From Williamsia sp. DF01-3 (GTDB lineage: Bacteria > Actinomycetota > Actinomycetes > Mycobacteriales > Mycobacteriaceae), in assembly GCF_023051145.1 (NCBI RefSeq), contig NZ_JALKFS010000005.1, positions 1,426,001 through 1,490,000 of the forward strand: a stretch of 64,000 nt of DNA. Reading direction: 5' to 3'. Position numbers and translations under genes: made by a program. Below the pieces are notes generated by a model, which had not been told where the DNA came from, made no database searches, and was given only the letters and a program-made list of their open reading frames with translations. How positions within the stretch are numbered: position 1 is the first letter of the stretch; each line of letters starts with the position of its first letter. Shown here piece after piece: positions 1-64,000 of this stretch.

Positions 1-547
1 CGCTCACCTTTTCGCGGCGTTGCCCGGAACTGTGACCGGAATTACGTGGATCGCTCACATTGACCGTCCCGGTCAGGATGACGCCGGTGCTGGTCGAGAG
101 GATCCCGTCGCCCGGACCACCACCGCCGGCCTTGTCTTCGGGCGCCGGCGTGGTGACGGTGAGGTCGACGATGCCGAGGAATCGGCCGAGATTGACCGAG
201 TCGATCTTCAGGGACGCGGTGGCCTTGGCCGCAGTCAGTTCGGTGTTCTGTCCGATGACCCATTTGCCCTCTGCTCGGCGCACGTCGGACAGCTTCGACC
301 GCAGGTCGCCCCGGCGCCCATCACCCAGGTCAGCGCCCCGCGCAGTGATGCCGATCTGGTCGTAGGTGTCGCCGGCGGCCTGGTCGACGAAGGGAAAGCC
401 GGAGATGGTGATCTCGGGGTCGAACTCCAGGTCGGAAGCCTCCCGCAACGCGGTGGAATAGCGGTACTCTGCGTAGGCCGCGGATGCGAAATCGGCGATC
501 GTGGCGACCAAGAGGGTGATGAGCACACCGACTGCCAGCTTGCGCAA
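1..547 (-). CDS. lmeA: LmeA-like exported lipid-binding protein (DUF2993), 3' end outside window
   Basis: The gene starts at a TTG (minus strand, 547) preceded by GAGGGGAA and runs off the left edge, so only about 182 residues are seen. The N-terminus is a signal peptide or anchor (RKLAVGVLITLLVATIADF). The downstream sequence, with DLEFDPEITISGFPFVDQ and SVNLGRFLGIVDLTVTT, matches the DUF2993 family. In mycobacteria this protein (LmeA, Rv0817c) is a periplasmic phospholipid-binding protein needed for lipomannan elongation. It is divergent from glnR, as in M. tuberculosis. The function is inferred from family and synteny. Confidence 0.8.
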   Translation of the reverse strand, partial: MRKLAVGVLITLLVATIADFASAAYAEYRYSTALREASDLEFDPEITISGFPFVDQAAGDTYDQIGITARGADLGDGRRGDLRSKLSDVRRAEGKWVIGQNTELTAAKATASLKIDSVNLGRFLGIVDLTVTTPAPEDKAGGGGPGDGILSTSTGVILTGTVNVSDPRNSGHSSGQRREKVS

Positions 548-625
548 CGATTCCCCTCTGTAATGGACTCAGTCCATCCGGCGACGCGGCCGGCGACCGC
601 CGGTGGAGACTCCCGCTGGGGACTT

Positions 626-638
626 GTTAACGGGTAAC
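626..638. promoter_or_regulatory. Possible operator repeat between lmeA and glnR
   Basis: The divergent intergenic region contains GTTAACGGGTAAC, two close copies of a (G/T)TAAC motif, followed at 653-658 by TATTCT, which fits an actinobacterial -10 box for glnR. GlnR itself binds paired GTnAC-type half sites, so autoregulation is conceivable. The match is weak and the spacing is not canonical. Confidence 0.25.
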
Positions 639-724
639 GACCGATATGACGCTATTCTGTCATCTATCTCGCACACGTTGGTAAGGCAGCGTACATATAC
701 GAATAATCGAGATCGGAGTGGTTT

Positions 725-1510
725 GTGGATCTCTTGTTACTGACAGCCGATCCCACCCCTGAGTCTGTATTGCCGTCGTTGTCACTGCTGGCTCATACCG
801 TTCGAGTGGCGCCCACCGAGGTGTCCTCATTGATGGAAGCCGGAAACGCAGATGTAGCCATCGTTGATGCGCGTTCTGACCTTGCCGCCGCGCGCGGCCT
901 GTGCCGACTGCTGGGGAGTACGGGTTCATCGGTCCCCGTGGTCGCGGTGCTGACCGAGGGCGGTCTGGTGGCCGTCAACTCCGAATGGGGCCTCGACGAC
1001 TTCCTGCTGCCCGACACCGGTCCGGCCGAACTCGATGCGCGCCTGCGCCTTCTGGTCGTGCGCACCCGAGGCGTCACCGCCGAGGAGGCCAGTGGAAAGG
1101 TCACCCTCGGTGACCTGGTGATCGACGAGGGCACCTACACGGCACGGCTGCGTGGACGCCCGCTCGACCTGACCTACAAGGAGTTCGAACTCCTGAAGTA
1201 CCTCGCGCAGAACGCCGGTCGCGTCTTCACCCGGGCTCAACTGCTTCAAGAGGTGTGGGGATACGACTTCTTCGGCGGCACCCGCACGGTCGACGTGCAC
1301 GTCCGGCGTCTTCGCGCCAAACTCGGCAGCGAGTACGAGTCGTTGATCGGTACCGTCCGGAACGTCGGCTACAAGGCGGTGCGTCCGAGCCGGGGCGGTC
1401 GCGGTGGCGGCGAGACCTCCACCGACAACGGAGATCTCGACGATCTGGGTGGATCGGACGAGGTCGAGTTCCCGGACCAGGAACTGAGTTCGAGCGCCAA
1501 TGGTGGCTGA
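725..1510 (+). CDS. glnR: GlnR-type nitrogen response regulator (OmpR-like winged helix)
   Basis: The protein has 261 residues and a GTG start with GGAG seven bases upstream. The N-terminal half (about 1-110) is a degenerate receiver domain. The C-terminal half (about 125-220) is an OmpR/PhoB winged-helix domain: [40 protein letters not shown] and VRRLRAKLG are its hallmark segments. Synteny with Rv0818 and mshD identifies it as GlnR, the global regulator of nitrogen assimilation in actinobacteria, which acts without a partner sensor kinase. It overlaps mshD by 11 bp. The tail is acidic and low complexity. Confidence 0.88.
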
Positions 1511-2366
1511 CGTCGGCCCTGTCCGCGACCTCTTGACTGCCGCCGCCCGCGCAGACGGTGTCGCGCCATTGGGCGAGCAGGCGGTGGCCGTCATCGGCCG
1601 TGAGGGCGTCAGGGAGTTCACCGTCTCATCCGGCGACACTGTTGTCGGGTATGCCAACGTCACCCCTGCCCGAGAGGGCGAACCGGCGATGATCGAGCTT
1701 GCGGTGCACCCCGAACACCGCCGACGCGGTCACGGGAAGCGGCTGCTGACAACAACTCTGGAGCAGGTGCCCGACAATCGTCGTGTGTGGGCGCATGGGA
1801 ATCTGCCCGCCGCGCAGGCGCTGGCGGCGTCAGTGGGCCTCACTGCCCGGCGCGAGCTGCTGCAATTGCGACGGCCTCTGGCCGGGGCCGAACTCCCGTC
1901 GCTCACCGTGCCCGACGATCTTGTTCTGCGAACGTACGCGGGGCCGTCGGACGACGCGGAGATCTTGCGGGTCAACAACGTGGCCTTCGAGTGGCATCCG
2001 GAGCAGGGCGGTTGGAGCGACGACGAGATCGCCACGCGTACGGGCGCCGAGTGGTTTGACCCTGCGGGGTTGTTCCTCGTGTTCGATGCGTCTGATCCTC
2101 ACACCTTGCTGGGCTTCCACTGGACAAAGGTGCACCCTGCCGAGGGTGACACCCCCGCACTGGGAGAGGTGTACATCGTCGGCGTGGACGCCACCGCCCA
2201 GGGACGAGGTCTGGGACGGTTGCTCACCCTGGCCGGCCTGCACCACCTCCAGCAGCGTGGCCTCGCGGAGGTCGAACTCTACGTCGAGGGCGACAACAAG
2301 GCTGCGCTCAACACCTACGCCAAGCTCGGGTTCACCCAGTACGCGATCGACGTCGCGTACGGCTGA
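1500..2366 (+). CDS. mshD: Mycothiol synthase (tandem GNAT acetyltransferase)
   Basis: The protein has 288 residues and two GNAT domains. The first holds [18 protein letters not shown] near residue 65. The second holds [18 protein letters not shown] near residue 230. MshD transfers acetyl from acetyl-CoA to Cys-GlcN-Ins, the last step of mycothiol synthesis. The ATG lies inside the 3' end of glnR, so translation is probably coupled. The order glnR-mshD-phosphate ATPase is that of Rv0818-Rv0820. It is slightly shorter than mycobacterial MshD. Confidence 0.92.
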
Positions 2367-2416
2367 GTGCCGTCCCGAGCGTCGGCCCGGGCAATGTCCG
2401 ATTCGTCACCATGGCT

Positions 2417-2438
2417 GTTCACCTCTCGTTCACCTCTC
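2417..2438 (+). promoter_or_regulatory. Pho box: two perfect 11-bp direct repeats upstream of pstS
   Basis: GTTCACCTCTC occurs at 2417-2427 and again, with no gap, at 2428-2438. A weaker copy (GCTTCACTCTC) follows at 2449-2459. Tandem 11-bp GTTCAYY-type units are the known binding pattern of the actinobacterial phosphate regulator PhoP/PhoR (RegX3/PhoP class). The site lies about 140 bp before the pstS start, so phosphate-starvation induction of pstSCAB is the obvious reading. The rest of 2367-2577 is leader sequence with no visible gene. Confidence 0.75.
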
Positions 2439-2577
2439 CAGGGGTATCGCTTCACTCTCGCTCTGTAGCTTCCAAACCGCAGCAGGACGCGATGCGCTAC
2501 GGCGTCGTGGCTGCCTGTGAATCATTGCGACCTGTGTCGAGCAGACTGCCGATGCACGAATCGAAGGACTTCTTCAG

Positions 2578-3684
2578 GTGAACTTGAAAAACAGTGGAGC
2601 AATCCTGGGCGTGTTTGCTGCCTCAACGCTGCTGATCTCGGCGTGTGGAAACTCCGCGTCAGACTCCGACACGGCCAAGAAGGTCGAAGGCGTCACATGT
2701 GAAGGCCAGGCGAATCTGAAGGCCAGTGGATCAAGTGCGCAGGCCAACGCCATGACCCTGTTCGCCAACTCCTACGCCACCACGTGCGAGGGCAAGACCA
2801 TCGACTACAACTCCAACGGCTCCGGCGCCGGCGTCAAGGAGTTCACCGGCGGCCTCACCAACTTCGGTGGCAGCGACTCACCGCTGAAGGAAGACGAAGC
2901 CACCGCCGCGGCCACCACCTGCGGGTCCGAGGCCTGGAACCTCCCCCTCGTCTTCGGCCCCATCGCCGTCACCTACAACCTCGACGGCGTCGACGCCGTC
3001 AACCTGTCGGGCCCCACCCTCGGCAAGATCTTCAACGGCACCATCAAGAAGTGGAACGATCCGGCCATCGCCGCCGAGAACTCCGGCGTGTCCCTGCCCG
3101 ACCAGGACATCATCGTGATCTTCCGCTCGGATGAGTCCGGCACCACCGACAACTTCCAGAAGTACCTGGAAGCCGCATCGGATGGCACCTGGACCCAGGG
3201 CGCGGGCAAGTCGTTCGCCGGCGGTGTCGGTGAGGGCGCGAAGGGCAACGAGGGCACCTCGGCCGCCATCAAGAACTCGCCCGGATCGATCACCTACAAC
3301 GAGTGGTCCTACGCCACCAACCAGGGCCTGAGCATCGCCAACATCATCACCTCGGCCGGTCCTGAGGCCGTGCCGCTCTCGGTCGAGACCGTGGGCAAGA
3401 CCATCGACGGCGCGACACTGAAGAACCCGGGCTCGAACAACCTGGTCCTCGACACCTCGAGCTTCTACAAGCCGTCCGTCGCAGGTGCCTACCCGATCGT
3501 GCTGGCCACCTACGAGATCGTCTGCAGCAACTACTCGGACGATGCCACCGGCCAGGCCGTGAAGTCGTTCCTCAAGGTCGCTGCGAGCACCGACGTGCAG
3601 AGCTCACTCGAGGCCGAGGGATACATCCCGATCCCCGAGGGCTTCAGCACCCAACTGAACACAGCCATCGATTCCATTCAGTGA
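2578..3684 (+). CDS. pstS: Phosphate ABC transporter substrate-binding lipoprotein PstS
   Basis: The protein has 368 residues and a GTG start with GAAGGA nine bases upstream. It has a lipoprotein signal with lipobox LISAC near residue 23. Phosphate-binding family segments include KASGSSAQANAMTLFANSY, SNGSGAGVKEFTGGLTNFGG and IFRSDESGTTDNFQKYL. PstS captures inorganic phosphate outside the membrane and delivers it to PstCA. It is the first gene of pstSCAB, 33 bp ahead of pstC, and lies behind the tandem Pho-box repeats. Confidence 0.96.
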   Translation: MNLKNSGAILGVFAASTLLISACGNSASDSDTAKKVEGVTCEGQANLKASGSSAQANAMTLFANSYATTCEGKTIDYNSNGSGAGVKEFTGGLTNFGGSDSPLKEDEATAAATTCGSEAWNLPLVFGPIAVTYNLDGVDAVNLSGPTLGKIFNGTIKKWNDPAIAAENSGVSLPDQDIIVIFRSDESGTTDNFQKYLEAASDGTWTQGAGKSFAGGVGEGAKGNEGTSAAIKNSPGSITYNEWSYATNQGLSIANIITSAGPEAVPLSVETVGKTIDGATLKNPGSNNLVLDTSSFYKPSVAGAYPIVLATYEIVCSNYSDDATGQAVKSFLKVAASTDVQSSLEAEGYIPIPEGFSTQLNTAIDSIQ

Positions 3685-3717
3685 CTGATCTCTCTCATAA
3701 GTTAGGGCAGGAAAGCG

Positions 3718-4749
3718 ATGACGGTGCATGACGCGGTCGGGCAATCTGACAAAGTAGGCGCGGTGAGCCCAAGCGCATCAGCTCCCGAGCCTTCGGACAG
3801 TCAATCGGATCTGAAGTCGAACTCCCGACAAAATCGGAGTCGGTTCTACGATCAGGCGTTCAAGGTGCTGGCTTTGACGGCCGGTGGCTTTGTCTGCCTG
3901 GTGATCCTGTTGATCGCACTGAACCTACTCTTCGAGGCCATCCCCTCATTGAGAGTGGACAACGTCAACTTCTTGACGAGTTCGGTGTGGGACACCACCA
4001 ACGCTCTGAACCTCCGGTTCGGAATCCTCGACCTGCTCAAGGTCACGGTTCTGAGCTCGGTGTTCGCACTGGCGTTGGCGGTGCCCATCGCGATCGGTAT
4101 CGCGACATTCCTTGTGTCGTATGCACCGGCGCGGTTGTCCCGACCGCTCGGCGCCGTCGTCGACCTGCTTGCCGCAGTGCCGTCGATCATCTTCGGCCTG
4201 TGGGGCATGGCGGTTCTCGGACCCAAGCTCCAGCCGGTCGCCGACTTCCTCAACAGCAACCTCGGATGGTTCTTCCTCTTCGCCGACGGCAACGTCTCGA
4301 GCGGAACGATCTTCACCGCCGGAATCGTGCTGGCGATCATGATCCTTCCGATCATCACGTCGATCTCCCGTGAGGTGCTGCAGCAGACCCCTGTGCTGCA
4401 CAAGGAAGCGGCTCTGGCACTGGGCGCGACGAAGTGGGAGATGCTGCGGATGACCTCATTCCCCTACGCACGTAGTGGAATGATCGCGGCGTCGATGCTC
4501 GCGCTCGGTCGCGCACTCGGTGAGACGGTTGCCGTCCTCATCATCCTGCGGGCCGCGACATCGACGTCCGGGTTCAGCCTCTTCGATGGTGGATACACAT
4601 TCGCCTCCAAGATCGCCTCTGGCGCAGGTGAGTTCAACCAGCCCCTGCCGACCGGCGCGTACATCGCCGCAGGTTTGGTGCTGTTCTTGCTGACCTTCGT
4701 GGTCAATGCCATCGCCCGGGTCCTCTCCGGCGGAAAGGTAAACGGATGA
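3718..4749 (+). CDS. pstC: Phosphate ABC transporter permease PstC
   Basis: The protein has 343 residues. A Ser-rich cytoplasmic N-terminus of about 45 residues precedes the first membrane helix ([19 protein letters not shown]). The permease core carries the EAA loop ([20 protein letters not shown]) that contacts PstB. AGGAAAG precedes the ATG. The stop overlaps the pstA start (ATGA, 4746-4749), so the two permease subunits are translationally coupled. Confidence 0.95.
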
Positions 4750-5660
4750 GCACCTCAACCATCGATGGCAGCAGCCCGGTCAAGGCCGGCAGTCTGTACA
4801 AGCCGGTCTCGCCCGGCCGGCGCCTCAAGAACCAGTCGGCCACGATCGTTTTCACCCTGTGCTTCGTGATCGCGATGATTCCCCTGGTGATGGTGCTCTT
4901 CACCGTCATCAGCAAGGGTTTCGAAGCCATCATCAAGCCGGAGTGGTGGTCGGGCGACCAGTTCCTGATCGGGCCGACTAGCTTCTCCGGCGGTGTCGGA
5001 CACGCGATCCTGGGCACGATCCTCACGGCATTGATCGCCGCCGTGATCGCCGTGCCGATCGGCATCATGGCCGCGATCATGTTGGTGGAGTACCCGAACA
5101 GCAAGCTGGTCAAGCCCACCTCGTTCATGGTGGACATCCTCGCCGGCGTCCCGTCGATCGTCGCGGCGCTGTTCATCTTCACCGTGTGGGTGACCACGTT
5201 CGGTCTGCCTCAGAGCGGCTTCGCGGTCAGCCTGGCACTTGTGCTGCTGATGCTCCCGGTGGTTGTCCGCTCCACCGAGGAGATGCTCAAGCTCGTCCCC
5301 GACGAGTTGCGTGAGGCCTCGTACGCGCTGGGCATCAGCAAGTCCAAGACCATCGTGAAAATTGTTGTCCCGACGGCGATGTCGGGAATCATCTCCGGAG
5401 TGTTCCTCGCCACCGCGCGAATCATGGGTGAGACCGCCCCGGTGCTGATCCTGGTGGGTTATACCGCCTCGGTGAACTACGACCCTTTCCAGAACAACAT
5501 GACATCGCTGCCGTTGTTCATCTACAACCAGTTGGCAAACCCCAATCCCGCCGGGGAATACCGCGTCTGGGGTGCAGCGCTGACCCTGGTCATCGTGATC
5601 GCGCTGGCGAATGCACTCGCGGCGCTGGCTTCTAAACTGCTCGCGCCGAAGACGAAATGA
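4746..5660 (+). CDS. pstA: Phosphate ABC transporter permease PstA
   Basis: The protein has 304 residues with six predicted membrane helices and the cytoplasmic EAA loop ([20 protein letters not shown]). It forms the channel with PstC. A long open frame on the opposite strand across pstA-pstB is a G+C-driven shadow. The next gene, pstB, starts 9 bp after the stop. Confidence 0.95.
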
Positions 5661-5669
5661 GATAAGGCA

Positions 5670-6446
5670 ATGGCAAAGAGACTCGACCTCAAAGATCTGA
5701 ACATCTACTACAGCGCCTTTCACGCCGTCAAGGACGTGAGCCTGGAAGTGCCGCCCCGCTGCGTCACGGCGTTCATCGGCCCTTCCGGCTGTGGTAAGTC
5801 CACCGTGCTGCGCACGCTCAACCGCATGCACGAGGTGACCCCCGGTGCTCGTGTCGAGGGCAAGGTCCTGCTCGACGGCGACGACATCTACGGCAAGGGC
5901 ATCGACCCGGTGTCGGTCCGCTCCACGATCGGCATGGTGTTCCAGCGCCCCAACCCGTTCCCGACGATGTCCATCAAGGACAACGTGGTGGCCGGTCTGC
6001 GCCTGCAGGGTGTGCGCGACAAGAAGGTGCTCGACGAGACCGCCGAGCGCAGCCTGCGCGGAGCGAACCTGTGGGAAGAGGTCAAGGACCGGCTGAACAA
6101 GCCCGGCGGTGGCCTCTCCGGTGGTCAGCAGCAGCGTCTGTGTATCGCGCGTGCGATCGCGGTGTCGCCTGACGTGCTCCTGATGGACGAGCCGTGTTCG
6201 GCACTCGACCCCATCTCGACGCTCGCCATCGAGGACCTGATCACCGAACTCAAGAAGGACTACACGGTGGTGATCGTGACGCACAACATGCAGCAGGCTG
6301 CCCGCGTCAGCGACCAGACCGCGTTCTTCAACCTGGCGGCCGTCGGTCAGCCCGGACAGCTGGTCGAGCTCAGTGACACCGAGACGATGTTCTCCAACCC
6401 GACGCAGAAGGCGACGGAAGACTACATCTCCGGCCGTTTCGGCTGA
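5670..6446 (+). CDS. pstB: Phosphate ABC transporter ATPase PstB
   Basis: The protein has 258 residues, full length for PstB. Walker A is GPSGCGKS near residue 35, the signature is LSGGQQQR near 148, and Walker B is [12 protein letters not shown] near 170, followed by the H-loop [12 protein letters not shown]. It energises phosphate import through PstCA and is thought to signal to the phosphate sensor together with PhoU. It is the last gene of the operon, followed within 25 bp by a strong terminator. Confidence 0.97.
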
Positions 6447-6466
6447 TCCTCGCAGGTACCCGAAGA

Positions 6467-6498
6467 AAACGGCCCCATGTTTCCGCATGGGGCCGTTT
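6467..6498 (+). terminator. Intrinsic terminator of pstSCAB
   Basis: A perfect 13-bp stem AAACGGCCCCATG / CATGGGGCCGTTT has a 6-base loop (6480-6485) and lies 20 bp after the pstB stop. The A-tract before and T-tract after the stem make it usable in either direction. It separates pst from the FHA gene. Confidence 0.88.
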
Positions 6499-6508
6499 CC
6501 TTGCCAGA

Positions 6509-7936
6509 ATGGTCCCCGTGACGGCAAAACATCCGGTGAGCGTGCTGCCTGGCCGCGGCATCGTGCTCCGCCGTGGACCGTCGCTCCTGCTCATCGACGC
6601 CGATCCGATCCGGAGCAGCGCAACGCTCACAGATCTGGCGCATCTCGCCACCGAGCCGCTCGAACAGGCCGGCCGCGTCGACGGGTCGCGGCTACGGTCG
6701 CTGACCAAGTGGTTGCTGGCCAACGAGGACAGCAGCCCGGATTTCGCGGTGGTCTCCACCGACCGGCACGGGGGTCTGGAGGTCTTCGTCTACGGTGCCG
6801 CGAGTGCGAGGATCTACGTCACCGAGTTCGCCACGCCGGAGGTCATCAGGGGAGCAGACGCCGGTTTCCTGGTACAGCGCAGCTATCCGAGCAGTGTGTT
6901 CGCGGTGGCCCTGACCATCGATGAGGACGACCCGCTGGGCGGTGGACCGATCGGATCGGGCGGTCTGGCCCCGTCCGAGATCTTCTCGCTCGAAAAAGGT
7001 GCGGCACCCGGCGCCGGCGTGGTGCTGTGGCCATCGGCCTCGCCTTCCACCGACAGTGCGGTATATGCCGTACCGGCAGTGACGCCGATGCCGTCGGCTG
7101 CCGACGAGCCCACAGGTGTCCCGGTGGTGGTGAGTCCCGAACTCGTCGACACCGCGATGGCGGTAACCGAAACGCCTTTGCTACCACCGGCACTCTCGGT
7201 GAGGCTGGACGACTTCGACAACCACACCGCAGCTGGGCGGGCACCGTTGCCGATCGTCGGTGGCCGGCGCAGAGCTGCCTCGGCTCGGCGGGGAATCGCC
7301 GAGCCGACACTGGTCCCGCCGCGTGACGTGGTCGGACCGGCCGATGCCGCACTGGCATCGGCGCCGACCGATGTCGCGAATCGTCCTGTGCGTCCATCTG
7401 ATCCGAAGGTCTCGGCGCGCGAACAACAGGTGCAGATCCAGGGTCTGCTGTGCCAGAACGGTCACATCAACGATCCGCGGTCACCGGTCTGTACTCGATG
7501 CGGTATTCGGATCAACCGGATGACGGGGGCGATGGTGCAGGGTCCGCGACCGCCGCTGGGGCTACTCGTCATCGACGACGGCACCACCTACGTGGTGGCC
7601 GGCGATCTGATGATCGGACGTGATCCCGAGCCGATGGTCGCAGCCAGGGGTGGTGTCGCAAGTGCGGGTATCGGACCACTGGACCCCATTCGCATCAACG
7701 ACACCTCGGGGTCGATGTCGCGCGCGCATTGTGAACTGCGACTGGTGGATTGGGATGTCCGGGTGGTGGATGCCGGCTCAGTGAACGGGACGTATGTCCG
7801 GCTGCCACGCGCGCCTGGCTGGATCACGTTGCGCCGCGGCCAGGAAGCGGTGTTGTATCCGGGATCCGAACTGCGGGTGGGAAGTCGCTCATTGCTGTTC
7901 GAGGCGCCGCACGGGAGGATCAGCGATGTTCGTTGA
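6509..7936 (+). CDS. FHA-domain protein with zinc ribbon
   Basis: The protein has 475 residues. The N-terminal about 300 residues are not assignable and include a Pro/Ala-rich linker. A treble-clef or zinc-ribbon segment follows (CQNGHINDPRSPVCTRCG, near 312-330). The C-terminus is an FHA phosphothreonine-binding domain, with IGRDPEP, the core SRAHCELRL and SVNGTYV. It overlaps the kinase gene behind it by 11 bp, so this is probably a kinase/phosphopeptide-reader pair. The ATG at 6509 is used here; a GTG at 6518 is an alternative. Confidence 0.75.
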   Translation: MVPVTAKHPVSVLPGRGIVLRRGPSLLLIDADPIRSSATLTDLAHLATEPLEQAGRVDGSRLRSLTKWLLANEDSSPDFAVVSTDRHGGLEVFVYGAASARIYVTEFATPEVIRGADAGFLVQRSYPSSVFAVALTIDEDDPLGGGPIGSGGLAPSEIFSLEKGAAPGAGVVLWPSASPSTDSAVYAVPAVTPMPSAADEPTGVPVVVSPELVDTAMAVTETPLLPPALSVRLDDFDNHTAAGRAPLPIVGGRRRAASARRGIAEPTLVPPRDVVGPADAALASAPTDVANRPVRPSDPKVSAREQQVQIQGLLCQNGHINDPRSPVCTRCGIRINRMTGAMVQGPRPPLGLLVIDDGTTYVVAGDLMIGRDPEPMVAARGGVASAGIGPLDPIRINDTSGSMSRAHCELRLVDWDVRVVDAGSVNGTYVRLPRAPGWITLRRGQEAVLYPGSELRVGSRSLLFEAPHGRISDVR

Positions 7937-8798
7937 CCCGACATCGGGTACCGACGCTCGCCGGCTGCCCCCGGCGATCGCCGACTACCGGACAGTCCGG
8001 GCGCTCGGTGCGGGCAGCCACGGTACGTGTTATCTGGCGGTGCCCCCGGCCCGGCTGCAGCTGAATGTCGAACACGTTGCGCTGAAGGTCTTTTCGAACC
8101 CCTGCGGTGAAGACGCCTTCCATCGCGGTGTGCTCGAACTCCGCAGTTTCGCCGCCGTACGGTCCCCACATCTGGTGCATCTGTACGAAGCGGCACTGGG
8201 TGACCTCTTCATGTACGCGATGGACTACTTCCCGGGTGGGTCGATGGCTGCCCCATCGATGCCGCTGCAGCGTGACCAGGCACTCGCCGTGCTCGAGTGC
8301 GCGGCCAGAGGGGCACACGACATGCACGAGGCCGGGTTGGTCCACTCCGACATCAAACCGGCAAACGTGTTGATTGCTGGAGGTGATCGCGCGGGTACCA
8401 CGGCATCACCAGCCGGAGTACTGTCCGATCTCGGTCTGGCCCGGGTGATCACCGCGGCGACCGCGGTCAGCGGCATCGGGTCGTCCGCGTCACTCGAATA
8501 TGCCGACCCCGACACCCTTGTCGGTCAAACACCCTCGCGTGCAACGGATATCTGGGCTCTGGGAGCGACGATCCACCGCACTCTGACCGGTGAAGGCCTC
8601 TACGGTGAACTGCCCGACATGCAGCCGCTGGTGGCGATCCGCACGGTGCAGTCCACCAAACCCAGGATCAGTACGACACTTTCACCGGCTGAACGCGACC
8701 TGGTGTCGGAATGCCTTGCCCCGCACAGCGATCGATTCAGGACGGCTGCAGAACTGGCCGACCGGATCTCCGAGGTGCGACGCACTGCACCCCGGTAG
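7926..8798 (+). CDS. Atypical soluble Ser/Thr protein kinase
   Basis: The protein has about 290 residues counted from the ATG at 7926, which overlaps the FHA gene. Kinase landmarks in order are the Gly loop LGAGSHGTCYLA, the Lys in VALKVF, the catalytic loop HSDIKPANVL and the metal loop SDLGLAR. HSD replaces HRD and DLG replaces DFG, so it is a non-RD kinase with an altered magnesium loop. No membrane helix is seen. It probably phosphorylates or partners with the upstream FHA protein. It converges on phoU with a 6-bp gap. Confidence 0.78.
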   Translation: MFVDPTSGTDARRLPPAIADYRTVRALGAGSHGTCYLAVPPARLQLNVEHVALKVFSNPCGEDAFHRGVLELRSFAAVRSPHLVHLYEAALGDLFMYAMDYFPGGSMAAPSMPLQRDQALAVLECAARGAHDMHEAGLVHSDIKPANVLIAGGDRAGTTASPAGVLSDLGLARVITAATAVSGIGSSASLEYADPDTLVGQTPSRATDIWALGATIHRTLTGEGLYGELPDMQPLVAIRTVQSTKPRISTTLSPAERDLVSECLAPHSDRFRTAAELADRISEVRRTAPR

Positions 8799-8804
8799 GA
8801 GCCG

Positions 8805-9464
8805 CTAGACCTCGGTGAACTGCTCCGGGGTCTGCCCCGTCGCCTGGAACACCACGCGACGTCCGATCAGCACAGCGTGGTCGGAAAAGCGCTCGTAATA
8901 CCGGCCGAGCAACGTGACGTCCACTGCGGCAGCGACGCCGTGACGCCACTCGCGGTCCATCAACACCGTGAACAGGTGGCGGTGGAGGTCGTCCATCGCG
9001 TCGTCATCGTCCTGCAGCTTCAGCGCGTCCTCGGGGTTCTGGCTGTTGAGGACTTCACGCGCGTTGGTCGCCATGGTGATGGCGAGCCGGCCCATTTCGG
9101 CGAAGTAGCCGTTGACCTCTTCGGGCAGCGCCTTGGCGGGGTGGCGACGGCGGGCGACCTTGGCGACGTGCAGCGCTAGCGCACCCATGCGGTCGATGTC
9201 GGCGACGATCTGGAATCCACTCACGATCGAACGCAGATCGCCGGCGACCGGCGCCTGCAACGCGAGGAGGGCGAACGCCCGTTCCTCGGCTTGCGTCGAC
9301 AGCTGGGTCAATTGCTCGTGGTCGCTGATCACCGACTCGGCGACCGCGAGGTCGGCTTGGAGCAGGGCTTGGGTGGATCGCTCCATCGCAATCCCGGCCA
9401 ACGCACACATTTGTCCCAGAACTCCGTTGAGTTCGGCCATCTGCTCAATGTAGGCACTACGCAT
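8805..9464 (-). CDS. phoU: Phosphate-signalling protein PhoU
   Basis: The protein has 219 residues, the usual PhoU length, and consists of two three-helix repeats. Metal-binding motifs of the E/D-x3-D type are visible (DRMGALALH in the first half, [13 protein letters not shown] in the second). PhoU damps the phosphate-starvation response through the Pst transporter and the sensor kinase. It is encoded opposite pst, like phoY2 (Rv0821c) in M. tuberculosis. Confidence 0.93.
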
Positions 9465-9563
9465 GAGCCAACGGTACTGCCACGATCGGTGGGAATGGTG
9501 GTCAGGTGGTGAACTGCGAATGAACGAGTGGCACAGGCTCGATGTCGGCGTAGCCGGCCCGAC

Positions 9564-11633
9564 TCATGCGCAGGTTGTATCCCCGGCGTTCGTGACCGTG
9601 AGGTCGTTGGGCAACTCGTCTGTTCCCGACTCGCGTGGCAGTTCGGCAACGGTGATCTGGCTTCCGGCGAGAGCCGGCGACCCCGGGTTCCCGCTGTAGT
9701 CGCTGCCGACGATGACCTCGATACCCGACTGCACGGTGTTGTCCGCCTGGATGCTCGCCCCGGGGAACAACTGTGCAACGGTGGCCGCCGCAGCCTGTTG
9801 CCCTTCGCCGTACCTCACGACGGTGTCGGTGCGGTTCTCGGAGGCGTCGGCAACACCCTGGACGCCGAAACCCTGATTGGCCAGACTCTCGGCGATGCCG
9901 GTGGCAACTCCGGCGGAACCGGTGCCGTTGAGCACCCGCATGCTGACCGAATACGGATCCAGCGCGCTGACGGTGACGTCTGCCGGACGCGAGGGCGTCG
10001 AAGAAGTTGTTGTGCTGGTTGTTGTTCCGGCCGGTTTCTCTTCCTTCTCTCCGGGCAGCGGTTCGTCGTTGATGATCGCGTCGAAGATCGCACGGATGTC
10101 GGCATCACGGGGGATCTCGTTGCCCGAGCCGTCTTCGGCCGTGCCCGAGGTGGGGACGGTGAGGAAGGTGACGCGGCCGGCGTCGAGCCCTTGCATCGAC
10201 TGGGCCAATTGGAGAAGGTCGTCGGTGTTCACCTGATCGACGAAGCTGTTCTGGATGAAGGTGTCGACGATGCCGTTCAGCGTCGCGGGATTGGACAAGA
10301 CCTTGCTGGAGAGCGCTCCGCGCAGCAGCGACGAGAGGAACAGCTGCTGGCGTTTGATGCGCCCGTAGTCACCGTTGCCCTCGGTGTCGATGGTGCGGGC
10401 GCGTACGTAATTGAGGGCAGCTTTACCGCGGATCTTCTGCTTACCGGGCTTGGTGAGGATGGGGCCCAGCTCGAAATCGTTGAGCGGGACCGGCGAGCAG
10501 ACCTCGACACCACCGATCTTGTTCACGACCTTCTCGAATCCCGAGAAGTCCATCGCGATGAAGTGGTTGATGTTCAGGCCGCTGATGGCGGTGAGTGTGT
10601 CGACGATGCACTTGGGGCCGCCGTCGCCATAGGCGGTGTTGAGCTTGGCGCCCGTCTCGGCGGGCACGATCTGGCCGGTGTATTCGCCCTTGTCGTTGTC
10701 CCACGTTGTGCACTCGGGACGGTTGATCTGCAGGTCCCGCGGGAAACTCACCGCGACCACGCGGCTGCGGTCGGCCGGGATGTTCACGAGGATCACCGTG
10801 TCCGACCTGGCACCGCCGGCGTCCTCGGTGGTACCGGCGCCGATCTGCCCGTTCTTTCCCGACCGGGTGTCGGTGCCGACGATCAGGTAGGTTTCGTCGC
10901 CGGTCTGCAGTTCTTTGCCGCGGATCTCGCTGTTGTCCGGGTTGACGGCATCGACGATGTTCCAGTTGCCGTCTTTGACCTTCTGGTAGCCCCATACCGC
11001 GCCCGTGCCCAGGAGTGTCATGACGCAGGCGAGAGCGAGGAGGACTCGGCCACCCATCCGGGCATTCCTGGTCAGCGCGGCTCGATCGCGGCCCTTGGGC
11101 GTCGCGGCATGTCTGCGGCCGCGGGCCGTACCCGCGCCGGATTCGGGAACCACCGCCGGCTGAACACGGTCGGCCACGCTGTCGTGCGACGGGTCCGGAT
11201 CCGGCTCGGGATCGGCGGAGAGGTAGACGGGTGGGTCGTCCTTGGCGGCCGGGATGACCTCTGTCTGGGAGTCGTCGTCCCGTTGCGGAGGGTCGGTGCG
11301 CGCGAAGGGATGGCTCGGCGTGCCAGACGGGGAGGGCGGCCCACCGGCCGGACCGCGGCCGCCGCGTGGGTTGGGATCGGACGGGGGACCCGGATCCACC
11401 GCACGGCTGATGGTCTCGGTAGGGGCATCGGCGGGGCGGACGCGGCGTGGGCGCGGCGGCGGAACCGAAGGTCCGTCGGACGGAGGTGTCGAGGAACGGT
11501 CTGTCGAGGATCGGGGTTCGCCGGCCGGGGGCTGCGACGGCCCGTCGGAGGCGGCTCGAGACGAAGGGGATGGTGCGGCGCGTCCGGACGAGCCGGCGGC
11601 ATTCATCCGATTGAGTAGTTCCTGAACCGTCAA
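9564..11633 (-). CDS. LCP (LytR-CpsA-Psr) cell-wall ligase with LytR_C domain
   Basis: The protein has 689 residues and a TTG start. The N-terminus holds TVQELLNRMN, then a Pro/Ser/Asp-rich cytoplasmic region of about 190 residues, then one membrane helix (ALACVMTLLGTGAVWGY). The extracellular LCP domain contains LIVGTDTRSG, the Arg-rich VAVSFPRDLQI and the RARTIDTEGNGDYGRIKRQQ region. The C-terminal LytR_C domain is near 570-680. In mycolata this family joins arabinogalactan to peptidoglycan. It corresponds in position to Rv0822c. The small frame upstream ends inside its start codon. Confidence 0.88.
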   Translation of the reverse strand: MTVQELLNRMNAAGSSGRAAPSPSSRAASDGPSQPPAGEPRSSTDRSSTPPSDGPSVPPPRPRRVRPADAPTETISRAVDPGPPSDPNPRGGRGPAGGPPSPSGTPSHPFARTDPPQRDDDSQTEVIPAAKDDPPVYLSADPEPDPDPSHDSVADRVQPAVVPESGAGTARGRRHAATPKGRDRAALTRNARMGGRVLLALACVMTLLGTGAVWGYQKVKDGNWNIVDAVNPDNSEIRGKELQTGDETYLIVGTDTRSGKNGQIGAGTTEDAGGARSDTVILVNIPADRSRVVAVSFPRDLQINRPECTTWDNDKGEYTGQIVPAETGAKLNTAYGDGGPKCIVDTLTAISGLNINHFIAMDFSGFEKVVNKIGGVEVCSPVPLNDFELGPILTKPGKQKIRGKAALNYVRARTIDTEGNGDYGRIKRQQLFLSSLLRGALSSKVLSNPATLNGIVDTFIQNSFVDQVNTDDLLQLAQSMQGLDAGRVTFLTVPTSGTAEDGSGNEIPRDADIRAIFDAIINDEPLPGEKEEKPAGTTTSTTTSSTPSRPADVTVSALDPYSVSMRVLNGTGSAGVATGIAESLANQGFGVQGVADASENRTDTVVRYGEGQQAAAATVAQLFPGASIQADNTVQSGIEVIVGSDYSGNPGSPALAGSQITVAELPRESGTDELPNDLTVTNAGDTTCA

Positions 11634-11770
11634 TCGGCCCGCGGCGTCACGAGGCAGTTCCCGAGCGGGGGTTCACGGAGTACCTCATCCGATGGCGCGC
11701 CGAGCTGGCGGCGAATCAGATCGCGGCGTTCCTCGGGTGTGCGTCCCCGGAGCTCGTCGTCGCTGCTCAC
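11630..11770 (-). CDS. Putative 46-residue protein translationally coupled to the LCP gene
   Basis: The frame starts with a GTG at 11770, with GAAGGAAC about ten bases upstream, and encodes a charged, helical peptide (start SSDDELRGRTPEERRDLIRR). Its TGA overlaps the LCP TTG start as TTGA (11630-11633), the classic geometry of termination-reinitiation. It could be a real small protein or a leader that sets LCP translation. A competing ATG four bases upstream reads a poor frame. I recognise no family. Confidence 0.45.
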   Translation of the reverse strand: MSSDDELRGRTPEERRDLIRRQLGAPSDEVLREPPLGNCLVTPRAD

Positions 11771-11970
11771 TCATGTTCCTTCGGACTTCTGGGCACCGGG
11801 CTGTATCTCAGGCCCGTCGAAAAACATGTCGGCCGGGCAGGCGCGTTCACGATGATACTGGCCGAACCTGTATGTGCCTTGTTGCCGAGCGTTCGTCGGC
11901 CGTTGTTCTTGTGTACGAGTTCGGCAGCGTGAAACCGAGGTTTCCGGAACCGGTATTTCCATTGGTGGTG

Positions 11971-13143
11971 CTATCCGCCGGAATGCATGACCTCGGCGCC
12001 GTCGGGAACGCAGTCGTCGTCCGGGTCATCGAGCCAGCCGTGGGGGAGGGCCACGGCCGACGGCGACCCCTGCCGTCCGCGCGGACCATGGCCGTCGCGG
12101 GGAAAGGGCACGTCAGCGGGTAATTGGCCCACCATGTCGGCAAGTTGATCGACGGTCTCGACCAAGGCCATGTCGCGACGCAACTCCGAGCCGACGGGGA
12201 AACCGCGCAGATACCAGGCAACGTGTTTGCGGATTTCCCGCATGCCCTTGAACTCGCCGTGGTGATCGGCGAGCAGCTGTCCGTGCCGGACGATGATCTG
12301 CGCCACTTCGCCGAGCGTGGGGGCCGCCGGGGTGGGCAATCCGTTCAGTTCGGCGCTCAGTTCGGAGAACAGCCATGGCCGGCCGAGACATCCACGACCG
12401 ATGACCACGCCGTCGCAGCCGGTCTGATTCATCATCCGGGTGGCGTCGGCGGGCTCGAAGATGTCGCCGTTGCCGAGGACGGGCACGTCGGTCACGTGCT
12501 CCTTGAGTCGTGCGATCTCGTCCCAGTCGGCGCTCCCGGAATAGCGTTGCGAGGCCGTACGAGCATGCAGCGCAACAGCTTTCGCGCCCTCGGCGGCAGC
12601 GATCCGACCGGCGTCGAGGTGAGTGTGGTGCTCGTCGTCGATTCCGATGCGGAACTTGACGGTTACGGGGATGTCGGTGCCCTCGGTGGCGTGGACGGCA
12701 GCGGCGACGATGTTGGCGAACAGGCGGCGCTTGTAGGGGATGGCCGAGCCGCCGCCCTTGCGTGTCACCTTTGGCACCGGGCAGCCGAAGTTCATGTCGA
12801 TGTGGTCGGCGAGGTTCTCGTCGACGATCATCTTGGCCGCGGCATAGGTGTACTCGGGATCAACCGTGTAGAGCTGCATCGACCGCGGGTTCTCTTCCGG
12901 GGCGAACGTGGTCATGTGCATCGTGACCGGGTGGCGCTCCACAAGAGCGCGGGCCGTGACCATCTCACAGACGTAGAGACCGGCAACGGTCCCGGTCCGG
13001 GCGAGCTCGAGTTCACGGCACAACGTACGGAAGGCAACGTTGGTCACCCCGGCCATCGGAGCCAGGACCACCGGGCTGGAGAGCTCGATGGACCCGATGG
13101 ACAGTGCCGGGGTGGTGCGCGTGTCTGGCAGCAGGGCGGTCAG
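11971..13143 (-). CDS. dus: tRNA-dihydrouridine synthase
   Basis: This is a flavin-dependent reductase that makes dihydrouridine in tRNA. Key segments are VLAPMAGVTNVAFRTLC at the FMN site, NFGCPVPKVTRKGGGSA with the catalytic Cys, VTVKFRIG, and LGNGDIFEPADATRM. The first ordinary start (GTG, 13071) would cut into the opening beta-strand. The frame stays open upstream with the family-like LSIGSIELSSPVVLAPMAG, and GGAAAGG precedes a CTG at 13143, so I place the start there (390 residues). It corresponds to Rv0823c and lies 26 bp behind desA1. Confidence 0.9.
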   Translation of the reverse strand: MTALLPDTRTTPALSIGSIELSSPVVLAPMAGVTNVAFRTLCRELELARTGTVAGLYVCEMVTARALVERHPVTMHMTTFAPEENPRSMQLYTVDPEYTYAAAKMIVDENLADHIDMNFGCPVPKVTRKGGGSAIPYKRRLFANIVAAAVHATEGTDIPVTVKFRIGIDDEHHTHLDAGRIAAAEGAKAVALHARTASQRYSGSADWDEIARLKEHVTDVPVLGNGDIFEPADATRMMNQTGCDGVVIGRGCLGRPWLFSELSAELNGLPTPAAPTLGEVAQIIVRHGQLLADHHGEFKGMREIRKHVAWYLRGFPVGSELRRDMALVETVDQLADMVGQLPADVPFPRDGHGPRGRQGSPSAVALPHGWLDDPDDDCVPDGAEVMHSGG

Positions 13144-13169
13144 GATGTGGCCTTTCCGAGAAGTCGCCG

Positions 13170-14162
13170 CTAGGAAGCGGCGCGGGCCTTTTCGCGCTTG
13201 GCCGCTTCGCGAGCGAGTGCGCGGTCACGCATCTCTTCGAACTTGATGGTGTCTGAGGCCAGCTTGTCGAGGAACGCGGCCAGCTCTTCGCGGGTCTTCT
13301 CGCCCTCCGCGCTGAAGTCCTCGCGCTCGAAGATGTTCCACTTGCGCAGGACGGGCTGGATGACCTCTTCGAGGTGCTGACGCAGGTCGTAGATGCCGTG
13401 CTTGGCCATGAGGACGCCGTTGCGACGGAAGTTCGGCATGCCGAGGCCGGGCATCTGGAAGTTGGAGACCACTTCGTAGATCGCTCGGATGGTCTGGTCG
13501 GGGGAGATGTCGAGGCCGGCACCGCAGATGTTGCGGTAGAACACCATGTGCAGGTTCTCGTCGGCGGCGATGCGCTGGAGCATGCGGTCGGCGATCGGGT
13601 CGTTGCAGGCCTTGCCGGTGTTGCGGTGCGAGACCCGCGTCGCGAGTTCCTGGAAGGTCACATACGCCACCGAACGCAGCAGTCCGGCGCTGGTCTCGCC
13701 GAGTTCTTCAGCTCGCTTACCCGCGGTCGCGAGTGAGGAGAAGCCGTTTGTCATATGGATCATGCGAGCTTCTTCGAGGGCGACGGGATCGACGCCGCGG
13801 GTGACCACCAGGTAGTCGCGCATCGCGATGCCGTGGCGGTTCTCTTCGGCGGTCCAGCGTCCGACCCAGTGGCCCCACGCGTCGTCCATCGAGAAGTTCT
13901 CCGCGATCTCGCGGTGATAGGACGGCAGGTTGTCCTCGGTCAGGAGGTTGGTGACCATCGCGGCCTTGGCCACGTCGTCGAGCCTCGACTGCTCCGGATC
14001 CCAGTCGACACCACCGAGAGCCGCGAAGTTCTGCCCTTCGTCCCAGGGGACGTAGTCATGCGGGTTCCAGTCCTTGGCAAGGCGCAGATGGCGATTGACG
14101 TTTTCCTCGGCCACCGGCTCCAGTTCTTTCAAGAGCTCCAGTTGAGTCAACTCGCGGGCCAT
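13170..14162 (-). CDS. desA1: Acyl-ACP desaturase DesA1-type (diiron)
   Basis: The protein has 330 residues, and GGAGGAAT precedes the ATG. It has the two carboxylate-His motifs of soluble diiron desaturases: EENRHGIAMRDYL near 127 and DENLHMVFYRN near 213. In mycobacteria DesA1 (Rv0824c) desaturates long-chain acyl-ACP for mycolic acid synthesis. It lies upstream of dus on the same strand, so co-transcription is likely. Confidence 0.92.
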   Translation of the reverse strand: MARELTQLELLKELEPVAEENVNRHLRLAKDWNPHDYVPWDEGQNFAALGGVDWDPEQSRLDDVAKAAMVTNLLTEDNLPSYHREIAENFSMDDAWGHWVGRWTAEENRHGIAMRDYLVVTRGVDPVALEEARMIHMTNGFSSLATAGKRAEELGETSAGLLRSVAYVTFQELATRVSHRNTGKACNDPIADRMLQRIAADENLHMVFYRNICGAGLDISPDQTIRAIYEVVSNFQMPGLGMPNFRRNGVLMAKHGIYDLRQHLEEVIQPVLRKWNIFEREDFSAEGEKTREELAAFLDKLASDTIKFEEMRDRALAREAAKREKARAAS

Positions 14163-14244
14163 TAGTTATTCCTCCAAGAACGGCTAGGCGTGATAAGGGT
14201 CCAGGCTACGGGAACGCACTACCGCCACCCAAGTTCTTCGCGCC

Positions 14245-14274
14245 GGCGCGAGGGTGTGTCGAACCCCTCGCGCC
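14245..14274 (-). terminator. Inverted repeat between SnoaL-like gene and desA1
   Basis: A perfect 10-bp stem GGCGCGAGGG / CCCTCGCGCC has a 10-base loop. It lies in the 259-bp gap (14163-14421) between two minus-strand genes. No T-tract follows on the minus strand, so it may be an L-shaped terminator for the upstream gene or a desA1 leader structure. Nothing else is visible in this gap. Confidence 0.45.
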
Positions 14275-14421
14275 ACTGGATCGCTGCTGGTCAGTCGTGG
14301 CTTGGTTACTGCTCGAACTGAGTGCCCCGATGGTCCCCGTGTGTGGTGCATCTTACTGACGTGATGCGAATCCGCCCAGAAAAACTGAACTACCAATCTA
14401 TTGTTGGCAGCGAGCGATCCT

Positions 14422-14922
14422 TCAGAAGTACTTGCCCACCGTGTCGAGCCATCTACCGGCCTCGTCGGTCAGGTTCCCCAGCTCCTGTGCCCTATGACAC
14501 CAGGCTTTGGCTGCCTGAGCAAACTCCATCGGGTTGTAGACGTCCTCTTCCTTGGACCAGAGCCCGTCGCCGGCGTACGTCAGGATCGTGATGTTGGTGG
14601 CCGTGAACAACGAACCGTCGCCGGGGTCGCGCAGGGGGTTGTCGATCTCGCAGATCACCCGGTCGGTCTCTTGGTCGATCACATGCCACAGTGCCGGGAA
14701 GGCGACCATGTGACTGCCCGGGAACCGGCCCATGGTCTTGATCACCCAGGTGCGGATCTCTTCGCGCCCCTTGAAGGTGCCCATGGCGTGTTCGACGTAG
14801 TCGGCATCGTCGGTGAACTGCTCGGCCCAGGGGTTCCAGTCGTGGGTTTCGGCAACCTGCTCGACCATCTTCTCGAACCGGGCGAACTCGCTCTCGAGTT
14901 CGGCGCGACTGAAGCGCCCCAT
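14422..14922 (-). CDS. SnoaL-like / NTF2-fold protein
   Basis: The protein has 166 residues. It is an alpha+beta cone-fold (NTF2-like) protein: an N-terminal helix (SRAELESEFARFEKMVEQVA), then WAEQFTDDADYVEHAMGTF and GREEIRTWV, the normal SnoaL-like core. Relatives bind or isomerise small hydrophobic ligands, and no specific substrate can be named. It overlaps the upstream secreted-protein gene by one base (TGATG), so the two are one transcript. Confidence 0.7.
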   Translation of the reverse strand: MGRFSRAELESEFARFEKMVEQVAETHDWNPWAEQFTDDADYVEHAMGTFKGREEIRTWVIKTMGRFPGSHMVAFPALWHVIDQETDRVICEIDNPLRDPGDGSLFTATNITILTYAGDGLWSKEEDVYNPMEFAQAAKAWCHRAQELGNLTDEAGRWLDTVGKYF

Positions 14923-15392
14923 CAGAATCCGTCACCGGGGGCGATGGTGATGGTCGCGTCGATGCGTTGGATCAGGCAATCGCCGTTGAACCGGAAGGTC
15001 TCGTCCACGGCGGCATCGGCCACATTGAGGTCGCCGACTCCATATTCGAGGTCGTAGATCACCCGGACCGAGTCGCCGCTGCCCGACCACTGTTCGTTGT
15101 CCAGCGAGGTGATGCCGCTGTATTGCAGATGTAGAGCGAGTTCGGCCTTCATCACGTCGCCGGAGAACCCGGTCTGCAGCCCGTTCTCGAATCGGACCAC
15201 GTTGTCGGCAAGGGGGACGTCGTAGGCGTACGAGGGGTCGACGAGCGCATCGAGGTAGGTCTGGGCGCCGGCCACGCGATCGGCCGCAGTGCATGTACCG
15301 GCGGGGGAGGCGGAAGCGGCGCCCGCGCCTGCGGACACCGTGGCGCCCACCGCCGCGACACAGACCAGTACCCGGACAACGTCAGATTTCAT
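14922..15392 (-). CDS. Secreted small protein with NTF2-like core
   Basis: The protein has 156 residues. A clear Sec signal peptide (VRVLVCVAAVGATVSAGAGA) ends near residue 29 at SAS-P. The mature part has two Cys residues (GTCTAADR and NGDCLIQR) likely to form a disulfide and resembles an NTF2-like domain (VAGAQTYLDALVDPSYAYDV). It is coupled to the cytosolic SnoaL-like gene by a TGATG overlap. The function is unknown. Confidence 0.6.
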   Translation of the reverse strand: MKSDVVRVLVCVAAVGATVSAGAGAASASPAGTCTAADRVAGAQTYLDALVDPSYAYDVPLADNVVRFENGLQTGFSGDVMKAELALHLQYSGITSLDNEQWSGSGDSVRVIYDLEYGVGDLNVADAAVDETFRFNGDCLIQRIDATITIAPGDGF

Positions 15393-15548
15393 GGCGCTGA
15401 GCGTATTTGCCGAACCGTGTCACGCGGGCTGTTTTGGCGTGATCGGTCAGACGGTGTAATCGGGCTCCGAGATCTGGTCTGCCCCAGTCTGTGGTGGCTA
15501 CTATCTGCTCAGCTCACCGACCATGGGTGAGAGGTGGAAGGGCATGAG

Positions 15549-17540
15549 ATGAGCGTGGCGATCGGTTCCTACATCGGTGGCTATCAAATTCTGGAGCTGC
15601 TCGGCCGCGGCGGGATGGGGGAGGTGTACAAGGCCCAGCACCCCCGGTTGCCGAGAGCCGATGCCATCAAGTTGCTGAACAACACCTACGGCAGCGACCC
15701 CGACACCCGGGCTCGGTTCGAGCGGGAAGCGGATCTGGTCGCCCCACTCAGTCACCCGAACCTGGTGAACGTGCTGGACCGAGGTACTCACGAGGGTCAG
15801 CTGTGGATTGCGATGGAGTTCGTGTCGGGTACCGACGCGGCACACATGTTGATCGACGGACCGTTGCATCCGCGACTTGCGGTGCAGATCATCTCCGAGG
15901 TCGCCGACGGACTGGACTACGCGCACCGCAAGGGGCTGTTGCACCGCGACGTCAAGCCCGGGAACATCCTGATCACGCCAGGTGCCGATCCGATGAACCC
16001 GGATGCGGTGAAACTCACCGACTTCGGCATCGCGCGGATGGCGCAAGAGACCGACAGCAGTCTCACGTCGGTGGGGATGACGGTGGGCACGCTGCGGTAC
16101 AGCGCACCTGAACAGATCGGCGGCGAGGAGATCGACCACCGTGCCGACGTGTACGCGCTTGGTTGCACGCTCTACGAGTTGCTCACCGCGACAGCACCTT
16201 TCGACGCCCCCACCAGTCAAGGCCTGATGGCGGCGCACATGTTCAACGCCCCGCCCAACCCGGCGGCCGTCAATCCCGCGGTGCCGGCGGCGATGGCTTC
16301 GGTGATCGCCAGGGCTATGGCCAAGAAACCCGCTGACCGTTTCGACAGCGCCCGCGAGCTGGCCGATGCCGCACTGGAAGCGCTGCAAGGCGGTGGGGCG
16401 CCGCAGAGCACGCGCGCACAGAGCGCTTTTGTGCCCATACCGGTCAAACCCGTTGTGCCGCCGACGAATGCCCCGCGGTCGGCCGCTGCGGTGACCTTCC
16501 CTCCGGCCGCGACGCCCGGGCCCGTGCCGTCCAACCCGTACCAACCGGGACCGTATCCCTCCGCCCCCGGACAGTCCACTCCCGGACAGCCCGCGGCCCC
16601 GCACTCGTCACCGCAGCACTTCACTCCCCAGCATTCTTCGCCGGGTCAGTCGAACCCGTATCAGGGGGCGGGCCAGGGATACCCGGGGATGGCGTCGAGT
16701 GGACAACGTCCGGCCTACGCGGGCACCGGACCCGCGGCGCCCCCGACGCCGAACGGTCCGTGGTTCACCCGCCCTGCGGTGCTCGCCGGGCCGGTGGTGG
16801 TGCTCGCGGTGGTGCTCGGTGTGATTGCCGCCACGCTGATCACCGGCGGCGGCAGTGCGCTGGCTGCGCCGCAGAAGCCCGCCGTCGAACTGGCCGCAGA
16901 GTCCGTGGACATCAGTTGGTCCGCGGTGGACGGCGCGTCCGAGTACGTTCTGCGGCAAGGTGATTCGGTCATCTATGTCGGGGACAAAACCGAGTATGCA
17001 CAACCCATGCCGTTGCCGGGTACGTACTCGTACACGGTGTCGGCGCGATCGGGCGACCGGGATGAATCGTCCTATAGCCCGGCGAGTGACGAGGTCGCGG
17101 TGGCGCAACGGTGGCACGGTCTGGAACAGATGGCGTCCACCTTCGGGGAGATCGTCGGCCCGAGCCCGTTGTCCACCGACACCTTCGGGCAAGAAGCGTG
17201 CTGGGGCGGCACGGGCAGTGTCGACCAGGAGATCCCGAAGACGGGCGTCATCTTCTGCCGCGACGCCGCTGCCACCTACACAGTGCAGCTGCGGCAGTTC
17301 CCGTCTCGCCAGGTCCGCGACGAGTATCTGGACAGTCTCAACTTGAAGACGTCGTCGGTGACCACCGATCAGGGCGCCGACGGCACCCTCTATCAGGGCA
17401 ACGGCCCGACCAGTGACTGGGCGGGTACCGCGATCCTGGCCTTCGATGACACCGATCGTGAGGTGTACGACTTGAGCGTCACCATGGAGAGCGGCAAAGA
17501 CGCCGACGCCGTGGCCCTGTTGGACAGGCTTCCGCTGTGA
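15549..17540 (+). CDS. Transmembrane Ser/Thr protein kinase (Pkn family)
   Basis: I take the ATG at 15549, with GGAAGGG seven bases upstream; a GTG at 15534 is less likely. Kinase domain about 6-265: Gly loop LGRGGMGEVYKA, AIKLL, HRDVKPGNILI, DFGIARM, GTLRYSAPEQ. A Pro/Gln/Ser-rich linker follows (about 280-405), then one membrane helix (GPVVVLAVVLGVIAATLI). The extracellular part of about 225 residues starts with an FN3-like repeat (VDISWSAVDGASEYVLRQG). It is a mycobacterial-style receptor kinase. The stop overlaps the next gene (GTGA), which repeats the extracellular architecture. Confidence 0.88.
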   Translation: MSVAIGSYIGGYQILELLGRGGMGEVYKAQHPRLPRADAIKLLNNTYGSDPDTRARFEREADLVAPLSHPNLVNVLDRGTHEGQLWIAMEFVSGTDAAHMLIDGPLHPRLAVQIISEVADGLDYAHRKGLLHRDVKPGNILITPGADPMNPDAVKLTDFGIARMAQETDSSLTSVGMTVGTLRYSAPEQIGGEEIDHRADVYALGCTLYELLTATAPFDAPTSQGLMAAHMFNAPPNPAAVNPAVPAAMASVIARAMAKKPADRFDSARELADAALEALQGGGAPQSTRAQSAFVPIPVKPVVPPTNAPRSAAAVTFPPAATPGPVPSNPYQPGPYPSAPGQSTPGQPAAPHSSPQHFTPQHSSPGQSNPYQGAGQGYPGMASSGQRPAYAGTGPAAPPTPNGPWFTRPAVLAGPVVVLAVVLGVIAATLITGGGSALAAPQKPAVELAAESVDISWSAVDGASEYVLRQGDSVIYVGDKTEYAQPMPLPGTYSYTVSARSGDRDESSYSPASDEVAVAQRWHGLEQMASTFGEIVGPSPLSTDTFGQEACWGGTGSVDQEIPKTGVIFCRDAAATYTVQLRQFPSRQVRDEYLDSLNLKTSSVTTDQGADGTLYQGNGPTSDWAGTAILAFDDTDREVYDLSVTMESGKDADAVALLDRLPL

Positions 17541-18352
17541 AGCGCTGGGGATGGCCCCTGCTGGTGGTCGCCGGGGTGGTGGCGCTGATTCTCGCGTTCA
17601 CCATCACCTACTTCGTGCGGGGTGCCGGCAATTCGGTGTCGAGTCCGGGGACGGTCACGGCCAGTGCCGAGGGCCCTGTGGTGAATGTCAGCTGGAAGTC
17701 GGCGTCAGGAGCCGATTCCTATCTGCTCAGTCGGGGTGAGGCGGTGGTGTACTCGGGCCCGGCCACCGAGTTCACCGACATCTCGGCGGTGGCTCCTTCA
17801 GGCGGCGACCGGGTGGAGTACCGGGTGCGGGCGGTGGACGACAAGGGCCGCGTGTCCGAACCGAGCGCTTCGGCGTCGGTCGAGGTGGGCTCCGGGTGGG
17901 GGCTGTATGCGGAGTCGGCCCAACGGTTGCCCGAGCTGTTACCGGCGGGACCCGACGAGCAGGGCTACAACGGCATGCGATGCGAGACACGGATGGATGC
18001 CGTGCCGCCGGAGGAAGGTGACGGGCCAGACGGATCGGGCGAGCAGTTCATCAAGGCGGGATTCCGCTGTGTCCTGGACTCCGGTGGTGAGCAGTACGAC
18101 CTGTGGACCGACTTCTATGTCACACCCGAGGCGCTCGAGAGCCGGATGGACGACATCCGCGGTTTCGACGGGGTGACCAGCACAACGTGGCAGAACGGGC
18201 GGGCGGTCAGCGGTGGCGGCGGGGACGAGCCACGATGGATGGCGCTGACGGTCGATGGTATGCCCGACGTGTACATCGAACTCTCCGCCGTGGACAAGGC
18301 CACCACGTCCGATCAGCTCGTCGATGCGGTGAACAGCCTGCCCGTGGGCTGA
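17537..18352 (+). CDS. Membrane-anchored companion of the upstream kinase, FN3-like ectodomain
   Basis: The protein has 271 residues: one N-terminal membrane helix (WPLLVVAGVVALILAFTITYF) and an extracellular region that starts with an FN3-like repeat (VVNVSWKSASGADSYLLSRG), close in pattern to that of the upstream kinase. It lacks a kinase domain. The GTG start overlaps the kinase stop by 4 bp, so it is co-translated. A co-receptor, ligand sink or regulator of the kinase is plausible. This is inferred from order and similarity only. Confidence 0.65.
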   Translation: MKRWGWPLLVVAGVVALILAFTITYFVRGAGNSVSSPGTVTASAEGPVVNVSWKSASGADSYLLSRGEAVVYSGPATEFTDISAVAPSGGDRVEYRVRAVDDKGRVSEPSASASVEVGSGWGLYAESAQRLPELLPAGPDEQGYNGMRCETRMDAVPPEEGDGPDGSGEQFIKAGFRCVLDSGGEQYDLWTDFYVTPEALESRMDDIRGFDGVTSTTWQNGRAVSGGGGDEPRWMALTVDGMPDVYIELSAVDKATTSDQLVDAVNSLPVG

Positions 18353-18448
18353 CCACCACCGCGGAAAAATCCTGAAAGCGCACCTCGTCGCAGCCGAGCG
18401 GCGTTACGCTCCCGCGAAGCACGGCAATGAAGCCGGAGGGGGCTTGTT

Positions 18449-20002
18449 GTGGGCGCATGGGCGGGAAACAAGGGCGCGGTCCGGATCGCGGTGATCTTCG
18501 GTGCGGTCCTGGCGATGGCAACGGCGACGGTCGGTCCGGCTTCGGCGGCCGCGCCGCCCGGGTACAACGACCTGATCGACGTCTGGCCGACCGCGGTGGA
18601 CGTGGCGGACTGTCGTCCGGGTGATCAGGTCGAGACCGGTATCCAGGGCGAGGTGCCCTTGGCGGACCGAAAGTCCGGGCGCAGCACCAAGGGTTACAAC
18701 TGCAACATCGATCTGATCGGTCAGTATCAGGGGCAGGGCGCCGGCATCGTCAGTGCCACCTACGGTCACTGTTCGTACACGGGTTCTTCTTTCCCCACCA
18801 ACTTCTTGGGACCCGATCCCGGGGTGCAGGTGATCGACGTCAGCGATCCGGCCAATCCACGGATGACGGATGTGCTGAGCGAACCTGCGATGGTGGGCGG
18901 CACCTGGGAGTCGTTGAAGGTCAACAAGGAACGTGGACTCCTGGTGGGCACGGGGGTGGGCATCCTCGAGGGCGCCGGTTACATCTCGGTGTACGACATC
19001 GCCACCGACTGCGCGCACCCGCGGCTGCTCAACACCGGCGCCGGGTCCCAGCTGTCGATGCCGATTCCGGTCACCACCCACGAGGGCGACTTCTCGCCTG
19101 ACGGGAACACGTACTGGGCCACCGGCATTGCGCCCGGCTACGTCAGCGCCATCGACATCACCGATCCGCGTGATCCGATGGTGGTGTGGTCCGGGGTCAC
19201 GGGTGTCGAGGCCCATGGTCTCGGGTTCTCGCCGGACGGCAACACCATGTATCTGTCGAATCTTCTGGGACTGACGATGATCGACGTCTCGGCGGTGCAG
19301 AACCGCACACCGAGAACGATTGTGCCCGAACTCATGCCGCACGTCGGTGAAAAGCTCTGGGCCGATGGTCAGATCACTCAACACAGCATCTACGTCACCT
19401 ACGACGGGCAGCCGCACGTTTTCAGCGTCGACGAGGGCGGTTCGGGTGGCGTCAAGTTGTTCGATGCGGCGCGCTCGTCGAATCTCCAGCAGCGCAACGC
19501 GATCAAGTTGGCGATCAATCTGCCGGACAACGCCAACAGGTGGGCCCAGAGCACCACTGCCAACGGCGCGTTCGGTTACGACGCCCACTACTGCTCGGTG
19601 GATCGTCCGGTCGATCCGACCGCGATGGCATGCGGGTGGATCCAGTCGGGCGTCCGAGTGTTCGACATCAGCGACCCCGACCACTTCGAGGAGGTCGCGT
19701 ACTTCAACCCACCCGCGCAGACGGGCAAGAACTGGCAGTTGAGCAACTCTCTGCACGCTCTGCTCGGCTCCATCGCGGCTCCGCCGATCATCGGCACGCT
19801 GGCGGTCGCCCGGGCAGTGCTGCAGGGCGACAGCCCCGTCGACGGGATAATCAATGATCAGAGTCGTCTCGTGGGAGGCGACCTCTCGGCCGACTGGTGT
19901 CTGTCACCACCGGAGTTCCACGGCGATCAGCTCTGGGTGACCTGCATGGACAACGGGTTCATGGCCCTGGCGCTCGATCCGGCGGTATACCCGATCCGAT
20001 GA
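18449..20002 (+). CDS. Secreted LVIVD-repeat (beta-propeller) protein
   Basis: The protein has 517 residues with a GTG start. The signal peptide ends near PASAAA. At least five LVIVD-type blades are visible: VQVIDVSDPANPRMTDVL, ISVYDIATDCAHPRLL, VSAIDITDPRDPMVVW, LTMIDVSAVQNR and VRVFDISDPDHFEEVAYF. LVIVD proteins are predicted cell-surface propellers of unknown function. Its stop overlaps the DUF305 gene (ATGA), and the two probably act together outside the membrane. Confidence 0.75.
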   Translation: MGAWAGNKGAVRIAVIFGAVLAMATATVGPASAAAPPGYNDLIDVWPTAVDVADCRPGDQVETGIQGEVPLADRKSGRSTKGYNCNIDLIGQYQGQGAGIVSATYGHCSYTGSSFPTNFLGPDPGVQVIDVSDPANPRMTDVLSEPAMVGGTWESLKVNKERGLLVGTGVGILEGAGYISVYDIATDCAHPRLLNTGAGSQLSMPIPVTTHEGDFSPDGNTYWATGIAPGYVSAIDITDPRDPMVVWSGVTGVEAHGLGFSPDGNTMYLSNLLGLTMIDVSAVQNRTPRTIVPELMPHVGEKLWADGQITQHSIYVTYDGQPHVFSVDEGGSGGVKLFDAARSSNLQQRNAIKLAINLPDNANRWAQSTTANGAFGYDAHYCSVDRPVDPTAMACGWIQSGVRVFDISDPDHFEEVAYFNPPAQTGKNWQLSNSLHALLGSIAAPPIIGTLAVARAVLQGDSPVDGIINDQSRLVGGDLSADWCLSPPEFHGDQLWVTCMDNGFMALALDPAVYPIR

Positions 20003-20640
20003 AAGCCATTGTCGGCCAACGGTTATGGTTGATCACTGCGGTTGTCGTGGCCTTGGTCGTCGGGCTGGGTGTCGGGTTGATGGTCGACCGCGGAGGTCCG
20101 GAGTCGAAGGTGGCCGGAGAGTCGGCGACCGCCGTGGACGTGGGCTTTGCACAAGACATGTCCGCACATCACCAGCAGGCCCTCATGATGTGCGACCTAC
20201 TGGCGCCGACAGCGCAGCCGGATGTCCGGGCGCTCGCGGCCCAGATCGAGCAGGCGCAGTGGCGCGAGATCGGGCAGATGCAGGGCTGGCTACAGATGCT
20301 CGACGCACCGCTGCAGGCGACGCGTCCGATGAGCTGGATGGAAGCGGGTGGCCATCAGCACGCCGCGGGTGTGTCGACGATGCCGGGGATGGCCAGTGGC
20401 GACGAACTGACCCGGTTGTCGTCGGCCGACGATGTGCAGAGCGAGATCTTGTTCCTGCAGTTGATGATCCGGCACCACCAAGGGGCGATCGACATGGCCG
20501 CAGAAGCGGCCCGGAGCGCTGGAGAACCCGCCATTCGGCGTGCGGCAGTCGGGATGGTGAAGTCGCAGTCGGACGAGATATCAGTGATGACGGTGATGCT
20601 CGACCAACGAGGTGGGGACACCCTGCCGTACCCGGTGTGA
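19999..20640 (+). CDS. DUF305 membrane-anchored protein
   Basis: The protein has 213 residues. An N-terminal anchor (LWLITAVVVALVVGLGVGLM) precedes two DUF305 helical repeats, each with a His pair: DMSAHHQQALMMCDLL and LMIRHHQGAIDMAAEAA. DUF305 is a ferritin-like helical family that is often exported and found near copper or other metal-handling genes. It is coupled to the LVIVD gene by ATGA overlap. Metal binding through the HH motifs is likely but not shown. Confidence 0.8.
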   Translation: MKAIVGQRLWLITAVVVALVVGLGVGLMVDRGGPESKVAGESATAVDVGFAQDMSAHHQQALMMCDLLAPTAQPDVRALAAQIEQAQWREIGQMQGWLQMLDAPLQATRPMSWMEAGGHQHAAGVSTMPGMASGDELTRLSSADDVQSEILFLQLMIRHHQGAIDMAAEAARSAGEPAIRRAAVGMVKSQSDEISVMTVMLDQRGGDTLPYPV

Positions 20641-20657
20641 GCTCGGCGGGTGCCCGA

Positions 20658-20849
20658 TCACTCCGGTTTGGGTGCGCCTTCGGACTCGCCCGAGGTTGTC
20701 GTGTTCTCCGCTGCGTGGGCTTCGGGGTCACCGGCGCGACGATCCATCGGGTCGACTCCGTCGACGCCCTCGAGGACGGTGAACTCCTGCTCCGCGGACG
20801 CCACGAACTCCTTGGCTTCTTGTTTGATCTTGTGCACCCAGTCGGACAT
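20658..20849 (-). CDS. Small conserved-looking cytosolic protein
   Basis: The protein has 63 residues starting at the ATG of MSDWVHKIKQEAKEFV, with AGGAGTG six bases upstream. The frame is open for 21 more codons upstream but without a better start. The N-terminal half is an amphipathic helix and the tail is acidic and Ser/Thr-rich (ENTTTSGESEGAPKPE). No family is recognised. Confidence 0.5.
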   Translation of the reverse strand: MSDWVHKIKQEAKEFVASAEQEFTVLEGVDGVDPMDRRAGDPEAHAAENTTTSGESEGAPKPE

Positions 20850-20908
20850 TCGGCACTCCTGTTCCGCTCGCGGACGCCCGGTCGGCGCCAGAGACCACCC
20901 TACGTCGT

Positions 20909-21829
20909 TCACCGTTTGCCGAGCGCGGTCTCCGAATCCCAGACCGCCATCAGCTCACCGAGGATGTCGACCGCCAAGCCCAGTCCGCCCAGATGGCTCT
21001 CACCGGGCATGGTGAACATCTTGGCGTCGGGCAGTAGATGCACCACGTGTTCGCCGTGCTTGTGCGGAATGATGTGGTCGTGGTCGCCGTGCCACCAGCG
21101 CACCGGGACGGTCACGTCGCCGACCGAGAATCCCCAATCGCGGGCGAAGACAACAACATCGGCGAACGGGGCCTCCATCTGACGGCGTCCGCCGTTGAGG
21201 AGATCGTCGAGGAACATCGCTTTGAACTCGGGGCGCTGGAGCAGTTCGCGGTCGGCAGCGGGGGACAGCCGTCCGTAGAGACCGATGGCCGGCCCGGCAA
21301 CCGGTCGTGCCACTCGCACGACCGAACTGACAACCCGCCCGATCGGAGCCCCGGCCGTCTGCAGCAGGGGTGCGAGGAACTTGCCCAGTTCCATGGCGCC
21401 CCCACCGATCGCGTCGGGCCCGACCGCGGGTGCCACGCCGCCGAGTACGCCGGCGACGACCACTCGGTCGGGCATCGCATGGGCCACGCCCAGCGCGTAA
21501 GGGCCTCCGCCGGAGAGGCCGATGACCGCGAACTCGTCCACGCCGAGGGTGTCGGCGACGGTGGCGAGATCGTCGGCGAAGGCGAGCACGTTGGGGTAGC
21601 TGTACGGGGTCGAAGACCCGACGCCGGGCCGGTCGAGACCGATGATCCGGATGTTCTCCGCTTCGCCGAGATCGCGGACCTCGATCGGGATCTGCCGCCT
21701 GGCGCCAGGCGTGCCGTGGAGCCAGAACACAGCTCGGCCGGTCGCGGAACCGAACTCGGCGAACCCGATCCGGCGTCCCTCACCGACCGCCACGGAGCCT
21801 TCGATCTTGGGTCGTTCGATGTCGATCAT
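20909..21829 (-). CDS. Alpha/beta hydrolase
   Basis: The protein has 306 residues starting at MIDIERPKIEG. The fold is clear: oxyanion segment VFWLHGTPGARRQIP near 35, GLDRPGVGSSTPYSYPN, nucleophile elbow VIGLSGGGPYALGV near 102, and the catalytic His region HLGGLGLAV near the end. The D acid is probably in WWHGDHDHIIP. The substrate is unknown. It follows the MFS gene by 59 bp on the same strand. Confidence 0.82.
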   Translation of the reverse strand: MIDIERPKIEGSVAVGEGRRIGFAEFGSATGRAVFWLHGTPGARRQIPIEVRDLGEAENIRIIGLDRPGVGSSTPYSYPNVLAFADDLATVADTLGVDEFAVIGLSGGGPYALGVAHAMPDRVVVAGVLGGVAPAVGPDAIGGGAMELGKFLAPLLQTAGAPIGRVVSSVVRVARPVAGPAIGLYGRLSPAADRELLQRPEFKAMFLDDLLNGGRRQMEAPFADVVVFARDWGFSVGDVTVPVRWWHGDHDHIIPHKHGEHVVHLLPDAKMFTMPGESHLGGLGLAVDILGELMAVWDSETALGKR

Positions 21830-21888
21830 CCATCCAGAATGGCACCGAACGCCGGCCGCGTGTGCAATTTGCTGGTGGAACGCCTGCC

Positions 21889-23142
21889 TCACTCGTGGGA
21901 GGACAACACCACCCGGCCGTGGTCGAGCGAAGGCCGCATGTGACCGGCGCGCATCAGCAGAAGTCCGCACCCCGCCACGGCGATCGCGCTGATCGCACCA
22001 CCGACGATCAGTGGTGCACGCGGATCGGTCACCTGGGCGAGCCAGCCCAGCAAGGGGCTGCCGATCGGCGTGCCGCCGAGGAAACAGAGCATGTAGATGC
22101 CCATCACCCGGCCGCGCATCTGCGAATCGACCGACAGTTGCATGATGTTCATCGCCGAGGTGGTGAACATGATGTTGGCGACACCGACCGGGATGAGGAC
22201 CACTGCCACCAGCCAGAAGGTCGGCATCACACCGACGACCACCTCGAAGACCCCGAACGCGAGTGCGCCGGCCAGAAAGTGCCGTAGCCGTGCCGGTTTT
22301 GTCCGGCGGGCTGCCACCAGTGCTCCGCTGAGTGTGCCCACGGCCAGCATCGTGGACAGCAGACCGTATCCGCCTGCAGTTCCCTCGAAGGTGTTCGCGG
22401 TCAGGAGCGCAAGCGAGAGTGGGAAGTTCAGGCCGAAGGTGGAGACGACGAACACCGTCGCGAGGACCACGACGAGGTGGCGGTTGCGGCGCACGTAGCG
22501 CACCCCACTTCGGATCGAGCGGTCCGTGGTGGCACGGGCGGAGCGGATCAGCTCCGAGGTGCGCATCGCGAACAATCCGGCCAACACCGCCAGTGAGGTG
22601 ACCGCATTGATGAGGAAGACCGGGCCGGTGTCCACCAAGGTGATCAGGAGCCCGGCCACGGCAGGTCCGATGATCCGGGCGAGATTGAACGTCAGCGAGT
22701 TCAGTGCCACGGCGTTGGGCAACTGCTCCGCGCCCACCATCTCGATGGTGAACGACTGCCGGATCGGCGCATCGATCGCCGAGACGCACCCCAAGGCGAA
22801 CGAGAGGATGTACACCCAGGCCAGAGTTGCCATCCCCGCCACATCGAGCACCCCGAGAATCAGGGCACACAAGGCGATGGTGGTCTGGGTGGCGATGAGG
22901 AGTTTGCGTTTGTCGAACCGGTCGGCCAGCGCTCCGGCGGGTAGCGACACGATGGCCGTGGGGCCGAATTGCAAGGCCATGACGATGCCGACCGCAACGC
23001 CGCTGCCTCCGGACAGTTCCAGTACCAGCCAGTCCTGGGCGATGCGCTGCATCCAGGTCCCGACGAGCGAGACCACCTGCCCACCGGCCCAGAGACGGTA
23101 GTTGCGTACCCCGAGAGACGAGAACATCACCGGGAGTTGCAT
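21889..23142 (-). CDS. MFS transporter (efflux type)
   Basis: The protein has 417 residues and twelve predicted membrane helices. The MFS loop 2-3 motif is visible as GALADRFDKRKLLIA, and YRLWAGGQVVSLVGTWMQRI is typical of the enterobactin-exporter/MFS_3 group. The substrate is unknown. It lies on the same strand as the NCS2 permease upstream and the hydrolase downstream. Confidence 0.85.
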   Translation of the reverse strand: MQLPVMFSSLGVRNYRLWAGGQVVSLVGTWMQRIAQDWLVLELSGGSGVAVGIVMALQFGPTAIVSLPAGALADRFDKRKLLIATQTTIALCALILGVLDVAGMATLAWVYILSFALGCVSAIDAPIRQSFTIEMVGAEQLPNAVALNSLTFNLARIIGPAVAGLLITLVDTGPVFLINAVTSLAVLAGLFAMRTSELIRSARATTDRSIRSGVRYVRRNRHLVVVLATVFVVSTFGLNFPLSLALLTANTFEGTAGGYGLLSTMLAVGTLSGALVAARRTKPARLRHFLAGALAFGVFEVVVGVMPTFWLVAVVLIPVGVANIMFTTSAMNIMQLSVDSQMRGRVMGIYMLCFLGGTPIGSPLLGWLAQVTDPRAPLIVGGAISAIAVAGCGLLLMRAGHMRPSLDHGRVVLSSHE

Positions 23143-23193
23143 CGGAAATAGTTTACCGCTGCCAACTAATTGGCCACGCGGACCGGCAGCGAG

Positions 23194-24670
23194 CTACCCG
23201 ATGAGCGCTTCGATGGGTTCCTTGGCGAAGTACAGGGCGAACAGCGCGGCCACCAGCCAGAGCAAGGGGTGAATCGACCGGATCTTGCCCCGTGCGGACG
23301 CGAGCACCACCCAGGTGATGAAACCGACGCCGATGCCGTTGGCGATCGAGTAGGTGAAGGGCATCACCACGATGGTGAGGAAGCAGGGCAGCGCGTAGTC
23401 GAACCGCGTGAGGTCGACGGTGCGGATCTGCGCGATCATCAACGCGCCCACCACCACCAGGGCGGGTGCAGCGGCCTCGAGCGGCACCACCGAATACAGC
23501 GGCGTGAAGAACATGGCAACCAGGAACAGGACCCCGGTCACGACGTTCGCCAAACCGGTTCTGGCGCCCTCGGCGATGCCCGACGCCGATTCGACGAACA
23601 CGGTGTTCGACGATGCCGACCCGGCGCCGCCGGCGATGGCCCCGGCACCTTCGACCACAAGGGCCTTGCCGATGCCGGGCAGATTGCCGTCCTTGTCCGC
23701 GAGCTCGGCTTCTTTGCCGAGACCGGTCATCGTGCCCATGGCGTCGAAGAAGTTCGAGAGGACCAGTGCGAACACGAGAACCGACGCCGAGAGCACGCCG
23801 ATGCGGGTGAACGCGCCGAAGAGGTCGACGTCGCCCACGAGGTCGAGGTCGGGCATTCCTCCGACGGATGACGGCCAGTCGGGCACGTTGAGATTCCAGC
23901 CCTTGGTGTCGGTGACCGAGGGCCCCAGGTCGGCGAAGGTCTGCACGATCATCGCGACCGCAGTGGTGATCACGATGCCGATGAGCAGACCGCCCCGCAC
24001 CTTGCGCACCACCAGGACACCCATGAGCAGCACACCGAAGACGAAGATCAGAGTGGGCCAGGTGGCCACGGAGTTGTCGATACCCAGGCTCACCGGCACG
24101 GTTGTGCCCGCCGCATCGGGGATGCGTTTGACGAACCCGGCATCCACCAGGCCGATGAACGCGATGAAACACCCGATGCCTGCAGCGATCGCGGCCTTCA
24201 GTTCGGAAGGGACGGCCCGGAACACCGCAGTCCGGAAACCGGTGACCGCGAGCGCCACGATGATGATGCCGTCGATGACGACGAGCCCCATCGCCTCGGC
24301 CCAGGTGACCTGCGGCGCGATCGACACCGCGAGCAGGCTGTTGATGCCCAGGCCGGCTGCGATCGCGAACGGATAGTTCGCCACCAGGCCGAAGATGATG
24401 GACATGATTCCGGCGACCAACGCGGTGACGGCCGCAACCTGTGCGAGGGGGGAGGACGTCACCGAGGACATCGGTGTTCTTGGAGTTGCCCGGTACCCCG
24501 CCGATGATGATCGGGTTGAGCACCACGATGTAGGCCATCGTGAAGAAGGTGACCAGGCCGCCGCGGATCTCCCGCGAGAGTGTCGAGTTGCGCTCGGTGA
24601 TCTTGAAGAAGCGATCGAGTGCAGGGAGGCGGTGTTCCGAGGTGCCGGTCTTCTCCTGGTCCAACGACAT
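23194..24670 (-). pseudogene. NCS2 purine permease (AzgA/PbuG type) with one-base frameshift
   Basis: Two adjoining minus-strand frames make one NCS2 permease. The first (24670 to about 24450) has RFFKITERNSTLSREIRGG and TFFTMAYIVVLNPIIIGG. The second (to 23194) has GLVANYPFAIAAGLGINSLL and IGCFIAFIGLVDAGFVK. They meet at a run of six C (plus strand 24447-24452). Five C would give a continuous VLPLAQVAAVTALVAG. The family imports adenine, guanine or hypoxanthine with protons. It is either a sequencing error, a true pseudogene, or a slippage-controlled gene. Confidence 0.85.
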
Positions 24671-24714
24671 GATCTTCGGCCCCTTCGCGACTCGACCGGA
24701 CTGCCGTGCTCACC

Positions 24715-25398
24715 TCACCCTTCGGCGGCACGCCCTTTGCGGCTGTAACGATAGGCGAGCTTACGGGTACCTGATAACCAGTTCGGTTCGGGATCAACGT
24801 CTCTGGTGGTGTTCAGCGTGGGGTCGAAACCGATATTGGGGTAGTCGGCGTCGTCGGCAGGTTCGGAGAGCGTCAATCGGGCGAGCAGCTCGAAAGGTCC
24901 GGTGCCGTGGGCCTGCTCGATGTCGAAGACCAAACCGGCACCGTTGATCTGTGTGCGGAAGTTCTCCACCGAGACGCTGGCCTGCGGTGTCTGCGGCGCA
25001 ACTCGTGCCCGAAGCCACCAGCTGCCGCTGTCGTGGTGCAGCGGCTGTAGAGAGGAGAGGACTGCGCTGCCGATCTCGCGAGCGGGGAAGGGGATGGTCC
25101 TGGCCACGAGGTTCGTGCCCGCGGCGCTGGCGAGCAGCACGTCCCACGGCGCGTGGTCGCCTGGGTGCGGCGGCATCCGCATGGCGAGGCCCAGCACATC
25201 GGGAACCGTTCCGGGCATACCGACACCTTTGGACACCCGGGCCACCACGTCGCAGTCCGCCATCGGCAACCCGACGCCGTCGGCGGCCACCCTGGTCAGG
25301 GTGCCTTTGGCCAGTACGCCGTCGGGATGGAAGAGGCGAGCGCCCCGAAGAGCGGCACCTGCCTGAATGGGCAGGCCGGCTATGTCGGCGACTCTCAT
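24715..25398 (-). CDS. Conserved protein, possibly catalase-like fold
   Basis: The protein has 227 residues and no signal peptide. Segments such as RLFHPDGVLAKGTLTRV, LGLAMRMPPHPGDHAPWDVL and LLASAAGTNLVARTIPFP recall the beta-barrel of small catalase-superfamily proteins, and relatives are sometimes labelled phosphodiesterase. No clear haem ligand is seen, so enzyme activity is unproven. It lies 44 bp upstream of the NCS2 permease on the same strand. Confidence 0.5.
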   Translation of the reverse strand: MRVADIAGLPIQAGAALRGARLFHPDGVLAKGTLTRVAADGVGLPMADCDVVARVSKGVGMPGTVPDVLGLAMRMPPHPGDHAPWDVLLASAAGTNLVARTIPFPAREIGSAVLSSLQPLHHDSGSWWLRARVAPQTPQASVSVENFRTQINGAGLVFDIEQAHGTGPFELLARLTLSEPADDADYPNIGFDPTLNTTRDVDPEPNWLSGTRKLAYRYSRKGRAAEG

Positions 25399-25596
25399 CG
25401 CGCTCCTTCGTCACTCATCGGGAGGTGGAGCTGTCGCAGGGCAGATACCCGACGGTGGATGCAGGCAAACTCCCGCGTGACCCGGTGGCTGCGGGTCACC
25501 CCGGAACGGGACTGTCGAAACGTTCGGAGCAATATGCTCGGACGTCAAAGCGCACGGTGTGTTTACCGCCCAGAAATAGGGGGCATAAGGAACCCA

Positions 25597-26397
25597 ATGG
25601 CGGCCACGGCGATCAGCGTCGGCGGCCTCGAGACCGCAAAGGCCCACAACATGACAATGCTGCCGGTTCGGGGTGTCCCGATGCTCGACAACTACGTGTC
25701 GGACCCTGTCGATGAGGCCCTGGCGGCCTTGGAGGCCATCGAGGTGCCGAACGGCGTGTACAAACCGCAAGAGGATTCGCGACTGCTGCTCGCGGCCATG
25801 GCCGGTCTCGGAATGGTGCAGGGGCGCCGGGTGCTCGATCTGTGCACGGGAAGTGGTGTGCTCGCCGTCGCGGCCGCACGGCTCGGTGCCGCGGAAGTGA
25901 TTGCCTACGACATCTCGCCGAAGGCGGTGCAGTGCACCCTCGACAACGCGGAGGCACAGGGTCTTGTTGTCGACGCACGGCTCGGTTCGCTGGAGGAGGC
26001 GCTCGAAGCAGGTCCATTCGACCTCGTGGTCTCCAACCCGCCCTACGTACCAGCCGATCGTCTCTCGACAGCCAGCGTGGGCCTGACACATTCATGGCAC
26101 GGTGGCCGCGATGGTCGCACATTGCTCGACCCGCTGTGTGTCGCGGCCCCGGAATTGCTTGCTGACGACGGCACGATCATGATCGTCCAGTCAGAGTTCG
26201 CCGACACCGAGAGCTCGCTCGTCGAGTTGCGTGCAGGTGGCCTGAACGCTGACGTCGTTGCCCGCGAACGCATTCCGTTCGGACCGGTACTGATGCAGAA
26301 TGCGCGCTGGCTCGAGTCCCTGGGAATGCTCGAACCCGGTTGCCGCGAAGAAGAACTCGTGGTCGTCCGTGCACACAAGGCCGCCGGTGGGCGATGA
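25597..26397 (+). CDS. PrmC/HemK-like class I SAM-dependent methyltransferase
   Basis: The protein has 266 residues. The ATG at 25597 has AAGGAA just upstream. SAM motif I is VLDLCTGSGVLAVAAARLG near 88, and the amide-methylase motif IV is NPPY in VVSNPPYVPADRL near 147. NPPY enzymes methylate Gln or Asn side chains in proteins or exocyclic amines in nucleic acids. The gene overlaps the CDGSH gene (ATGA), with a diiron-protein gene convergent behind, so a role in that module is likely. It is not the usual prfA-linked prmC. Confidence 0.8.
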   Translation: MAATAISVGGLETAKAHNMTMLPVRGVPMLDNYVSDPVDEALAALEAIEVPNGVYKPQEDSRLLLAAMAGLGMVQGRRVLDLCTGSGVLAVAAARLGAAEVIAYDISPKAVQCTLDNAEAQGLVVDARLGSLEEALEAGPFDLVVSNPPYVPADRLSTASVGLTHSWHGGRDGRTLLDPLCVAAPELLADDGTIMIVQSEFADTESSLVELRAGGLNADVVARERIPFGPVLMQNARWLESLGMLEPGCREEELVVVRAHKAAGGR

Positions 26398-26645
26398 CCG
26401 TTCCTGACAAGGGAACCGTCCCTGACAAGGGAAGAGGCGGCGATCGCCGGGTGATCCGGGTGGTGCAGGGCGGCCCCATCATGGTTCAAGGACCGGTGAG
26501 CATCGAGATGCCCGACGGCAGCACCGTCAACTCCGATCGGTTCATGGTGGCTCTGTGCGCGTGCAAGCGCAGCAAGACATACCCGCTGTGCGACACCAGT
26601 CATCGTGGCCGTAAGAAGATCATGCGCCGCGAGGACCGGATCTGA
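26394..26645 (+). CDS. CDGSH iron-sulfur protein
   Basis: The protein has 83 residues. The 2Fe-2S ligand motif is CACKRSKTYPLCDTSH (C-x-C-x8-C-x3-H) near 60-75. CDGSH proteins carry a labile 2Fe-2S cluster with 3 Cys and 1 His. The N-terminus has a duplicated VPDKG from an 18-bp tandem repeat. It is coupled to the methyltransferase, and its TGA directly abuts the stop of the convergent diiron-protein gene. Confidence 0.85.
   Translation: MTVPDKGTVPDKGRGGDRRVIRVVQGGPIMVQGPVSIEMPDGSTVNSDRFMVALCACKRSKTYPLCDTSHRGRKKIMRREDRI
26397..26432 (+). repeat. 18-bp tandem duplication at the 5' end of the CDGSH gene
   Basis: The unit ACCGTTCCTGACAAGGGA (26397-26414) is repeated with one T-to-C change at 26415-26432. 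In frame it encodes TVPDKG twice, outside the cluster-binding domain. Confidence 0.85.
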
Positions 26646-27674
26646 TCAGCTGATCGGTTCGAGCAGCGAGCACTTTCCTTCGGTCCAGCTCCTCATCAGC
26701 AACGCTGCGAGTTTCTCCTCGAGGAAGTCGAACGCGCGGATCCCGAAGACCACGTCGGATTCGAGTTCGGGCTCCCGTGCCAGCAGGTCACCCACCACCT
26801 CGTGGCGCAGCACCTGCTCGTGCACGGCGTCGGCCTCCACGTGTTCGCGGTAGAACCGGATGCACTCGTCTGGGGCGTCGAGACGCTCGAGGGCCTGCGC
26901 CAGTCGGCGTGAACCGGGCGAGGACGTGATCTCGGTGGCCGCGAAATGCCCGACCACCGCGCCCCGCAGCGATCGGTGCAGTCCGAGCAACGACATCAGG
27001 TTGACCAGCGCCAGGGACTCGCCGGGGACGATCTCCAGGTAAGCGAGGTAGTCGGAGTCGAGGCCGGCGGCATCGAGTAGGTCGGCGTACAGCTGCTGGT
27101 GCACGTTCTCACCGCGACCGCCACCGAACTCGTCGAATTCGACGGCAACAAACGACGCTTTGGCCTGGCCCGTGAGGCGGGGGATCGCCCACGCATGGGG
27201 ATCGGCTTCTTTGAGGTGGTAGACCGAGCGGTGCACGAAGTACTCCTGCAGCTGATGCCACGTCCCGACGTCGCACAGGTAGTACGAAGGTCCGCTGCCG
27301 TCCGGGCTCTCGACGGAGAGCGCCTCGATCTCTGCGATGGCGTTGTCGCCCGGCTCCACGTCGGCGCGCAATGCGTTCATGAACTTCTTCTCCAGGCGGC
27401 CGCGCAGCCGGAGGAGTTCGGGGTTCCATTCCCAGGCGTCGTCGACGCCGATGAACCCGCGGTAGTGCAGTTCGTAGCAGACGTACAACGCCAGCTGGAG
27501 ATCACGACCGTACGGTTCGGTGTCGTAGGCGGACTCGTCGAGTGAGAGCAGCGACGTGGATGTTTCAGGATCGCGAGACAGCTCCGAGACGACTGCGGCC
27601 GAGAGCGGACCGGCAGGCTTCGGCAGGTCCCGGATGATCGAACTGGACGATGAAGTCTTCAGCGGTGCGGTCAC
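26646..27674 (-). CDS. Haem-oxygenase-fold iron-containing redox protein (HDO family)
   Basis: The protein has 342 residues and is mainly helical. Likely diiron ligands are in YFVHRSVYHLKEADPHAW, EFDEFGGGRGENVH, HFAATEITSSPGSRR and YREHVEADAVHEQV, the order seen in HO-like diiron oxygenases and oxidases. Such enzymes act on small molecules such as fatty acids or amino acids. It converges with the CDGSH gene at zero distance inside a 12-bp palindrome (GATCAGCTGATC). Redox partnership with the CDGSH protein is an inference. Confidence 0.72.
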   Translation of the reverse strand: MTAPLKTSSSSSIIRDLPKPAGPLSAAVVSELSRDPETSTSLLSLDESAYDTEPYGRDLQLALYVCYELHYRGFIGVDDAWEWNPELLRLRGRLEKKFMNALRADVEPGDNAIAEIEALSVESPDGSGPSYYLCDVGTWHQLQEYFVHRSVYHLKEADPHAWAIPRLTGQAKASFVAVEFDEFGGGRGENVHQQLYADLLDAAGLDSDYLAYLEIVPGESLALVNLMSLLGLHRSLRGAVVGHFAATEITSSPGSRRLAQALERLDAPDECIRFYREHVEADAVHEQVLRHEVVGDLLAREPELESDVVFGIRAFDFLEEKLAALLMRSWTEGKCSLLEPIS

Positions 27675-27750
27675 GGTGTTCGCCTACCCTTTCGCTGCTG
27701 TATGGAAACCTCATGGTGACGAGGGGTACAGCCGGTTCTGGGTAAGCGGA

Positions 27751-28398
27751 TCAACGCCATGCGAACACCGGCTGCTCGAACCCGTCGACCCGGGTGTGGC
27801 GTCCTGCCAACACGACTTCGGCGAACTGGTAGATCACTGCGGCCGTGGGTGCGTGCACCAGCGATCCCACCAGGGGGAGCTGGATGACCGGCTTGTCCGA
27901 CTCCGGGATGCTGATGAACCGCGGCGTCACCATCAGGTCGGACATCGGGATGAAGAACAGCTGGGCCACTTCGCCGGGGTTCGGATCGGTCTCGCGGTCG
28001 GGCCCAGCCCAGCACACGATGGGGGTCATCACGTACCCGGATCGGGTGGCGTAGTCGTCCAGGCGGCCCAGTACCTGCGTCTGATCAACGTGGACGCCGA
28101 GCTCTTCGTGCATCTCGCGTAACGCTGCATCGGCGTGGGTTTCGCCGGCCTCGAGACGTCCGCCGGGGAGCGCGAATTGGCTGGGGTGTTCACGCATCCG
28201 CGAAGGACGTTTGGTCAGCCAGATGCCGTACTCGCCGTCGCGACTGGTCACCGCGATCGCAACAGCGGCGGCGCGGACGCCCTCGGTGAGGTCGGCGGTG
28301 GTGTGGGCGAAACCATCGAGACGGTCGACGATGGTCTGGCGGACCGCGTCCGGGCTTCTTCCGAGGTCGCCGGCGCCCCTCGTGTTGTTCACGCTCAT
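27751..28398 (-). CDS. NUDIX hydrolase
   Basis: The protein has 215 residues. The Nudix box is complete: GGRLEAGETHADAALREMHE followed by ELGV, near 95-117. The upstream part (ALPGG, RPSRMREHPSQF) resembles CoA-diphosphatase-type Nudix proteins. The substrate is probably a nucleoside diphosphate derivative or CoA. It is divergent from the SDR gene. Confidence 0.86.
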   Translation of the reverse strand: MSVNNTRGAGDLGRSPDAVRQTIVDRLDGFAHTTADLTEGVRAAAVAIAVTSRDGEYGIWLTKRPSRMREHPSQFALPGGRLEAGETHADAALREMHEELGVHVDQTQVLGRLDDYATRSGYVMTPIVCWAGPDRETDPNPGEVAQLFFIPMSDLMVTPRFISIPESDKPVIQLPLVGSLVHAPTAAVIYQFAEVVLAGRHTRVDGFEQPVFAWR

Positions 28399-28488
28399 GG
28401 ACTCACTGTGCCGTATCGGTCGGCCCGGTGTGTCGGCGCAGGGACCAAACCGAGCCCGCCGGTGGTGTCGCGAGATACGGTCGACGCC

Positions 28489-29370
28489 ATGGCAACACAG
28501 TGGCTACCCGACCGGCTCGGTGTCGTGAAGGGCAAACGGGTGGTGGTCACCGGGGCGACGAATGGGGTCGGATTCGCCACCGCCCGAGCACTCGCAGGTG
28601 CCGGGGCGCGTGTGGTCCTGGCGGTCCGTGATCCCGAACTCGGTGCCCGGCGCGCGGTGGAGATCGGCGGCGACACCGAGGTGGTGCGACTCGACCTCGC
28701 CGACCTCTCATCGGTGCGCGACGCCGCGGCGAACCTCGACGGGCCGATCGACGTCCTGATCAACAACGCCGGAATGGTGCCGACGAGACGCGCTGACACC
28801 GGCGACGGATTCGAGACCGCCATCGGCACCAACTTCCTCGGACCGTTTGCCCTGACCAACCTGCTGCTGCCGCAAGTTCGTGAACGGATCGTCCTGGTGG
28901 CGTCCGATGCTCACCGCTCGGCGACCATCGACCCCGACGACCTGCATCTGCGCAGCGCACGGTGGTCGCCGCCCCGCGCTTACGCCCGGTCCAAGCTGGC
29001 CGTGATGTTGTGGGGCCTCGAACTCGACAAGAGGTTGCGACAGAGTGGTTCTCCCACCACGGCGATGCTCAGTCAGCCTGGTTGGGTGGCGTCCAACATC
29101 TCGAACAAGCCTCGGCTGGGTCCGGTACACAAGGTGGTCAAGGCCGCAGCGACCTTCGTCGCCAACGACATCGATGCCGGCGCAGCGTCCACGCTCTACT
29201 GCCTGACCGAACCGATTCCACCAGGGAGCTACGTGGGGATGGACGGGCTCTGGGCGCTGAAAGGGTCGCCGGTGCTGTCCGGGCGATCGTCCACCGCCTG
29301 CGACTACGACCTCGCCGGCGAACTGTGGCGTGCCGCAGAACGTGAGACCGGGACGAAATACCCGCTCTGA
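28489..29370 (+). CDS. Short-chain dehydrogenase/reductase
   Basis: The protein has 293 residues from the ATG at 28489. The NADP-binding motif TGATNGVG is near 24, NNAG near 92, and the catalytic pair Tyr-x3-Lys is in YARSK near 166. The overall pattern resembles the retinol-dehydrogenase/light-dependent reductase-like SDR group common in mycolata. The substrate is unknown. It is followed 49 bp later by a START-like gene. Confidence 0.85.
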   Translation: MATQWLPDRLGVVKGKRVVVTGATNGVGFATARALAGAGARVVLAVRDPELGARRAVEIGGDTEVVRLDLADLSSVRDAAANLDGPIDVLINNAGMVPTRRADTGDGFETAIGTNFLGPFALTNLLLPQVRERIVLVASDAHRSATIDPDDLHLRSARWSPPRAYARSKLAVMLWGLELDKRLRQSGSPTTAMLSQPGWVASNISNKPRLGPVHKVVKAAATFVANDIDAGAASTLYCLTEPIPPGSYVGMDGLWALKGSPVLSGRSSTACDYDLAGELWRAAERETGTKYPL

Positions 29371-29419
29371 GAATGCGTTCGACGCGCATCGACCAGCGGT
29401 CGCGGCGTACGTTGGCGCC

Positions 29420-29887
29420 ATGGCAGATGCAACTGTGACAACAATTGATTCCGGCCCCCGCAAGATCGCCCGGCAGGTGGTGGTGAAGGCACCCGTATCC
29501 GAGGTCTTCGCGCTGGTCGCCAACCCTCACCGGCACCCCGAACTCGACGGATCGGGCACAGTCCGCGACACGGCGGTCAAAGGACCCGATCGGCTGAGCC
29601 GGGGCGCGAAGTTCAGCGTCGGCATGAAGCAGTACGGACTTCCGTACAAGATCACCTCGACCGTGACCGGCTTCGAGGACGACAAGCTGGTGGAGTGGCA
29701 ACATCCGCTGGGTCACAAGTGGCGGTGGGAGTTCACCTCGCTCGGCCCTGACACCACGCAGGTCACCGAGACGTTCGACTACAGCAGTGCGAAGTCGCCC
29801 AAGATGCTGGAGGTCTTCGGGTTCGAGAAGAAGAACGGCTCCGGAATCACCGGCACACTCGAAGCCCTCGCTGCCCGTTTCGCCTGA
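29420..29887 (+). CDS. SRPBCC (START-like) family protein
   Basis: The protein has 155 residues. It begins with a helix-grip pattern: RQVVVKAPVSEVFALVANPH, then beta strands with GAKFSVGMKQYGLPYKI and LVEWQHPLGHKWRWEF. SRPBCC proteins bind hydrophobic ligands or act as polyketide or lipid cyclases. It probably shares a transcript with the SDR in front. Confidence 0.78.
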   Translation: MADATVTTIDSGPRKIARQVVVKAPVSEVFALVANPHRHPELDGSGTVRDTAVKGPDRLSRGAKFSVGMKQYGLPYKITSTVTGFEDDKLVEWQHPLGHKWRWEFTSLGPDTTQVTETFDYSSAKSPKMLEVFGFEKKNGSGITGTLEALAARFA

Positions 29888-29905
29888 CCGTCCCAGCAAC
29901 TGACG

Positions 29906-30076
29906 TCACCGGTTCGGGGCGGTGCCCTCGGCTTCCTCGTATCGCTGGTGCAGGCGGGCCCGGATGTCGTCGGCCGTATAGGCGTTGCGCTGGCGGACGT
30001 CCCGCCGCACCAGGACTCCGCTTGCTGCGACACCCACGACACCGGCCAAACCGATCCACTTCCAGGCACTGCGCAC
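29906..30076 (-). CDS. Small single-pass membrane protein (56 aa)
   Basis: The GTG at 30076 opens a 56-residue frame: a membrane helix (WIGLAGVVGVAASGVLV) close to the N-terminus, then a basic, charged helix (RRDVRQRNAYTADDIRARL, HQRYEEAEG). The topology and composition are convincing although no strong ribosome site is seen. It is divergent from the YiiX-like gene at 30139. No function is assigned. Confidence 0.55.
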   Translation of the reverse strand: MRSAWKWIGLAGVVGVAASGVLVRRDVRQRNAYTADDIRARLHQRYEEAEGTAPNR

Positions 30077-30138
30077 CGGTAGAGCGTACCGGCGCCGTGG
30101 TGCTGCGGGGGTCGACGTGGCGCGTTTAGGCTCTGCGT

Positions 30139-30864
30139 GTGCATTCCCAGCGGCCTGCGGCCATCTCGCTCGATGAGGCGCTCGACTCCACCCGGACCGG
30201 AGATGTGTGGCTGTTTCGCGGGCGGTCGGGTCCCGACCGCGCCATCCAGACCCTCACCAACAGTCCGGTGAACCATGTGGCGATGGCGGTCGCACTCGAC
30301 GACCTGCCGCCGTTGATGTGGCACGCCGAGTTGGGCAACAAACTCACCGACATGTGGACCGGCACCAACCATCGAGGCGTGCAACTCAACGACGCCCGTG
30401 AGGCCGCCGAGCAGTGGATGCAGAAGTACGGTCAGCGATGCTGGATCCGGCAGCTGACGCCGTATGCGGCCCGGGAACAAGAAGATCTGCTGCTCAAGGT
30501 GATCGCTCGAATGGACGGCACTGCGTTCCCGACGACTGCCCGGCTCGCGGGCCGATGGTTCAAGGGGCGCGTTCCGACGATGAGTGACGTCACCCGGGGT
30601 GTACCGGTGCTCGACGACAAGGTGCGGAGTTCGGCGGACCGCCGACGTGCCGCGAGACGTGGGACAAAACAATCGAAGGTCGGGCTGGAGTCGGCATACT
30701 GCGCCGAAGTGGTCGCAATGACCTACGAGGAGATGGGTTTGCTTGCCACCGAGAAAGAACCGAATTGGTTCGACCCCGGCCGGTTCTGGAGCGGCGACTC
30801 GCTGCCTTTGGCCCCCGGTTACGCGCTCGGTGCGGAAATCGCAGTCGTGCCGGCCACGCCGTAG
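30139..30864 (+). CDS. Permuted papain-like (YiiX/YebB, NlpC/P60 superfamily) protein
   Basis: The protein has 241 residues with a GTG start and no signal peptide. The pattern TGDVWLFRGRSGPDRAIQ, then His in SPVNHVAMAV, and a late Cys in SAYCAEVVAMTYEEMGL is that of circularly permuted NlpC/P60 enzymes. Relatives hydrolyse amide or thioester bonds of lipids or peptides. The catalytic His-then-Cys order is visible; the substrate is not. Confidence 0.65.
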   Translation: MHSQRPAAISLDEALDSTRTGDVWLFRGRSGPDRAIQTLTNSPVNHVAMAVALDDLPPLMWHAELGNKLTDMWTGTNHRGVQLNDAREAAEQWMQKYGQRCWIRQLTPYAAREQEDLLLKVIARMDGTAFPTTARLAGRWFKGRVPTMSDVTRGVPVLDDKVRSSADRRRAARRGTKQSKVGLESAYCAEVVAMTYEEMGLLATEKEPNWFDPGRFWSGDSLPLAPGYALGAEIAVVPATP

Positions 30865-30994
30865 ACCAGGGTTGCCTATACCTAATCGGGATAAATCAGG
30901 AACAATGGCAGGTGCGTCTCGTCGGGGAAGGGGACGCCGCCCGCGAAACGTGTAGCCGTGCGCGGTGGGTGGTACTCATCGACAGGGGTGGTGA

Positions 30995-31981
30995 ATGCGC
31001 TCGTCGCCGACGATTCAATTGACTGCGATGATCTGCAGTGTGCTGGTGGCATCCACCGGCCTGTTCGCATGTTCGAGCGATTCGCAATGCACGGTCGACA
31101 CCACGTCTTTCGACAATTCTGCGGACACATGTCTGCGGTTCGGCGTCGGTACTCCCGGCGGTTTGTCGGCCGGTGAAGAGGTGGCCGCGGTGGCCCGCCT
31201 GGTCGGTGAACAGCCCAGCATCGTAGTGGCCTTCTCCGACTTCACAGCGGCTCCTCCGATCGGTGGTCTCGACGTGGTGCGCGGCGCAGGCGCCGACCCG
31301 ATCGTGACCTGGGAACCCTGGAAGTATCTCGGCGGCGACAGCTACGACCGGTCTGCTTTCACGATGGATTCCATCATCTCGGGAGCCCACGACGACTACC
31401 TGTATCGATGGGCCGACGAACTGGCGGCCTGGGGGCAGCCGGTATACCTGCGCTTCGCCCACGAACCGAATGGCACCTGGTATCCGTGGAGCCCGGCCGG
31501 TGGCACCTCTCCACAAACCTATGTACAGGCGTGGCGCCATGTGCGAAACATCTTCGCGACGAAGAACGTGCAGAACGTCCGATGGATATGGGCGCCCAAT
31601 GTTGTTCTCGCCGGCGAACAGTTGGCGGACTGGTATCCAGGTGACGATGTGGTCGACGTCATCGGGGTGGATGGATACAACTGGGGCACCTCGATCCCCG
31701 ATGGAAAGTGGACCTCGCCAGAGGACCTGTTCGGCGAATCTTTGGACCAGATCCGAGACGTCGCCGACAAACCCATTCTGGTCACCGAGGTGGGCAGCGC
31801 GGAGCAAGGTGGTTCCAAGCCCGACTGGATCAAAGACCTCGTCGCCTATCTGGAAGGCGCAGCGGACGTTTCAGGATTTGTGTGGTTCGACTACAACAAA
31901 GAGGCCGACTGGAGGATCGAAAGTTCTCCCGGATCAGCAGCGGCGATGGCCGAGGCTCTGCAGAAAGCGTTGAATCGATGA
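30995..31981 (+). CDS. GH26-type glycoside hydrolase lipoprotein
   Basis: The protein has 328 residues. A lipoprotein signal is present (TAMICSVLVASTGLFAC, Cys near 26). The catalytic acid/base is the Glu in RFAHEPNGTWYPWSP, the GH26 hallmark, and the nucleophile is probably the Glu in ILVTEVGSAEQGG. GH26 enzymes cleave beta-mannans or mixed beta-glucans. Placed at the head of a glycosyltransferase operon, it may trim or release the polymer outside the membrane. The stop overlaps the next gene (ATGA). Confidence 0.82.
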   Translation: MRSSPTIQLTAMICSVLVASTGLFACSSDSQCTVDTTSFDNSADTCLRFGVGTPGGLSAGEEVAAVARLVGEQPSIVVAFSDFTAAPPIGGLDVVRGAGADPIVTWEPWKYLGGDSYDRSAFTMDSIISGAHDDYLYRWADELAAWGQPVYLRFAHEPNGTWYPWSPAGGTSPQTYVQAWRHVRNIFATKNVQNVRWIWAPNVVLAGEQLADWYPGDDVVDVIGVDGYNWGTSIPDGKWTSPEDLFGESLDQIRDVADKPILVTEVGSAEQGGSKPDWIKDLVAYLEGAADVSGFVWFDYNKEADWRIESSPGSAAAMAEALQKALNR

Positions 31982-33222
31982 GTATCGACACCGAGATCGC
32001 CGAGATCCAGCTGAAACTTCCCCCAGAGGACGAAGCCAAGCGGCTGCGTTCACTCGATCAACTCCAGATACTCGATTCGCCACCGGAGGATCGCTTCGAA
32101 AGGGTCACCCGGATGGCCCGGCTCATCTTCGACGTGCCGATGGCGTCGGTTGCGCTTCTCGATCGGGACCGGTTGTGGTTCAAGATGGTTGAAGGATTGC
32201 CGCTGACTCAGGTGCCGAGGGCCGAGACTGTGTGTCAGACAACGGTGGCACGTACGTATACCCAGCCGGCCGACCCGGCGCTCATCGTCGATGACCTCGA
32301 ACGGGTACCGGAGTTCGCCGCCCTTCCCGGCGTCGGTGGCGACGGTGGCGTGCGGTTTTATGCGGGATATCCGCTGTACGGTCCGGGCCACCAACCGGTC
32401 GGGACGTTCTGCGTCTATGACACGAAGCCGCGAAGTTTCGACGAGTCTCAGTTGGCGACATTCCGTGAACTCGCTGCGTGGGCCCAGCGGGAGCTCGAGC
32501 GCGCCGACGACCTCGATCGGGCCGCCGAGGTGCAACGTCAGTTGCTGCCACCGCCACTCGAAGGCGTCGACGGCTACTCGGTCGTCTCGATGTGCAAACC
32601 GGCCTATGCGGTCGGTGGCGACTTCTACGATCACTACCTGCTCGACGGCGGTGCCATGTTCACGGTCGCCGATGTGATGGGTAAGGGTTTGGGTGCGGCG
32701 ATCCTCACGGCAAGTGTGCGGGCGGCCCTGCGGGGAGCGTCCCAGGCTCTCGACGACGTGAACCCTGGGATCGGTCCCGACGAGGCAGTGACAATGGTTG
32801 CCGGTCACCTCGACCGCGACCTCGCCGAGACCGAGAGCTTCGTGACGCTGTTCCACGGCCGGTTGACCGCATCGACCGGTCAGGTCGAGTACATCGACGC
32901 CGGGCACGGCCTTGCACTGGTCGCCCGGGCCGATGGCAGCGTGGAGTCGTTGCCCGGATGTGGTCTGCCCCTCGGTGTGCTGCCCCGGGATTCGTGGAAA
33001 TCCGACACCACGACTCTGCTACCGGGGGACACCCTTGTGATCGTCTCTGACGGGCTTCTCGACCTCCTGTCCGAAGACAGTGAGACCGAGACGGTGCAGG
33101 AATTCGTTCGGCAACACCCCGACTCCCGTTCGCTGTGTGCCGCGGTGACGGCCCTGGCCAACGCGAGCGCGCCGCTCGACGACGTCACGGTGGTGGCGGT
33201 GCGACGGGACGATGCCGGATGA
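31978..33222 (+). CDS. GAF-SpoIIE PP2C-type serine phosphatase
   Basis: The protein has 414 residues. The N-terminal GAF domain (about 25-170) includes VPMASVALLDRDRLWFK and GVRFYAGYPLYGPGHQPVGTF. A short coiled segment (RADDLDRAAEVQRQLLPPPL) leads into the SpoIIE/RsbU phosphatase domain, with AVGGDFYDHYLL, VADVMGKGLGAA and LVIVSDGLLDLL supplying the metal-binding Asp residues. RsbU-like phosphatases dephosphorylate a STAS antagonist; a STAS gene lies two genes downstream. Start and stop both overlap neighbours (ATGA). Confidence 0.88.
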   Translation: MSIDTEIAEIQLKLPPEDEAKRLRSLDQLQILDSPPEDRFERVTRMARLIFDVPMASVALLDRDRLWFKMVEGLPLTQVPRAETVCQTTVARTYTQPADPALIVDDLERVPEFAALPGVGGDGGVRFYAGYPLYGPGHQPVGTFCVYDTKPRSFDESQLATFRELAAWAQRELERADDLDRAAEVQRQLLPPPLEGVDGYSVVSMCKPAYAVGGDFYDHYLLDGGAMFTVADVMGKGLGAAILTASVRAALRGASQALDDVNPGIGPDEAVTMVAGHLDRDLAETESFVTLFHGRLTASTGQVEYIDAGHGLALVARADGSVESLPGCGLPLGVLPRDSWKSDTTTLLPGDTLVIVSDGLLDLLSEDSETETVQEFVRQHPDSRSLCAAVTALANASAPLDDVTVVAVRRDDAG

Positions 33223-35198
33223 CGCATCGCCGCGTCGCGACCGAACCCGACCTCGGTACCACTCCATCACCCTGGTTGCGCCTGCTGATCGTTGTGACCG
33301 CCATCCTCGGCATCAACTATGTGGTGTGGCGGTGGCTGGCCTCGATCAACTGGGAGGCGTGGTGGATCGCCGTCCCGCTGGTGGTCGCCGAAACGTACAG
33401 CCTGATCGACTCGTTGCTGTTCGGTCTGACGATGTGGCGCCTGCGCAGGCGCGGCGATCCGGGCGACCCGCCCGAGGGGGCAACGGTCGACGTCTTCATC
33501 ACCACCTACAACGAGCCGATCGAACTGGTGATGGACACGGCAAAAGCCGCTCTGCGCATCACCTATCCCCACACCACGTGGATTCTGGATGACGGCGACC
33601 GACCCGAGCTGGCGCACGAAGCCAAGGAGCACGGAATCGGTTATCTGACCCGCACCGAGAGCTGGGTCGACAAACCACGACATGCCAAGGCCGGCAACCT
33701 CAACAACGCGCTGTTGCAGACCGACGGCGAGTTCATCCTCATCCTCGACGCGGACCAGATCCCCGAGCCGCAGATCCTCGACCGAACCCTCGGCTACTTC
33801 AAGGACGAGAAGATGGCGTTGGTGCAGACGCCGCAGTACTTCGTCAACGTGCCGCCGAACGATCCGCTCGGCAGCCAGGCGCCCCTGTTCTACGGGCCGA
33901 TTCAGCAGGGCAAAGACGGTTGGAATGCCGCATTCTTCTGCGGCTCCAACGCGGTGTTGCGTCGCGAGGCCCTGATGCAACTGGGCATCACCGGATATGT
34001 GCGCGCCATCGAAGAGGGCATCGAAGAATCGCTGCGCGCAGCCAAGGCGGTCCTGAAGAAGACCCGCAAACAGGTGCGGAACGACAACCCCGAGGCGATC
34101 GTCGCGCTGGACGCGGTGGACGAGGCCGTTCGGATCGCCCGGGCCGACCTGAAGGCGAAGAAGCCCCTCGCCGACGTCACCTACGACTTCCAACAGCGGG
34201 TGGACGCGGCAGCGAGGGGGCTGGTCGAGTCCGACATGGAGATGATGCGGGCCGACCTCGAAGCGATCGCCGCACTCAACGAACTGGCCGAGCAGGAGTC
34301 GGGTGCTGCGCCTCTCGATGAAGACGCCTTCGCAGCCTTGGCCGGCCGTGATTGGTCACCACTCGGCGCCCTGGAGTCCATTCGGGCGATGATCCGCGCG
34401 GTGGATGTCGGGCGCGACGACGAAGCGCAACCGATGCTGCCGCTGGCGACGATCTCGGTCACCGAAGACATGGCCACGTGCATGCGACTCCACGGGATGG
34501 GGTGGCGGTCGGCATATCACGACGAGGTGCTCGCGCTCGGACTCGCACCCGAGGACGCCAAGACGATGATCACTCAGCGACTTCGATGGGCGCAGGGCAC
34601 GATTCAGGTGATGCTGCGGGAGAATCCGCTGATACAAAAAGGTTTGAGCATCCCACAGAGGCTCATGTACTGGGCCACGATGTGGAGCTACCTCGCGGGG
34701 TTCGCGGCCGTCGCATACATTGCCGCACCGGCGGTTTATCTGATCCTCGGCATACTCCCGGTGCAGGCGTTGAGCTTCGACTTCTTCGTCCGGCTGATCC
34801 CGTTCCTGGTGTTGAATCAGTTGTTGTTCTTCATCATCGGGCGTGGTAAGTCCACCTGGCGCGGCCAGCAGTACAGCCTGGCGTTGTTCCCGGTGTGGAT
34901 CAAGTCCTGCACTACGGCTTTTCGTAATGTGTACTTCAAACGCCCACTCGGCTTCGCGGTGACGCCGAAGACCCGGCAGGACCAGGAGGCGGTGCCGTGG
35001 CACCTCATCAGGCCCCAGCTCGTCGCCATGACCGTGTTGGTGGTGGCGTCCCTGATCGGGATCGTGCAGCTCTACCGTGGTTCGATCTCGGTACTCGGCG
35101 TCAGTGTGAATCTCTTCTGGGTGCTGTTCGACCTCGTGGTACTCAGTGTTGTGATCCAAGCGGTCCGCTATCGCGGGTCGACCACAGAAGGAGAATGA
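33219..35198 (+). CDS. Cellulose-synthase-like GT2 glycosyltransferase with a large helical insertion
   Basis: The protein has 659 residues. Two membrane helices (about 20-70) precede the GT-A domain, with VDVFITTYNEP, DDGDRPEL, DAD in LILDADQIPEP, SVTEDM (TED) near 412 and QRLRWAQG (QxxRW) near 453, followed by at least four more helices. This is the set of a processive beta-glycan synthase. Between SNAVLRRE (near 245) and SVTEDM lies about 155 residues, mostly charged helix, where BcsA-like enzymes have roughly 20. No PilZ domain follows, so c-di-GMP control is unlikely. Confidence 0.87.
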   Translation: MTHRRVATEPDLGTTPSPWLRLLIVVTAILGINYVVWRWLASINWEAWWIAVPLVVAETYSLIDSLLFGLTMWRLRRRGDPGDPPEGATVDVFITTYNEPIELVMDTAKAALRITYPHTTWILDDGDRPELAHEAKEHGIGYLTRTESWVDKPRHAKAGNLNNALLQTDGEFILILDADQIPEPQILDRTLGYFKDEKMALVQTPQYFVNVPPNDPLGSQAPLFYGPIQQGKDGWNAAFFCGSNAVLRREALMQLGITGYVRAIEEGIEESLRAAKAVLKKTRKQVRNDNPEAIVALDAVDEAVRIARADLKAKKPLADVTYDFQQRVDAAARGLVESDMEMMRADLEAIAALNELAEQESGAAPLDEDAFAALAGRDWSPLGALESIRAMIRAVDVGRDDEAQPMLPLATISVTEDMATCMRLHGMGWRSAYHDEVLALGLAPEDAKTMITQRLRWAQGTIQVMLRENPLIQKGLSIPQRLMYWATMWSYLAGFAAVAYIAAPAVYLILGILPVQALSFDFFVRLIPFLVLNQLLFFIIGRGKSTWRGQQYSLALFPVWIKSCTTAFRNVYFKRPLGFAVTPKTRQDQEAVPWHLIRPQLVAMTVLVVASLIGIVQLYRGSISVLGVSVNLFWVLFDLVVLSVVIQAVRYRGSTTEGE

Positions 35199-35536
35199 TG
35201 ACCAGCTACGAAACGCGCACCACCACTGAGGGTGCCGTGGTACTCCGGCCGGAGGGTCGGCTCAACATGGTCGCTGCCCCTGCGATGCGCGAGCAGTTGC
35301 ACAAGCTCGTGGAGTCTGGATCGACCAAGATCGTCATCGACTTGTCGGCAACCGATTTCATCGACTCGTCCGGTCTCGGTGCGCTCATCTCCGGTTTGAA
35401 GGTGGCTCGGCAGGCCGGCGGTGATCTCCGGATCGCAGCCCCATCTTCCCAGGTCGAGTCGGTCTTGTCGCTGACCAACCTCAACCGCGTGCTGCGCTCG
35501 CACCCGTCGGCGGACAGTGCATTCGATGCCGACTGA
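35198..35536 (+). CDS. STAS-domain anti-sigma-factor antagonist (SpoIIAA/RsbV-like)
   Basis: The protein has 112 residues. The STAS core VIDLSATDFIDSSGLGALIS carries the Ser that is phosphorylated in RsbV-type switches. AAGGAG lies four bases before the ATG at 35198; another ATG three bases earlier overlaps the GT2 stop. It is the expected substrate of the SpoIIE phosphatase and of the RsbW-like kinase next door, completing a partner-switch module. Confidence 0.88.
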   Translation: MTSYETRTTTEGAVVLRPEGRLNMVAAPAMREQLHKLVESGSTKIVIDLSATDFIDSSGLGALISGLKVARQAGGDLRIAAPSSQVESVLSLTNLNRVLRSHPSADSAFDAD

Positions 35537-35951
35537 CAATTCGCCCGGCGTGCGGGTGCTCGAGGAGTTCGCTCAACCGGACACGGTGGAACGGGTGCAT
35601 CAGCTGTTGTCCGATCTGCTGACCGCCGAGCCGGTGGACGACATGGACGCAATGCAGTTCGAGTTGGCGCTGGCAGAGATCGCGGCCAACATCATCGAGC
35701 ACGCCCAGAAGACCGATGGGGGGCAGGTATCTGTTCGCCTCGAACTGGAGGTCCGACCGGACAGCATTCACGCGAGGTTCTCCGATGACGGGGAGCAAGT
35801 CCGTGTCGACCTCAAAACGGTCGAGCTACCCGATGAGCTCTCCGAGCGCGGCCGGGGACTGGCCATCGCTCTCACCGTCCTCGACGAGCTGTCGTATCGG
35901 CGGGCAGACCACCGGAATCACTGGACGCTGGTTCGCAACCGGACCCTCTGA
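35526..35951 (+). CDS. RsbW-like serine kinase / anti-sigma HATPase
   Basis: The protein has 141 residues. It has a GHKL ATP-binding fold with the N box ELALAEIAANIIEHAQK and the G motif SDDGEQVR followed by LSERGRGLAIALTVLDEL. It overlaps the STAS gene by 11 bp. RsbW-type kinases phosphorylate the STAS partner and hold a target protein when the antagonist is phosphorylated. No sigma factor gene is present, so the target could be the GT2 enzyme itself. Confidence 0.85.
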   Translation: MPTDNSPGVRVLEEFAQPDTVERVHQLLSDLLTAEPVDDMDAMQFELALAEIAANIIEHAQKTDGGQVSVRLELEVRPDSIHARFSDDGEQVRVDLKTVELPDELSERGRGLAIALTVLDELSYRRADHRNHWTLVRNRTL

Positions 35952-36054
35952 CATCGGGTAGGAACAGACACCCAATCTTTTTCCGCTGTACTCCTTTTCG
36001 GCGGCCGACGGGTTACCGTCGTACTGCCAGTTGTCGTCGAAAGGCTTGTCAGCG

Positions 36055-37295
36055 ATGCCGTCCCTGCCGTTCTCCGCTCACCCGCACGAGGCTTTCAACG
36101 CAGGTTTCTACCGAAATCCTGACCGCGACTTCGAGGTCAGGATCGTGCTCGGTCAGTCCGTGTACGGTGCAGCCGACATCGGTGAGGTGCTCTCGGCGAT
36201 CGCGACGGTGGGGGAGAGTGCACATCAGGAGTGGTTTGATGCGTGGGTCGGGCTCGGCGACCGGATCACTGCCCTGGCCGAAGCCGGGCGTGCTGCCGGC
36301 CACGATCTGAGTGCCGCCCGTGCCTATCTGCGTGCCGCGACGTACTACGCCACGGCGGTCAACTCGGTTGATGAACTCGACTCCGAGGATGCGCTGCTGC
36401 CCACCTTCCGCAAGCACCGCGACTCCTGGGACGCTTTTGTCGACACCACCCCGCACAAGACCGAACGGGTGGACATACCGTACGAAGACACCACTCTGCC
36501 CGGATACTTTTTCCAGCCGCGGCATTCCGGCGACGGCCCCCGGCCGACTCTGATCCTGAACAACGGCAGCGATGGCCCGATCAGCAGTTTGTGGACCTGC
36601 GGCGGGGCAGGAGCGCTCGAGCGTGGATACAACGTGCTGTTCTTCGATGGGCCGGGCCAGCAGTCGATGTTGTTCGAACGGTCGGTGCCTTTTCGTCATG
36701 ACTGGGAGGCGGTCATCACGCCGATCGTCGACTTCCTGGGTGCTCGTGCCGACGTCGACGAATCGAAGATCGCCCTCTACGGAATCAGTCAGGCTGGATA
36801 CTGGTTCCGCGTGCGCTCGCATTCGAGCACCGGCTGGCCGCGGCGATCGCCGACCCTGGAGTGGTGGACGTGTCGGCGTCGTGGTTGGCGCACATGCCCA
36901 AGAGCATGATCAAGCTCATCGAGCAGGGCGACCGCGAGAAGTTCGACCGCAACATGGCCACCGGGATGAAGTTCTCCAAGAAGAACTCTCGGATGTGGAA
37001 CTTCCGTGCGCGTCCCTACCAGAAGGACACCTACTTCGACACGCTGTCGGAGGTGCTCAAGTACCGGATCTCCGATGACGAGGCGGCAGCCATCACCACG
37101 CCGCTGTTCATCACAGACCCCGACGACGAACAGTTCTGGCCAGGACAGTCAAAGGCTTTGGCCGACAAGCTGAACGGCAAGGCTGTGTTGTCCCACTTCA
37201 CCGCGGACGAGGGAGCCAACTTTCATTGTCAGCCGCTCGCCCGTGCGTTGACCGATCAACGCATGTTCGATTGGCTCGACGACATCATCGCGTGA
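36055..37295 (+). pseudogene. Alpha/beta hydrolase (dipeptidase/FrsA-like) with one-base frameshift
   Basis: Two frames make one hydrolase of about 413 residues. The first carries the N-terminal helical domain, PTLILNNGSDGPISSLW, NVLFFDGPGQQSMLF and the nucleophile elbow YGISQAGYW. The second carries VVDVSASWLAHMPKSMIK, the acid region PLFITDPDDEQFWPGQ and the His region GANFHCQP. The break is just after GGATACTGG at about 36804. One extra G restores YWVPRALAFEHRLAAAIADP. All catalytic parts are present, so sequencing error is likely. Confidence 0.8.
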
Positions 37296-37307
37296 CGCGA
37301 CTCGGGC

Positions 37308-38363
37308 TCAGCTGCGCGATTCGGCGGCCCACTCCAGCACCTCGTCGGCCGGCCAGGTCGTGACGATGCGTTCGGGCGGGATGCCGTGTTGCTCTGCCCG
37401 TTCGCAGCCGAGGGCCTTGAAGTCGAGTTGGCCTGGTGCGTGCGCGTCGGAGTCGATCGCGAACAGACAGCCGGCCTCCATCGCCAATTCGATGAGTTCG
37501 TCTGGGGGATCGACTCGTTCAGGACGCGAGTTGATCTCCACCGCGGTGTTGGATTCGGCGCATGCCTCGAACACCGCCCGAGCGTCGAACGCCGACCTGG
37601 CGCGTTTGCCCCGCCCCCCGGTGACAAGCTGCCCGGTGCAGTGGCCGAGCACGTTCACGTAGGGGTTGCGCACTGCGGCGACCATGCGCCGGGTCATCGG
37701 TCCGGCATCCATCTTCAACTTGGAATGCACCGACGCGGTGACGATGTCGAGTTCACCCAGCATCTCTTCGGTCTGATCGAGCGACCCGTCGTCAAGGATG
37801 TCGACCTCGATGCCGCGGAACAGGCGAAACCGTTCTCCGAGCGTGTCGTTGATGCCGTCGACAACGTGCAGTTGCTTGCATAAGCGCTCCACCGACAGAC
37901 CGTTGGCGACGGTGAGCCGTGGCGAATGATCGGTCAGGGCCATCCAGTCCTGACCCAGGTCGATCGCGGTGAGCACCATCTCGTCGATCGGGGATCCGCC
38001 GTCGCTCCAGTCCGAATGGCTGTGCAGGTCGCCCTTGGTCATCGCGTAGAGGTCGGAGCCGCCGGTGGCGAGAGGTGCGGATTGCTCGTCCTGCAACGCT
38101 TTCAGATAATCCGGTACCTCGCCGGAGGCGGCCTGCGCGATGACGGCGGCGGTGGTCTTGCCGATGCCGGGCAGGTCGGTGAGTGTGCGCCGCCTGACCC
38201 TTTCGGCCAACTCGTCGTCGCTGAGTCCTGCCACCACCTTGAGCGCTTTGCGGAATGCTTCCACGCGGTAGGTGCGTTCGCGGGCCCGTTCGAGGAGCAG
38301 GGCGATTCGGCGCAGAGCCTCCGCAGGCGCCATCGGTGCGGTCAACGGATCTATGGATCTCAC
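37308..38363 (-). CDS. PolX-like PHP-domain phosphoesterase with helix-hairpin-helix
   Basis: The protein has 351 residues. An N-terminal HhH-like region (LTDLPGIGKTTAAVIAQAA, near 60-80) precedes a PHP domain with metal ligands in GDLHSHSDWSDGG, LTDHSP, GIEVDIL, SVHSKL, GHCTGQ and AIDSDAHAPGQ. This is the C-terminal half of PolX without the polymerase fingers, and PHP proteins of this type are nucleases or phosphoesterases in DNA repair. Its start overlaps the MMPL stop (ATGA). Confidence 0.82.
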   Translation of the reverse strand: MRSIDPLTAPMAPAEALRRIALLLERARERTYRVEAFRKALKVVAGLSDDELAERVRRRTLTDLPGIGKTTAAVIAQAASGEVPDYLKALQDEQSAPLATGGSDLYAMTKGDLHSHSDWSDGGSPIDEMVLTAIDLGQDWMALTDHSPRLTVANGLSVERLCKQLHVVDGINDTLGERFRLFRGIEVDILDDGSLDQTEEMLGELDIVTASVHSKLKMDAGPMTRRMVAAVRNPYVNVLGHCTGQLVTGGRGKRARSAFDARAVFEACAESNTAVEINSRPERVDPPDELIELAMEAGCLFAIDSDAHAPGQLDFKALGCERAEQHGIPPERIVTTWPADEVLEWAAESRS

Positions 38364-40615
38364 TTCACCAGTTTGCCCTCCGCGTCCGCGGGGGCGCTCG
38401 GGGTGGTGTCGCGAGAGCCGTCGTCGCCCGACCGGACATCGGGGATGTCATCGGTATGCGAACCGTCGACGCGGGGCAGCCAGCTCAACCAGGACGGGAA
38501 CCACCAATTGGCCTTGCCGAGGATCTCCATGGTGGACGGCACCAGCAGCAGCCGGACGATGCTGGCATCGATGAAGACCGCGACAGCCAGTCCGACCCCG
38601 AGGATCTTCAAACTCCGGTCGGGCATGAAGGCCAGCGACAGGAACACGCAGACCATGATGAGAGCGGCGCAGGTGATCACGCGGGCCGTGCTGGCCAGCC
38701 CTTCGGCCACCGACGTGGTGGCGTCCCCGGTCCGCTCGAAGCGCTCTTTGATGCGCGAGACGAGGAACACCTCGTAGTCCATCGAGAGACCGATTGCCGT
38801 GACAAACAACATGATCGGTACCCAGGCATCGATGGGGCCTGCCCGACCGACCCCGAACAGTGACCCGGCCCAACCCCATTGGAAGATGGCGACGATCACT
38901 CCGTAGGCGGCCCCGAGCGAGAGCACGTTGACGATCACGGCCTTGACCGGGACCACGATCGACCGGAAGGCCAGCACCAGCAGGACAAATGCGGCCGCCA
39001 GCACAGCTGCGATCGTCCACGGGAGCAACTCGAGTGTGATGTCGGCATAGTCGATCGCGCCGGCGGTGATGCCGGTGACACTGACCGAGATGTCGGAGTC
39101 GGGTCCCAGGCTGTCGGGGATCACCTCGCTGCGCAGGCGTTCGATGAGTTCGGTGGTCGCCTCGTCCTGCGGCCCGGTGGCCGGGTTCACCGACATCACG
39201 GCGATCTGGTTGCCGTCGACCTGGCCCACAGGGATGGGGGGAGTGACCCCACCTTGTGCGACATCGGGATCCGCCTGGATCCGCTGCTGCAACGTTCCGA
39301 GGGCAGCCTGCGGGTCGGTTCCTTCGGGGTATTCGGCGACCAGCACGAGCGGGCCGTTGGCACCGACACCAAAGCCTTCGGTGACGTAGTCGTAGGCAAC
39401 GCGGGTGGTCGCGTCGGTCGACCGGTTCCCCGCGTCGGAGAAACCGAGGCGCAGCGAGAACGCCGGGATCGACAGGATCACCAGGATGAGCACCGCGGTG
39501 GCCACGCCGACCCACGGTCGCTGTTGGATGCGCCGGCTCCACTTGCTCGCCCACACGCCTTCCAGCGCCTGGTCGGGGTCCTTGCCGCGACGCTTGCGCA
39601 ACCAGTGCAGAGACAGGCTGTTGACCCGGGTACCGATCACCGACAGCAGCGCTGGCAGTAGCGACACCGACGCGATCAGGGTGCCGAGGATGCCTGCGAT
39701 GGCCGCGAACGTCAGTGACGGTCCGAGGTCGCCGCCGGAGATCAGGATGCCGCACATGGCGATGATCACCGTGCAGCCTGCGAACACAACCGACCGTCCG
39801 GCTCGCAGCATCGCCGTCCGGACCGCCGCGTCGGTGTCGAGACCTTCGTGAAGCCCCGAGCGGAAGCGGGTGACGATGAGCAGTGCATAGTCGATGCCGA
39901 CGCCGATGCCCAAGATCATCGTCACCGAGATCGCGAAGTTGGGAACATTCATGACGTTCTGGAAGAGGAACAGCACGGACGCGCCCACCCCCACGCCGAA
40001 CAATGCCGAGAGGATCGGCAGGCCCGCGGCGATCACCGAGCCGAATGCGATCAGCAGGATGACGAGAGCCAGCAGTACGCCGATGCCTTCGGACGTTCCA
40101 CTCGGCGGGACCTCGTCGAAGCGCGGATCACTGAATTCCACTGCCACGCCGGGGATGTCGGCGCTGTCGGCGATCTCCTTGATGGTGTCGACGCGGTCTT
40201 GCACCACCGAGTCGGTTCCGGTCCCCAGGTCCAGGGAGGTGATCGAGATGCGTCCGTCCGGTGAGATCTGTGCACCCTGCCCATAGGGGTCGCCGACCGT
40301 CACGTCCGAGGAGCTCGAACGGATCTCACCGACAAGGCCTTCCACGGCCTGGGTCACCTCTGCGTTGCGGACACCGCCCGGTATGTCGTTCGACGCGGCA
40401 ATGACGATCTGACCGGCGGTCGCCTGGTCACCTTGGCCGGCGCGTTCGAGGAGTTCACCGGCCTTACCCGATTCCGTCCGGGTGTCGTTGGTGAACGCTG
40501 TGGTGGTGGGGCCGGCCCACATGGCCGCTGCGGCGATCGCGGCGATCAGCACCGCAATCCAGGTGCCGATCACAAGCCATCGGCGACGGATGATGAATGA
40601 CGTGTAACGGTCCAT
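38360..40615 (-). CDS. MMPL-family RND transporter
   Basis: The protein has 751 residues from the ATG at 40615, which has GGAGG nine bases upstream. There are two repeats of six membrane helices with large external loops. The MMPL signature with proton-relay Asp-Tyr appears twice: GIGVGIDYALLIVTRFR and AIGLSMDYEVFLVSRIK. MMPL pumps in mycolata export lipids or siderophores. It is divergent from nothing close; the TetR gene behind it (40741) is on the same strand and may control it. Confidence 0.88.
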   Translation of the reverse strand: MDRYTSFIIRRRWLVIGTWIAVLIAAIAAAAMWAGPTTTAFTNDTRTESGKAGELLERAGQGDQATAGQIVIAASNDIPGGVRNAEVTQAVEGLVGEIRSSSSDVTVGDPYGQGAQISPDGRISITSLDLGTGTDSVVQDRVDTIKEIADSADIPGVAVEFSDPRFDEVPPSGTSEGIGVLLALVILLIAFGSVIAAGLPILSALFGVGVGASVLFLFQNVMNVPNFAISVTMILGIGVGIDYALLIVTRFRSGLHEGLDTDAAVRTAMLRAGRSVVFAGCTVIIAMCGILISGGDLGPSLTFAAIAGILGTLIASVSLLPALLSVIGTRVNSLSLHWLRKRRGKDPDQALEGVWASKWSRRIQQRPWVGVATAVLILVILSIPAFSLRLGFSDAGNRSTDATTRVAYDYVTEGFGVGANGPLVLVAEYPEGTDPQAALGTLQQRIQADPDVAQGGVTPPIPVGQVDGNQIAVMSVNPATGPQDEATTELIERLRSEVIPDSLGPDSDISVSVTGITAGAIDYADITLELLPWTIAAVLAAAFVLLVLAFRSIVVPVKAVIVNVLSLGAAYGVIVAIFQWGWAGSLFGVGRAGPIDAWVPIMLFVTAIGLSMDYEVFLVSRIKERFERTGDATTSVAEGLASTARVITCAALIMVCVFLSLAFMPDRSLKILGVGLAVAVFIDASIVRLLLVPSTMEILGKANWWFPSWLSWLPRVDGSHTDDIPDVRSGDDGSRDTTPSAPADAEGKLVK

Positions 40616-40740
40616 GGCGGTCGGCCTCCGGGGCGAGATGGCGAGCGGGACGAATCCCATCCTTGCCCAGGGGCCGGGACGGATCCATCAGGAATGACCC
40701 TGAGATCTTCCCGAATTCATCGGTGTGACTGACGGAGGAT

Positions 40741-41355
40741 CTACTTTTCTGCCGGCGCCGAACGCATCACCAGACGAAACGCGTGTTTCACCACCGCGTC
40801 GAGGTCGTCTCCGAGATGTCCTGCGAGCCAGTCCTGGGCGAGTTCGGCCATCGCGCCTGTGTACATCGCCGCGCCGACCCTGGTGGCCACGGGATCTGAA
40901 TCAGGGAACACCTGCCCACTTTCGGTCAGCACCAGTTCGCGCAGAACGTCTTGTGCCACAGCGCGTCTCGCCGCCAGGACGGGATTCGCTCGGGCGTCGG
41001 TGAACAGCACGCGGCCGCGGCGTGGGTCGTCGGAGCTGAAGCCCAGGACCGCCCGGATGCCGGCGCGCGTGCGGTCCGGGACCGAATTGCCGGCGTCGGC
41101 CATCGCCTGTTCGACGGTCGTCGCCAGTGCGGTGGCGACCCGGTCGTACACAGCGCCGAGCAGTTCGTCGGTGTCGGCGAAGCTCTCGTAGAAGTAGCGG
41201 GTGTTCAACTCGCACTCGCGGCAGACCGAACGGACCGAGAGTGCGGCCTCGCCGCCCGACCCGAACAGTGCGAACCCGGCGTCGACGAGCAGTGTGCGGC
41301 GTTCGGCACGACGATCGGTCAGCGGAACGCCGGCCCATCGGGTGGGGGTCGACAT
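40741..41355 (-). CDS. TetR-family transcriptional regulator
   Basis: The protein has 204 residues. The N-terminal HTH contains LLVDAGFALFGSGGEAALSV followed by VCRECELNTRYFYESFAD, the usual TetR recognition-helix segment. The ligand domain is typical in length. It is divergent from the mpaB-type oxygenase gene, with a 16-bp inverted repeat in between, and 125 bp upstream of the MMPL gene. It probably represses itself and one or both neighbours. Confidence 0.85.
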   Translation of the reverse strand: MSTPTRWAGVPLTDRRAERRTLLVDAGFALFGSGGEAALSVRSVCRECELNTRYFYESFADTDELLGAVYDRVATALATTVEQAMADAGNSVPDRTRAGIRAVLGFSSDDPRRGRVLFTDARANPVLAARRAVAQDVLRELVLTESGQVFPDSDPVATRVGAAMYTGAMAELAQDWLAGHLGDDLDAVVKHAFRLVMRSAPAEK

Positions 41356-41399
41356 GGGCAAAGCGTACTTCGAGCCCCTGTCGAATCAAAGAGAAGTCT

Positions 41400-41415
41400 G
41401 GTCACGACCGTAACC
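41400..41415. promoter_or_regulatory. Candidate TetR operator
   Basis: GGTCACGACCGTAACC has 7-bp arms (GGTCACG / CGTAACC, one mismatch) around a 2-base centre. It lies in the 110-bp divergent gap between the TetR gene (41355) and the oxygenase gene (41466), with TATTGT 8 bp further on as a possible -10. Confidence 0.55.
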
Positions 41416-41465
41416 AAACTCTATTGTGGAGACACACGTCGCCAAACCGAGAGTGAAACGACCCC

Positions 41466-42463
41466 ATGCTTGCTCTACTGCCGCACCAAGTAGCCGGCCA
41501 ATGGCTCAACCAGCGCTTCGACAAGGACATCCGCAGCAAGTACTTCCGCGGCATGGAGTTCGCCGGTCCAGAAGGTGACCCGGGCTGGTTCGGCCCGGAC
41601 AGTGCCACCTGGCACGTGCACTCGCACACGCCGGTGTTGATCTTCGGCCTGCAGTGCGCCTCGTACCTCGAACGGCTCGATCCCAGCATCTTCTGGATGG
41701 GTATGCACCATTCACGGCTGGTCCAGAAGGATGCTCGCGGTGAACCCACCGGACAGCTGGATCCTGCCGGACTCGCGGTACGGCTCGGGCATTCGGTTGC
41801 ATTCTTCATCGGCACCGCCTACGGGTCCACGGTGACCGCCGAGCGTCTGGCCAAGACGGTGCGGTCGATGCACCACACCATCAAAGGTGTTCGGCCGGAT
41901 GGTCTCTCGTACGATGCCGACGACCCGGAGTGGTTGCGGTGGAACTATGCGACGGTGGTGTGGGGGATTGCCACCGCACACGAGATCTACCATCCGAGCC
42001 GCTGCGCGGGGCAGACCTCGACGAGTACTACCGCGAGTTCGTCCGGGTGGGGCACGCCCTGGGCGGTACGGATCTGCCGACCACCAAGGCCGAGACGCTC
42101 GACTGCCTGAAGTCGTACCTGCCCCGATTGGCGATGACACACGGGAACGCGGTGGCCACCGGCGTCAACCTCGTCGACCCTGTCCCCGCGGCGGTCGACT
42201 GGGCCATCCGCGACACGATGCCGACCTGGGCGGCTCAGCTGGTGATGTACCACCCGCCCAATTCCCTCGAGCGCGCTGCGCGCCGAACCGCGGTCTGGAG
42301 TTCGCTCAATGGTCTACATCTGGCGATGGGAACCGCACCCGAGTTCGAGGAAGCCAAGGCGAGGGTTGCGGGCGGCACCACGTCGGCACACACGCTCCCG
42401 ACGTATCAGTTGGGGACTGATGAGGTCCGCGATCGCGAGGCCATCGAAGCGAGCTTTGTCTGA
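41466..42463 (+). pseudogene. MpaB-type oxygenase (DUF2236) with one-base frameshift
   Basis: Two frames make one DUF2236 protein of about 332 residues. The first has GMEFAGPEGDPGWFGPDS, SRLVQKDARGEPTGQLDP and ATVVWGIATAHEIYHP. The second has GADLDEYYREFVRVGHALGG and PPNSLERAARRTAVWSSL. The break is at about 41996. One extra G (CCGGAGCCG) restores HPEPLRGADLDEY. The family includes MpaB and latex-clearing-type haem oxygenases. Its 3' end overlaps the convergent serine hydrolase by 58 bp. Probably functional in reality. Confidence 0.8.
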
Positions 42464-43854
42464 CGACGCGGTCTGACGGCCGTCCGTGGTGCGGCCAGTG
42501 AGGCAGCGGCGAGTACCCACAGCGCGATCGCGACCGACAGCCCGTACGCACTGTCGGGCAGCCAGATGCGCATCACTCGCCAATTGCTCCCCAAGTAGTC
42601 GGGCAGGAGCCACAACGCCCCGCAGAGGGCCACCGCCGCGCCGGCGAGGGTCCAGCGTAGGCCGCGGCGAATCGGGCGCCAGCGGCCCATCACTGCCATC
42701 ACGAGGCCGACGACGGCGATCAACGCGACCGCCCAGGGGAGGGTGGTGAGCAGAGGGTCGCCAGGGGCAGACTCAGGCGCCTTGCCGTCGAGTGTCAGCA
42801 GCACGTTCTCGGCAACTGCGGCCAGCGCAGGCGCGCGAGCCTCGCTGTAGGCATTGGCGAGAACGACGACCGCACGATCGTCGCTGCCGAGCATGACGTG
42901 TGCGAAATAGCCAGGCGTGGCGCCGGTGTGGTGGGTGAGTGTCTCCCGCTCGGACGCTGTGATCCGCCAGCCGTACCCGTAGCGGTCGTTGCCGGAACCC
43001 ACACGTGGTGTGTGCAACCGGTTCAGCATCGCCGGGCTCAGTACATCCGGGTCATGGCCGGCTTGAGCTCGTGCGTAGCGGGCGAGGTCGGCGAGCGTCG
43101 AGGTGACGTAGCCGAAAGGTGTTCCGGATTCATCGAACCCAGGTGAGTACTTCCGCGGCTGGCCCCACCAGTAACGGTGCCCGGCAGGCAGATCGGCCGC
43201 AGCTTCGGACGTGGTCGCGGTGTCTCTCATGTTGAGCGGTTCGAGTAGCTCGGTGCGCAGTATTTCAGCGAACGGTTTGTGCTCGAGCACTTCGACGAGG
43301 GCTCCGAGAATCAGGTAGTTCGCGTCGCTGTATTCGTACTGCCCTCGGGTGCCCGAGTATTCGAGATCCTCCGCTGCTCGTCGAATCGCGCCATCGGTGT
43401 TGTCGAAGCGCTCGGCGACGGCGAGTCCGTCGGCGGTTGAGTATCCGCTGCTGTGGGTCAGCAGCTGCTCGATGGTCGGTGCGGTTCCTGCCAACCAGGG
43501 GAGATGGTCGCCGATCGAATCCGCCAGCTGCAGCTCGTTGTCGTCGGCGCATTGAAGGACGAGTGTTGCGGTCATCGACTTGGCCAGAGACCCGATCAGG
43601 AACGGGGAGTCGCGGCCGATGGGTCGGCCGTTCCCGTCCTCGCCCTCGAGCCACTCGAACTCGGTGTCCTGGGGCGTCACCACGGCGACCGCCATGCCTG
43701 GGATGTGTTGTTCTGCAACAACATTGTTTAGGTAGGCGGCCGTGGCCGCCGTTACGGGCGCAGGCGTTGCAGCTGCGGGGGCGGTACCCGGCGCGAGCGA
43801 CACCATCGCCGCAATGGATACACACCGAAGGATCGCGTTGATGGATCTGTGCAT
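42406..43854 (-). CDS. Serine hydrolase (class C beta-lactamase/esterase family), membrane-anchored
   Basis: The protein has 482 residues from the ATG at 43854, with GGAAAGG upstream. The signal peptide ends near APAAA. The catalytic Ser-x-x-Lys is SLAK, the Tyr motif is YSDANY, and the third box is HTG in HHTGATPGYF. Three C-terminal membrane helices follow (for example VALIAVVGLVMAVMG). Such proteins act as esterases, peptidases or lactamases outside the membrane. It is divergent from a TetR gene with two clear operators. Confidence 0.85.
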   Translation of the reverse strand: MHRSINAILRCVSIAAMVSLAPGTAPAAATPAPVTAATAAYLNNVVAEQHIPGMAVAVVTPQDTEFEWLEGEDGNGRPIGRDSPFLIGSLAKSMTATLVLQCADDNELQLADSIGDHLPWLAGTAPTIEQLLTHSSGYSTADGLAVAERFDNTDGAIRRAAEDLEYSGTRGQYEYSDANYLILGALVEVLEHKPFAEILRTELLEPLNMRDTATTSEAAADLPAGHRYWWGQPRKYSPGFDESGTPFGYVTSTLADLARYARAQAGHDPDVLSPAMLNRLHTPRVGSGNDRYGYGWRITASERETLTHHTGATPGYFAHVMLGSDDRAVVVLANAYSEARAPALAAVAENVLLTLDGKAPESAPGDPLLTTLPWAVALIAVVGLVMAVMGRWRPIRRGLRWTLAGAAVALCGALWLLPDYLGSNWRVMRIWLPDSAYGLSVAIALWVLAAASLAAPRTAVRPRRQTKLASMASRSRTSSVPN

Positions 43855-43873
43855 GCGTCTGCCTTTCCGATTC

Positions 43874-43911
43874 CAATACAAGCATATTGCAAGGTCAATA
43901 TATCCATATTG
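43874..43911. promoter_or_regulatory. Tandem TetR operators between serine hydrolase and TetR genes
   Basis: Two 16-bp palindromes share the pattern CAATAYnnnnATATTG: 43874-43889 (one mismatch in the left arm) and 43896-43911 (perfect arms). Their centres are 22 bp apart, about two helical turns, so two dimers would bind the same face. They sit in the 89-bp A+T-rich divergent promoter region. Confidence 0.75.
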
Positions 43912-43943
43912 TTTTCGAACGCAAGGGGGCTTAGGGTCGAGGT

Positions 43944-44576
43944 ATGGCACGAACGGCGAATCACGATGAGCGGCGCGCACAGATCCTGGGTGGGGTGCGC
44001 ACCGTTACGACCACCGCGGGCATCGGGCGGGTGACCATGGCTCGGACTGCAGAGGCGGCGGGTGTGTCGGTGGGTCTTGTGCAGCACTACTACGGGTCGA
44101 AGGAAGAACTCCTGATCGACGCGTTCGCCCAGGTGCGCGCCGATGTGCTGGCACGGATCGACGCCGAGATAGCGCGGGCGGAAAAGCGAGGGGCGCGCAT
44201 CGAGGAGATGTTGATGGACGGTTTGAGCCAGCTCTTGCCGATCGGGACTCGGCGCCGTGACGAGGTGTACGTCGCACATGCATTCGCCGGTCTGGCGCTC
44301 GAGGATGAGTCTCTACGGGGAGCGCTGCGTTCGGCGCACGAACAATTACACGAGCGCGTCGCGACCGGGCTGACAAACGGTAAAGAGTGCGGCGAGGTCC
44401 GGCCCGGGGTCGATGTCGATGAAGCTTCTTACGGACTGGTCGCTCTCACCGACGGCATGGGCGGACGACTGTTGATCCATCAGGGGCAGGCCCAGCGCGC
44501 TTGGGCGATCTCGGGGCTGCACGAACGCGTCGCAGAACTGTGCCCGGGTGAGTGCGCGCATCGCAAGCGCAGATGA
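43944..44576 (+). CDS. TetR-family transcriptional regulator
   Basis: The protein has 210 residues. The HTH region includes VRTVTTTAGIGRVTMARTAE and AAGVSVGLVQHYYGSKEELL, a BetI-like TetR recognition segment. It is divergent from the serine hydrolase gene and almost certainly binds the tandem palindromes at 43874-43911. A strong hairpin follows its stop. Confidence 0.88.
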   Translation: MARTANHDERRAQILGGVRTVTTTAGIGRVTMARTAEAAGVSVGLVQHYYGSKEELLIDAFAQVRADVLARIDAEIARAEKRGARIEEMLMDGLSQLLPIGTRRRDEVYVAHAFAGLALEDESLRGALRSAHEQLHERVATGLTNGKECGEVRPGVDVDEASYGLVALTDGMGGRLLIHQGQAQRAWAISGLHERVAELCPGECAHRKRR

Positions 44577-44598
44577 GCGGGTCCCGACGACGATGCGC

Positions 44599-44625
44599 GC
44601 CCGGGTGGTGCGTGGACACCCGGGC
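44599..44625. terminator. Convergent terminator hairpin
   Basis: Perfect 9-bp arms GCCCGGGTG / CACCCGGGC with a 9-base loop lie 22 bp after the TetR stop and 13 bp from the stop of the minus-strand mini-gene at 44639. Confidence 0.6.
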
Positions 44626-44638
44626 ACGCGCGTCGGTG

Positions 44639-44719
44639 TCAGCTGCCGTTGGCGTAGAGCGCCAAGATGGGGCCGATGAATGCCAGCAGTGCGGTGAGGG
44701 CGAGTTCAGAAGACGACAT
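44639..44719 (-). CDS. 26-residue hydrophobic peptide
   Basis: An ATG at 44719 has GAAAGGAT six bases upstream and opens a 26-residue frame that is almost one membrane helix (LALTALLAFIGPILALYANG). The good ribosome site, isolated position and clean terminator behind it argue that it is translated. It could be a small membrane regulator, a toxin-like peptide or a porin-like mini-protein. No family is recognised. Confidence 0.5.
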   Translation of the reverse strand: MSSSELALTALLAFIGPILALYANGS

Positions 44720-44862
44720 GAAGATCCTTTCGGCGATGTTCGACATGGGCTGATCGCCGATGCGCACACTGCTCGGCGACCGGGATGACAATCGCATCCG
44801 GGGCGCCGTTTTGTCTGCGAAACAAACTGTCTTTCGTGCAGCAAATGTCGGGTTCACAAGGG

Positions 44863-44938
44863 TGGTGCCCCCTCTCGGGCTCGAACCGAGGACCTGCGGA
44901 TTAAAAGTCCGTAGCTCTACCAACTGAGCTAAAGGGGC
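44863..44938 (-). tRNA. tRNA-Lys (anticodon TTT)
   Basis: A full cloverleaf starts GCCCCTTTAGCTCAG. The anticodon loop is CTTTTAA, the T arm is GGTTCGAGCC, the acceptor ends AGGGGGC-A, and CCA is encoded. Confidence 0.96.
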
Positions 44939-45191
44939 GTGCCCATTTGAGGGCGCAACGAAGTTTACAAGACGGCGGCGCGGGGTCGTGTAGTCGGGGC
45001 ACGCGGTCGGTCGGTGTGCTGCCGCACGCGTTCGATCACGACGCACGTGTTTGAACACGGGCGTGGTGATCGATGCGGTGCGTCGTCGACCCGGGGTGGC
45101 AAACTGTTCAAATAATGCGGGCTGACCTGCTGATTTGGGATTCTCTGGGCCCGTGTCCTAAGCTGATTCAGCTCCCTTACGGAGAACACCG

Positions 45192-45264
45192 GCCCCCTTC
45201 GTCTAGCGGCCTAGGACGCCGCCCTTTCAAGGCGGTAGCGCGGGTTCGAATCCCGTAGGGGGTA
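45192..45264 (+). tRNA. tRNA-Glu (anticodon TTC)
   Basis: The cloverleaf starts GCCCCCTTCGTCTAG. The anticodon loop is CTTTCAA between CCGCC/GGCGG, the T loop is GTTCGAATC, and there is no encoded CCA. It is the first of a Glu-Asp-Phe tRNA cluster, an order common in actinobacteria. Confidence 0.96.
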
Positions 45265-45295
45265 CGCGAGCCAGATGACACTGGCAAGCATGCAA

Positions 45296-45369
45296 GGCCC
45301 TGTGGCGCAGTTGGTTAGCGCGCCGCCCTGTCACGGCGGAGGTCGCGGGTTCGAGTCCCGTCAGGGTCG
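45296..45369 (+). tRNA. tRNA-Asp (anticodon GTC)
   Basis: The cloverleaf starts GGCCCTGTGGCGCAG. The anticodon loop is CTGTCAC between CCGCC/GGCGG, the T arm is GGTTCGAGTC, and the discriminator is G. Confidence 0.96.
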
Positions 45370-45437
45370 CTTTACATCTCCGGTTCGCCGGAGATCGCAA
45401 CACCAAGTTCGATTGGCATTCGGTTCGGGTGCCGTCC

Positions 45438-45514
45438 GGCCAGGTAGCTCAGTTGGTACGAGCGTCCGCCTGAAAAGCGGAAGGTCGTCGGTTCGATCCC
45501 GACTCTGGCCACCA
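45438..45514 (+). tRNA. tRNA-Phe (anticodon GAA); likely island insertion point
   Basis: The cloverleaf starts GGCCAGGTAGCTCAG. The anticodon loop is CTGAAAA, the T arm is GGTTCGATCC, and CCA is encoded. The conserved chromosomal genes stop here and mobile DNA begins, so its 3' end is a candidate attachment site. Confidence 0.96.
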
Positions 45515-45548
45515 TCAGTTTGACCAGGTCAGAGAGTTTTCTGACTCA

Positions 45549-45577
45549 ATCCGGTCCTCTGTGGGGGGCCGGATTTT
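45549..45577 (+). terminator. Terminator of the tRNA cluster
   Basis: ATCCGGTCC pairs with GGGCCGGAT (one G-T pair), and the stem is followed by TTT. It lies 35 bp after tRNA-Phe. Confidence 0.75.
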
Positions 45578-45585
45578 CGCGTTCC

Positions 45586-45605
45586 ATGGGGCAATTATGG
45601 GGCAA
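45586..45605 (+). repeat. Direct repeats beside tRNA-Phe, possible integrase arm sites
   Basis: ATGGGGCAA occurs at 45586-45594 and 45597-45605, 11 bp apart (one helical turn). Short direct repeats next to a tRNA are typical of tyrosine-integrase arm sites at attL/attR. No copy of the tRNA 3' end was found elsewhere in the window, so the other attachment site is not identified. Confidence 0.4.
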
Positions 45606-46001
45606 AAACTCATGAGTATCCGCCGTCGGGCGGAAGGTCGAAGGCCTCTCGTCGAATCGGCCAAGGCGCTGTGACAGGGAAGGTGACCGTGCTGGTCGAT
45701 CCTCACTCTAGGATGGTTCGTTTCGCTTCGTTTGCCGCGACGCCGGGCGATTCTCGGCAGGCCGTGCGGCTACTCCGCGATTGCAGGGGCGGTCGGCGGG
45801 GGAGCTCGTAGGGCACGCGGCGATGCAGGCACAACAGATCCACGATGTTTGCCGGAGCAGGCCAAGCGGACCCTCTGCGGAGCGATCTCCAGAGAGACGC
45901 CAACGTATGTCGCGAACGACCGACCAAAACATGAAAGTCTGACTTGCTGAGGGAGTCCCTGCGATGCGATCGACGGCCAATGTGGGCGAAAGAACTCCAC
46001 G
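45606..46001. other. Island edge without recognisable gene
   Basis: Short frames on both strands look like decayed or shadow sequence. I see no credible gene, terminator or repeat here apart from the sequence leading into the helicase remnant. Confidence 0.5.
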
Positions 46002-46577
46002 TTGGGCGAAATGCGGTGCGTCAACTGCTCGTCCGTGAAGCCGACGCTCTTTTTCAGCGGCGATCGGATGACTACAGGAGACGACCGGCTGCTTCAGCCG
46101 AGGGGCGTCGATCCGTACCCCCGCGCCGCGCTGCGGCCATTGGGTTGGGCCGCAAGCGGTACGAACATCCGCCAAGGCCCTGAGCGCCGTCAAGACTCGA
46201 TCCAGGCCTTCATGGTCAGAAATCTCGTGCGGTCGCAAACATTTGACATTCTGATAGATGACGATCGATCAGGTGAAGCTGCAGATCTAGTTGGCATCCG
46301 GGTAGAGCGTGGAGACATCTTCGTGACACTCGTGCATTGCAGGTACTCCTCCCGTGCAGAACCAGGGGGTCGGTTAGCCGATCTATACGAAGTCTATGGT
46401 CAGGCAATGCGCGGCGCCCGCTGGCGCGATAACGGTGGGCTTGCGCTTCTCGAGCATCTTGACCGCCGAGTGCTGCCTACGGTCGCCCTCGACTTAGTTT
46501 CTGCGGTGTGCCGATGCTCTCGAGACTCGTGCAAGGGACAGCGCGCTCGGCAGTTGGGTCGGGCTCACGACGTCTAG
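46002..46577 (+). pseudogene. C-terminal remnant of a DEAD/DEAH-type helicase
   Basis: The frame begins at a TTG and encodes 191 residues. The part IRQGPERRQDSIQAFMVR, then FDILIDDDRSGEAADLVGIR, then LVHCRYSS and LADLYEVYGQAMRGARWRDN matches my memory of the conserved C-terminal region of large bacterial helicases found in defence islands. No helicase motor motifs are present, so the N-terminal bulk is lost. The last about 45 residues look out of frame. I rate the family call as moderate to low. Confidence 0.4.
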
Positions 46578-46587
46578 TGTCTTAACT

Positions 46588-47406
46588 GTGGCGGTCGAGC
46601 AATGCGGTTTGTGTGAATGGCCCGCGCAAACTGTGGAACATGTCTTGCCGCGTTGGCTTCTGAAGAGGTGGGCCTCGGAGCCCAAGCCGTTCGTGGCATG
46701 GCGAAAGTCTGCGCCAATTTACTACACGCGCCGGAACCCCGTTCACAAGCCCCACGCCGTGGCCTGTCCTACTTCCAGTGTGCGTCAGTTGCAACTCGGC
46801 GCTCAACCGTCACTTCGAAGTAGGTGCGAAACCAGTTGTAAGACGGCTGCTTGATGAGGGTCTACCCCTCGGGTCATCTAGGGACGTGGGTTTAGTTGCA
46901 AAATGGGCGGTCAAAACTGTTGCGCTGATGGCCCATCCGGGGAGTCAGCATCAGATGCTCGCGAGTGTTCGCGATGAGTCCAAACGGTTCCGAAGCCAAC
47001 CTTGGGATCCCTACCCATTTGAAATTGTCGAGGCCTCTCTGAAGGCCAGATTCATCCGGGACTCTCGCTTTGGGTCGCCGTCACTGCGGAGGCAGGTGGT
47101 CGTGCCGACCCGCCCTTCGATCCGGTTTACCTGCGGACTACGCATAGACGTGATGGAGCTGGAGGCCGAGGCGACTCCAGGATGCTAGGGCTGAGCTTCC
47201 CCGGCGGCCTTGTGAACTTCCAACTCGTGTTCCACCCCTTGCACGATCTTGTCCACCCGTTCGAGTCGGACGGCACGGTGAGGAGAGTCTGGCCTAACCC
47301 ACCGGCACACCTCGATCTCAAGACGCTGCCACGGTTAAGAGGCGACTCGCGACTCGGTTCGGTCTTCCTCGAGAGCGGACTTGCCGTCGTGGCGTGTCCC
47401 CGGTAG
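46588..47406 (+). pseudogene. HNH-type zinc nuclease-like gene, frameshifted and cut by an IS3 element
   Basis: The gene opens with CGLCEWPAQTVEHVLPRWLL. One extra base near 46770 moves the frame to CVSCNSALNRHFEVGAKPVV, giving the C-x2-C / EHVLP / C-x2-C-N layout of HNH-like proteins. A second shift near 47180 leads into LSFPGGLVNFQLVFHPLHDL. The frame then reaches the IS3 left end at 47408 and resumes in frame behind the IS (48645-48725). It is a dead or error-ridden gene, perhaps a former defence nuclease next to the helicase remnant. Confidence 0.5.
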
Positions 47407-47461
47407 ATGAGTCCACGAGGTTTTAGAGTCTTTGTTGCCCCGACCTGGGGTTGGAAGGACG

Positions 47462-47752
47462 ATGAACATCATGGCTGGACGGAAACGGCACTCCGCGGAG
47501 CAGATCGTGCGCAAGTTGCGCCAGGGCGACGAGCTGGAGGCGGCCGGAAAGACCTCTGAGGAGATCGCTGCCGAACTCGAGGTGTCGGTGGCAACGCTGT
47601 TCAACTGGCGCCGCCAGTACGGCGGTATGGACACCGACGCGGCCAAGGAGCTCAAAGAGCTCCGCGAGCAGAACAGCCGACTCAAACGTCTGCTCGCCGA
47701 CGCCGAGCTCGAGAAGGACGCGCTGCGTGAGGTGGCCAAGGGAAAATTCTGA
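47462..47752 (+). CDS. IS3 OrfA (HTH/leucine-zipper protein)
   Basis: The protein has 96 residues. An N-terminal HTH (AGRKRHSAEQIVRKLRQGDE) precedes a leucine-zipper-like helix (ELREQNSRLKRLLADAELEK). It ends at GGGAAAATTCTGA; the AAAA run is the likely -1 slippage site giving the OrfAB transposase. GGAAGG precedes the ATG. Confidence 0.88.
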   Translation: MNIMAGRKRHSAEQIVRKLRQGDELEAAGKTSEEIAAELEVSVATLFNWRRQYGGMDTDAAKELKELREQNSRLKRLLADAELEKDALREVAKGKF

Positions 47753-47781
47753 GCCCAGCTGCCAAACGCCGCGCCGTCGAC

Positions 47782-48615
47782 ATGCTCGTGGAAACACTGG
47801 GCGTGTCGAAGCGGTTGGCGTGCAAAGCTGTTGGGCTTGCCCGCTCTACCTACAGTCGTACCCCGATCGCGCAAACCACAGCCGACCCGGACGCCGAACT
47901 GCGTGGCTGGTTGCGCACATACGCCACCAAACACCCGCTGCACGGGTTCCGGCGGGCCTGGGCGGCGTTGCGCTTCGACGAGCACCGTGAGGTGAACAAG
48001 AAGAAAGTCCACCGCCTCTGGAAGGAAGAAGGCCTGCAGGTCCGCATCCACCATCCCCGCAAACGGGCCGGCCAATCCTCGGTTCCATTCGTGGACGCAG
48101 ATGCACCGAAGGTGGTGTGGGCACTGGACTTTCAGTTCGATTCCACCATCGACGGCAAAGCGGTCAAGATCGCGTCGATGATCGACGAACACACCCGACT
48201 GTCGGTCCTGAACATCGTCGAGCGATCGATCACGAGCGACCGGTTGGTCGTCGAGCTGGGCAAAGCGTTCGCGCTGTGGGGTGGGCCGCCGCAAGTGCTG
48301 CGAATGGACAACGGACCGGAGTTCATTTCCCATGCGCTGCAACAGTTCTGCGACAAGAAGGTAGGTATCTCTTACATCCCTCCGGGCACGCCGTGGAACA
48401 ACGGGCACATCGAATCGTTCAACAATCGCCTACGGAAGGAATGCCTGAACCGCAACCACTGGACCAACCTGCTCGAGGCACGCGTGGTCATCGAAGACTT
48501 CAAAGACGACCATAACCACCGACACCGGCACTCATCGCTCGGCTACCGAACACCGGCCGAGTATGCTGCCCAATGCACCCACCGGCATCATCCCGTGGAA
48601 TGCGAGATTGACTAA
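47782..48615 (+). CDS. IS3 OrfB (DDE transposase)
   Basis: The protein has 277 residues from the first ATG. The frame is open back to the slippage site at about 47740 (ILSPAAKRRAVDM). The rve integrase core has the DDE triad: Asp in ALDFQFDSTIDG, Asp in RMDNGPEFISHA, Glu in GHIESFNNRLRKE. It has intact length and motifs. Confidence 0.92.
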   Translation: MLVETLGVSKRLACKAVGLARSTYSRTPIAQTTADPDAELRGWLRTYATKHPLHGFRRAWAALRFDEHREVNKKKVHRLWKEEGLQVRIHHPRKRAGQSSVPFVDADAPKVVWALDFQFDSTIDGKAVKIASMIDEHTRLSVLNIVERSITSDRLVVELGKAFALWGGPPQVLRMDNGPEFISHALQQFCDKKVGISYIPPGTPWNNGHIESFNNRLRKECLNRNHWTNLLEARVVIEDFKDDHNHRHRHSSLGYRTPAEYAAQCTHRHHPVECEID

Positions 48616-48644
48616 TTACCCGTGGCTCTACAACCACGTGGCCC

Positions 48645-48725
48645 GACTATCGGGACCTGCCAGTCGCGCTCGGGGCCGGAGAAATCGTCAAAGGCGGAGG
48701 TCTGGATTTCCCTGGCTTTGGTTGA
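48645..48725 (+). pseudogene. 3' remnant of the HNH-like gene behind IS copy A
   Basis: Directly after the IS right end the frame reads YRDLPVALGAGEIVKGGG and closes with a TGA at 48723-48725. It is in phase with the frame entering the IS at CCCCGGTA, so removing the IS would rejoin the two halves. The remaining bases to 48786 hold no visible gene. Confidence 0.45.
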
Positions 48726-48786
48726 CCGACTCGGCAAAGTTCCGACGAAATCTTGAGGCTAACGGCTGCGAAGTGCTGCTGCGTCC

Positions 48787-49860
48787 TTACCCTGGGTCGA
48801 GTGAATCAAGCGCTGTAGCAATACTATCGAGCTCATCGTCGTAGAGGTCCGCGTACGTGTTCGCGGTGACGGTGATGGACGCATGGCCCATGGTCTTCTG
48901 CAGCAGCCTCAGATCCCCGCCGGCCATCCGCGCGAGTGAAGCGTAGGTGTGACGTAAGTCATGAACGCGCATGGTTGGACGCGAGATGGCAGCGATTGAC
49001 TTCTTCCATTCGACGGCTCGCTTCCAATTCTCGATGTAGAGGCGGGAGCCTTTCGGCGACAGGATGGCCGGTTGTCCTGGTGGACGGCCGTGGACGCGCG
49101 CATTGAGCAGCGGCATGATCCGATCTGGGATCGGTACCGATCGCCTTCCGGCCCTGGACTTGGTGTTGCCCTCGACGAGCCTGCCACCTACTTGTGTGAT
49201 CGAGCGGCGCACGCGAATGCGGCGGGCGATGAGATCGACGTCCTCGACGTTGAGTCCTGTGAGTTCGCCGAACCGTAAACCTGTGTACGCCAGGATGATT
49301 ACGATGTCGCCTTGGACACCGCACTCTGCTGCGAGTTGGCTAACTTCGGACGTGGTCAGGTACGTGTGGGTGGTGTGCTTCATTGGAGGGAACTTCGTTC
49401 TGTTGGCGGGATTCTTGCCGATGAGCTTCCCGGAATCGATGGCGTGATCGAGGGTCATCTTCAGGACGCTGTGCGTCCAGCGGACCGAGCGCGGGCCCAG
49501 ACCGGATTCGGTCATCGCGTTGGTCCAGGCTTGGATTGATTCGTGGTCTATTCGGGAGATGGGCCATTCGCCGAACTGCGGCTCAATTCTCAGACGCCAA
49601 TTGTCGGTGTATCCACGACGGACCTTTGCGCTGAGATCGGGCCGTGAGGCGAGCCACGACTTGTAGACGAACGACAGCAGAGTTTTTCCCGAACGTGGGT
49701 CGGTGATGTCACCCGCTGCGCTGTTGACGGCGACCGTGGCTTCGAACCGGCGAGCCTCGCGTTCAGTGGGAAATGTCTTCTTACGCTTCGATCCGTCGGG
49801 CAGTCGCCACTGCACGTCGAAGCGAGCGCCGTTCTTCGTGTCGCGGCGATTGATTGGCAC
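48787..49860 (-). CDS. int: Tyrosine-type site-specific integrase
   Basis: The protein has 357 residues from the GTG at 49860, which shares a base with the stop of the upstream gene (TAGTG). The N-terminal AP2/arm-binding-like part (FDVQWRLPDGSKRKKTFPTE) and SAM-like core lead to the catalytic domain, with Arg in TGLRFGELTGL, HDLRHTYAS, GHAS and the Tyr in TANTYADL. It would integrate and excise the surrounding element. The host tRNA-Phe is 3.3 kb away, with later insertions between. Confidence 0.92.
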   Translation of the reverse strand: MPINRRDTKNGARFDVQWRLPDGSKRKKTFPTEREARRFEATVAVNSAAGDITDPRSGKTLLSFVYKSWLASRPDLSAKVRRGYTDNWRLRIEPQFGEWPISRIDHESIQAWTNAMTESGLGPRSVRWTHSVLKMTLDHAIDSGKLIGKNPANRTKFPPMKHTTHTYLTTSEVSQLAAECGVQGDIVIILAYTGLRFGELTGLNVEDVDLIARRIRVRRSITQVGGRLVEGNTKSRAGRRSVPIPDRIMPLLNARVHGRPPGQPAILSPKGSRLYIENWKRAVEWKKSIAAISRPTMRVHDLRHTYASLARMAGGDLRLLQKTMGHASITVTANTYADLYDDELDSIATALDSLDPG

Positions 49861-50717
49861 TACGCGCCTGCCTCTCGTGCCGCGGGGCTTGTGAATTGGT
49901 CGGACGAACCCGTTGGATTTCGGGCTGCTTGATGGCTGCACCTCGGGCAGAACGCTGCAGCGTCCGATCCGTCGGTCCGCGTGACTGTGATCGTGCGCGA
50001 CCGCTCGTCTTCGCATTCACCGCACCACGGGAGAAGCGCCGTCCCGTTTGGTGCAAGTCCTCCCGGCGGCGCGGGGAGATCGGCGAGCCGCGTGACGAGC
50101 ACGCGGACTGGATAGCGCACGCCGTTTGGATTGCGGGCGAGGTGCTTCGCGAGTTCGTCGACCGTCCAACCCGCAGCAAGAGCGGAAAAGACTGCGGGCG
50201 AAAGATGTCGACGATCGGCCCGACCGACCGTCCAAGGCGCAGGTAAGGCGTCGAAGACTCGTTCGGCGTCGTCCAGCGTGCTCGGTTCGGATGGGGTTTC
50301 AGTTGATGGGTTCAAGGGGTCTCGCTTTGGGTCTCCCGGGGGGTGTCGCTCTGACACCCGCCCGGTATGTCTTCGGGATGGGGGCCGTCCCGATTCGGGA
50401 CGGGGGAGTGTCAATTCGGGACTGGGGTCAGAATCGACATGCGGAGCGTCGGGATGGTTCAAGAAGTAGCGGCTCGAGCGCTGGGCACCGGACTGGTGAA
50501 ACTGGGCGCGGCGGGTCACATAGCCCTCTGCTTCAAGCCTTTGCAGCGCACGGAGGACGGTGCTTCTCCCCGCCCCCGATTCGGCCATCAAGGTCCGAAC
50601 CGACGGGAAGCAGGAGAACTGTTCGTCAGCCTTGTTGGCGAGGAGGATCAGAATCAGTTTCAGGACTGGGGAACCTAGGTGGGCGTCGGTGGCCCAGTCG
50701 ACGGCCTTCCAGCTCAT
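49860..50717 (-). CDS. HTH protein, probable replication initiator of the integrative element
   Basis: The protein has 285 residues. The N-terminal winged helix (LKLILILLANKADEQFSCFP and GRSTVLRALQRLEAEGYVTR) is like the helix-turn-helix replication proteins of phages and actinobacterial integrative elements. A Pro-rich linker and a C-terminal zinc ribbon (CGECEDERS and FCPRCS) follow. It lies between the excisionase-like gene and int, and overlaps int by one base. A role in element replication is inferred from position. Confidence 0.65.
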   Translation of the reverse strand: MSWKAVDWATDAHLGSPVLKLILILLANKADEQFSCFPSVRTLMAESGAGRSTVLRALQRLEAEGYVTRRAQFHQSGAQRSSRYFLNHPDAPHVDSDPSPELTLPRPESGRPPSRRHTGRVSERHPPGDPKRDPLNPSTETPSEPSTLDDAERVFDALPAPWTVGRADRRHLSPAVFSALAAGWTVDELAKHLARNPNGVRYPVRVLVTRLADLPAPPGGLAPNGTALLPWCGECEDERSRTITVTRTDGSDAAAFCPRCSHQAARNPTGSSDQFTSPAAREAGA

Positions 50718-50726
50718 TCCCTGTGG

Positions 50727-50936
50727 TCACACTCGAGTGGATTCGAGCCACTCGACTACATCTACTCTTGTCCACCGCCGGTGCCGGTCGCTGAGGCGAA
50801 GGTGATGGGGGCCGGGTGCATCAATCCCTCGCTCCCGTTTGGCCGCCCAATCGTGAAGCGTCGACACGGGAACTCCAGTGAGGTCTCGGACCTCGTTGGC
50901 GGTGAGCATGTCTCGATCGCTACCGGTAATGCGCAT
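50727..50936 (-). CDS. xis: Excisionase-like MerR-type HTH protein
   Basis: The protein has 69 residues. DMLTANEVRDLTGVPVSTLH followed by LRLSDRHRRWTRVDVVEWL is the winged-helix pattern of Xis/MerR-like proteins. It overlaps the DUF2637 gene by 17 bp and lies 9 bp before the HTH/Rep gene. It probably directs excision with Int. Confidence 0.72.
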   Translation of the reverse strand: MRITGSDRDMLTANEVRDLTGVPVSTLHDWAAKRERGIDAPGPHHLRLSDRHRRWTRVDVVEWLESTRV

Positions 50937-51723
50937 GGGGCTTTCCTTCCGTGGTGGTGTCGCCGGTCGGCGAGTCCGCCGGCAGTAGGTCGGGAAGCTG
51001 TGGCGTCCCGAGATCTGTGTCGGTCGCTTCTGCTGCTTTCGCGAGCATTCGGCCGACGGTCTTGTGGTGCACGCCTAGGTGGAGACCGATGCGCCGGTTG
51101 GACCACCCGGCGCTCTTCAAGGTCACCGCGAGGCTCGGGGCGCCGCTATCGGGTGGCGCGTGCTCTTCTTCGGTGTTTGCGGGTGGCGCGGAGTCCGCGG
51201 TGTCGCCGACTTCCAGTGGGACGGTCTCCGGTTTGGTGGCGACAGGCGCCGTATCGGCTGCTCCTGAGGTCTCCAGTGCATCGCCGTCCGGCGGGGCGTT
51301 GGGTACGCCGACGAGGAGCGCAAGGCCGTGGGTAGCTGCTAGCAAACTGACGGGTGCAACGGTGGCGACCGCAGCGCCGATCAGTGGCGCCAGTGTTCGA
51401 CCGGTGGATACCGCAGCATGCAGGGCATTTCCCGCTACGGACACCGAGGCGGCGACTGTGAGTACCGCCCAGAAGAACCGGCGCGCGGGCTGTGCGCCAC
51501 TGCGTGGCGCGAGCGCCACGACGCTAATCGTCGCCTGGAGGATGGCGCCGTCGACGATCACCGGCCAGATCCAGGCGAGTTCTTCTGGCTGGCCAGCTTG
51601 CACCGCGAGGTCGCTGAGCGCCGCGAACGAGAGTACGAATGCGCCGGCTGCGATAGCGATGGTGGTGCCGATGGCACTGTAGGTCGCCACGCGCAGCGGT
51701 CGTGATGCAGCACTGGCGATCAC
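50920..51723 (-). CDS. DUF2637 membrane protein
   Basis: The protein has 267 residues. Four membrane helices fill the N-terminal half (IGTTIAIAAGAFVLSFAALS, WIWPVIVDGAILQATISVVA and two more), followed by an acidic linker and a C-terminal HTH (WSNRRIGLHLGVHHKTVGRM). DUF2637 proteins are carried almost only by actinobacterial plasmids and integrative elements, often as Spd-like spread or transfer helpers. It overlaps its upstream neighbour by ATGA. Confidence 0.75.
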   Translation of the reverse strand: MIASAASRPLRVATYSAIGTTIAIAAGAFVLSFAALSDLAVQAGQPEELAWIWPVIVDGAILQATISVVALAPRSGAQPARRFFWAVLTVAASVSVAGNALHAAVSTGRTLAPLIGAAVATVAPVSLLAATHGLALLVGVPNAPPDGDALETSGAADTAPVATKPETVPLEVGDTADSAPPANTEEEHAPPDSGAPSLAVTLKSAGWSNRRIGLHLGVHHKTVGRMLAKAAEATDTDLGTPQLPDLLPADSPTGDTTTEGKPHAHYR

Positions 51724-52049
51724 GCGCTTCGGGTCTGGCGACTTTGCCGGTGGTCTGCGCCGTCATGGTAGAGGTTGGCGACATAGTCCTGCGCCGACTG
51801 AAGCGAGTTCGCCAATGACTCGGCGTGATGGGCGGCTACGCTCAGCGCCGTCGCGGCCGCGTCCGCGCGTTCGACAGCGCACGCATGGTTGAGAGCGTCC
51901 TCGACGTCGCGGTAGTTGGTATCGCGCAGAGTGGGGTCTGCAGTCAACTGGGAGGCCCACTCCGCGATGCGCTTGTGCAGCTTCGAATGAAGCCGTGCCT
52001 CTTGCGACAGTGCGTCTAGAAGGGGAGGGGATTGCCCGCGGTCGCCCAA
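51720..52049 (-). CDS. Hypothetical helical protein of the integrative element
   Basis: The protein has 109 residues and is predicted mostly helical (LHSKLHKRIAEWASQL, VERADAAATALSVAAHHAES). It overlaps DUF2637 by 4 bp (ATGA), so it belongs to the same operon. No family is recognised. Confidence 0.55.
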   Translation of the reverse strand: MGDRGQSPPLLDALSQEARLHSKLHKRIAEWASQLTADPTLRDTNYRDVEDALNHACAVERADAAATALSVAAHHAESLANSLQSAQDYVANLYHDGADHRQSRQTRSA

Positions 52050-52354
52050 GGGCCGGCAGTCGCGGTGCCATCACGTGCGGTTTCCTCGAAATGCCTATCG
52101 AGATCGTCCGGTCCTCGGCCCGCATCGCCGCGGCGCTTGCTCCACACGCTCGGTGTCGCATAGTCGGTAAGTCTCTGGTTCCTCACGGTTGTCCCCGTCC
52201 TGCACTCGAGTCGAGTGCTCGCAGTCGTCTGGCGGTGACGTCGACTGGCGGGCTGTCGTCGATCGGGCCGGGTTGGGCTATCTGGACCGTTCGTCGGCGT
52301 CGGTTGAATCATCTGTCCAGGTAGCTGCATAGAAAAGGACGTAAAAGAGGACAT
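52016..52354 (-). CDS. Possible first gene of the integrative-element operon
   Basis: The frame has 112 residues, with low-complexity Pro/Thr/Arg composition and an acidic stretch near the end (GPDDLDRHFEETARDG). It overlaps the next gene by 34 bp and begins 62 bp from the divergent regulator start. Coding quality is doubtful; a shorter start or non-coding leader is possible. Confidence 0.3.
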   Translation of the reverse strand: MSSFTSFSMQLPGQMIQPTPTNGPDSPTRPDRRQPASRRHRQTTASTRLECRTGTTVRNQRLTDYATPSVWSKRRGDAGRGPDDLDRHFEETARDGTATAGPWATAGNPLPF

Positions 52355-52416
52355 GCATAGGACATAGCGAAGAAGCTGACGGTGACACGCGTCCGCAAAG
52401 CGCCTACCATCGAGCT

Positions 52417-53682
52417 ATGACAACTCCAGGTAATGCGCGCCTTCGCGCCGCCCGCCAGAGTCTTGGTCTGCGGTCACAGGCCGCGTTGGCTGAGGCGGTG
52501 ACGACTGCAGCGCGCGACGTTGGACTTCGCATAGCGGTGACAGCGCGGACGGTTCGTCGCTGGGAGTCGGCAACCCCGCCCTGGCCGCATCCCGAGCACG
52601 CGGCGGCCCTAGAAGCCGTGTTCCAACGGCCCATCACCGATTTGGGCTTTTCGCCGCCATGGTCAGGCGAAGCCGATGCCGGCTACGCGCCGCAGCGCAC
52701 CCTCGATCCGACGGCGCGATCGTCGCATCCGCGGATCGGACACTCCGGGTCGATGCTGCCAGCATCGGCGGCCGCCGACTACATGTCGGTGACAGTCGCC
52801 CATCGGCGCCTGTATTGGTCTCTGCCGGCGGTGCGCCTCCACCGCGCCGTCGCCGAGCACGCACACCTGGGTGCCGACTTGATCGACCAGCTCGTAGGTG
52901 ACCCCAAAACGCTTCTTGCGTCAGCAGTATCCGAATCTAGCCTGCTTGCAGGACGTCTCGAGTTCTTCGATCTGCAGAAACCTGAGGTAGCTCAACGCAG
53001 CTTCATACTCGCACTCCAGGCCGCGCACGAAGCGAACGACGCACTCCTCGGAGCGGCCGCGCTCGCACATATGTCGTTCGCGCCGGCGTTTTCGGGCGAC
53101 AGCGGTCGAGCTGAGGAGGCTCGTGATCGGATTCGTGCAGCTCGAGCGTTCGCGCGGCGCGGCGACGCCAATTCGGCGATCGTTGCATGGCTTGATGCGG
53201 TGGAAGCCGAGGTCGAGACTCGGTTTGGAGATACCCGTCGGGCGCTGGGCCTCATTCACCATGCTGAGCAACAGTTCGCAGACGCAGACGGCCGGACTTC
53301 ACCGGTGTGGTTCGACTGGTTCTCGGAGACTCGGCTCGCCGGATTCAAGGGGAACACCCAGATGGTCGCAGGTCAGGGCAGGGACGCTCGTAAGACGCTC
53401 GAAGGCGTGCTCGGGGACCTGCCGGATGAAGCGGTGAAGCAACGGTCGATCATCTTGGCCGACCTCGCGGCCGCGGCGGTTATAGAGAAGACGCCCGAGC
53501 GGGCGTGCGAGTACCTCGCGCAAGCACTGGATCAGCTTGGTCAAAACTGGTACGCGACGGCGATGGAACGAGTCAAAGCTGTTCGCCAGTCATTGCGGGA
53601 GTGGGAGTCGTTACCTGAAGTCCGCAGACTCGACGAGCGCCTCTATGACTGGCACACCACCGTCAACTCGCTTGTGGGCTAG
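52417..53682 (+). CDS. XRE/TPR-type transcriptional regulator of the element
   Basis: The protein has 421 residues. The N-terminal HTH (ARQSLGLRSQAALAEAVTT and TARTVRRWESATPPWPHPEH) precedes a long helical TPR-like region (residues 120-420) with Ala-rich repeats such as ALQAAHEANDALLGAAALAH. Divergent placement from the int-xis operon is standard for the life-cycle regulator of actinobacterial integrative elements. It overlaps the convergent HAD gene by 4 bp. Confidence 0.78.
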   Translation: MTTPGNARLRAARQSLGLRSQAALAEAVTTAARDVGLRIAVTARTVRRWESATPPWPHPEHAAALEAVFQRPITDLGFSPPWSGEADAGYAPQRTLDPTARSSHPRIGHSGSMLPASAAADYMSVTVAHRRLYWSLPAVRLHRAVAEHAHLGADLIDQLVGDPKTLLASAVSESSLLAGRLEFFDLQKPEVAQRSFILALQAAHEANDALLGAAALAHMSFAPAFSGDSGRAEEARDRIRAARAFARRGDANSAIVAWLDAVEAEVETRFGDTRRALGLIHHAEQQFADADGRTSPVWFDWFSETRLAGFKGNTQMVAGQGRDARKTLEGVLGDLPDEAVKQRSIILADLAAAAVIEKTPERACEYLAQALDQLGQNWYATAMERVKAVRQSLREWESLPEVRRLDERLYDWHTTVNSLVG

Positions 53683-54338
53683 TTCGATTTGCTGTTTTCT
53701 GCCGCGACGATGCCAGGCAGCTCATTGAGGCTGTGGATGCGCCAGTCGGAGAGCTCAGCGACCTCTGGGTTGTCCCGAAGGATCCATCCCCACGGACCTC
53801 GTTGGATGTAGGCGGTCTTGAGGCCGGCCTTCTTGGCCGGGGTGATGTCGTTGTCGATTCGATCGCCGACGTAAAGGATCTGGTCGGCTGGGACCTGCGC
53901 GGCGTCGATGACTCGCTCGAAGAACGCGACGTCCGGCTTCTGGACGCCCCAATCGTCGGACGTGGCGATGAAGTCCGTCGGCAGCTCAAGGCCGCGCAGC
54001 AGGCCGCCCGCGCGGACAGTTTGGTTGCCGGCGATGCCGACCCAGGTGCCGCTCTCACGCAGCTTGCTGAGTGCGGGGCGTACATCTGCGTATAGATCAT
54101 CCTCGCCAAACCATTCAGGTTTACCGGCGTCGGCGCGCTCCTGGCGGGCTGTCTCTAAGTCGAATCCGGGCCTGAACACCTGGAACGTCTCGCGATAGTC
54201 CTTGCCGGAGGCAATGGTGGCGCCGAAGACGGAGACGAAGGTATGGCGGGGTACACCGAGCCAGTCGGCCCATGTCCCGTACTCACGGGTCTCGTCGACC
54301 AAGCACTCGCCGACGTCGAATACAACTGCTCTGATCAC
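53679..54338 (-). CDS. HAD-superfamily hydrolase
   Basis: The protein has 219 residues. HAD motif I is VVFDVGECLVDET (the second Asp of DxD is replaced by Glu), motif II is GIAGNQTV, the Lys is in GVQKPDVAFF, and motif IV is YVGDRIDNDITPAKKAGL. The DVGE variant may change catalysis from phosphatase-like chemistry. It pairs with the XRE/TPR regulator, convergent with a 4-bp overlap. Confidence 0.85.
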   Translation of the reverse strand: MIRAVVFDVGECLVDETREYGTWADWLGVPRHTFVSVFGATIASGKDYRETFQVFRPGFDLETARQERADAGKPEWFGEDDLYADVRPALSKLRESGTWVGIAGNQTVRAGGLLRGLELPTDFIATSDDWGVQKPDVAFFERVIDAAQVPADQILYVGDRIDNDITPAKKAGLKTAYIQRGPWGWILRDNPEVAELSDWRIHSLNELPGIVAAENSKSN

Positions 54339-54638
54339 TTTGCCAGCCTACCTTCCGGATCCGGTAGAACGGGGACAGACAGGGGAAGCTTCAATATAAC
54401 CAGCGTCGGATGAAAGGTGCCTTTGTACAACAAGTCTGGTCTGGTAGCCGCTGTACCGGCATAGGATAGTCGATAGTCGTGGTCAGTCGGGCGGCTAGGG
54501 AGTTCGTTGTCTTTGCATCTGCTCATTGAACTGTCGCAAAAGCCTAGTCTTCAGAGCACAGGATGGTCTCCCTGCTTATCCGATTTCGGCGATTGGGGTA
54601 CCTAGTCCGAGCGAAGGGTCGAAGGGGTAAGGGAAAGG
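54339..54638. other. Intergenic spacer in the island
   Basis: I see no gene in these 300 bp. A palindrome TTGTACAA lies at 54423-54430, upstream of the HAD gene, and could be an operator or promoter element. The rest shows no clear hairpin or repeat. Confidence 0.4.
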
Positions 54639-54796
54639 TCAGTCGACGATGCGACCAGATGTCCAGGTTTTAGGAGTCGTCCTCTGCGTCAATCGCGCTG
54701 CGATCAACGCGGCGATGTCTGCAAAGGCTTCTCGGCGACCGCGGGTGTAGTCGTCGTCGCCAGCCTTCGGTTCGCCTGCGGCGACTATCCAGTCCG

Positions 54797-55138
54797 TCAC
54801 GTACTCAACAGCGTCGGAGAGGCTTGTGCAGTCCTCAGCGGTAAGAGCAGATCGGGCACTCCTGTCGCGAAGGTCTGAGGAGGTCGTCTTAAGGAGTTGG
54901 TAGTGAGCTCGTCAACCTGACTCACTGCGTTGCTGATAAAAATTGCAGCGCTGCCGTAGTCACCTCGCTCCGCGCGAAGCCATCCGTCGATACCAGCTAC
55001 GTCGATGAGCACTCGGTGTTGGGCGTAGTCGAACGCATGGCCGGCAGGTACGCGGCCCGATGGAAGTGTCACGATTATTCCGTCGAGATGCTTTTGCGCC
55101 TCGCGAAGGTGATCGGGGGATATCTCGTATTTGGGCAT
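54797..55138 (-). CDS. Hypothetical protein, possibly frameshifted at its 3' end
   Basis: The start MPKYEISPDHLREAQKHLDG gives 113 residues ending at 54797. After VSQVDELTTNS the reading becomes Pro/Thr/Leu-rich and less protein-like. A neighbouring frame, open from there to a TGA at 54639-54641, reads better (SALTAEDCTSLSDAVEYVTD, DDYTRGRREAFADIAALIAA). One base change near 54895 would join them into about 166 residues. No family is recognised. Confidence 0.45.
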   Translation of the reverse strand: MPKYEISPDHLREAQKHLDGIIVTLPSGRVPAGHAFDYAQHRVLIDVAGIDGWLRAERGDYGSAAIFISNAVSQVDELTTNSLRRPPQTFATGVPDLLLPLRTAQASPTLLST

Positions 55139-55258
55139 TGGCTCATTCTTCCATCCGGTGGGTCCTTGAGTTCGCTGGCATTCTCCCAGTGAACTAGGAT
55201 CTAAATCGCAGTCGAGGCTTCGTAATCGCGGTTGCTCAACCCTAAGGAGGTGGCGGAG

Positions 55259-57331
55259 TTGATTGCCTTCGATTGCCCGGGTCCGGGAATGCCATTGTTT
55301 GAAGAGGCGAAGGCACTTGGGGACTCGGAAGCGAGGTTCTTGGGACTGCTGCCGCACGCTGCGTGGGCCGACTACGCGCAACGCGGTCAGATTCTTGTTG
55401 CGGTTGATCCTAACCCTCGGGGACCCAATGGGCAGGGCAAGCTCGCCGGGTACGTCGCTTTTCGCTTGCCGCGGCAGGAAGTCGCGGTGGCTCACCTAGT
55501 GATCCACCCTGATTTTCGTGGTCGAGGCATCGCAAGGTTGTTGGTGGAGGAACTCCGCCACCGATACCCCGAACGTAGAGGACTCGCTCTCAATTGCCGT
55601 CGTGACTTCCCCGCGAGCAAGATGTGGCCAGTCCTTGGGTTTGTTTCAACTGGTGAAAGGCCAGGCCGTGGTCAAGGAGGGCTTCCTTTGACTCGGTGGT
55701 GGCTTGATAATGGGCATCCGGATTTGCTGACGTGGAATGGGCCGTCCGACTCCTTGCTATCGATCGTAATTGACACAAACGTGTTTATCGACATTCACGC
55801 GGGGGCAGATGGCGAAATTTCCGACCGAACGCGCGAAGTTCTCGATTCTCTCGGTGATCGTATAGAGGTGCTGGTGAGCCCGGAACTATTGAACGAGATA
55901 GAAAGGATAGACGACGCTGAGAAGCGACGAAGCCTGCGCGGGGCGGCACAAGCGTACTCGCGTCTGGTTGCCCCGCCGGATGAGATTCGCCGCCTTGAGG
56001 GTGAAATAGTTTCGGCCCTGTCCAAGAAGCCGGGGAGGATTCAGGACCGAAGCGATATCTTGCACATCGCTCATGCGGCCGCCGTGGGAGTGCGCGTAGT
56101 CGTGACTAGGGATCGGCCGGCCCTCAACAAACTGGCGGAAATCGTGGGTGACAAGTGCGGTGTTCTCCTTACAACTCCGTCAAACGTGGTGGCCCTTGTG
56201 GATGAGCTTGAAAATGAGTCAGCTTATGCACCAGTAGTTTTCATGCGTACTGACTACCAGTTGAATGAGATAGACTCCGGGAGTGTTCAAATGCTTCGGG
56301 GGTTCTTGAGCACGGGGACAGGTGAAAAGCTGGCGGCCTTTGAGCGTGAAACAGAGTTCTTGGCTGCAGCAAAACCCAGGTCGCGGCGGGTTGTTTGCCT
56401 ATCGCCGACAGGGGAGCCGATTGCACTGGTTGGACTGGACTATTCGGGTTCGACCATTAATGTTAGACTCGCTCGAATGTGCCGCACGCCTATTGCGATC
56501 TCTTTGGCGGCCCAGATGACGGAGTATGTTAGACAAGTCGCAGCGTCGCTGAACTGTAGCCTCGTCAAGGTCACCGATTCGCACCTGCATTCAACTCTGC
56601 GAGATGCGTTTATTGCTGATGGGTATGCCGTTGGCAACTCGTCCGAACTTCTTGGACTGGTGCTTCCAACGGTTGCGCCTCGCACCGAGGCCGTAGACGC
56701 GATCTCAGAGGTTCTCGCCGCCGCCGGCGAGGCTGAACGGTTAGTTCTTCGTTCGCTTGTGCAGGAGGAGTCGTTCCACACTCCCAGCGGAGCAATGCGA
56801 GCAGAGCATGTCCTTCGCCCTTTCCGTCTGACTGACGCACCACTCCCGACGTGGCTCATCCCGATCAAGCCGCAATTCGCGGCTGACCTCTTCGGATGGC
56901 CGGAGCAGCTCTTCAACCGTCCTTCGTCTCTCGGAATGAGCCGGGAGCACGTCTACTACAAGGCGAGGAGTGCTGGGGAGTCGGCCCCGGGACGTACCCT
57001 CTGGTACGTAAGTGGCTACGGGCATCAGCAGATCATCGCGTGTAGCGGATTGGTCGATGTTGTTGATGGAGAACCAGATGTTCTCTATAGGAGATTTCAG
57101 CGGCTCGGGGTGTACACCCGCAGCCAGGTTCGTGCGACTGCCGGATCGCGACAACGAGTCCGTGCGCTGCACGTCACGGACACGGAGATCTTCCCCTACC
57201 CGGTGACACTGTCCAGACTGAAGCGTCTTGGCCACCAGCACGGTCAGAACGTTCAGCTAGTCTCGTCGACACGGATGATTGCCGGTTTGGCTGGCGAACT
57301 GTTGCGGGAGGGGCGTCTTGGCGGGGTTTGA
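55259..57331 (+). CDS. Multidomain GNAT-PIN protein (acetyltransferase plus predicted RNase)
   Basis: The protein has 690 residues. AAGGAGG at 55244-55250 places the start at the TTG at 55259, not at the earlier in-frame TTG. N-terminal GNAT domain: VAHLVIHPDFRGRGIARLLV near 76. PIN domain about 168-300: VIDTNVFIDIHAG, SPELLNEIERI, RSDILHIAHAA and TRDRP give the acidic active-site residues. A second GNAT-like region (PIALVGLDYSGSTINVRLAR) follows, then a PUA-like C-terminus (YYKARSAGESAPGRTLWYVS). Base use looks more A+T-rich than the core. It is followed 28 bp later by an ASCH gene. Confidence 0.72.
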   Translation: MIAFDCPGPGMPLFEEAKALGDSEARFLGLLPHAAWADYAQRGQILVAVDPNPRGPNGQGKLAGYVAFRLPRQEVAVAHLVIHPDFRGRGIARLLVEELRHRYPERRGLALNCRRDFPASKMWPVLGFVSTGERPGRGQGGLPLTRWWLDNGHPDLLTWNGPSDSLLSIVIDTNVFIDIHAGADGEISDRTREVLDSLGDRIEVLVSPELLNEIERIDDAEKRRSLRGAAQAYSRLVAPPDEIRRLEGEIVSALSKKPGRIQDRSDILHIAHAAAVGVRVVVTRDRPALNKLAEIVGDKCGVLLTTPSNVVALVDELENESAYAPVVFMRTDYQLNEIDSGSVQMLRGFLSTGTGEKLAAFERETEFLAAAKPRSRRVVCLSPTGEPIALVGLDYSGSTINVRLARMCRTPIAISLAAQMTEYVRQVAASLNCSLVKVTDSHLHSTLRDAFIADGYAVGNSSELLGLVLPTVAPRTEAVDAISEVLAAAGEAERLVLRSLVQEESFHTPSGAMRAEHVLRPFRLTDAPLPTWLIPIKPQFAADLFGWPEQLFNRPSSLGMSREHVYYKARSAGESAPGRTLWYVSGYGHQQIIACSGLVDVVDGEPDVLYRRFQRLGVYTRSQVRATAGSRQRVRALHVTDTEIFPYPVTLSRLKRLGHQHGQNVQLVSSTRMIAGLAGELLREGRLGGV

Positions 57332-57359
57332 CAGACAAGATCTAGGTCATCGAGGTCTC

Positions 57360-57803
57360 ATGTTGCTCTCGATACATCCAACTCACGTGGAGAAGATTCT
57401 GGCGGGCAGCAAGACGACTGAACTTAGAAGAACCCGCCCAGGTGTACTGCCAGGCCAGCCTGTTGCGATCTATTCAACAGCCCCTACGGGTGCGGTGGTT
57501 GCCACCTGCCGGGTGGAGCGCGTCGAACGCTCTTCGTTGCCTCGCCTTAGAAGGAATGCTTTGGGTAGCTCCTGCGTGTCGAGTCAGGAGTTTACGAGAT
57601 ACTTCGATGGTTGTGACTCTGGTACCGCCATACACATTTGTGATGTGCAAGCGCTCGCAGTTCCAGTCGCGCTGAGTCATCTGCGCGCGAACTCTAAGTA
57701 CTCACCTCCTCAGACATGGCACTTTATCGATGAGCCGAAGCTGGCAGCGATGTTGGGCAACCATCCTTCGAGACGTCACTTTGATTCGATGTTCTGCGTG
57801 TAA
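57360..57803 (+). CDS. ASCH-domain protein
   Basis: The protein has 147 residues. The ASCH core is LSIHPTHVEKILAGSKTTEL with RRTRPG, then PVAIYSTAPTGAVVATCRV. ASCH domains (PUA-like barrels) bind RNA or modified nucleosides. GAGG lies five bases before the ATG. The tight link to the GNAT-PIN gene, whose C-terminus is also PUA-like, suggests a shared RNA target. Confidence 0.78.
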   Translation: MLLSIHPTHVEKILAGSKTTELRRTRPGVLPGQPVAIYSTAPTGAVVATCRVERVERSSLPRLRRNALGSSCVSSQEFTRYFDGCDSGTAIHICDVQALAVPVALSHLRANSKYSPPQTWHFIDEPKLAAMLGNHPSRRHFDSMFCV

Positions 57804-57950
57804 TCGAGGGACTGTCGGCTTCGGTTGAAGCTCGCGAGATGGTGTACCTGCCTATTTGCGCTGCGGCGTTGCTTTCTGAACTGGTGTGAACATCGATGCG
57901 AGGGGTGACTCAGACGTTGTTTAACGTCCGTGCTTTGCTCTAGACTGCTT

Positions 57951-58097
57951 GGTTGCTCCGCAACCGGTCGGAGCGCCTCCGGCGCACTGTGACCGGCCTC
58001 CGGCCGGCTAGATATTTTGCCCTTCTGGCCTTCCGATTCTGACCGGCGTCGACCGCCGCGCAAGTCCCGACTCCGCTGCGCTTCGGCCCTCCGGGCT
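57951..58097. repeat. Cluster of four short hairpins with TCC loops
   Basis: GGTTGC-TCC-GCAACC (57951-57965), GCGCC-TCC-GGCGC (57973-57985), CCGGCC-TCC-GGCCGG (57993-58007) and GGCCC-TCC-GGGCT (58085-58097, one G-T pair) share the same triloop. They lie in the 449-bp gap 57804-58252, where I see no gene. They resemble structured DNA of plasmid replication or transfer origins. Confidence 0.6.
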
Positions 58098-58252
58098 CGC
58101 AAATTCTTAAACTTGCACTCGGCTTCGCCTCCCAGAAAAGTTTCCGCTCGAGTCTTGCGCTCTGTCCTCCTATGCTGGCCCAAATCTCCCTCGCCAGAAA
58201 GCAAAAAAATTGGCGGACAGCGGGTCTGCCGAACTAGGCCGGGAGGGTCACC

Positions 58253-58390
58253 ATGAGCAAGGGCAGAGCGCGAGAGCTGTCCAACGACGAACGACGGATC
58301 GTAGGGAGCCGTCGCGAGCACACCCCCACGCCGTTGCCGTTGCGCACCAACGGTGTTGTCACGAACGTGAAACATCACTGCTTGCGGTGA
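58253..58390 (+). CDS. Small basic protein (45 aa)
   Basis: An ATG with a strong GGGAGGG five bases upstream opens 45 residues (SKGRARELSNDERRIVGSRR, ending in VKHHCLR). It is highly basic and could bind nucleic acid. It precedes the frame at 58410 by 19 bp. No family is recognised. Confidence 0.5.
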   Translation: MSKGRARELSNDERRIVGSRREHTPTPLPLRTNGVVTNVKHHCLR

Positions 58391-58409
58391 GCAGCGCAGC
58401 CGGATCAAG

Positions 58410-58921
58410 GTGTTCGCAGCTGGCACCGGCGGCGCCATGTTGCAGGTCGAGTTTCCCGGCGTCACGATGCAGTTCACCAACTGCGAGCAGGTACAACTCG
58501 CGCTCGGACTGTTTGCGATCGCTCGTCAGGCGCGTATGGGCATGAGCAAGTTGTATGGGCTGCCCGGTGTCATGACGGAGACCAACGTCGAGGTGCAGAC
58601 AACCATGATGTGGACACAGATGCCGATGGGAGCAGCGGCTCGTGATCAGTTCACGCACCCTGTCACCGGCAAGGTGTCGCCGTACGTGCGTCTCACAATC
58701 GCCCCGCTGACGTTCGCTTTGATGGACACGACCGCCATCGAAACGATGGTCGCTGCGATGAAGAAGGCCCACAAGTTGGCTGCGGCGACGTTCGACGACG
58801 GGGAGGAGTTCTCGCGGAACTCGGCCGCACCGAGGTGGCGGCCACGTGCGCAGCACAGCTACCGAATCACCGGGACGGGATGGCTGAAGACCGGACCACC
58901 GCAGAGAACAATCGCGACTAA
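58410..58921 (+). pseudogene. Hypothetical plasmid-type protein with one-base frameshift
   Basis: The first frame (from the GTG at 58410 or the ATG at 58437) has MLQVEFPGVTMQFTNCEQVQ and MDTTAIETMVAAMKKAHKLA. Near 58812 it loses sense. One added C (TTCCTCGCG) continues as AELGRTEVAATCAAQLPNHR and closes at a TAA (58919-58921). The join gives about 170 residues. Function unknown. It is another single-base break. Confidence 0.5.
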
Positions 58922-58926
58922 TCGGA

Positions 58927-59008
58927 TTATCCCCAGGCTCGGAAGTTGTCCACAGCTCCGAGCCTGGGGAGGCGCTGGATGCCGCGCGGCCTGGGGGCCG
59001 CGCGGCAT
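58927..59008. other. Paired hairpins with DnaA-box-like sites
   Basis: Hairpin 1: CCCCAGGCTCGGA / TCCGAGCCTGGGG (58931-58943 with 58957-58969, perfect 13 bp); its loop contains TTGTCCACA (58946-58954), the actinobacterial DnaA-box consensus. TTATCCCCA (58927-58935) is one base from another box. Hairpin 2: ATGCCGCGCGGCC / GGCCGCGCGGCAT (58979-58991 with 58996-59008, perfect 13 bp, TGGG loop). It could be an element origin, or terminators for the gene in front. Confidence 0.55.
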
Positions 59009-59052
59009 GCTTGTCGCTACCGAACCACTCGCGACCCGGCAAGGAAACCGTC

Positions 59053-59388
59053 ATGATCTGCTGGAGTATCACTGCCCATGCCGCCTCGCATCCCGACGAG
59101 GGGATCCTCGATGCTGGTGCAAGCGACATGTTCACACATGCTCGTCGGTCTGCCGGCGCTGCCGCGTTTGCTGCGCTCATGGTGATCGCCGAGGAACACC
59201 CGCGGTCGTCACCGTCCGTAACCATCAGCGTCCACGACACTCCGCTCCTGCTCGCCTACGCAGGTCAAGATGCGGCAGGTCAAGTTGAACTGGGGCAGCT
59301 ACTCGATGCGGTGATTCAGGTTGGCGAGACGGGAGTCGCGCACTCCACTTCTGTCTGGGGCACGGATGTCGGAACGTGGCCCGCGTGA
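59053..59388 (+). CDS. Hypothetical protein of the mobile region
   Basis: The protein has 111 residues, ATG with AAGGAAA upstream. It is soluble and acidic, with HAASHPDEGILDAGASDMFT and LELGQLL-type helices near the end (VELGQLLDAVIQVGETGVAH). No family is recognised. It lies behind the paired hairpins and may belong to the element backbone. Confidence 0.5.
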   Translation: MICWSITAHAASHPDEGILDAGASDMFTHARRSAGAAAFAALMVIAEEHPRSSPSVTISVHDTPLLLAYAGQDAAGQVELGQLLDAVIQVGETGVAHSTSVWGTDVGTWPA

Positions 59389-59695
59389 GGTCGACTTCGT
59401 ATCTGTCATCGATCCCCTAGTGGCCGCTCAAGACGATCCTCAGTGGACTGTTTGTGACAGAGGATCTCTGCTGGTCGTAACATTGTGTGCCTCCCATCTC
59501 GAGAGGGGCCACCATGGTGTCAGCAGGACAAAGCGGCCGGATAGTTTGCGTACGCATCCGCCGGGAGTCCGATGTGTGAGTGTTGCGACGCCGACGATGC
59601 GTCATCGGACGCCAGCGATCTTCCGGACATCGCGCTCGCAGCCATTTCGGCCGGGTTGGATCTGGTCCGATGGGATACAGAAATCGAGCCTGTGA
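59366..59695 (+). CDS. Doubtful hypothetical frame
   Basis: The frame opens with SERGPREVDFVSVIDPLVAA and reads well to LLVVTLCASHLERGHHGV, then turns Arg/Pro-rich. A neighbouring frame (59514-59579) continues more sensibly as SAGQSGRIVCVRIRRESDV. So the real gene may end at 59579 after a one-base shift, or there may be two tiny genes. Confidence 0.25.
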   Translation: MSERGPREVDFVSVIDPLVAAQDDPQWTVCDRGSLLVVTLCASHLERGHHGVSRTKRPDSLRTHPPGVRCVSVATPTMRHRTPAIFRTSRSQPFRPGWIWSDGIQKSSL

Positions 59696-59739
59696 CCGTG
59701 TGCGAGGACGCCGAGCCGGGTTCCTCTAGGGAGCACTGA
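59572..59739 (+). CDS. Small acidic Cys-containing protein (55 aa)
   Basis: An ATG with GGGAG four bases upstream opens CECCDADDASSDASDLPDIA and LDLVRWDTEIEPVTVCED. It is strongly acidic, with a C-x-C-C start. It overlaps the end of the frame in front (59579). No family is recognised; short acidic proteins are common in phage-like elements. Confidence 0.4.
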   Translation: MCECCDADDASSDASDLPDIALAAISAGLDLVRWDTEIEPVTVCEDAEPGSSREH

Positions 59740-59800
59740 CATACCTAAGCGCGGGTAGCGATTCGTTGTTGGAGCCCCGGGATCTCGCTTTGTGGTGCAC

Positions 59801-60367
59801 CTACTTGAGATGGCGATAGAGGGTGGTCCGACCGACGCCGATCACTTCAGCGATCTCCGTGAGATGCATGCCGCTGTCGCGCATGCGTTTCGCTTGTTTG
59901 ATTCTCGCCGGCGTCATCTTGGGTGGACGCCCGCCGACACGGCCACGCTCACGGGCCGCGGTGAGTCCGACTTGAGTCCGTTCACGGATGAGGTTGCGTT
60001 CGAACTCAGCGATCGCTCCAAAGATCGAGAAGATTAGCCGGCCGCCCGACGTCGTCGTGTCGATGGCCTCAGTGAGGGACTTGAACGCGACATCTTTTTC
60101 CCGGAACGATTCGACCGTTTGAAGAAGGTGCGGGAGCGATCGGCCGAGGCGGTCGAGTCGCCAGACGACAAGAGTGTCGCCAGGACGCAGATGCGTGAGC
60201 AGGTCGTCCAACTCGGGGCGCGACGTCGTTGCACCGCTCGCGGTGTCTATCCAGATCCGCGAGCAACCCGCGGCTCTGAGTGCGTCGCTCTGCGCGTCGA
60301 CTGTCTGCTCGGCCGTCGACACCCTCGCATAGCCCAATAGTTCGCCCACGAGAGACGAGTGTTTCAC
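59801..60367 (-). CDS. Serine recombinase (Tn3-type resolvase/invertase)
   Basis: The protein has 188 residues with a GTG start at 60367 (a later start near LLGYARVST is possible). The catalytic Ser is in YARVSTAEQ, RPELDDLL follows, VVWRLDRLGRS carries the active-site Arg residues, and EFERNLIRERT is the long E helix. The C-terminal HTH is MHLTEIAEVIGVGRTTLYRH. It probably resolves cointegrates of a Tn3-type transposon; no Tn3 transposase is in the window. Confidence 0.9.
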   Translation of the reverse strand: MKHSSLVGELLGYARVSTAEQTVDAQSDALRAAGCSRIWIDTASGATTSRPELDDLLTHLRPGDTLVVWRLDRLGRSLPHLLQTVESFREKDVAFKSLTEAIDTTTSGGRLIFSIFGAIAEFERNLIRERTQVGLTAARERGRVGGRPPKMTPARIKQAKRMRDSGMHLTEIAEVIGVGRTTLYRHLK

Positions 60368-60436
60368 AACCCATCCTGGTGTTGAATATTGAACCAGAGG
60401 TTTCTGACATGGGTTTCGACACTTCGTTTGTCGCTG

Positions 60437-60458
60437 GTCGGGCCCGTTTGGGCCCGAC
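60437..60458. repeat. Perfect inverted repeat upstream of the resolvase
   Basis: GTCGGGCCC-GTTT-GGGCCCGAC has 9-bp arms and a 4-base centre. It is 70 bp upstream of the resolvase start, where a res site or promoter hairpin would be expected. Apart from this, 60368-60698 shows no credible gene. Confidence 0.5.
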
Positions 60459-60698
60459 GTTCCATAAACGTTTGTTTTCGGGACACGTAGATTTTCTCAG
60501 TGGGGTTCGGAACTTGGGACTATCGACGGGGGCGGCGACTGCGGAGCAGACGGACAGTTGCGTGCGCGACGACTGTGTGAACCACCGTTACAGATGGACT
60601 TCTGTCCGGATTTTGCGTCAAGCAGTACAACGCAGCTCGACGTTCATGGGTTCCAGGGGAAGACGCTCGGGGATTTTAGCATCATGATTGAGTGCCCA

Positions 60699-61169
60699 TC
60701 AGGACGAAGTCGTCTCAGAATTGGCCATCACTGCCGCGGCATATCGCTCGAAAAGGGCGGTGGACAGGTCGTAATCGTTGATAGAGGGGTCCAAGTTATA
60801 CATTCGCAGCAGTTCGGCGTCTAGCTGAAGGTGACGCTCACGCAGTTTTGGGGGCATCCCGTCGCGGTCATACATCTGCGCGAGAGACATTCCGGGGAAT
60901 TGAGCTCGCGCGTCCACAACCGCTGTTGCCATCTCGGTGATCAACGCACGCTGCGCCGTGTCTAACGAAAGGAAGGGGAATGTGTTGTAAACCGAGCCAG
61001 TGGAAATCTGGAAATCTGACTTCATCCTGCTTGATACGACGCTAATCCAGTTCGTGAATACTCTGCTCTGTAGGAATGCGAAGACAGCCATGTCGGCGGG
61101 AGCCACCCAGAATACAGAATTGTTGACGATGACGTCGCGCTCATATCTCGCTGAGGTGGGCCCTTCGTA
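60699..61169 (-). pseudogene. C-terminal remnant of a type II restriction/modification DNA methyltransferase
   Basis: About 157 residues are open from the IS copy B edge: NNSVFWVAPADMAVFAFLQS, RVFTNWISVVSSRMKSDFQI, SVYNTFPFLSLDTAQRALIT and LAQMYDRDGMPPKLRERHLQ. This is the target-recognition and C-terminal part of MmeI-like fused methyltransferases (NTFPFP-type motif). The catalytic N-terminal part is missing, removed at the IS junction. It is a dead remnant of a defence system. Confidence 0.65.
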
Positions 61170-61231
61170 GTGGTCCAGTTGTTGTGCGACTCTGTTGCCC
61201 GAGTGTTTGGGCAGGAAGAATCGACGACGAC

Positions 61232-61519
61232 ATGGCAGGTAGCAAGCGCCGGCGGCATACGCCGGATCAGATCATCCGCAAGCTGGCCGAGGGCAACAAG
61301 CTCCTCGGGACCGGGCAGGAGTTGGCTGAGGTGTGCCGGCATCTGGAGGTCACAGAGTCGACCTGGCATCGCTGGGTGGCCCAGTACGGGGGCATGAAGG
61401 CCAATGACGTCAAACGCCTCAAAGAACTCGAAGCTGAGAACGCTCGGCTCAAGAAGTTGGTCGCCAACCAGGCCCTCGATATCGACATGCTCAAGGAGAT
61501 TTCGTCGGGAAACTTCTGA
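61232..61519 (+). CDS. IS3 OrfA (copy B)
   Basis: The protein has 95 residues. The HTH lies in RRRHTPDQIIRKLAEGNKLL and HLEVTESTWHRWVAQYGG, followed by a leucine-zipper-like helix (ELEAENARLKKLVANQALDI). It ends at SSGNF just before the -1 frame of OrfB. It is related in layout to copy A but clearly a different element. Confidence 0.88.
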   Translation: MAGSKRRRHTPDQIIRKLAEGNKLLGTGQELAEVCRHLEVTESTWHRWVAQYGGMKANDVKRLKELEAENARLKKLVANQALDIDMLKEISSGNF

Positions 61520-61542
61520 CCCCGAACCGCAAGCGCAGCGCC

Positions 61543-62370
61543 GTGACGATGCTGCGTGAGCGGTTCGGGGTATCTGAGCGGCGAGCATGTGCTGTGGTGG
61601 GCATCCACCGCTCCACGATGCGACTGCACCCAGCGCCGATCACCGCGGAGGAAGCCGAGCTGCGGTCCTGGCTACGTGGGTTTTCCACCGACCGGCCCCG
61701 CTGGGGCTGGCGACGCGCCGCGATCGCCGCGCGCAAAGCGGGCTTCACGGTCAACAACAAACGCATCCGCCGCCTGTGGCGCGAGGAGGGGCTGCGAGTT
61801 CCCCAGCGCCGCAGGAAGAAACGGCTCACCGGAATCGGGACCGCGGTTGGGGCGATGTGCCCAATCCGGCCGAACGTGATCTGGGCGATGGACTTCCAAT
61901 TCGACACCACCGCCGACGGCCGAACCATCAAAATGCTCAACGTGATCGACGAGTTCACCCGCGAAGCCCTGGCGATCCACGTCGACCGCGTCATCAACGC
62001 CGATGGCGTGGTTGACGTTCTCGACCGCCTGGCCCTGATACATGGTCCACCGTGCTACGTGCGGTTCGACAACGGACCGGAATTCGTCGCTCACGCCGTC
62101 AACGACTGGTGCCGATTCAACGGCACCGGATCACTATTCATCGACCCCGGCTCCCCGTGGCAGAACGCCTGGATCGAATCGTTCAACGGCCGCCTGCGCG
62201 ACGAGCTGCTCAACTCCTGGCGCTTTGACTCCCTGCGCGAAGCCCGGGTCATCATCGAAGACTGGAGGATCGACTACAACGCCAACCGACCCCATTCGGC
62301 CCACCACGGACTCACCCCCGCCGAGTTCGCCCTACAGTGGACCACGACCCACCAACCCCAAGCCGCATAG
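61543..62370 (+). CDS. IS3 OrfB (DDE transposase, copy B)
   Basis: The protein has 275 residues. DDE residues: Asp in AMDFQFDTTADG, Asp in RFDNGPEFVAHA, Glu in AWIESFNGRLRDE. The frame is open back to the OrfA end through LLTPNRKRSAV, consistent with frameshift fusion. It is intact. Confidence 0.92.
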   Translation: MTMLRERFGVSERRACAVVGIHRSTMRLHPAPITAEEAELRSWLRGFSTDRPRWGWRRAAIAARKAGFTVNNKRIRRLWREEGLRVPQRRRKKRLTGIGTAVGAMCPIRPNVIWAMDFQFDTTADGRTIKMLNVIDEFTREALAIHVDRVINADGVVDVLDRLALIHGPPCYVRFDNGPEFVAHAVNDWCRFNGTGSLFIDPGSPWQNAWIESFNGRLRDELLNSWRFDSLREARVIIEDWRIDYNANRPHSAHHGLTPAEFALQWTTTHQPQAA

Positions 62371-62424
62371 CGACTGGACCATCGAATGGGTCGGGTCTGG
62401 TGCACGGATAGGTGACAGGGTTAG

Positions 62425-63285
62425 TCACGCGGCCTGAGGGGCCTCGTGGTTGATGATGGTCTCGAATTCAATGGGGGTCAATCTGCCGAGGCGGTCCTGT
62501 CGTCTGCGGCGGTGGTAGGTCCGTTCGATCCAGTGCACGATGGCGGCCCGGAGCTCGTCTCTGGTGGCCCAGGATCGACGGTCGAGGACGTTGTTCTGTA
62601 GCAGCGAGAAGAAGCTCTCCATCGCCGCGTTGTCACCACACGCACCGACCCTGCCCATCGACCCGAGCATGCCGTGCCGGGTGATGGCCTTCTGCATCTT
62701 CTTCGAACGAAATTGAGACCCTCTATCGCTGTGCAGAACGCAGCCGGCCACGTCCCCTCGCCTGGCGACAGCGCTGTTCAGGGCGGCCACGGCCAGGCGG
62801 GACTTCATTCTCGAGTCGATCGAGTACCCGACGATCCGGCCCGAGTAGACGTCCTTGATCGCGCACAGGTACAGCTTGCCCTCGGCCGTCCAGTGCTCGG
62901 TGATGTCGGTCAGCCACAGCTCGTTGGGGCCGGGCGCGGTGAAGTCTCTCTTGACGAGATCGTCGTGTACAGGCGGGCCGGCCTTGCGGTGCTTGCCGCG
63001 GCCTCTCTTGCTGATGGTGCTGGTCCAGCCGCCGGCGGAGCAGATCCGCCACGCCGTCCGCCGGCACATCTTCTCGCCTGCGGCTTCGGCCTCGTCGGCG
63101 AGGTAGCGGTAGCCGAACTCCGGGTCTTCGCGGTGGGCGTCGAACAGGGCGTTGGCCCGGTACGCCTCGGCGAGCTCGGCGTCGGTGATCGGGTTCTTGC
63201 GCCACCGGTAGTAGGGCTGGCGAGCGATCTTGAGTACCCGACACGCCACCGTGACGGGGATGCCGTCAGCGGCCAGCTCACTCAC
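62425..63285 (-). CDS. IS3 OrfB (DDE transposase, copy C)
   Basis: The protein has 286 residues with a GTG start overlapping the OrfA stop (GTGA). The HTH_21 region is FDAHREDPEFGYRYLADEAE. DDE residues: Asp in LWLTDITEHWTAEG, Asp in LHSDRGSQFRSK, Glu in NAAMESFFSLLQNN. It is intact. Confidence 0.92.
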   Translation of the reverse strand: MSELAADGIPVTVACRVLKIARQPYYRWRKNPITDAELAEAYRANALFDAHREDPEFGYRYLADEAEAAGEKMCRRTAWRICSAGGWTSTISKRGRGKHRKAGPPVHDDLVKRDFTAPGPNELWLTDITEHWTAEGKLYLCAIKDVYSGRIVGYSIDSRMKSRLAVAALNSAVARRGDVAGCVLHSDRGSQFRSKKMQKAITRHGMLGSMGRVGACGDNAAMESFFSLLQNNVLDRRSWATRDELRAAIVHWIERTYHRRRRQDRLGRLTPIEFETIINHEAPQAA

Positions 63286-63599
63286 GAGCGGGTACCACCT
63301 TTTCCCGGCAGATTCGCTTGGGACAGGTACGCCGCCGCCCGGCGTAAGACCTCGTTCTCCTGTTCAAGCAGGCGCACACGCCGCTTGGCCTCGCGCAGCT
63401 CACGCGATTCGGCCGACGTGGTGCCGGGCTTGATCCCGGCCTCCACGTCGGCCTTGCGGATCCAGTTGTTCAGGGTCATCGGGTGGATACCGAAGTCGGC
63501 AGCGATCTGTTCGAGAGTCACACCGTCTTCACGGTTCTGGGCGACGCGGACAACGTCGTCGCGGAACTCCTGGGGATAGGGCTTGGGCACAGCTGGCAT
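63282..63599 (-). CDS. IS3 OrfA (copy C)
   Basis: The protein has 105 residues from PAVPKPYPQEFRDDVVRVAQ. The HTH is in LEQIAADFGIHPMTLNNWIR, followed by a zipper helix (RRVRLLEQENEVLRRAAAYL). It overlaps OrfB by 4 bp. An earlier in-frame start at 63641 is less likely. Confidence 0.88.
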   Translation of the reverse strand: MPAVPKPYPQEFRDDVVRVAQNREDGVTLEQIAADFGIHPMTLNNWIRKADVEAGIKPGTTSAESRELREAKRRVRLLEQENEVLRRAAAYLSQANLPGKGGTRS

Positions 63600-63637
63600 C
63601 CTTCCAGGCCGCCCGGCAGGGCAAGCCAGATCAGATG

Positions 63638-64000
63638 TCACCTACTCGTGCACCAGCCCCCGTGCGATTGTTCCGTATATGCGACGGACAGTTCGCCGTC
63701 ATCGACCGTGACATCGATGGTGCCGCCCGGTTCGATTTCGCCGCGCAACAGCGCACGACCGATCTTGGTCTCGACCTCATGGGCGATATACCTGCGCAGG
63801 GGTCGTGCACCGTAGACCGGGTCGAAACCGTGTTCGGCGATGAGCCGGCGTGCTTCCGGCGTGATATTCAAGTGTATCTGTCTCTCCGACAACCTGTTCC
63901 GAAGATCGGCGAGCTGCAGCTCGACGATGTACTCGATCTGGGGCAGCGTGAGCGGTGTGAACAACACGATGTCGTCGACCCGGTTGAGGAACTCGGGACG
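63638..64000 (-). CDS. clpB: ClpB disaggregase, C-terminal end; gene continues beyond the window
   Basis: Only the last about 120 codons are seen: RPEFLNRVDDIVLFTPL, RLSERQIHLNITPEARRLIA and FDPVYGARPLRRYIAHEVE, the AAA+ D2 small domain of ClpB/Hsp100. The usual ending is replaced: after SVAYTEQ the frame reads SHGGWCTSR and stops inside the IS copy C terminal repeat. The tail change is short, so the protein may still function. Confidence 0.88.
   Translation of the reverse strand, partial: RPEFLNRVDDIVLFTPLTLPQIEYIVELQLADLRNRLSERQIHLNITPEARRLIAEHGFDPVYGARPLRRYIAHEVETKIGRALLRGEIEPGGTIDVTVDDGELSVAYTEQSHGGWCTSR

Follow-up and report, generated by a model that had tools for sequence, protein, structure and literature searches.

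Introduction

Biofilms depend centrally on cellulose and related glucans, whose synthases are, in the textbook view, switched by c-di-GMP. Sigma factors under partner-switch control are common throughout Actinomycetota, and the original prediction for the locus described here took sigma-factor control as the normal role of RsbU/V/W modules. As a general rule this premise is too narrow, the Sia, Hsb and Bgr modules being described in passages of PMC8457831 and PMC7647112 as acting on diguanylate cyclases. Three described systems resemble the locus. SiaABCD of Pseudomonas aeruginosa likewise combines a PP2C phosphatase, a kinase and the STAS-like SiaC, which, when unphosphorylated, binds an enzyme of its own operon and activates it (passages of PMC8457831 and PMC7647112). 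In BgrSTUWV/BgsBA of Sinorhizobium meliloti, a partner switch ends in mixed-linkage beta-glucan synthesis (passages of PMC7647112). In SypE-SypA of Vibrio fischeri, the unphosphorylated STAS protein is the active form and is required for polysaccharide-dependent biofilm; a passage of PMC4517449 calls the SypA mechanism unknown, and a review passage speaks of transcription.

Here, a five-gene operon of Williamsia sp. DF01-3 is analysed in which, judging from sequence comparisons, a dedicated partner switch probably controls a polymer synthase post-translationally, replacing c-di-GMP/PilZ.

Organization of the operon

The operon spans positions 30995..35951 (+ strand, as are all features below) of the window, the whole 64,000-nt stretch of DNA analysed. 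Five open reading frames were found at the predicted places, in the order GH26 lipoprotein, GAF-SpoIIE phosphatase, GT2 synthase, STAS protein and RsbW-type kinase. The first two junctions are ATGA overlaps at 31978 (GH26/SpoIIE) and 33219 (SpoIIE/GT2), the GT2/STAS junction reads AATGATG (35194-35200), with a second in-frame ATG of the STAS gene at 35195, and the STAS and kinase genes overlap by 11 bases (35526-35536). The five tightly joined genes of the original prediction were reproduced in all their reading frames, overlaps and domain calls, with the catalytic motifs kept. A promoter and terminator scan across the operon region gave nothing above chance level.

The GT2 synthase

The third gene (33219..35198) encodes a BcsA-type processive GT2 synthase, recognized by its Cellulose_synt/GT2 domain matches and by its similarity to solved BcsA (E 6.5e-68), although it misses the CelA equivalog cut-off (TIGR03030; 360.7 vs 699.1 bits). 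Its D,D,D,QxxRW motifs are invariant in 56 rows, and the gating loop FxVTxK, a motif named for beta-glucan synthases in a passage of PMC6821405, is present as FAVTPKTRQ (34953..34979). The product is predicted to be a beta-glucan. The catalytic domain carries an insertion of 152 residues (257-408; 33987..34442), located between the motifs FFCGSNAVLRREAL and TED, and within it R-x-WSPLGA is invariant in 25 rows. A Pfam scan of this insertion gave no family above cut-off; TraB_PrgY_gumN, its best sub-threshold match (E up to 1), reached 18.8 bits against a cut-off of 26.8 and was discarded as its identity.

PilZ was found in 0/56 and 0/12 switch-linked GT2 rows, with 5/8 controls positive, and a PilZ search at E 0.001 matched nothing in the whole host genome, in agreement with the earlier claim of a synthase devoid of this domain. 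Switch-linked GT2s retain 69-117 residues after the gating motif, compared with 181-290 in BcsA/BgsA-type controls, so that they appear to lack the C-terminal region with which BcsA and BgsA bind c-di-GMP. Short tails also occur in insertion-less GT2s without a switch (47-91 residues after the gating motif in 6 of the 24 that have it), and tail loss alone is therefore no sign of a switch.

The short C-terminal end also weighs against an alternative of the Bgr/Sia type, in which the STAS protein would activate a diguanylate cyclase encoded elsewhere, c-di-GMP then activating the synthase through a non-PilZ site. Precedents are available in SiaC-SiaD, HsbA-HsbD and BgrV-BgrR (passages of PMC8457831 and PMC7647112), BgsA of S. 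meliloti, a mixed-linkage glucan synthase, is described as c-di-GMP dependent without a PilZ motif (passages of PMC6821405), and the host genome holds 10 GGDEF matches. Nonetheless, no GGDEF is found in the window and one of the host GGDEF proteins, used as the only query, matches 0/84 switch loci, which leaves the cyclase route quite unlikely. A query with the S. meliloti cyclase did match 67 switch loci, mostly in the phosphatase frame, which was read as the effect of a shared GAF domain.

The GH26 protein

The first gene (30995..31981; PF02156, 56.7 bits) encodes a lichenase-like GH26 lipoprotein whose N-terminus, read directly from the sequence, consists of a signal peptide and a lipobox-like stretch, LFAC-SS. 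Endoglucanase H is the closest solved relative (E 1.9e-42), the best mannanase reaching only E 2.9e-10, and E157 and E265, which we take to be the two catalytic glutamates, are kept in 34/34 aligned rows. The protein is probably an exported beta-glucanase of lichenase type, a likeness that points to a beta-glucan as the polymer.

The STAS and kinase N-termini start without a signal peptide or lipobox-like stretch. Since GH26 should act outside the cell and the switch proteins show no export start, direct STAS/RsbW control of this release enzyme, which had been put forward beside control of the synthase, is unlikely. GH26 is moreover a loose member of the operon, with a match at E 0.001 in 49/80 actinobacterial loci and more than 40 bits in just 37/84 insertion-bearing ones, and it also lies near GT2s without a switch (10/34 insertion-less loci).

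The switch proteins

The second gene (31978..33222) encodes a PP2C-type phosphatase (PF07228) with a GAF sensor domain (32083..32487; PF01590), presumed to be the sensor and activator of the switch. D215, D232, D358 and D402, presumably the metal-site aspartates, are kept in 53/53 rows, as in the PP2C/SpoIIE member of an RsbU/RsbV/RsbW partner switch. A response-regulator receiver domain replaces GAF in loci L044 and L073 and in three scanned proteobacterial phosphatases. In locus L242, a 656-residue kinase-receiver-phosphatase frame follows the STAS gene.

The fourth gene (35198..35536) encodes an anti-anti-sigma-type STAS protein (PF01740, 71.8 bits; TIGR00377 above cut-off) in which D56, S57, S58 and G59 are invariant in 80/80 rows, giving the DSSG motif with its phosphorylatable serine (S57/S58). 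The fifth (35526..35951) encodes an RsbW-type HATPase_c_2 serine kinase, with PF13581 above cut-off (65.2 bits) and the RsbW equivalog models far below theirs; E51, N55, G109 and G111, covering the N-box and G2-box, are invariant in 77/77 rows, and the G1-box Asp column of the same alignment holds D in 54/77. Mean column identity, calculated on different row sets, is 68% for STAS, 71% for GT2 and 49% for the kinase, which puts STAS close to the synthase in conservation and speaks for a switch dedicated to it.

Linkage of switch and synthase

STAS and RsbW-type genes lie near the insertion-bearing GT2 in 83 of the 84 actinobacterial loci examined, 80 of which were the top-ranking 80 among 389 detected relatives and include near-copies and some organisms twice; STAS exceeds 100 bits in 83/84 and the kinase exceeds 80 bits in 82/84. 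Among 34 loci of insertion-less cellulose-synthase-like GT2s, both genes were nearby in none, and neither score threshold was reached in any. An order-level sample contained the GT2 in 12 of 298 genomes, with STAS and kinase at most 1.5 kb away from all 13 copies. When 396 actinobacterial genomes were sampled, the GT2, the STAS subfamily and the kinase subfamily were all found in the same 5, at 130-187 bits for STAS (next 107) and 114-189 for the kinase (next 59). A solitary GT2 is present in L045, the SpoIIE-STAS-kinase trio being located on another contig of the same genome (L240). The flanks vary, other neighbouring frames of the window having relatives in at most a handful of the 80 loci, barring frames that overlap the five genes. 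Thus, the pairing of these genes is not a local accident and the switch tracks the synthase, and the conserved co-occurrence, on which the original prediction had staked itself, extends well beyond Mycobacteriales.

Co-occurrence would also be expected if the switch governed transcription of this operon alone. A distance-matrix co-evolution test of insertion against STAS, run on the 52 loci left of 80 once near-copies were removed, gave no specificity (partial r of 0.52 for STAS, 0.40 for the kinase and 0.49 for the SpoIIE control).

The RsbW-type protein might instead be an anti-sigma factor, the switch freeing a sigma factor encoded elsewhere that transcribes the operon or a wider regulon. 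The switch proteins are indeed of RsbV/RsbW type, and with 21 Sigma70_r2 matches in the genome a distant partner is conceivable. However, 0/21 of these matches fall within the window, so that the earlier statement of no sigma factor encoded at the locus holds, and a host sigma factor linked to STAS and kinase genes, used as query, was unmatched in the 84 loci (a single query at E 1e-4, to which sigma factors of other types may be invisible). Immediately downstream of the gene of that sigma factor lie STAS and HATPase genes of its own (L177), and the restriction of the kinase subfamily to GT2-bearing genomes (5/396) also argues against a sigma output, which is considered unlikely.

Similar sets in other phyla

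Sets of a PilZ-less GT2 with SpoIIE, STAS and kinase were also found on proteobacterial plasmids and on one cyanobacterial (Nostoc) plasmid, the three switch genes being near the GT2 in 12/12 plasmid loci examined (of 18 records). PilZ-less switch-linked synthases occur in roseobacters, Pantoea and a cyanobacterium as well as in soil actinobacteria. In the GT2 tree (481 columns), all 40 switch-linked rows fall in one branch with support 99/99; these rows include L045 and L183, a STAS gene having been found in the records of both. The insertion differs by lineage, with ~150 residues in Actinomycetota, ~45 at the equivalent position in Proteobacteria and ~100 at a different position in Nostoc, and it cannot therefore be a universal docking site. 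Joint descent of the STAS proteins across phyla was considered and dropped, as cross-phylum scores of 56-85 bits compare with 82-107 reached by generic actinobacterial STAS proteins with a like profile.

The proteobacterial clusters also hold DUF3131, OpgC/acyltransferase and GH16 genes. Such further genes, together with the fact that neighbourhood by itself is no proof of contact, would suit a switch that targets another polymer step, such as substrate supply or an export helper, or genes merely co-transcribed for a shared occasion. On the contrary, a constant alternative target nearby is missing, no ORF family beyond the five exceeding 28/81 actinobacterial loci, and the trio is retained apart from the GT2 in L240; this explanation appears improbable. 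One of the ORF families found in up to 28/81 loci is partly antisense to the five genes.

Discussion

Under post-translational control of the synthase by the switch, the operon would make and control an exported beta-glucan: the GT2 would polymerise and extrude the chain, and the exported GH26 would trim or release it. The kinase would phosphorylate STAS at the DSSG serine, turning the system off, and the SpoIIE phosphatase, upon reading of a signal by the GAF domain, would dephosphorylate STAS and turn it on. Direct binding of STAS (or of the kinase) to the GT2 is the most likely form that such control would take. Unphosphorylated STAS would, as the favoured course, bind and activate the synthase in the way SiaC acts on SiaD; a somewhat less probable course is that it pulls the kinase off the synthase.

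A broader proposal, for which belief and doubt are evenly balanced, is that a beta-glucan synthase subfamily of Actinomycetota, Pseudomonadota and Cyanobacteriota has swapped c-di-GMP/PilZ for direct allosteric partner-switch control, STAS (or the kinase) gating the synthase by docking next to the finger helix, on a cytosolic module that differs between lineages. If true, this would represent a second, c-di-GMP-independent control mode for glucan synthases and would open to test what STAS proteins such as SypA, a regulator of a polysaccharide biofilm in PMC4517449, touch.

Regarding the systems described above, the Sia target is a diguanylate cyclase, whereas the enzyme linked here is a polymer synthase, with no linked GGDEF match. 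The Bgr switch, unlike the one proposed here, works through the cyclase BgrR and c-di-GMP (passages of PMC7647112); no STAS or kinase match lies within ~6 kb of the S. meliloti synthase gene (L190, L195), and BgsA retains a C-terminal stretch of ~100 residues (part of PMC6821405), unlike the switch-linked GT2s. In Burkholderia glumae, loss of bspP, encoding a SpoIIE-HATPase protein, leads to faster pellicle formation and higher bcsB expression, but it is tied to raised c-di-GMP, and the passages of PMC7444824 concerned mention no linked GT2. The response regulator SypE combines two opposed output activities, kinase and phosphatase (passages of PMC4517449), and in this resembles the L242 frame.

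BcsA and the GT2 have D,D,D,QxxRW and FxVTxK in common, but the GT2 differs in its lack of PilZ, its extra insertion and its score below the CelA equivalog cut-off. To our knowledge, no BcsA-type GT2 takes part in the SypE-SypA system. Plant CesA has a class-specific region, an extra cytosolic module between the second and third Asp motifs, and the GT2 insertion, which belongs to no Pfam family above cut-off, would lie in a corresponding part of the catalytic domain. Non-sigma partner switches being already known from Sia, Hsb and Bgr, the present switch would add a further case, with a polymer synthase as its proposed target.

Locus organization and features of the synthase

In agreement with the original prediction, the window sequence and a domain scan show five forward-strand frames with overlapping junctions, encoding a GH26 hydrolase (30995-31981), a GAF-SpoIIE phosphatase (31978-33222), a GT2 glycosyltransferase (33219-35198), a STAS protein (35198-35536) and an RsbW-like kinase (35526-35951), in a host genome of 5.59 Mb. 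The flanking NUDIX, haem-oxygenase-like, PHP and MMPL genes are mostly not conserved beyond the nearest relatives, labelled Williamsia or Kitasatospora, and no ORF family other than the five occurs in more than 28 of the 81 actinobacterial loci compared. The family found in 28, ORF family 8, overlaps the five genes in antisense at some loci and lies ~2 kb off at others. The GT2 shares 92-99% identity with those of four Williamsia loci, and 96% with that of an assembly labelled Kitasatospora.

The GT2 is predicted to be a BcsA-type processive synthase. It aligns with solved cellulose synthases (E 6.5e-68) in two stretches, residues 22-256 and 409-646, split by an insertion at residues 257-408 (33987-34442). 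D125, D177/D179, D417 and QRLRW (453-457), likewise gating-loop residues F579, V581, T582 and K584, are invariant across the 56 rows of the GT2 alignment, none of which carries a PilZ domain. The insertion is 149-159 residues long in 80/80 actinobacterial loci (the best 80 of 389 relatives) and matches no Pfam family above the cut-off; over 25 rows its mean column identity is 57%, and the motif R-x-WSPLGA never varies. Since it sits in the catalytic domain, immediately before the TED motif, it should be cytosolic, given the known topology of BcsA. The C-terminal tail past the gating motif spans 69-117 residues in switch-linked GT2s (39 of 40 with the motif) and 181-290 in eight controls; in actinobacterial GT2s without the insertion it ranges from 47 to 613 (24 of 34 with the motif). 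Short tails are therefore not confined to enzymes linked to the switch.

The hydrolase and the probable polymer

The GH26 protein is nearest to Endoglucanase H (E 1.9e-42), far ahead of mannanases (best 2.9e-10). Because Endoglucanase H is a lichenase acting on beta-1,3-1,4-glucan, this similarity points to a beta-glucan, cellulose or mixed-linkage, as the polymer; GH16 genes in two proteobacterial clusters fit this idea. At E 0.001, GH26 matches among 80 loci lead the set in 30, follow it in 14, lie elsewhere or on the opposite strand in 5 and were not found in 31; many of those following are weak, and only 37/84 loci exceed 40 bits. Of the 34 loci where a cellulose-synthase-like GT2 occurs without the switch, ten have a GH26 gene nearby (L120, L126, L127, L134, L143, L146, L148-L150, L152), hence GH26 would track the polymer, not the switch. 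Between the window (30995-31981) and L009, the closest Williamsia locus, the hydrolase is diverging much faster than the synthase, with 79% identity for GH26 and 98% for GT2. Elsewhere in the host genome (L178, C5:978000-990000), there is another GH26 frame, overlapping that of an orphan RsbW-type HATPase (4918-8000), with a divergent GGDEF gene adjoining and no STAS match, possibly representing a second glucan/kinase locus.

The switch proteins

Phosphatase, STAS protein and kinase, together the partner switch, look active from their conserved residues. The DSSG motif is kept in 80/80 STAS rows, the N-box and G2 residues in 77/77 kinase rows (the G1-box column of the same alignment being D in 54/77), and the four SpoIIE aspartates in 53/53. 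The phosphatase does not always carry the same sensor: the window protein and those of L042 (Nocardioides), L056 (Clavibacter) and L054 have a GAF domain, whereas L044, L073 (Arthrobacter) and all three proteobacterial members scanned have a receiver domain. In S. meliloti, the cyclase encoded at L190 (3319-4344), close to the presumed bgsA GT2 gene, matches the window phosphatase profile with 105 bits, apparently through a GAF domain; the two proteins possibly share a sensor with different outputs. SpoIIE was not found in L068 and L088, where a frame of 208-235 residues (L068 7092-7799, L088 7112-7738) lies upstream of the GT2; the L068 protein matched no Pfam family.

Co-occurrence of synthase and switch in Actinomycetota

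Among the best 80 of 389 GT2 relatives, GT2, STAS and kinase follow in the same order and strand in 77, with SpoIIE upstream on the same strand in 74. Adding four loci from an unselected sample, the 84 insertion-type loci exceed 100 bits for STAS in 83 cases, 80 bits for the kinase in 82 and 100 bits for SpoIIE in 80, although these positives are not independent, the 80 loci with all four genes falling to 52 once near-copies are removed. Conversely, 0/34 insertion-less loci (28 genomes of the same unselected sample; two loci short, 7.7 and 3.1 kb) reach the STAS, kinase or SpoIIE thresholds; L140 holds a lone STAS gene (63 bits) and L152 a lone weak kinase match (20 bits). In a phylum sample of 396 genomes, 33 had a GT2 match at 1e-20 and five the insertion type; these same five gave 130-187 bits with the STAS profile (next 107) and 114-189 with the kinase profile (next 59). 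In an order sample of 298 genomes, 12 carry the GT2 in 13 copies (three of these genomes being also in the phylum sample), and STAS and kinase lie within 1.5 kb of it in 13/13.

Position is not fixed throughout: at L045 the switch is absent from 13 kb around the GT2, its three genes lying on a different contig of the same genome (L240), and at L241 they are divergent from the GT2. At L242 (9685-11765), the gene immediately after STAS is a single open frame of 656 residues that combines kinase, receiver and SpoIIE phosphatase domains. This recalls SypE, described in PMC4517449 as a response regulator whose kinase and phosphatase outputs oppose each other.

Related clusters on plasmids

When 72,556 plasmids were searched by tblastn, relatives of the GT2 turned up in Paracoccus, other Rhodobacterales, Sphingobium, Vibrio, Salmonella, Pantoea, Chimaeribacter and Nostoc. 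Among the 12 of 18 records examined, SpoIIE is present in 12/12, STAS in 11/12 within the DNA stretch compared (in the twelfth, L183, just past its end) and the kinase in 11/12 by profile (in the twelfth, L186, by annotation), and 0/12 switch-linked GT2s carry PilZ. Gene order varies, the switch being divergent from the GT2 in several loci, ~7 kb away in L183 and interrupted by an insertion sequence in L186. The Nostoc locus also has a GH26, its SpoIIE match being a 238-residue frame on the opposite strand, with a transposase-like frame, named from its translation, ahead of the kinase. The alpha- and gammaproteobacterial clusters (L175, L179-L184, L186-L188), with PilZ-less GT2 and switch, mostly also contain OpgC/acyltransferase and DUF3131 proteins, the latter mentioned in only three papers of open-licence PubMed Central.

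Nine control loci (two alike) around ordinary BcsA/BgsA-type genes gave no STAS or kinase profile match; in L196 a short gene annotated as histidine kinase lies ~3 kb upstream, and PilZ is present in 5/8 controls scanned. In a GT2 tree (82 sequences, 481 columns), a branch supported at 99/99 separates all 40 switch-linked rows from the rest, and the switch label changes once; some long branches meet among the other rows. Insertions differ between lineages. STAS scores across phyla (56-85 bits) are no higher than generic STAS proteins reach, which leaves joint descent of STAS and kinase with the GT2 across phyla no more than a possibility.

Output of the switch

The classical output would be a sigma factor, but none is encoded with the five genes, either in the window, as originally predicted, or, by one sigma query, in the 84 switch loci; the query came from a host sigma gene that is itself accompanied by adjoining STAS and kinase genes (L177). 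A diguanylate cyclase would be the output by analogy with the Sia, Hsb and Bgr switches, which end in such an enzyme according to the parts seen of PMC8457831 and PMC7647112, but one GGDEF query gave no match in the 84 loci; the host genome contains ten GGDEF matches and no PilZ match. If GH26 is exported, as its lipobox-like start suggests, it is out of reach of cytosolic proteins, and the proposed control of the release enzyme falls.

The gene most constantly accompanying the switch is the synthase. Mean column identities of 71% for GT2, 68% for STAS and 49% for the kinase (different row sets) favour STAS as the part that would touch the synthase, since it is conserved nearly like the GT2 and much more than the kinase; a distance-matrix test of co-variation was not specific. 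That a phospho-switch directly gates a glucan synthase, in three phyla, appears to us a proposition as probable as its opposite.

Comparison with known systems

The original prediction knew of no described system of this make-up. No paper pairing such a GT2 with a partner switch was found in open-licence PubMed Central full text (for broad queries, among the matches listed). The passages seen of a review of STAS-only proteins describe a STAS-glycosyltransferase fusion, all4160 of Anabaena, and mention no operon like that of the window. In S. meliloti, the Bgr partner switch is already joined to beta-glucan synthesis via c-di-GMP, as given in the part seen of PMC7647112; compared with it, the system of the window looks like an abridged form that lacks the cyclase.
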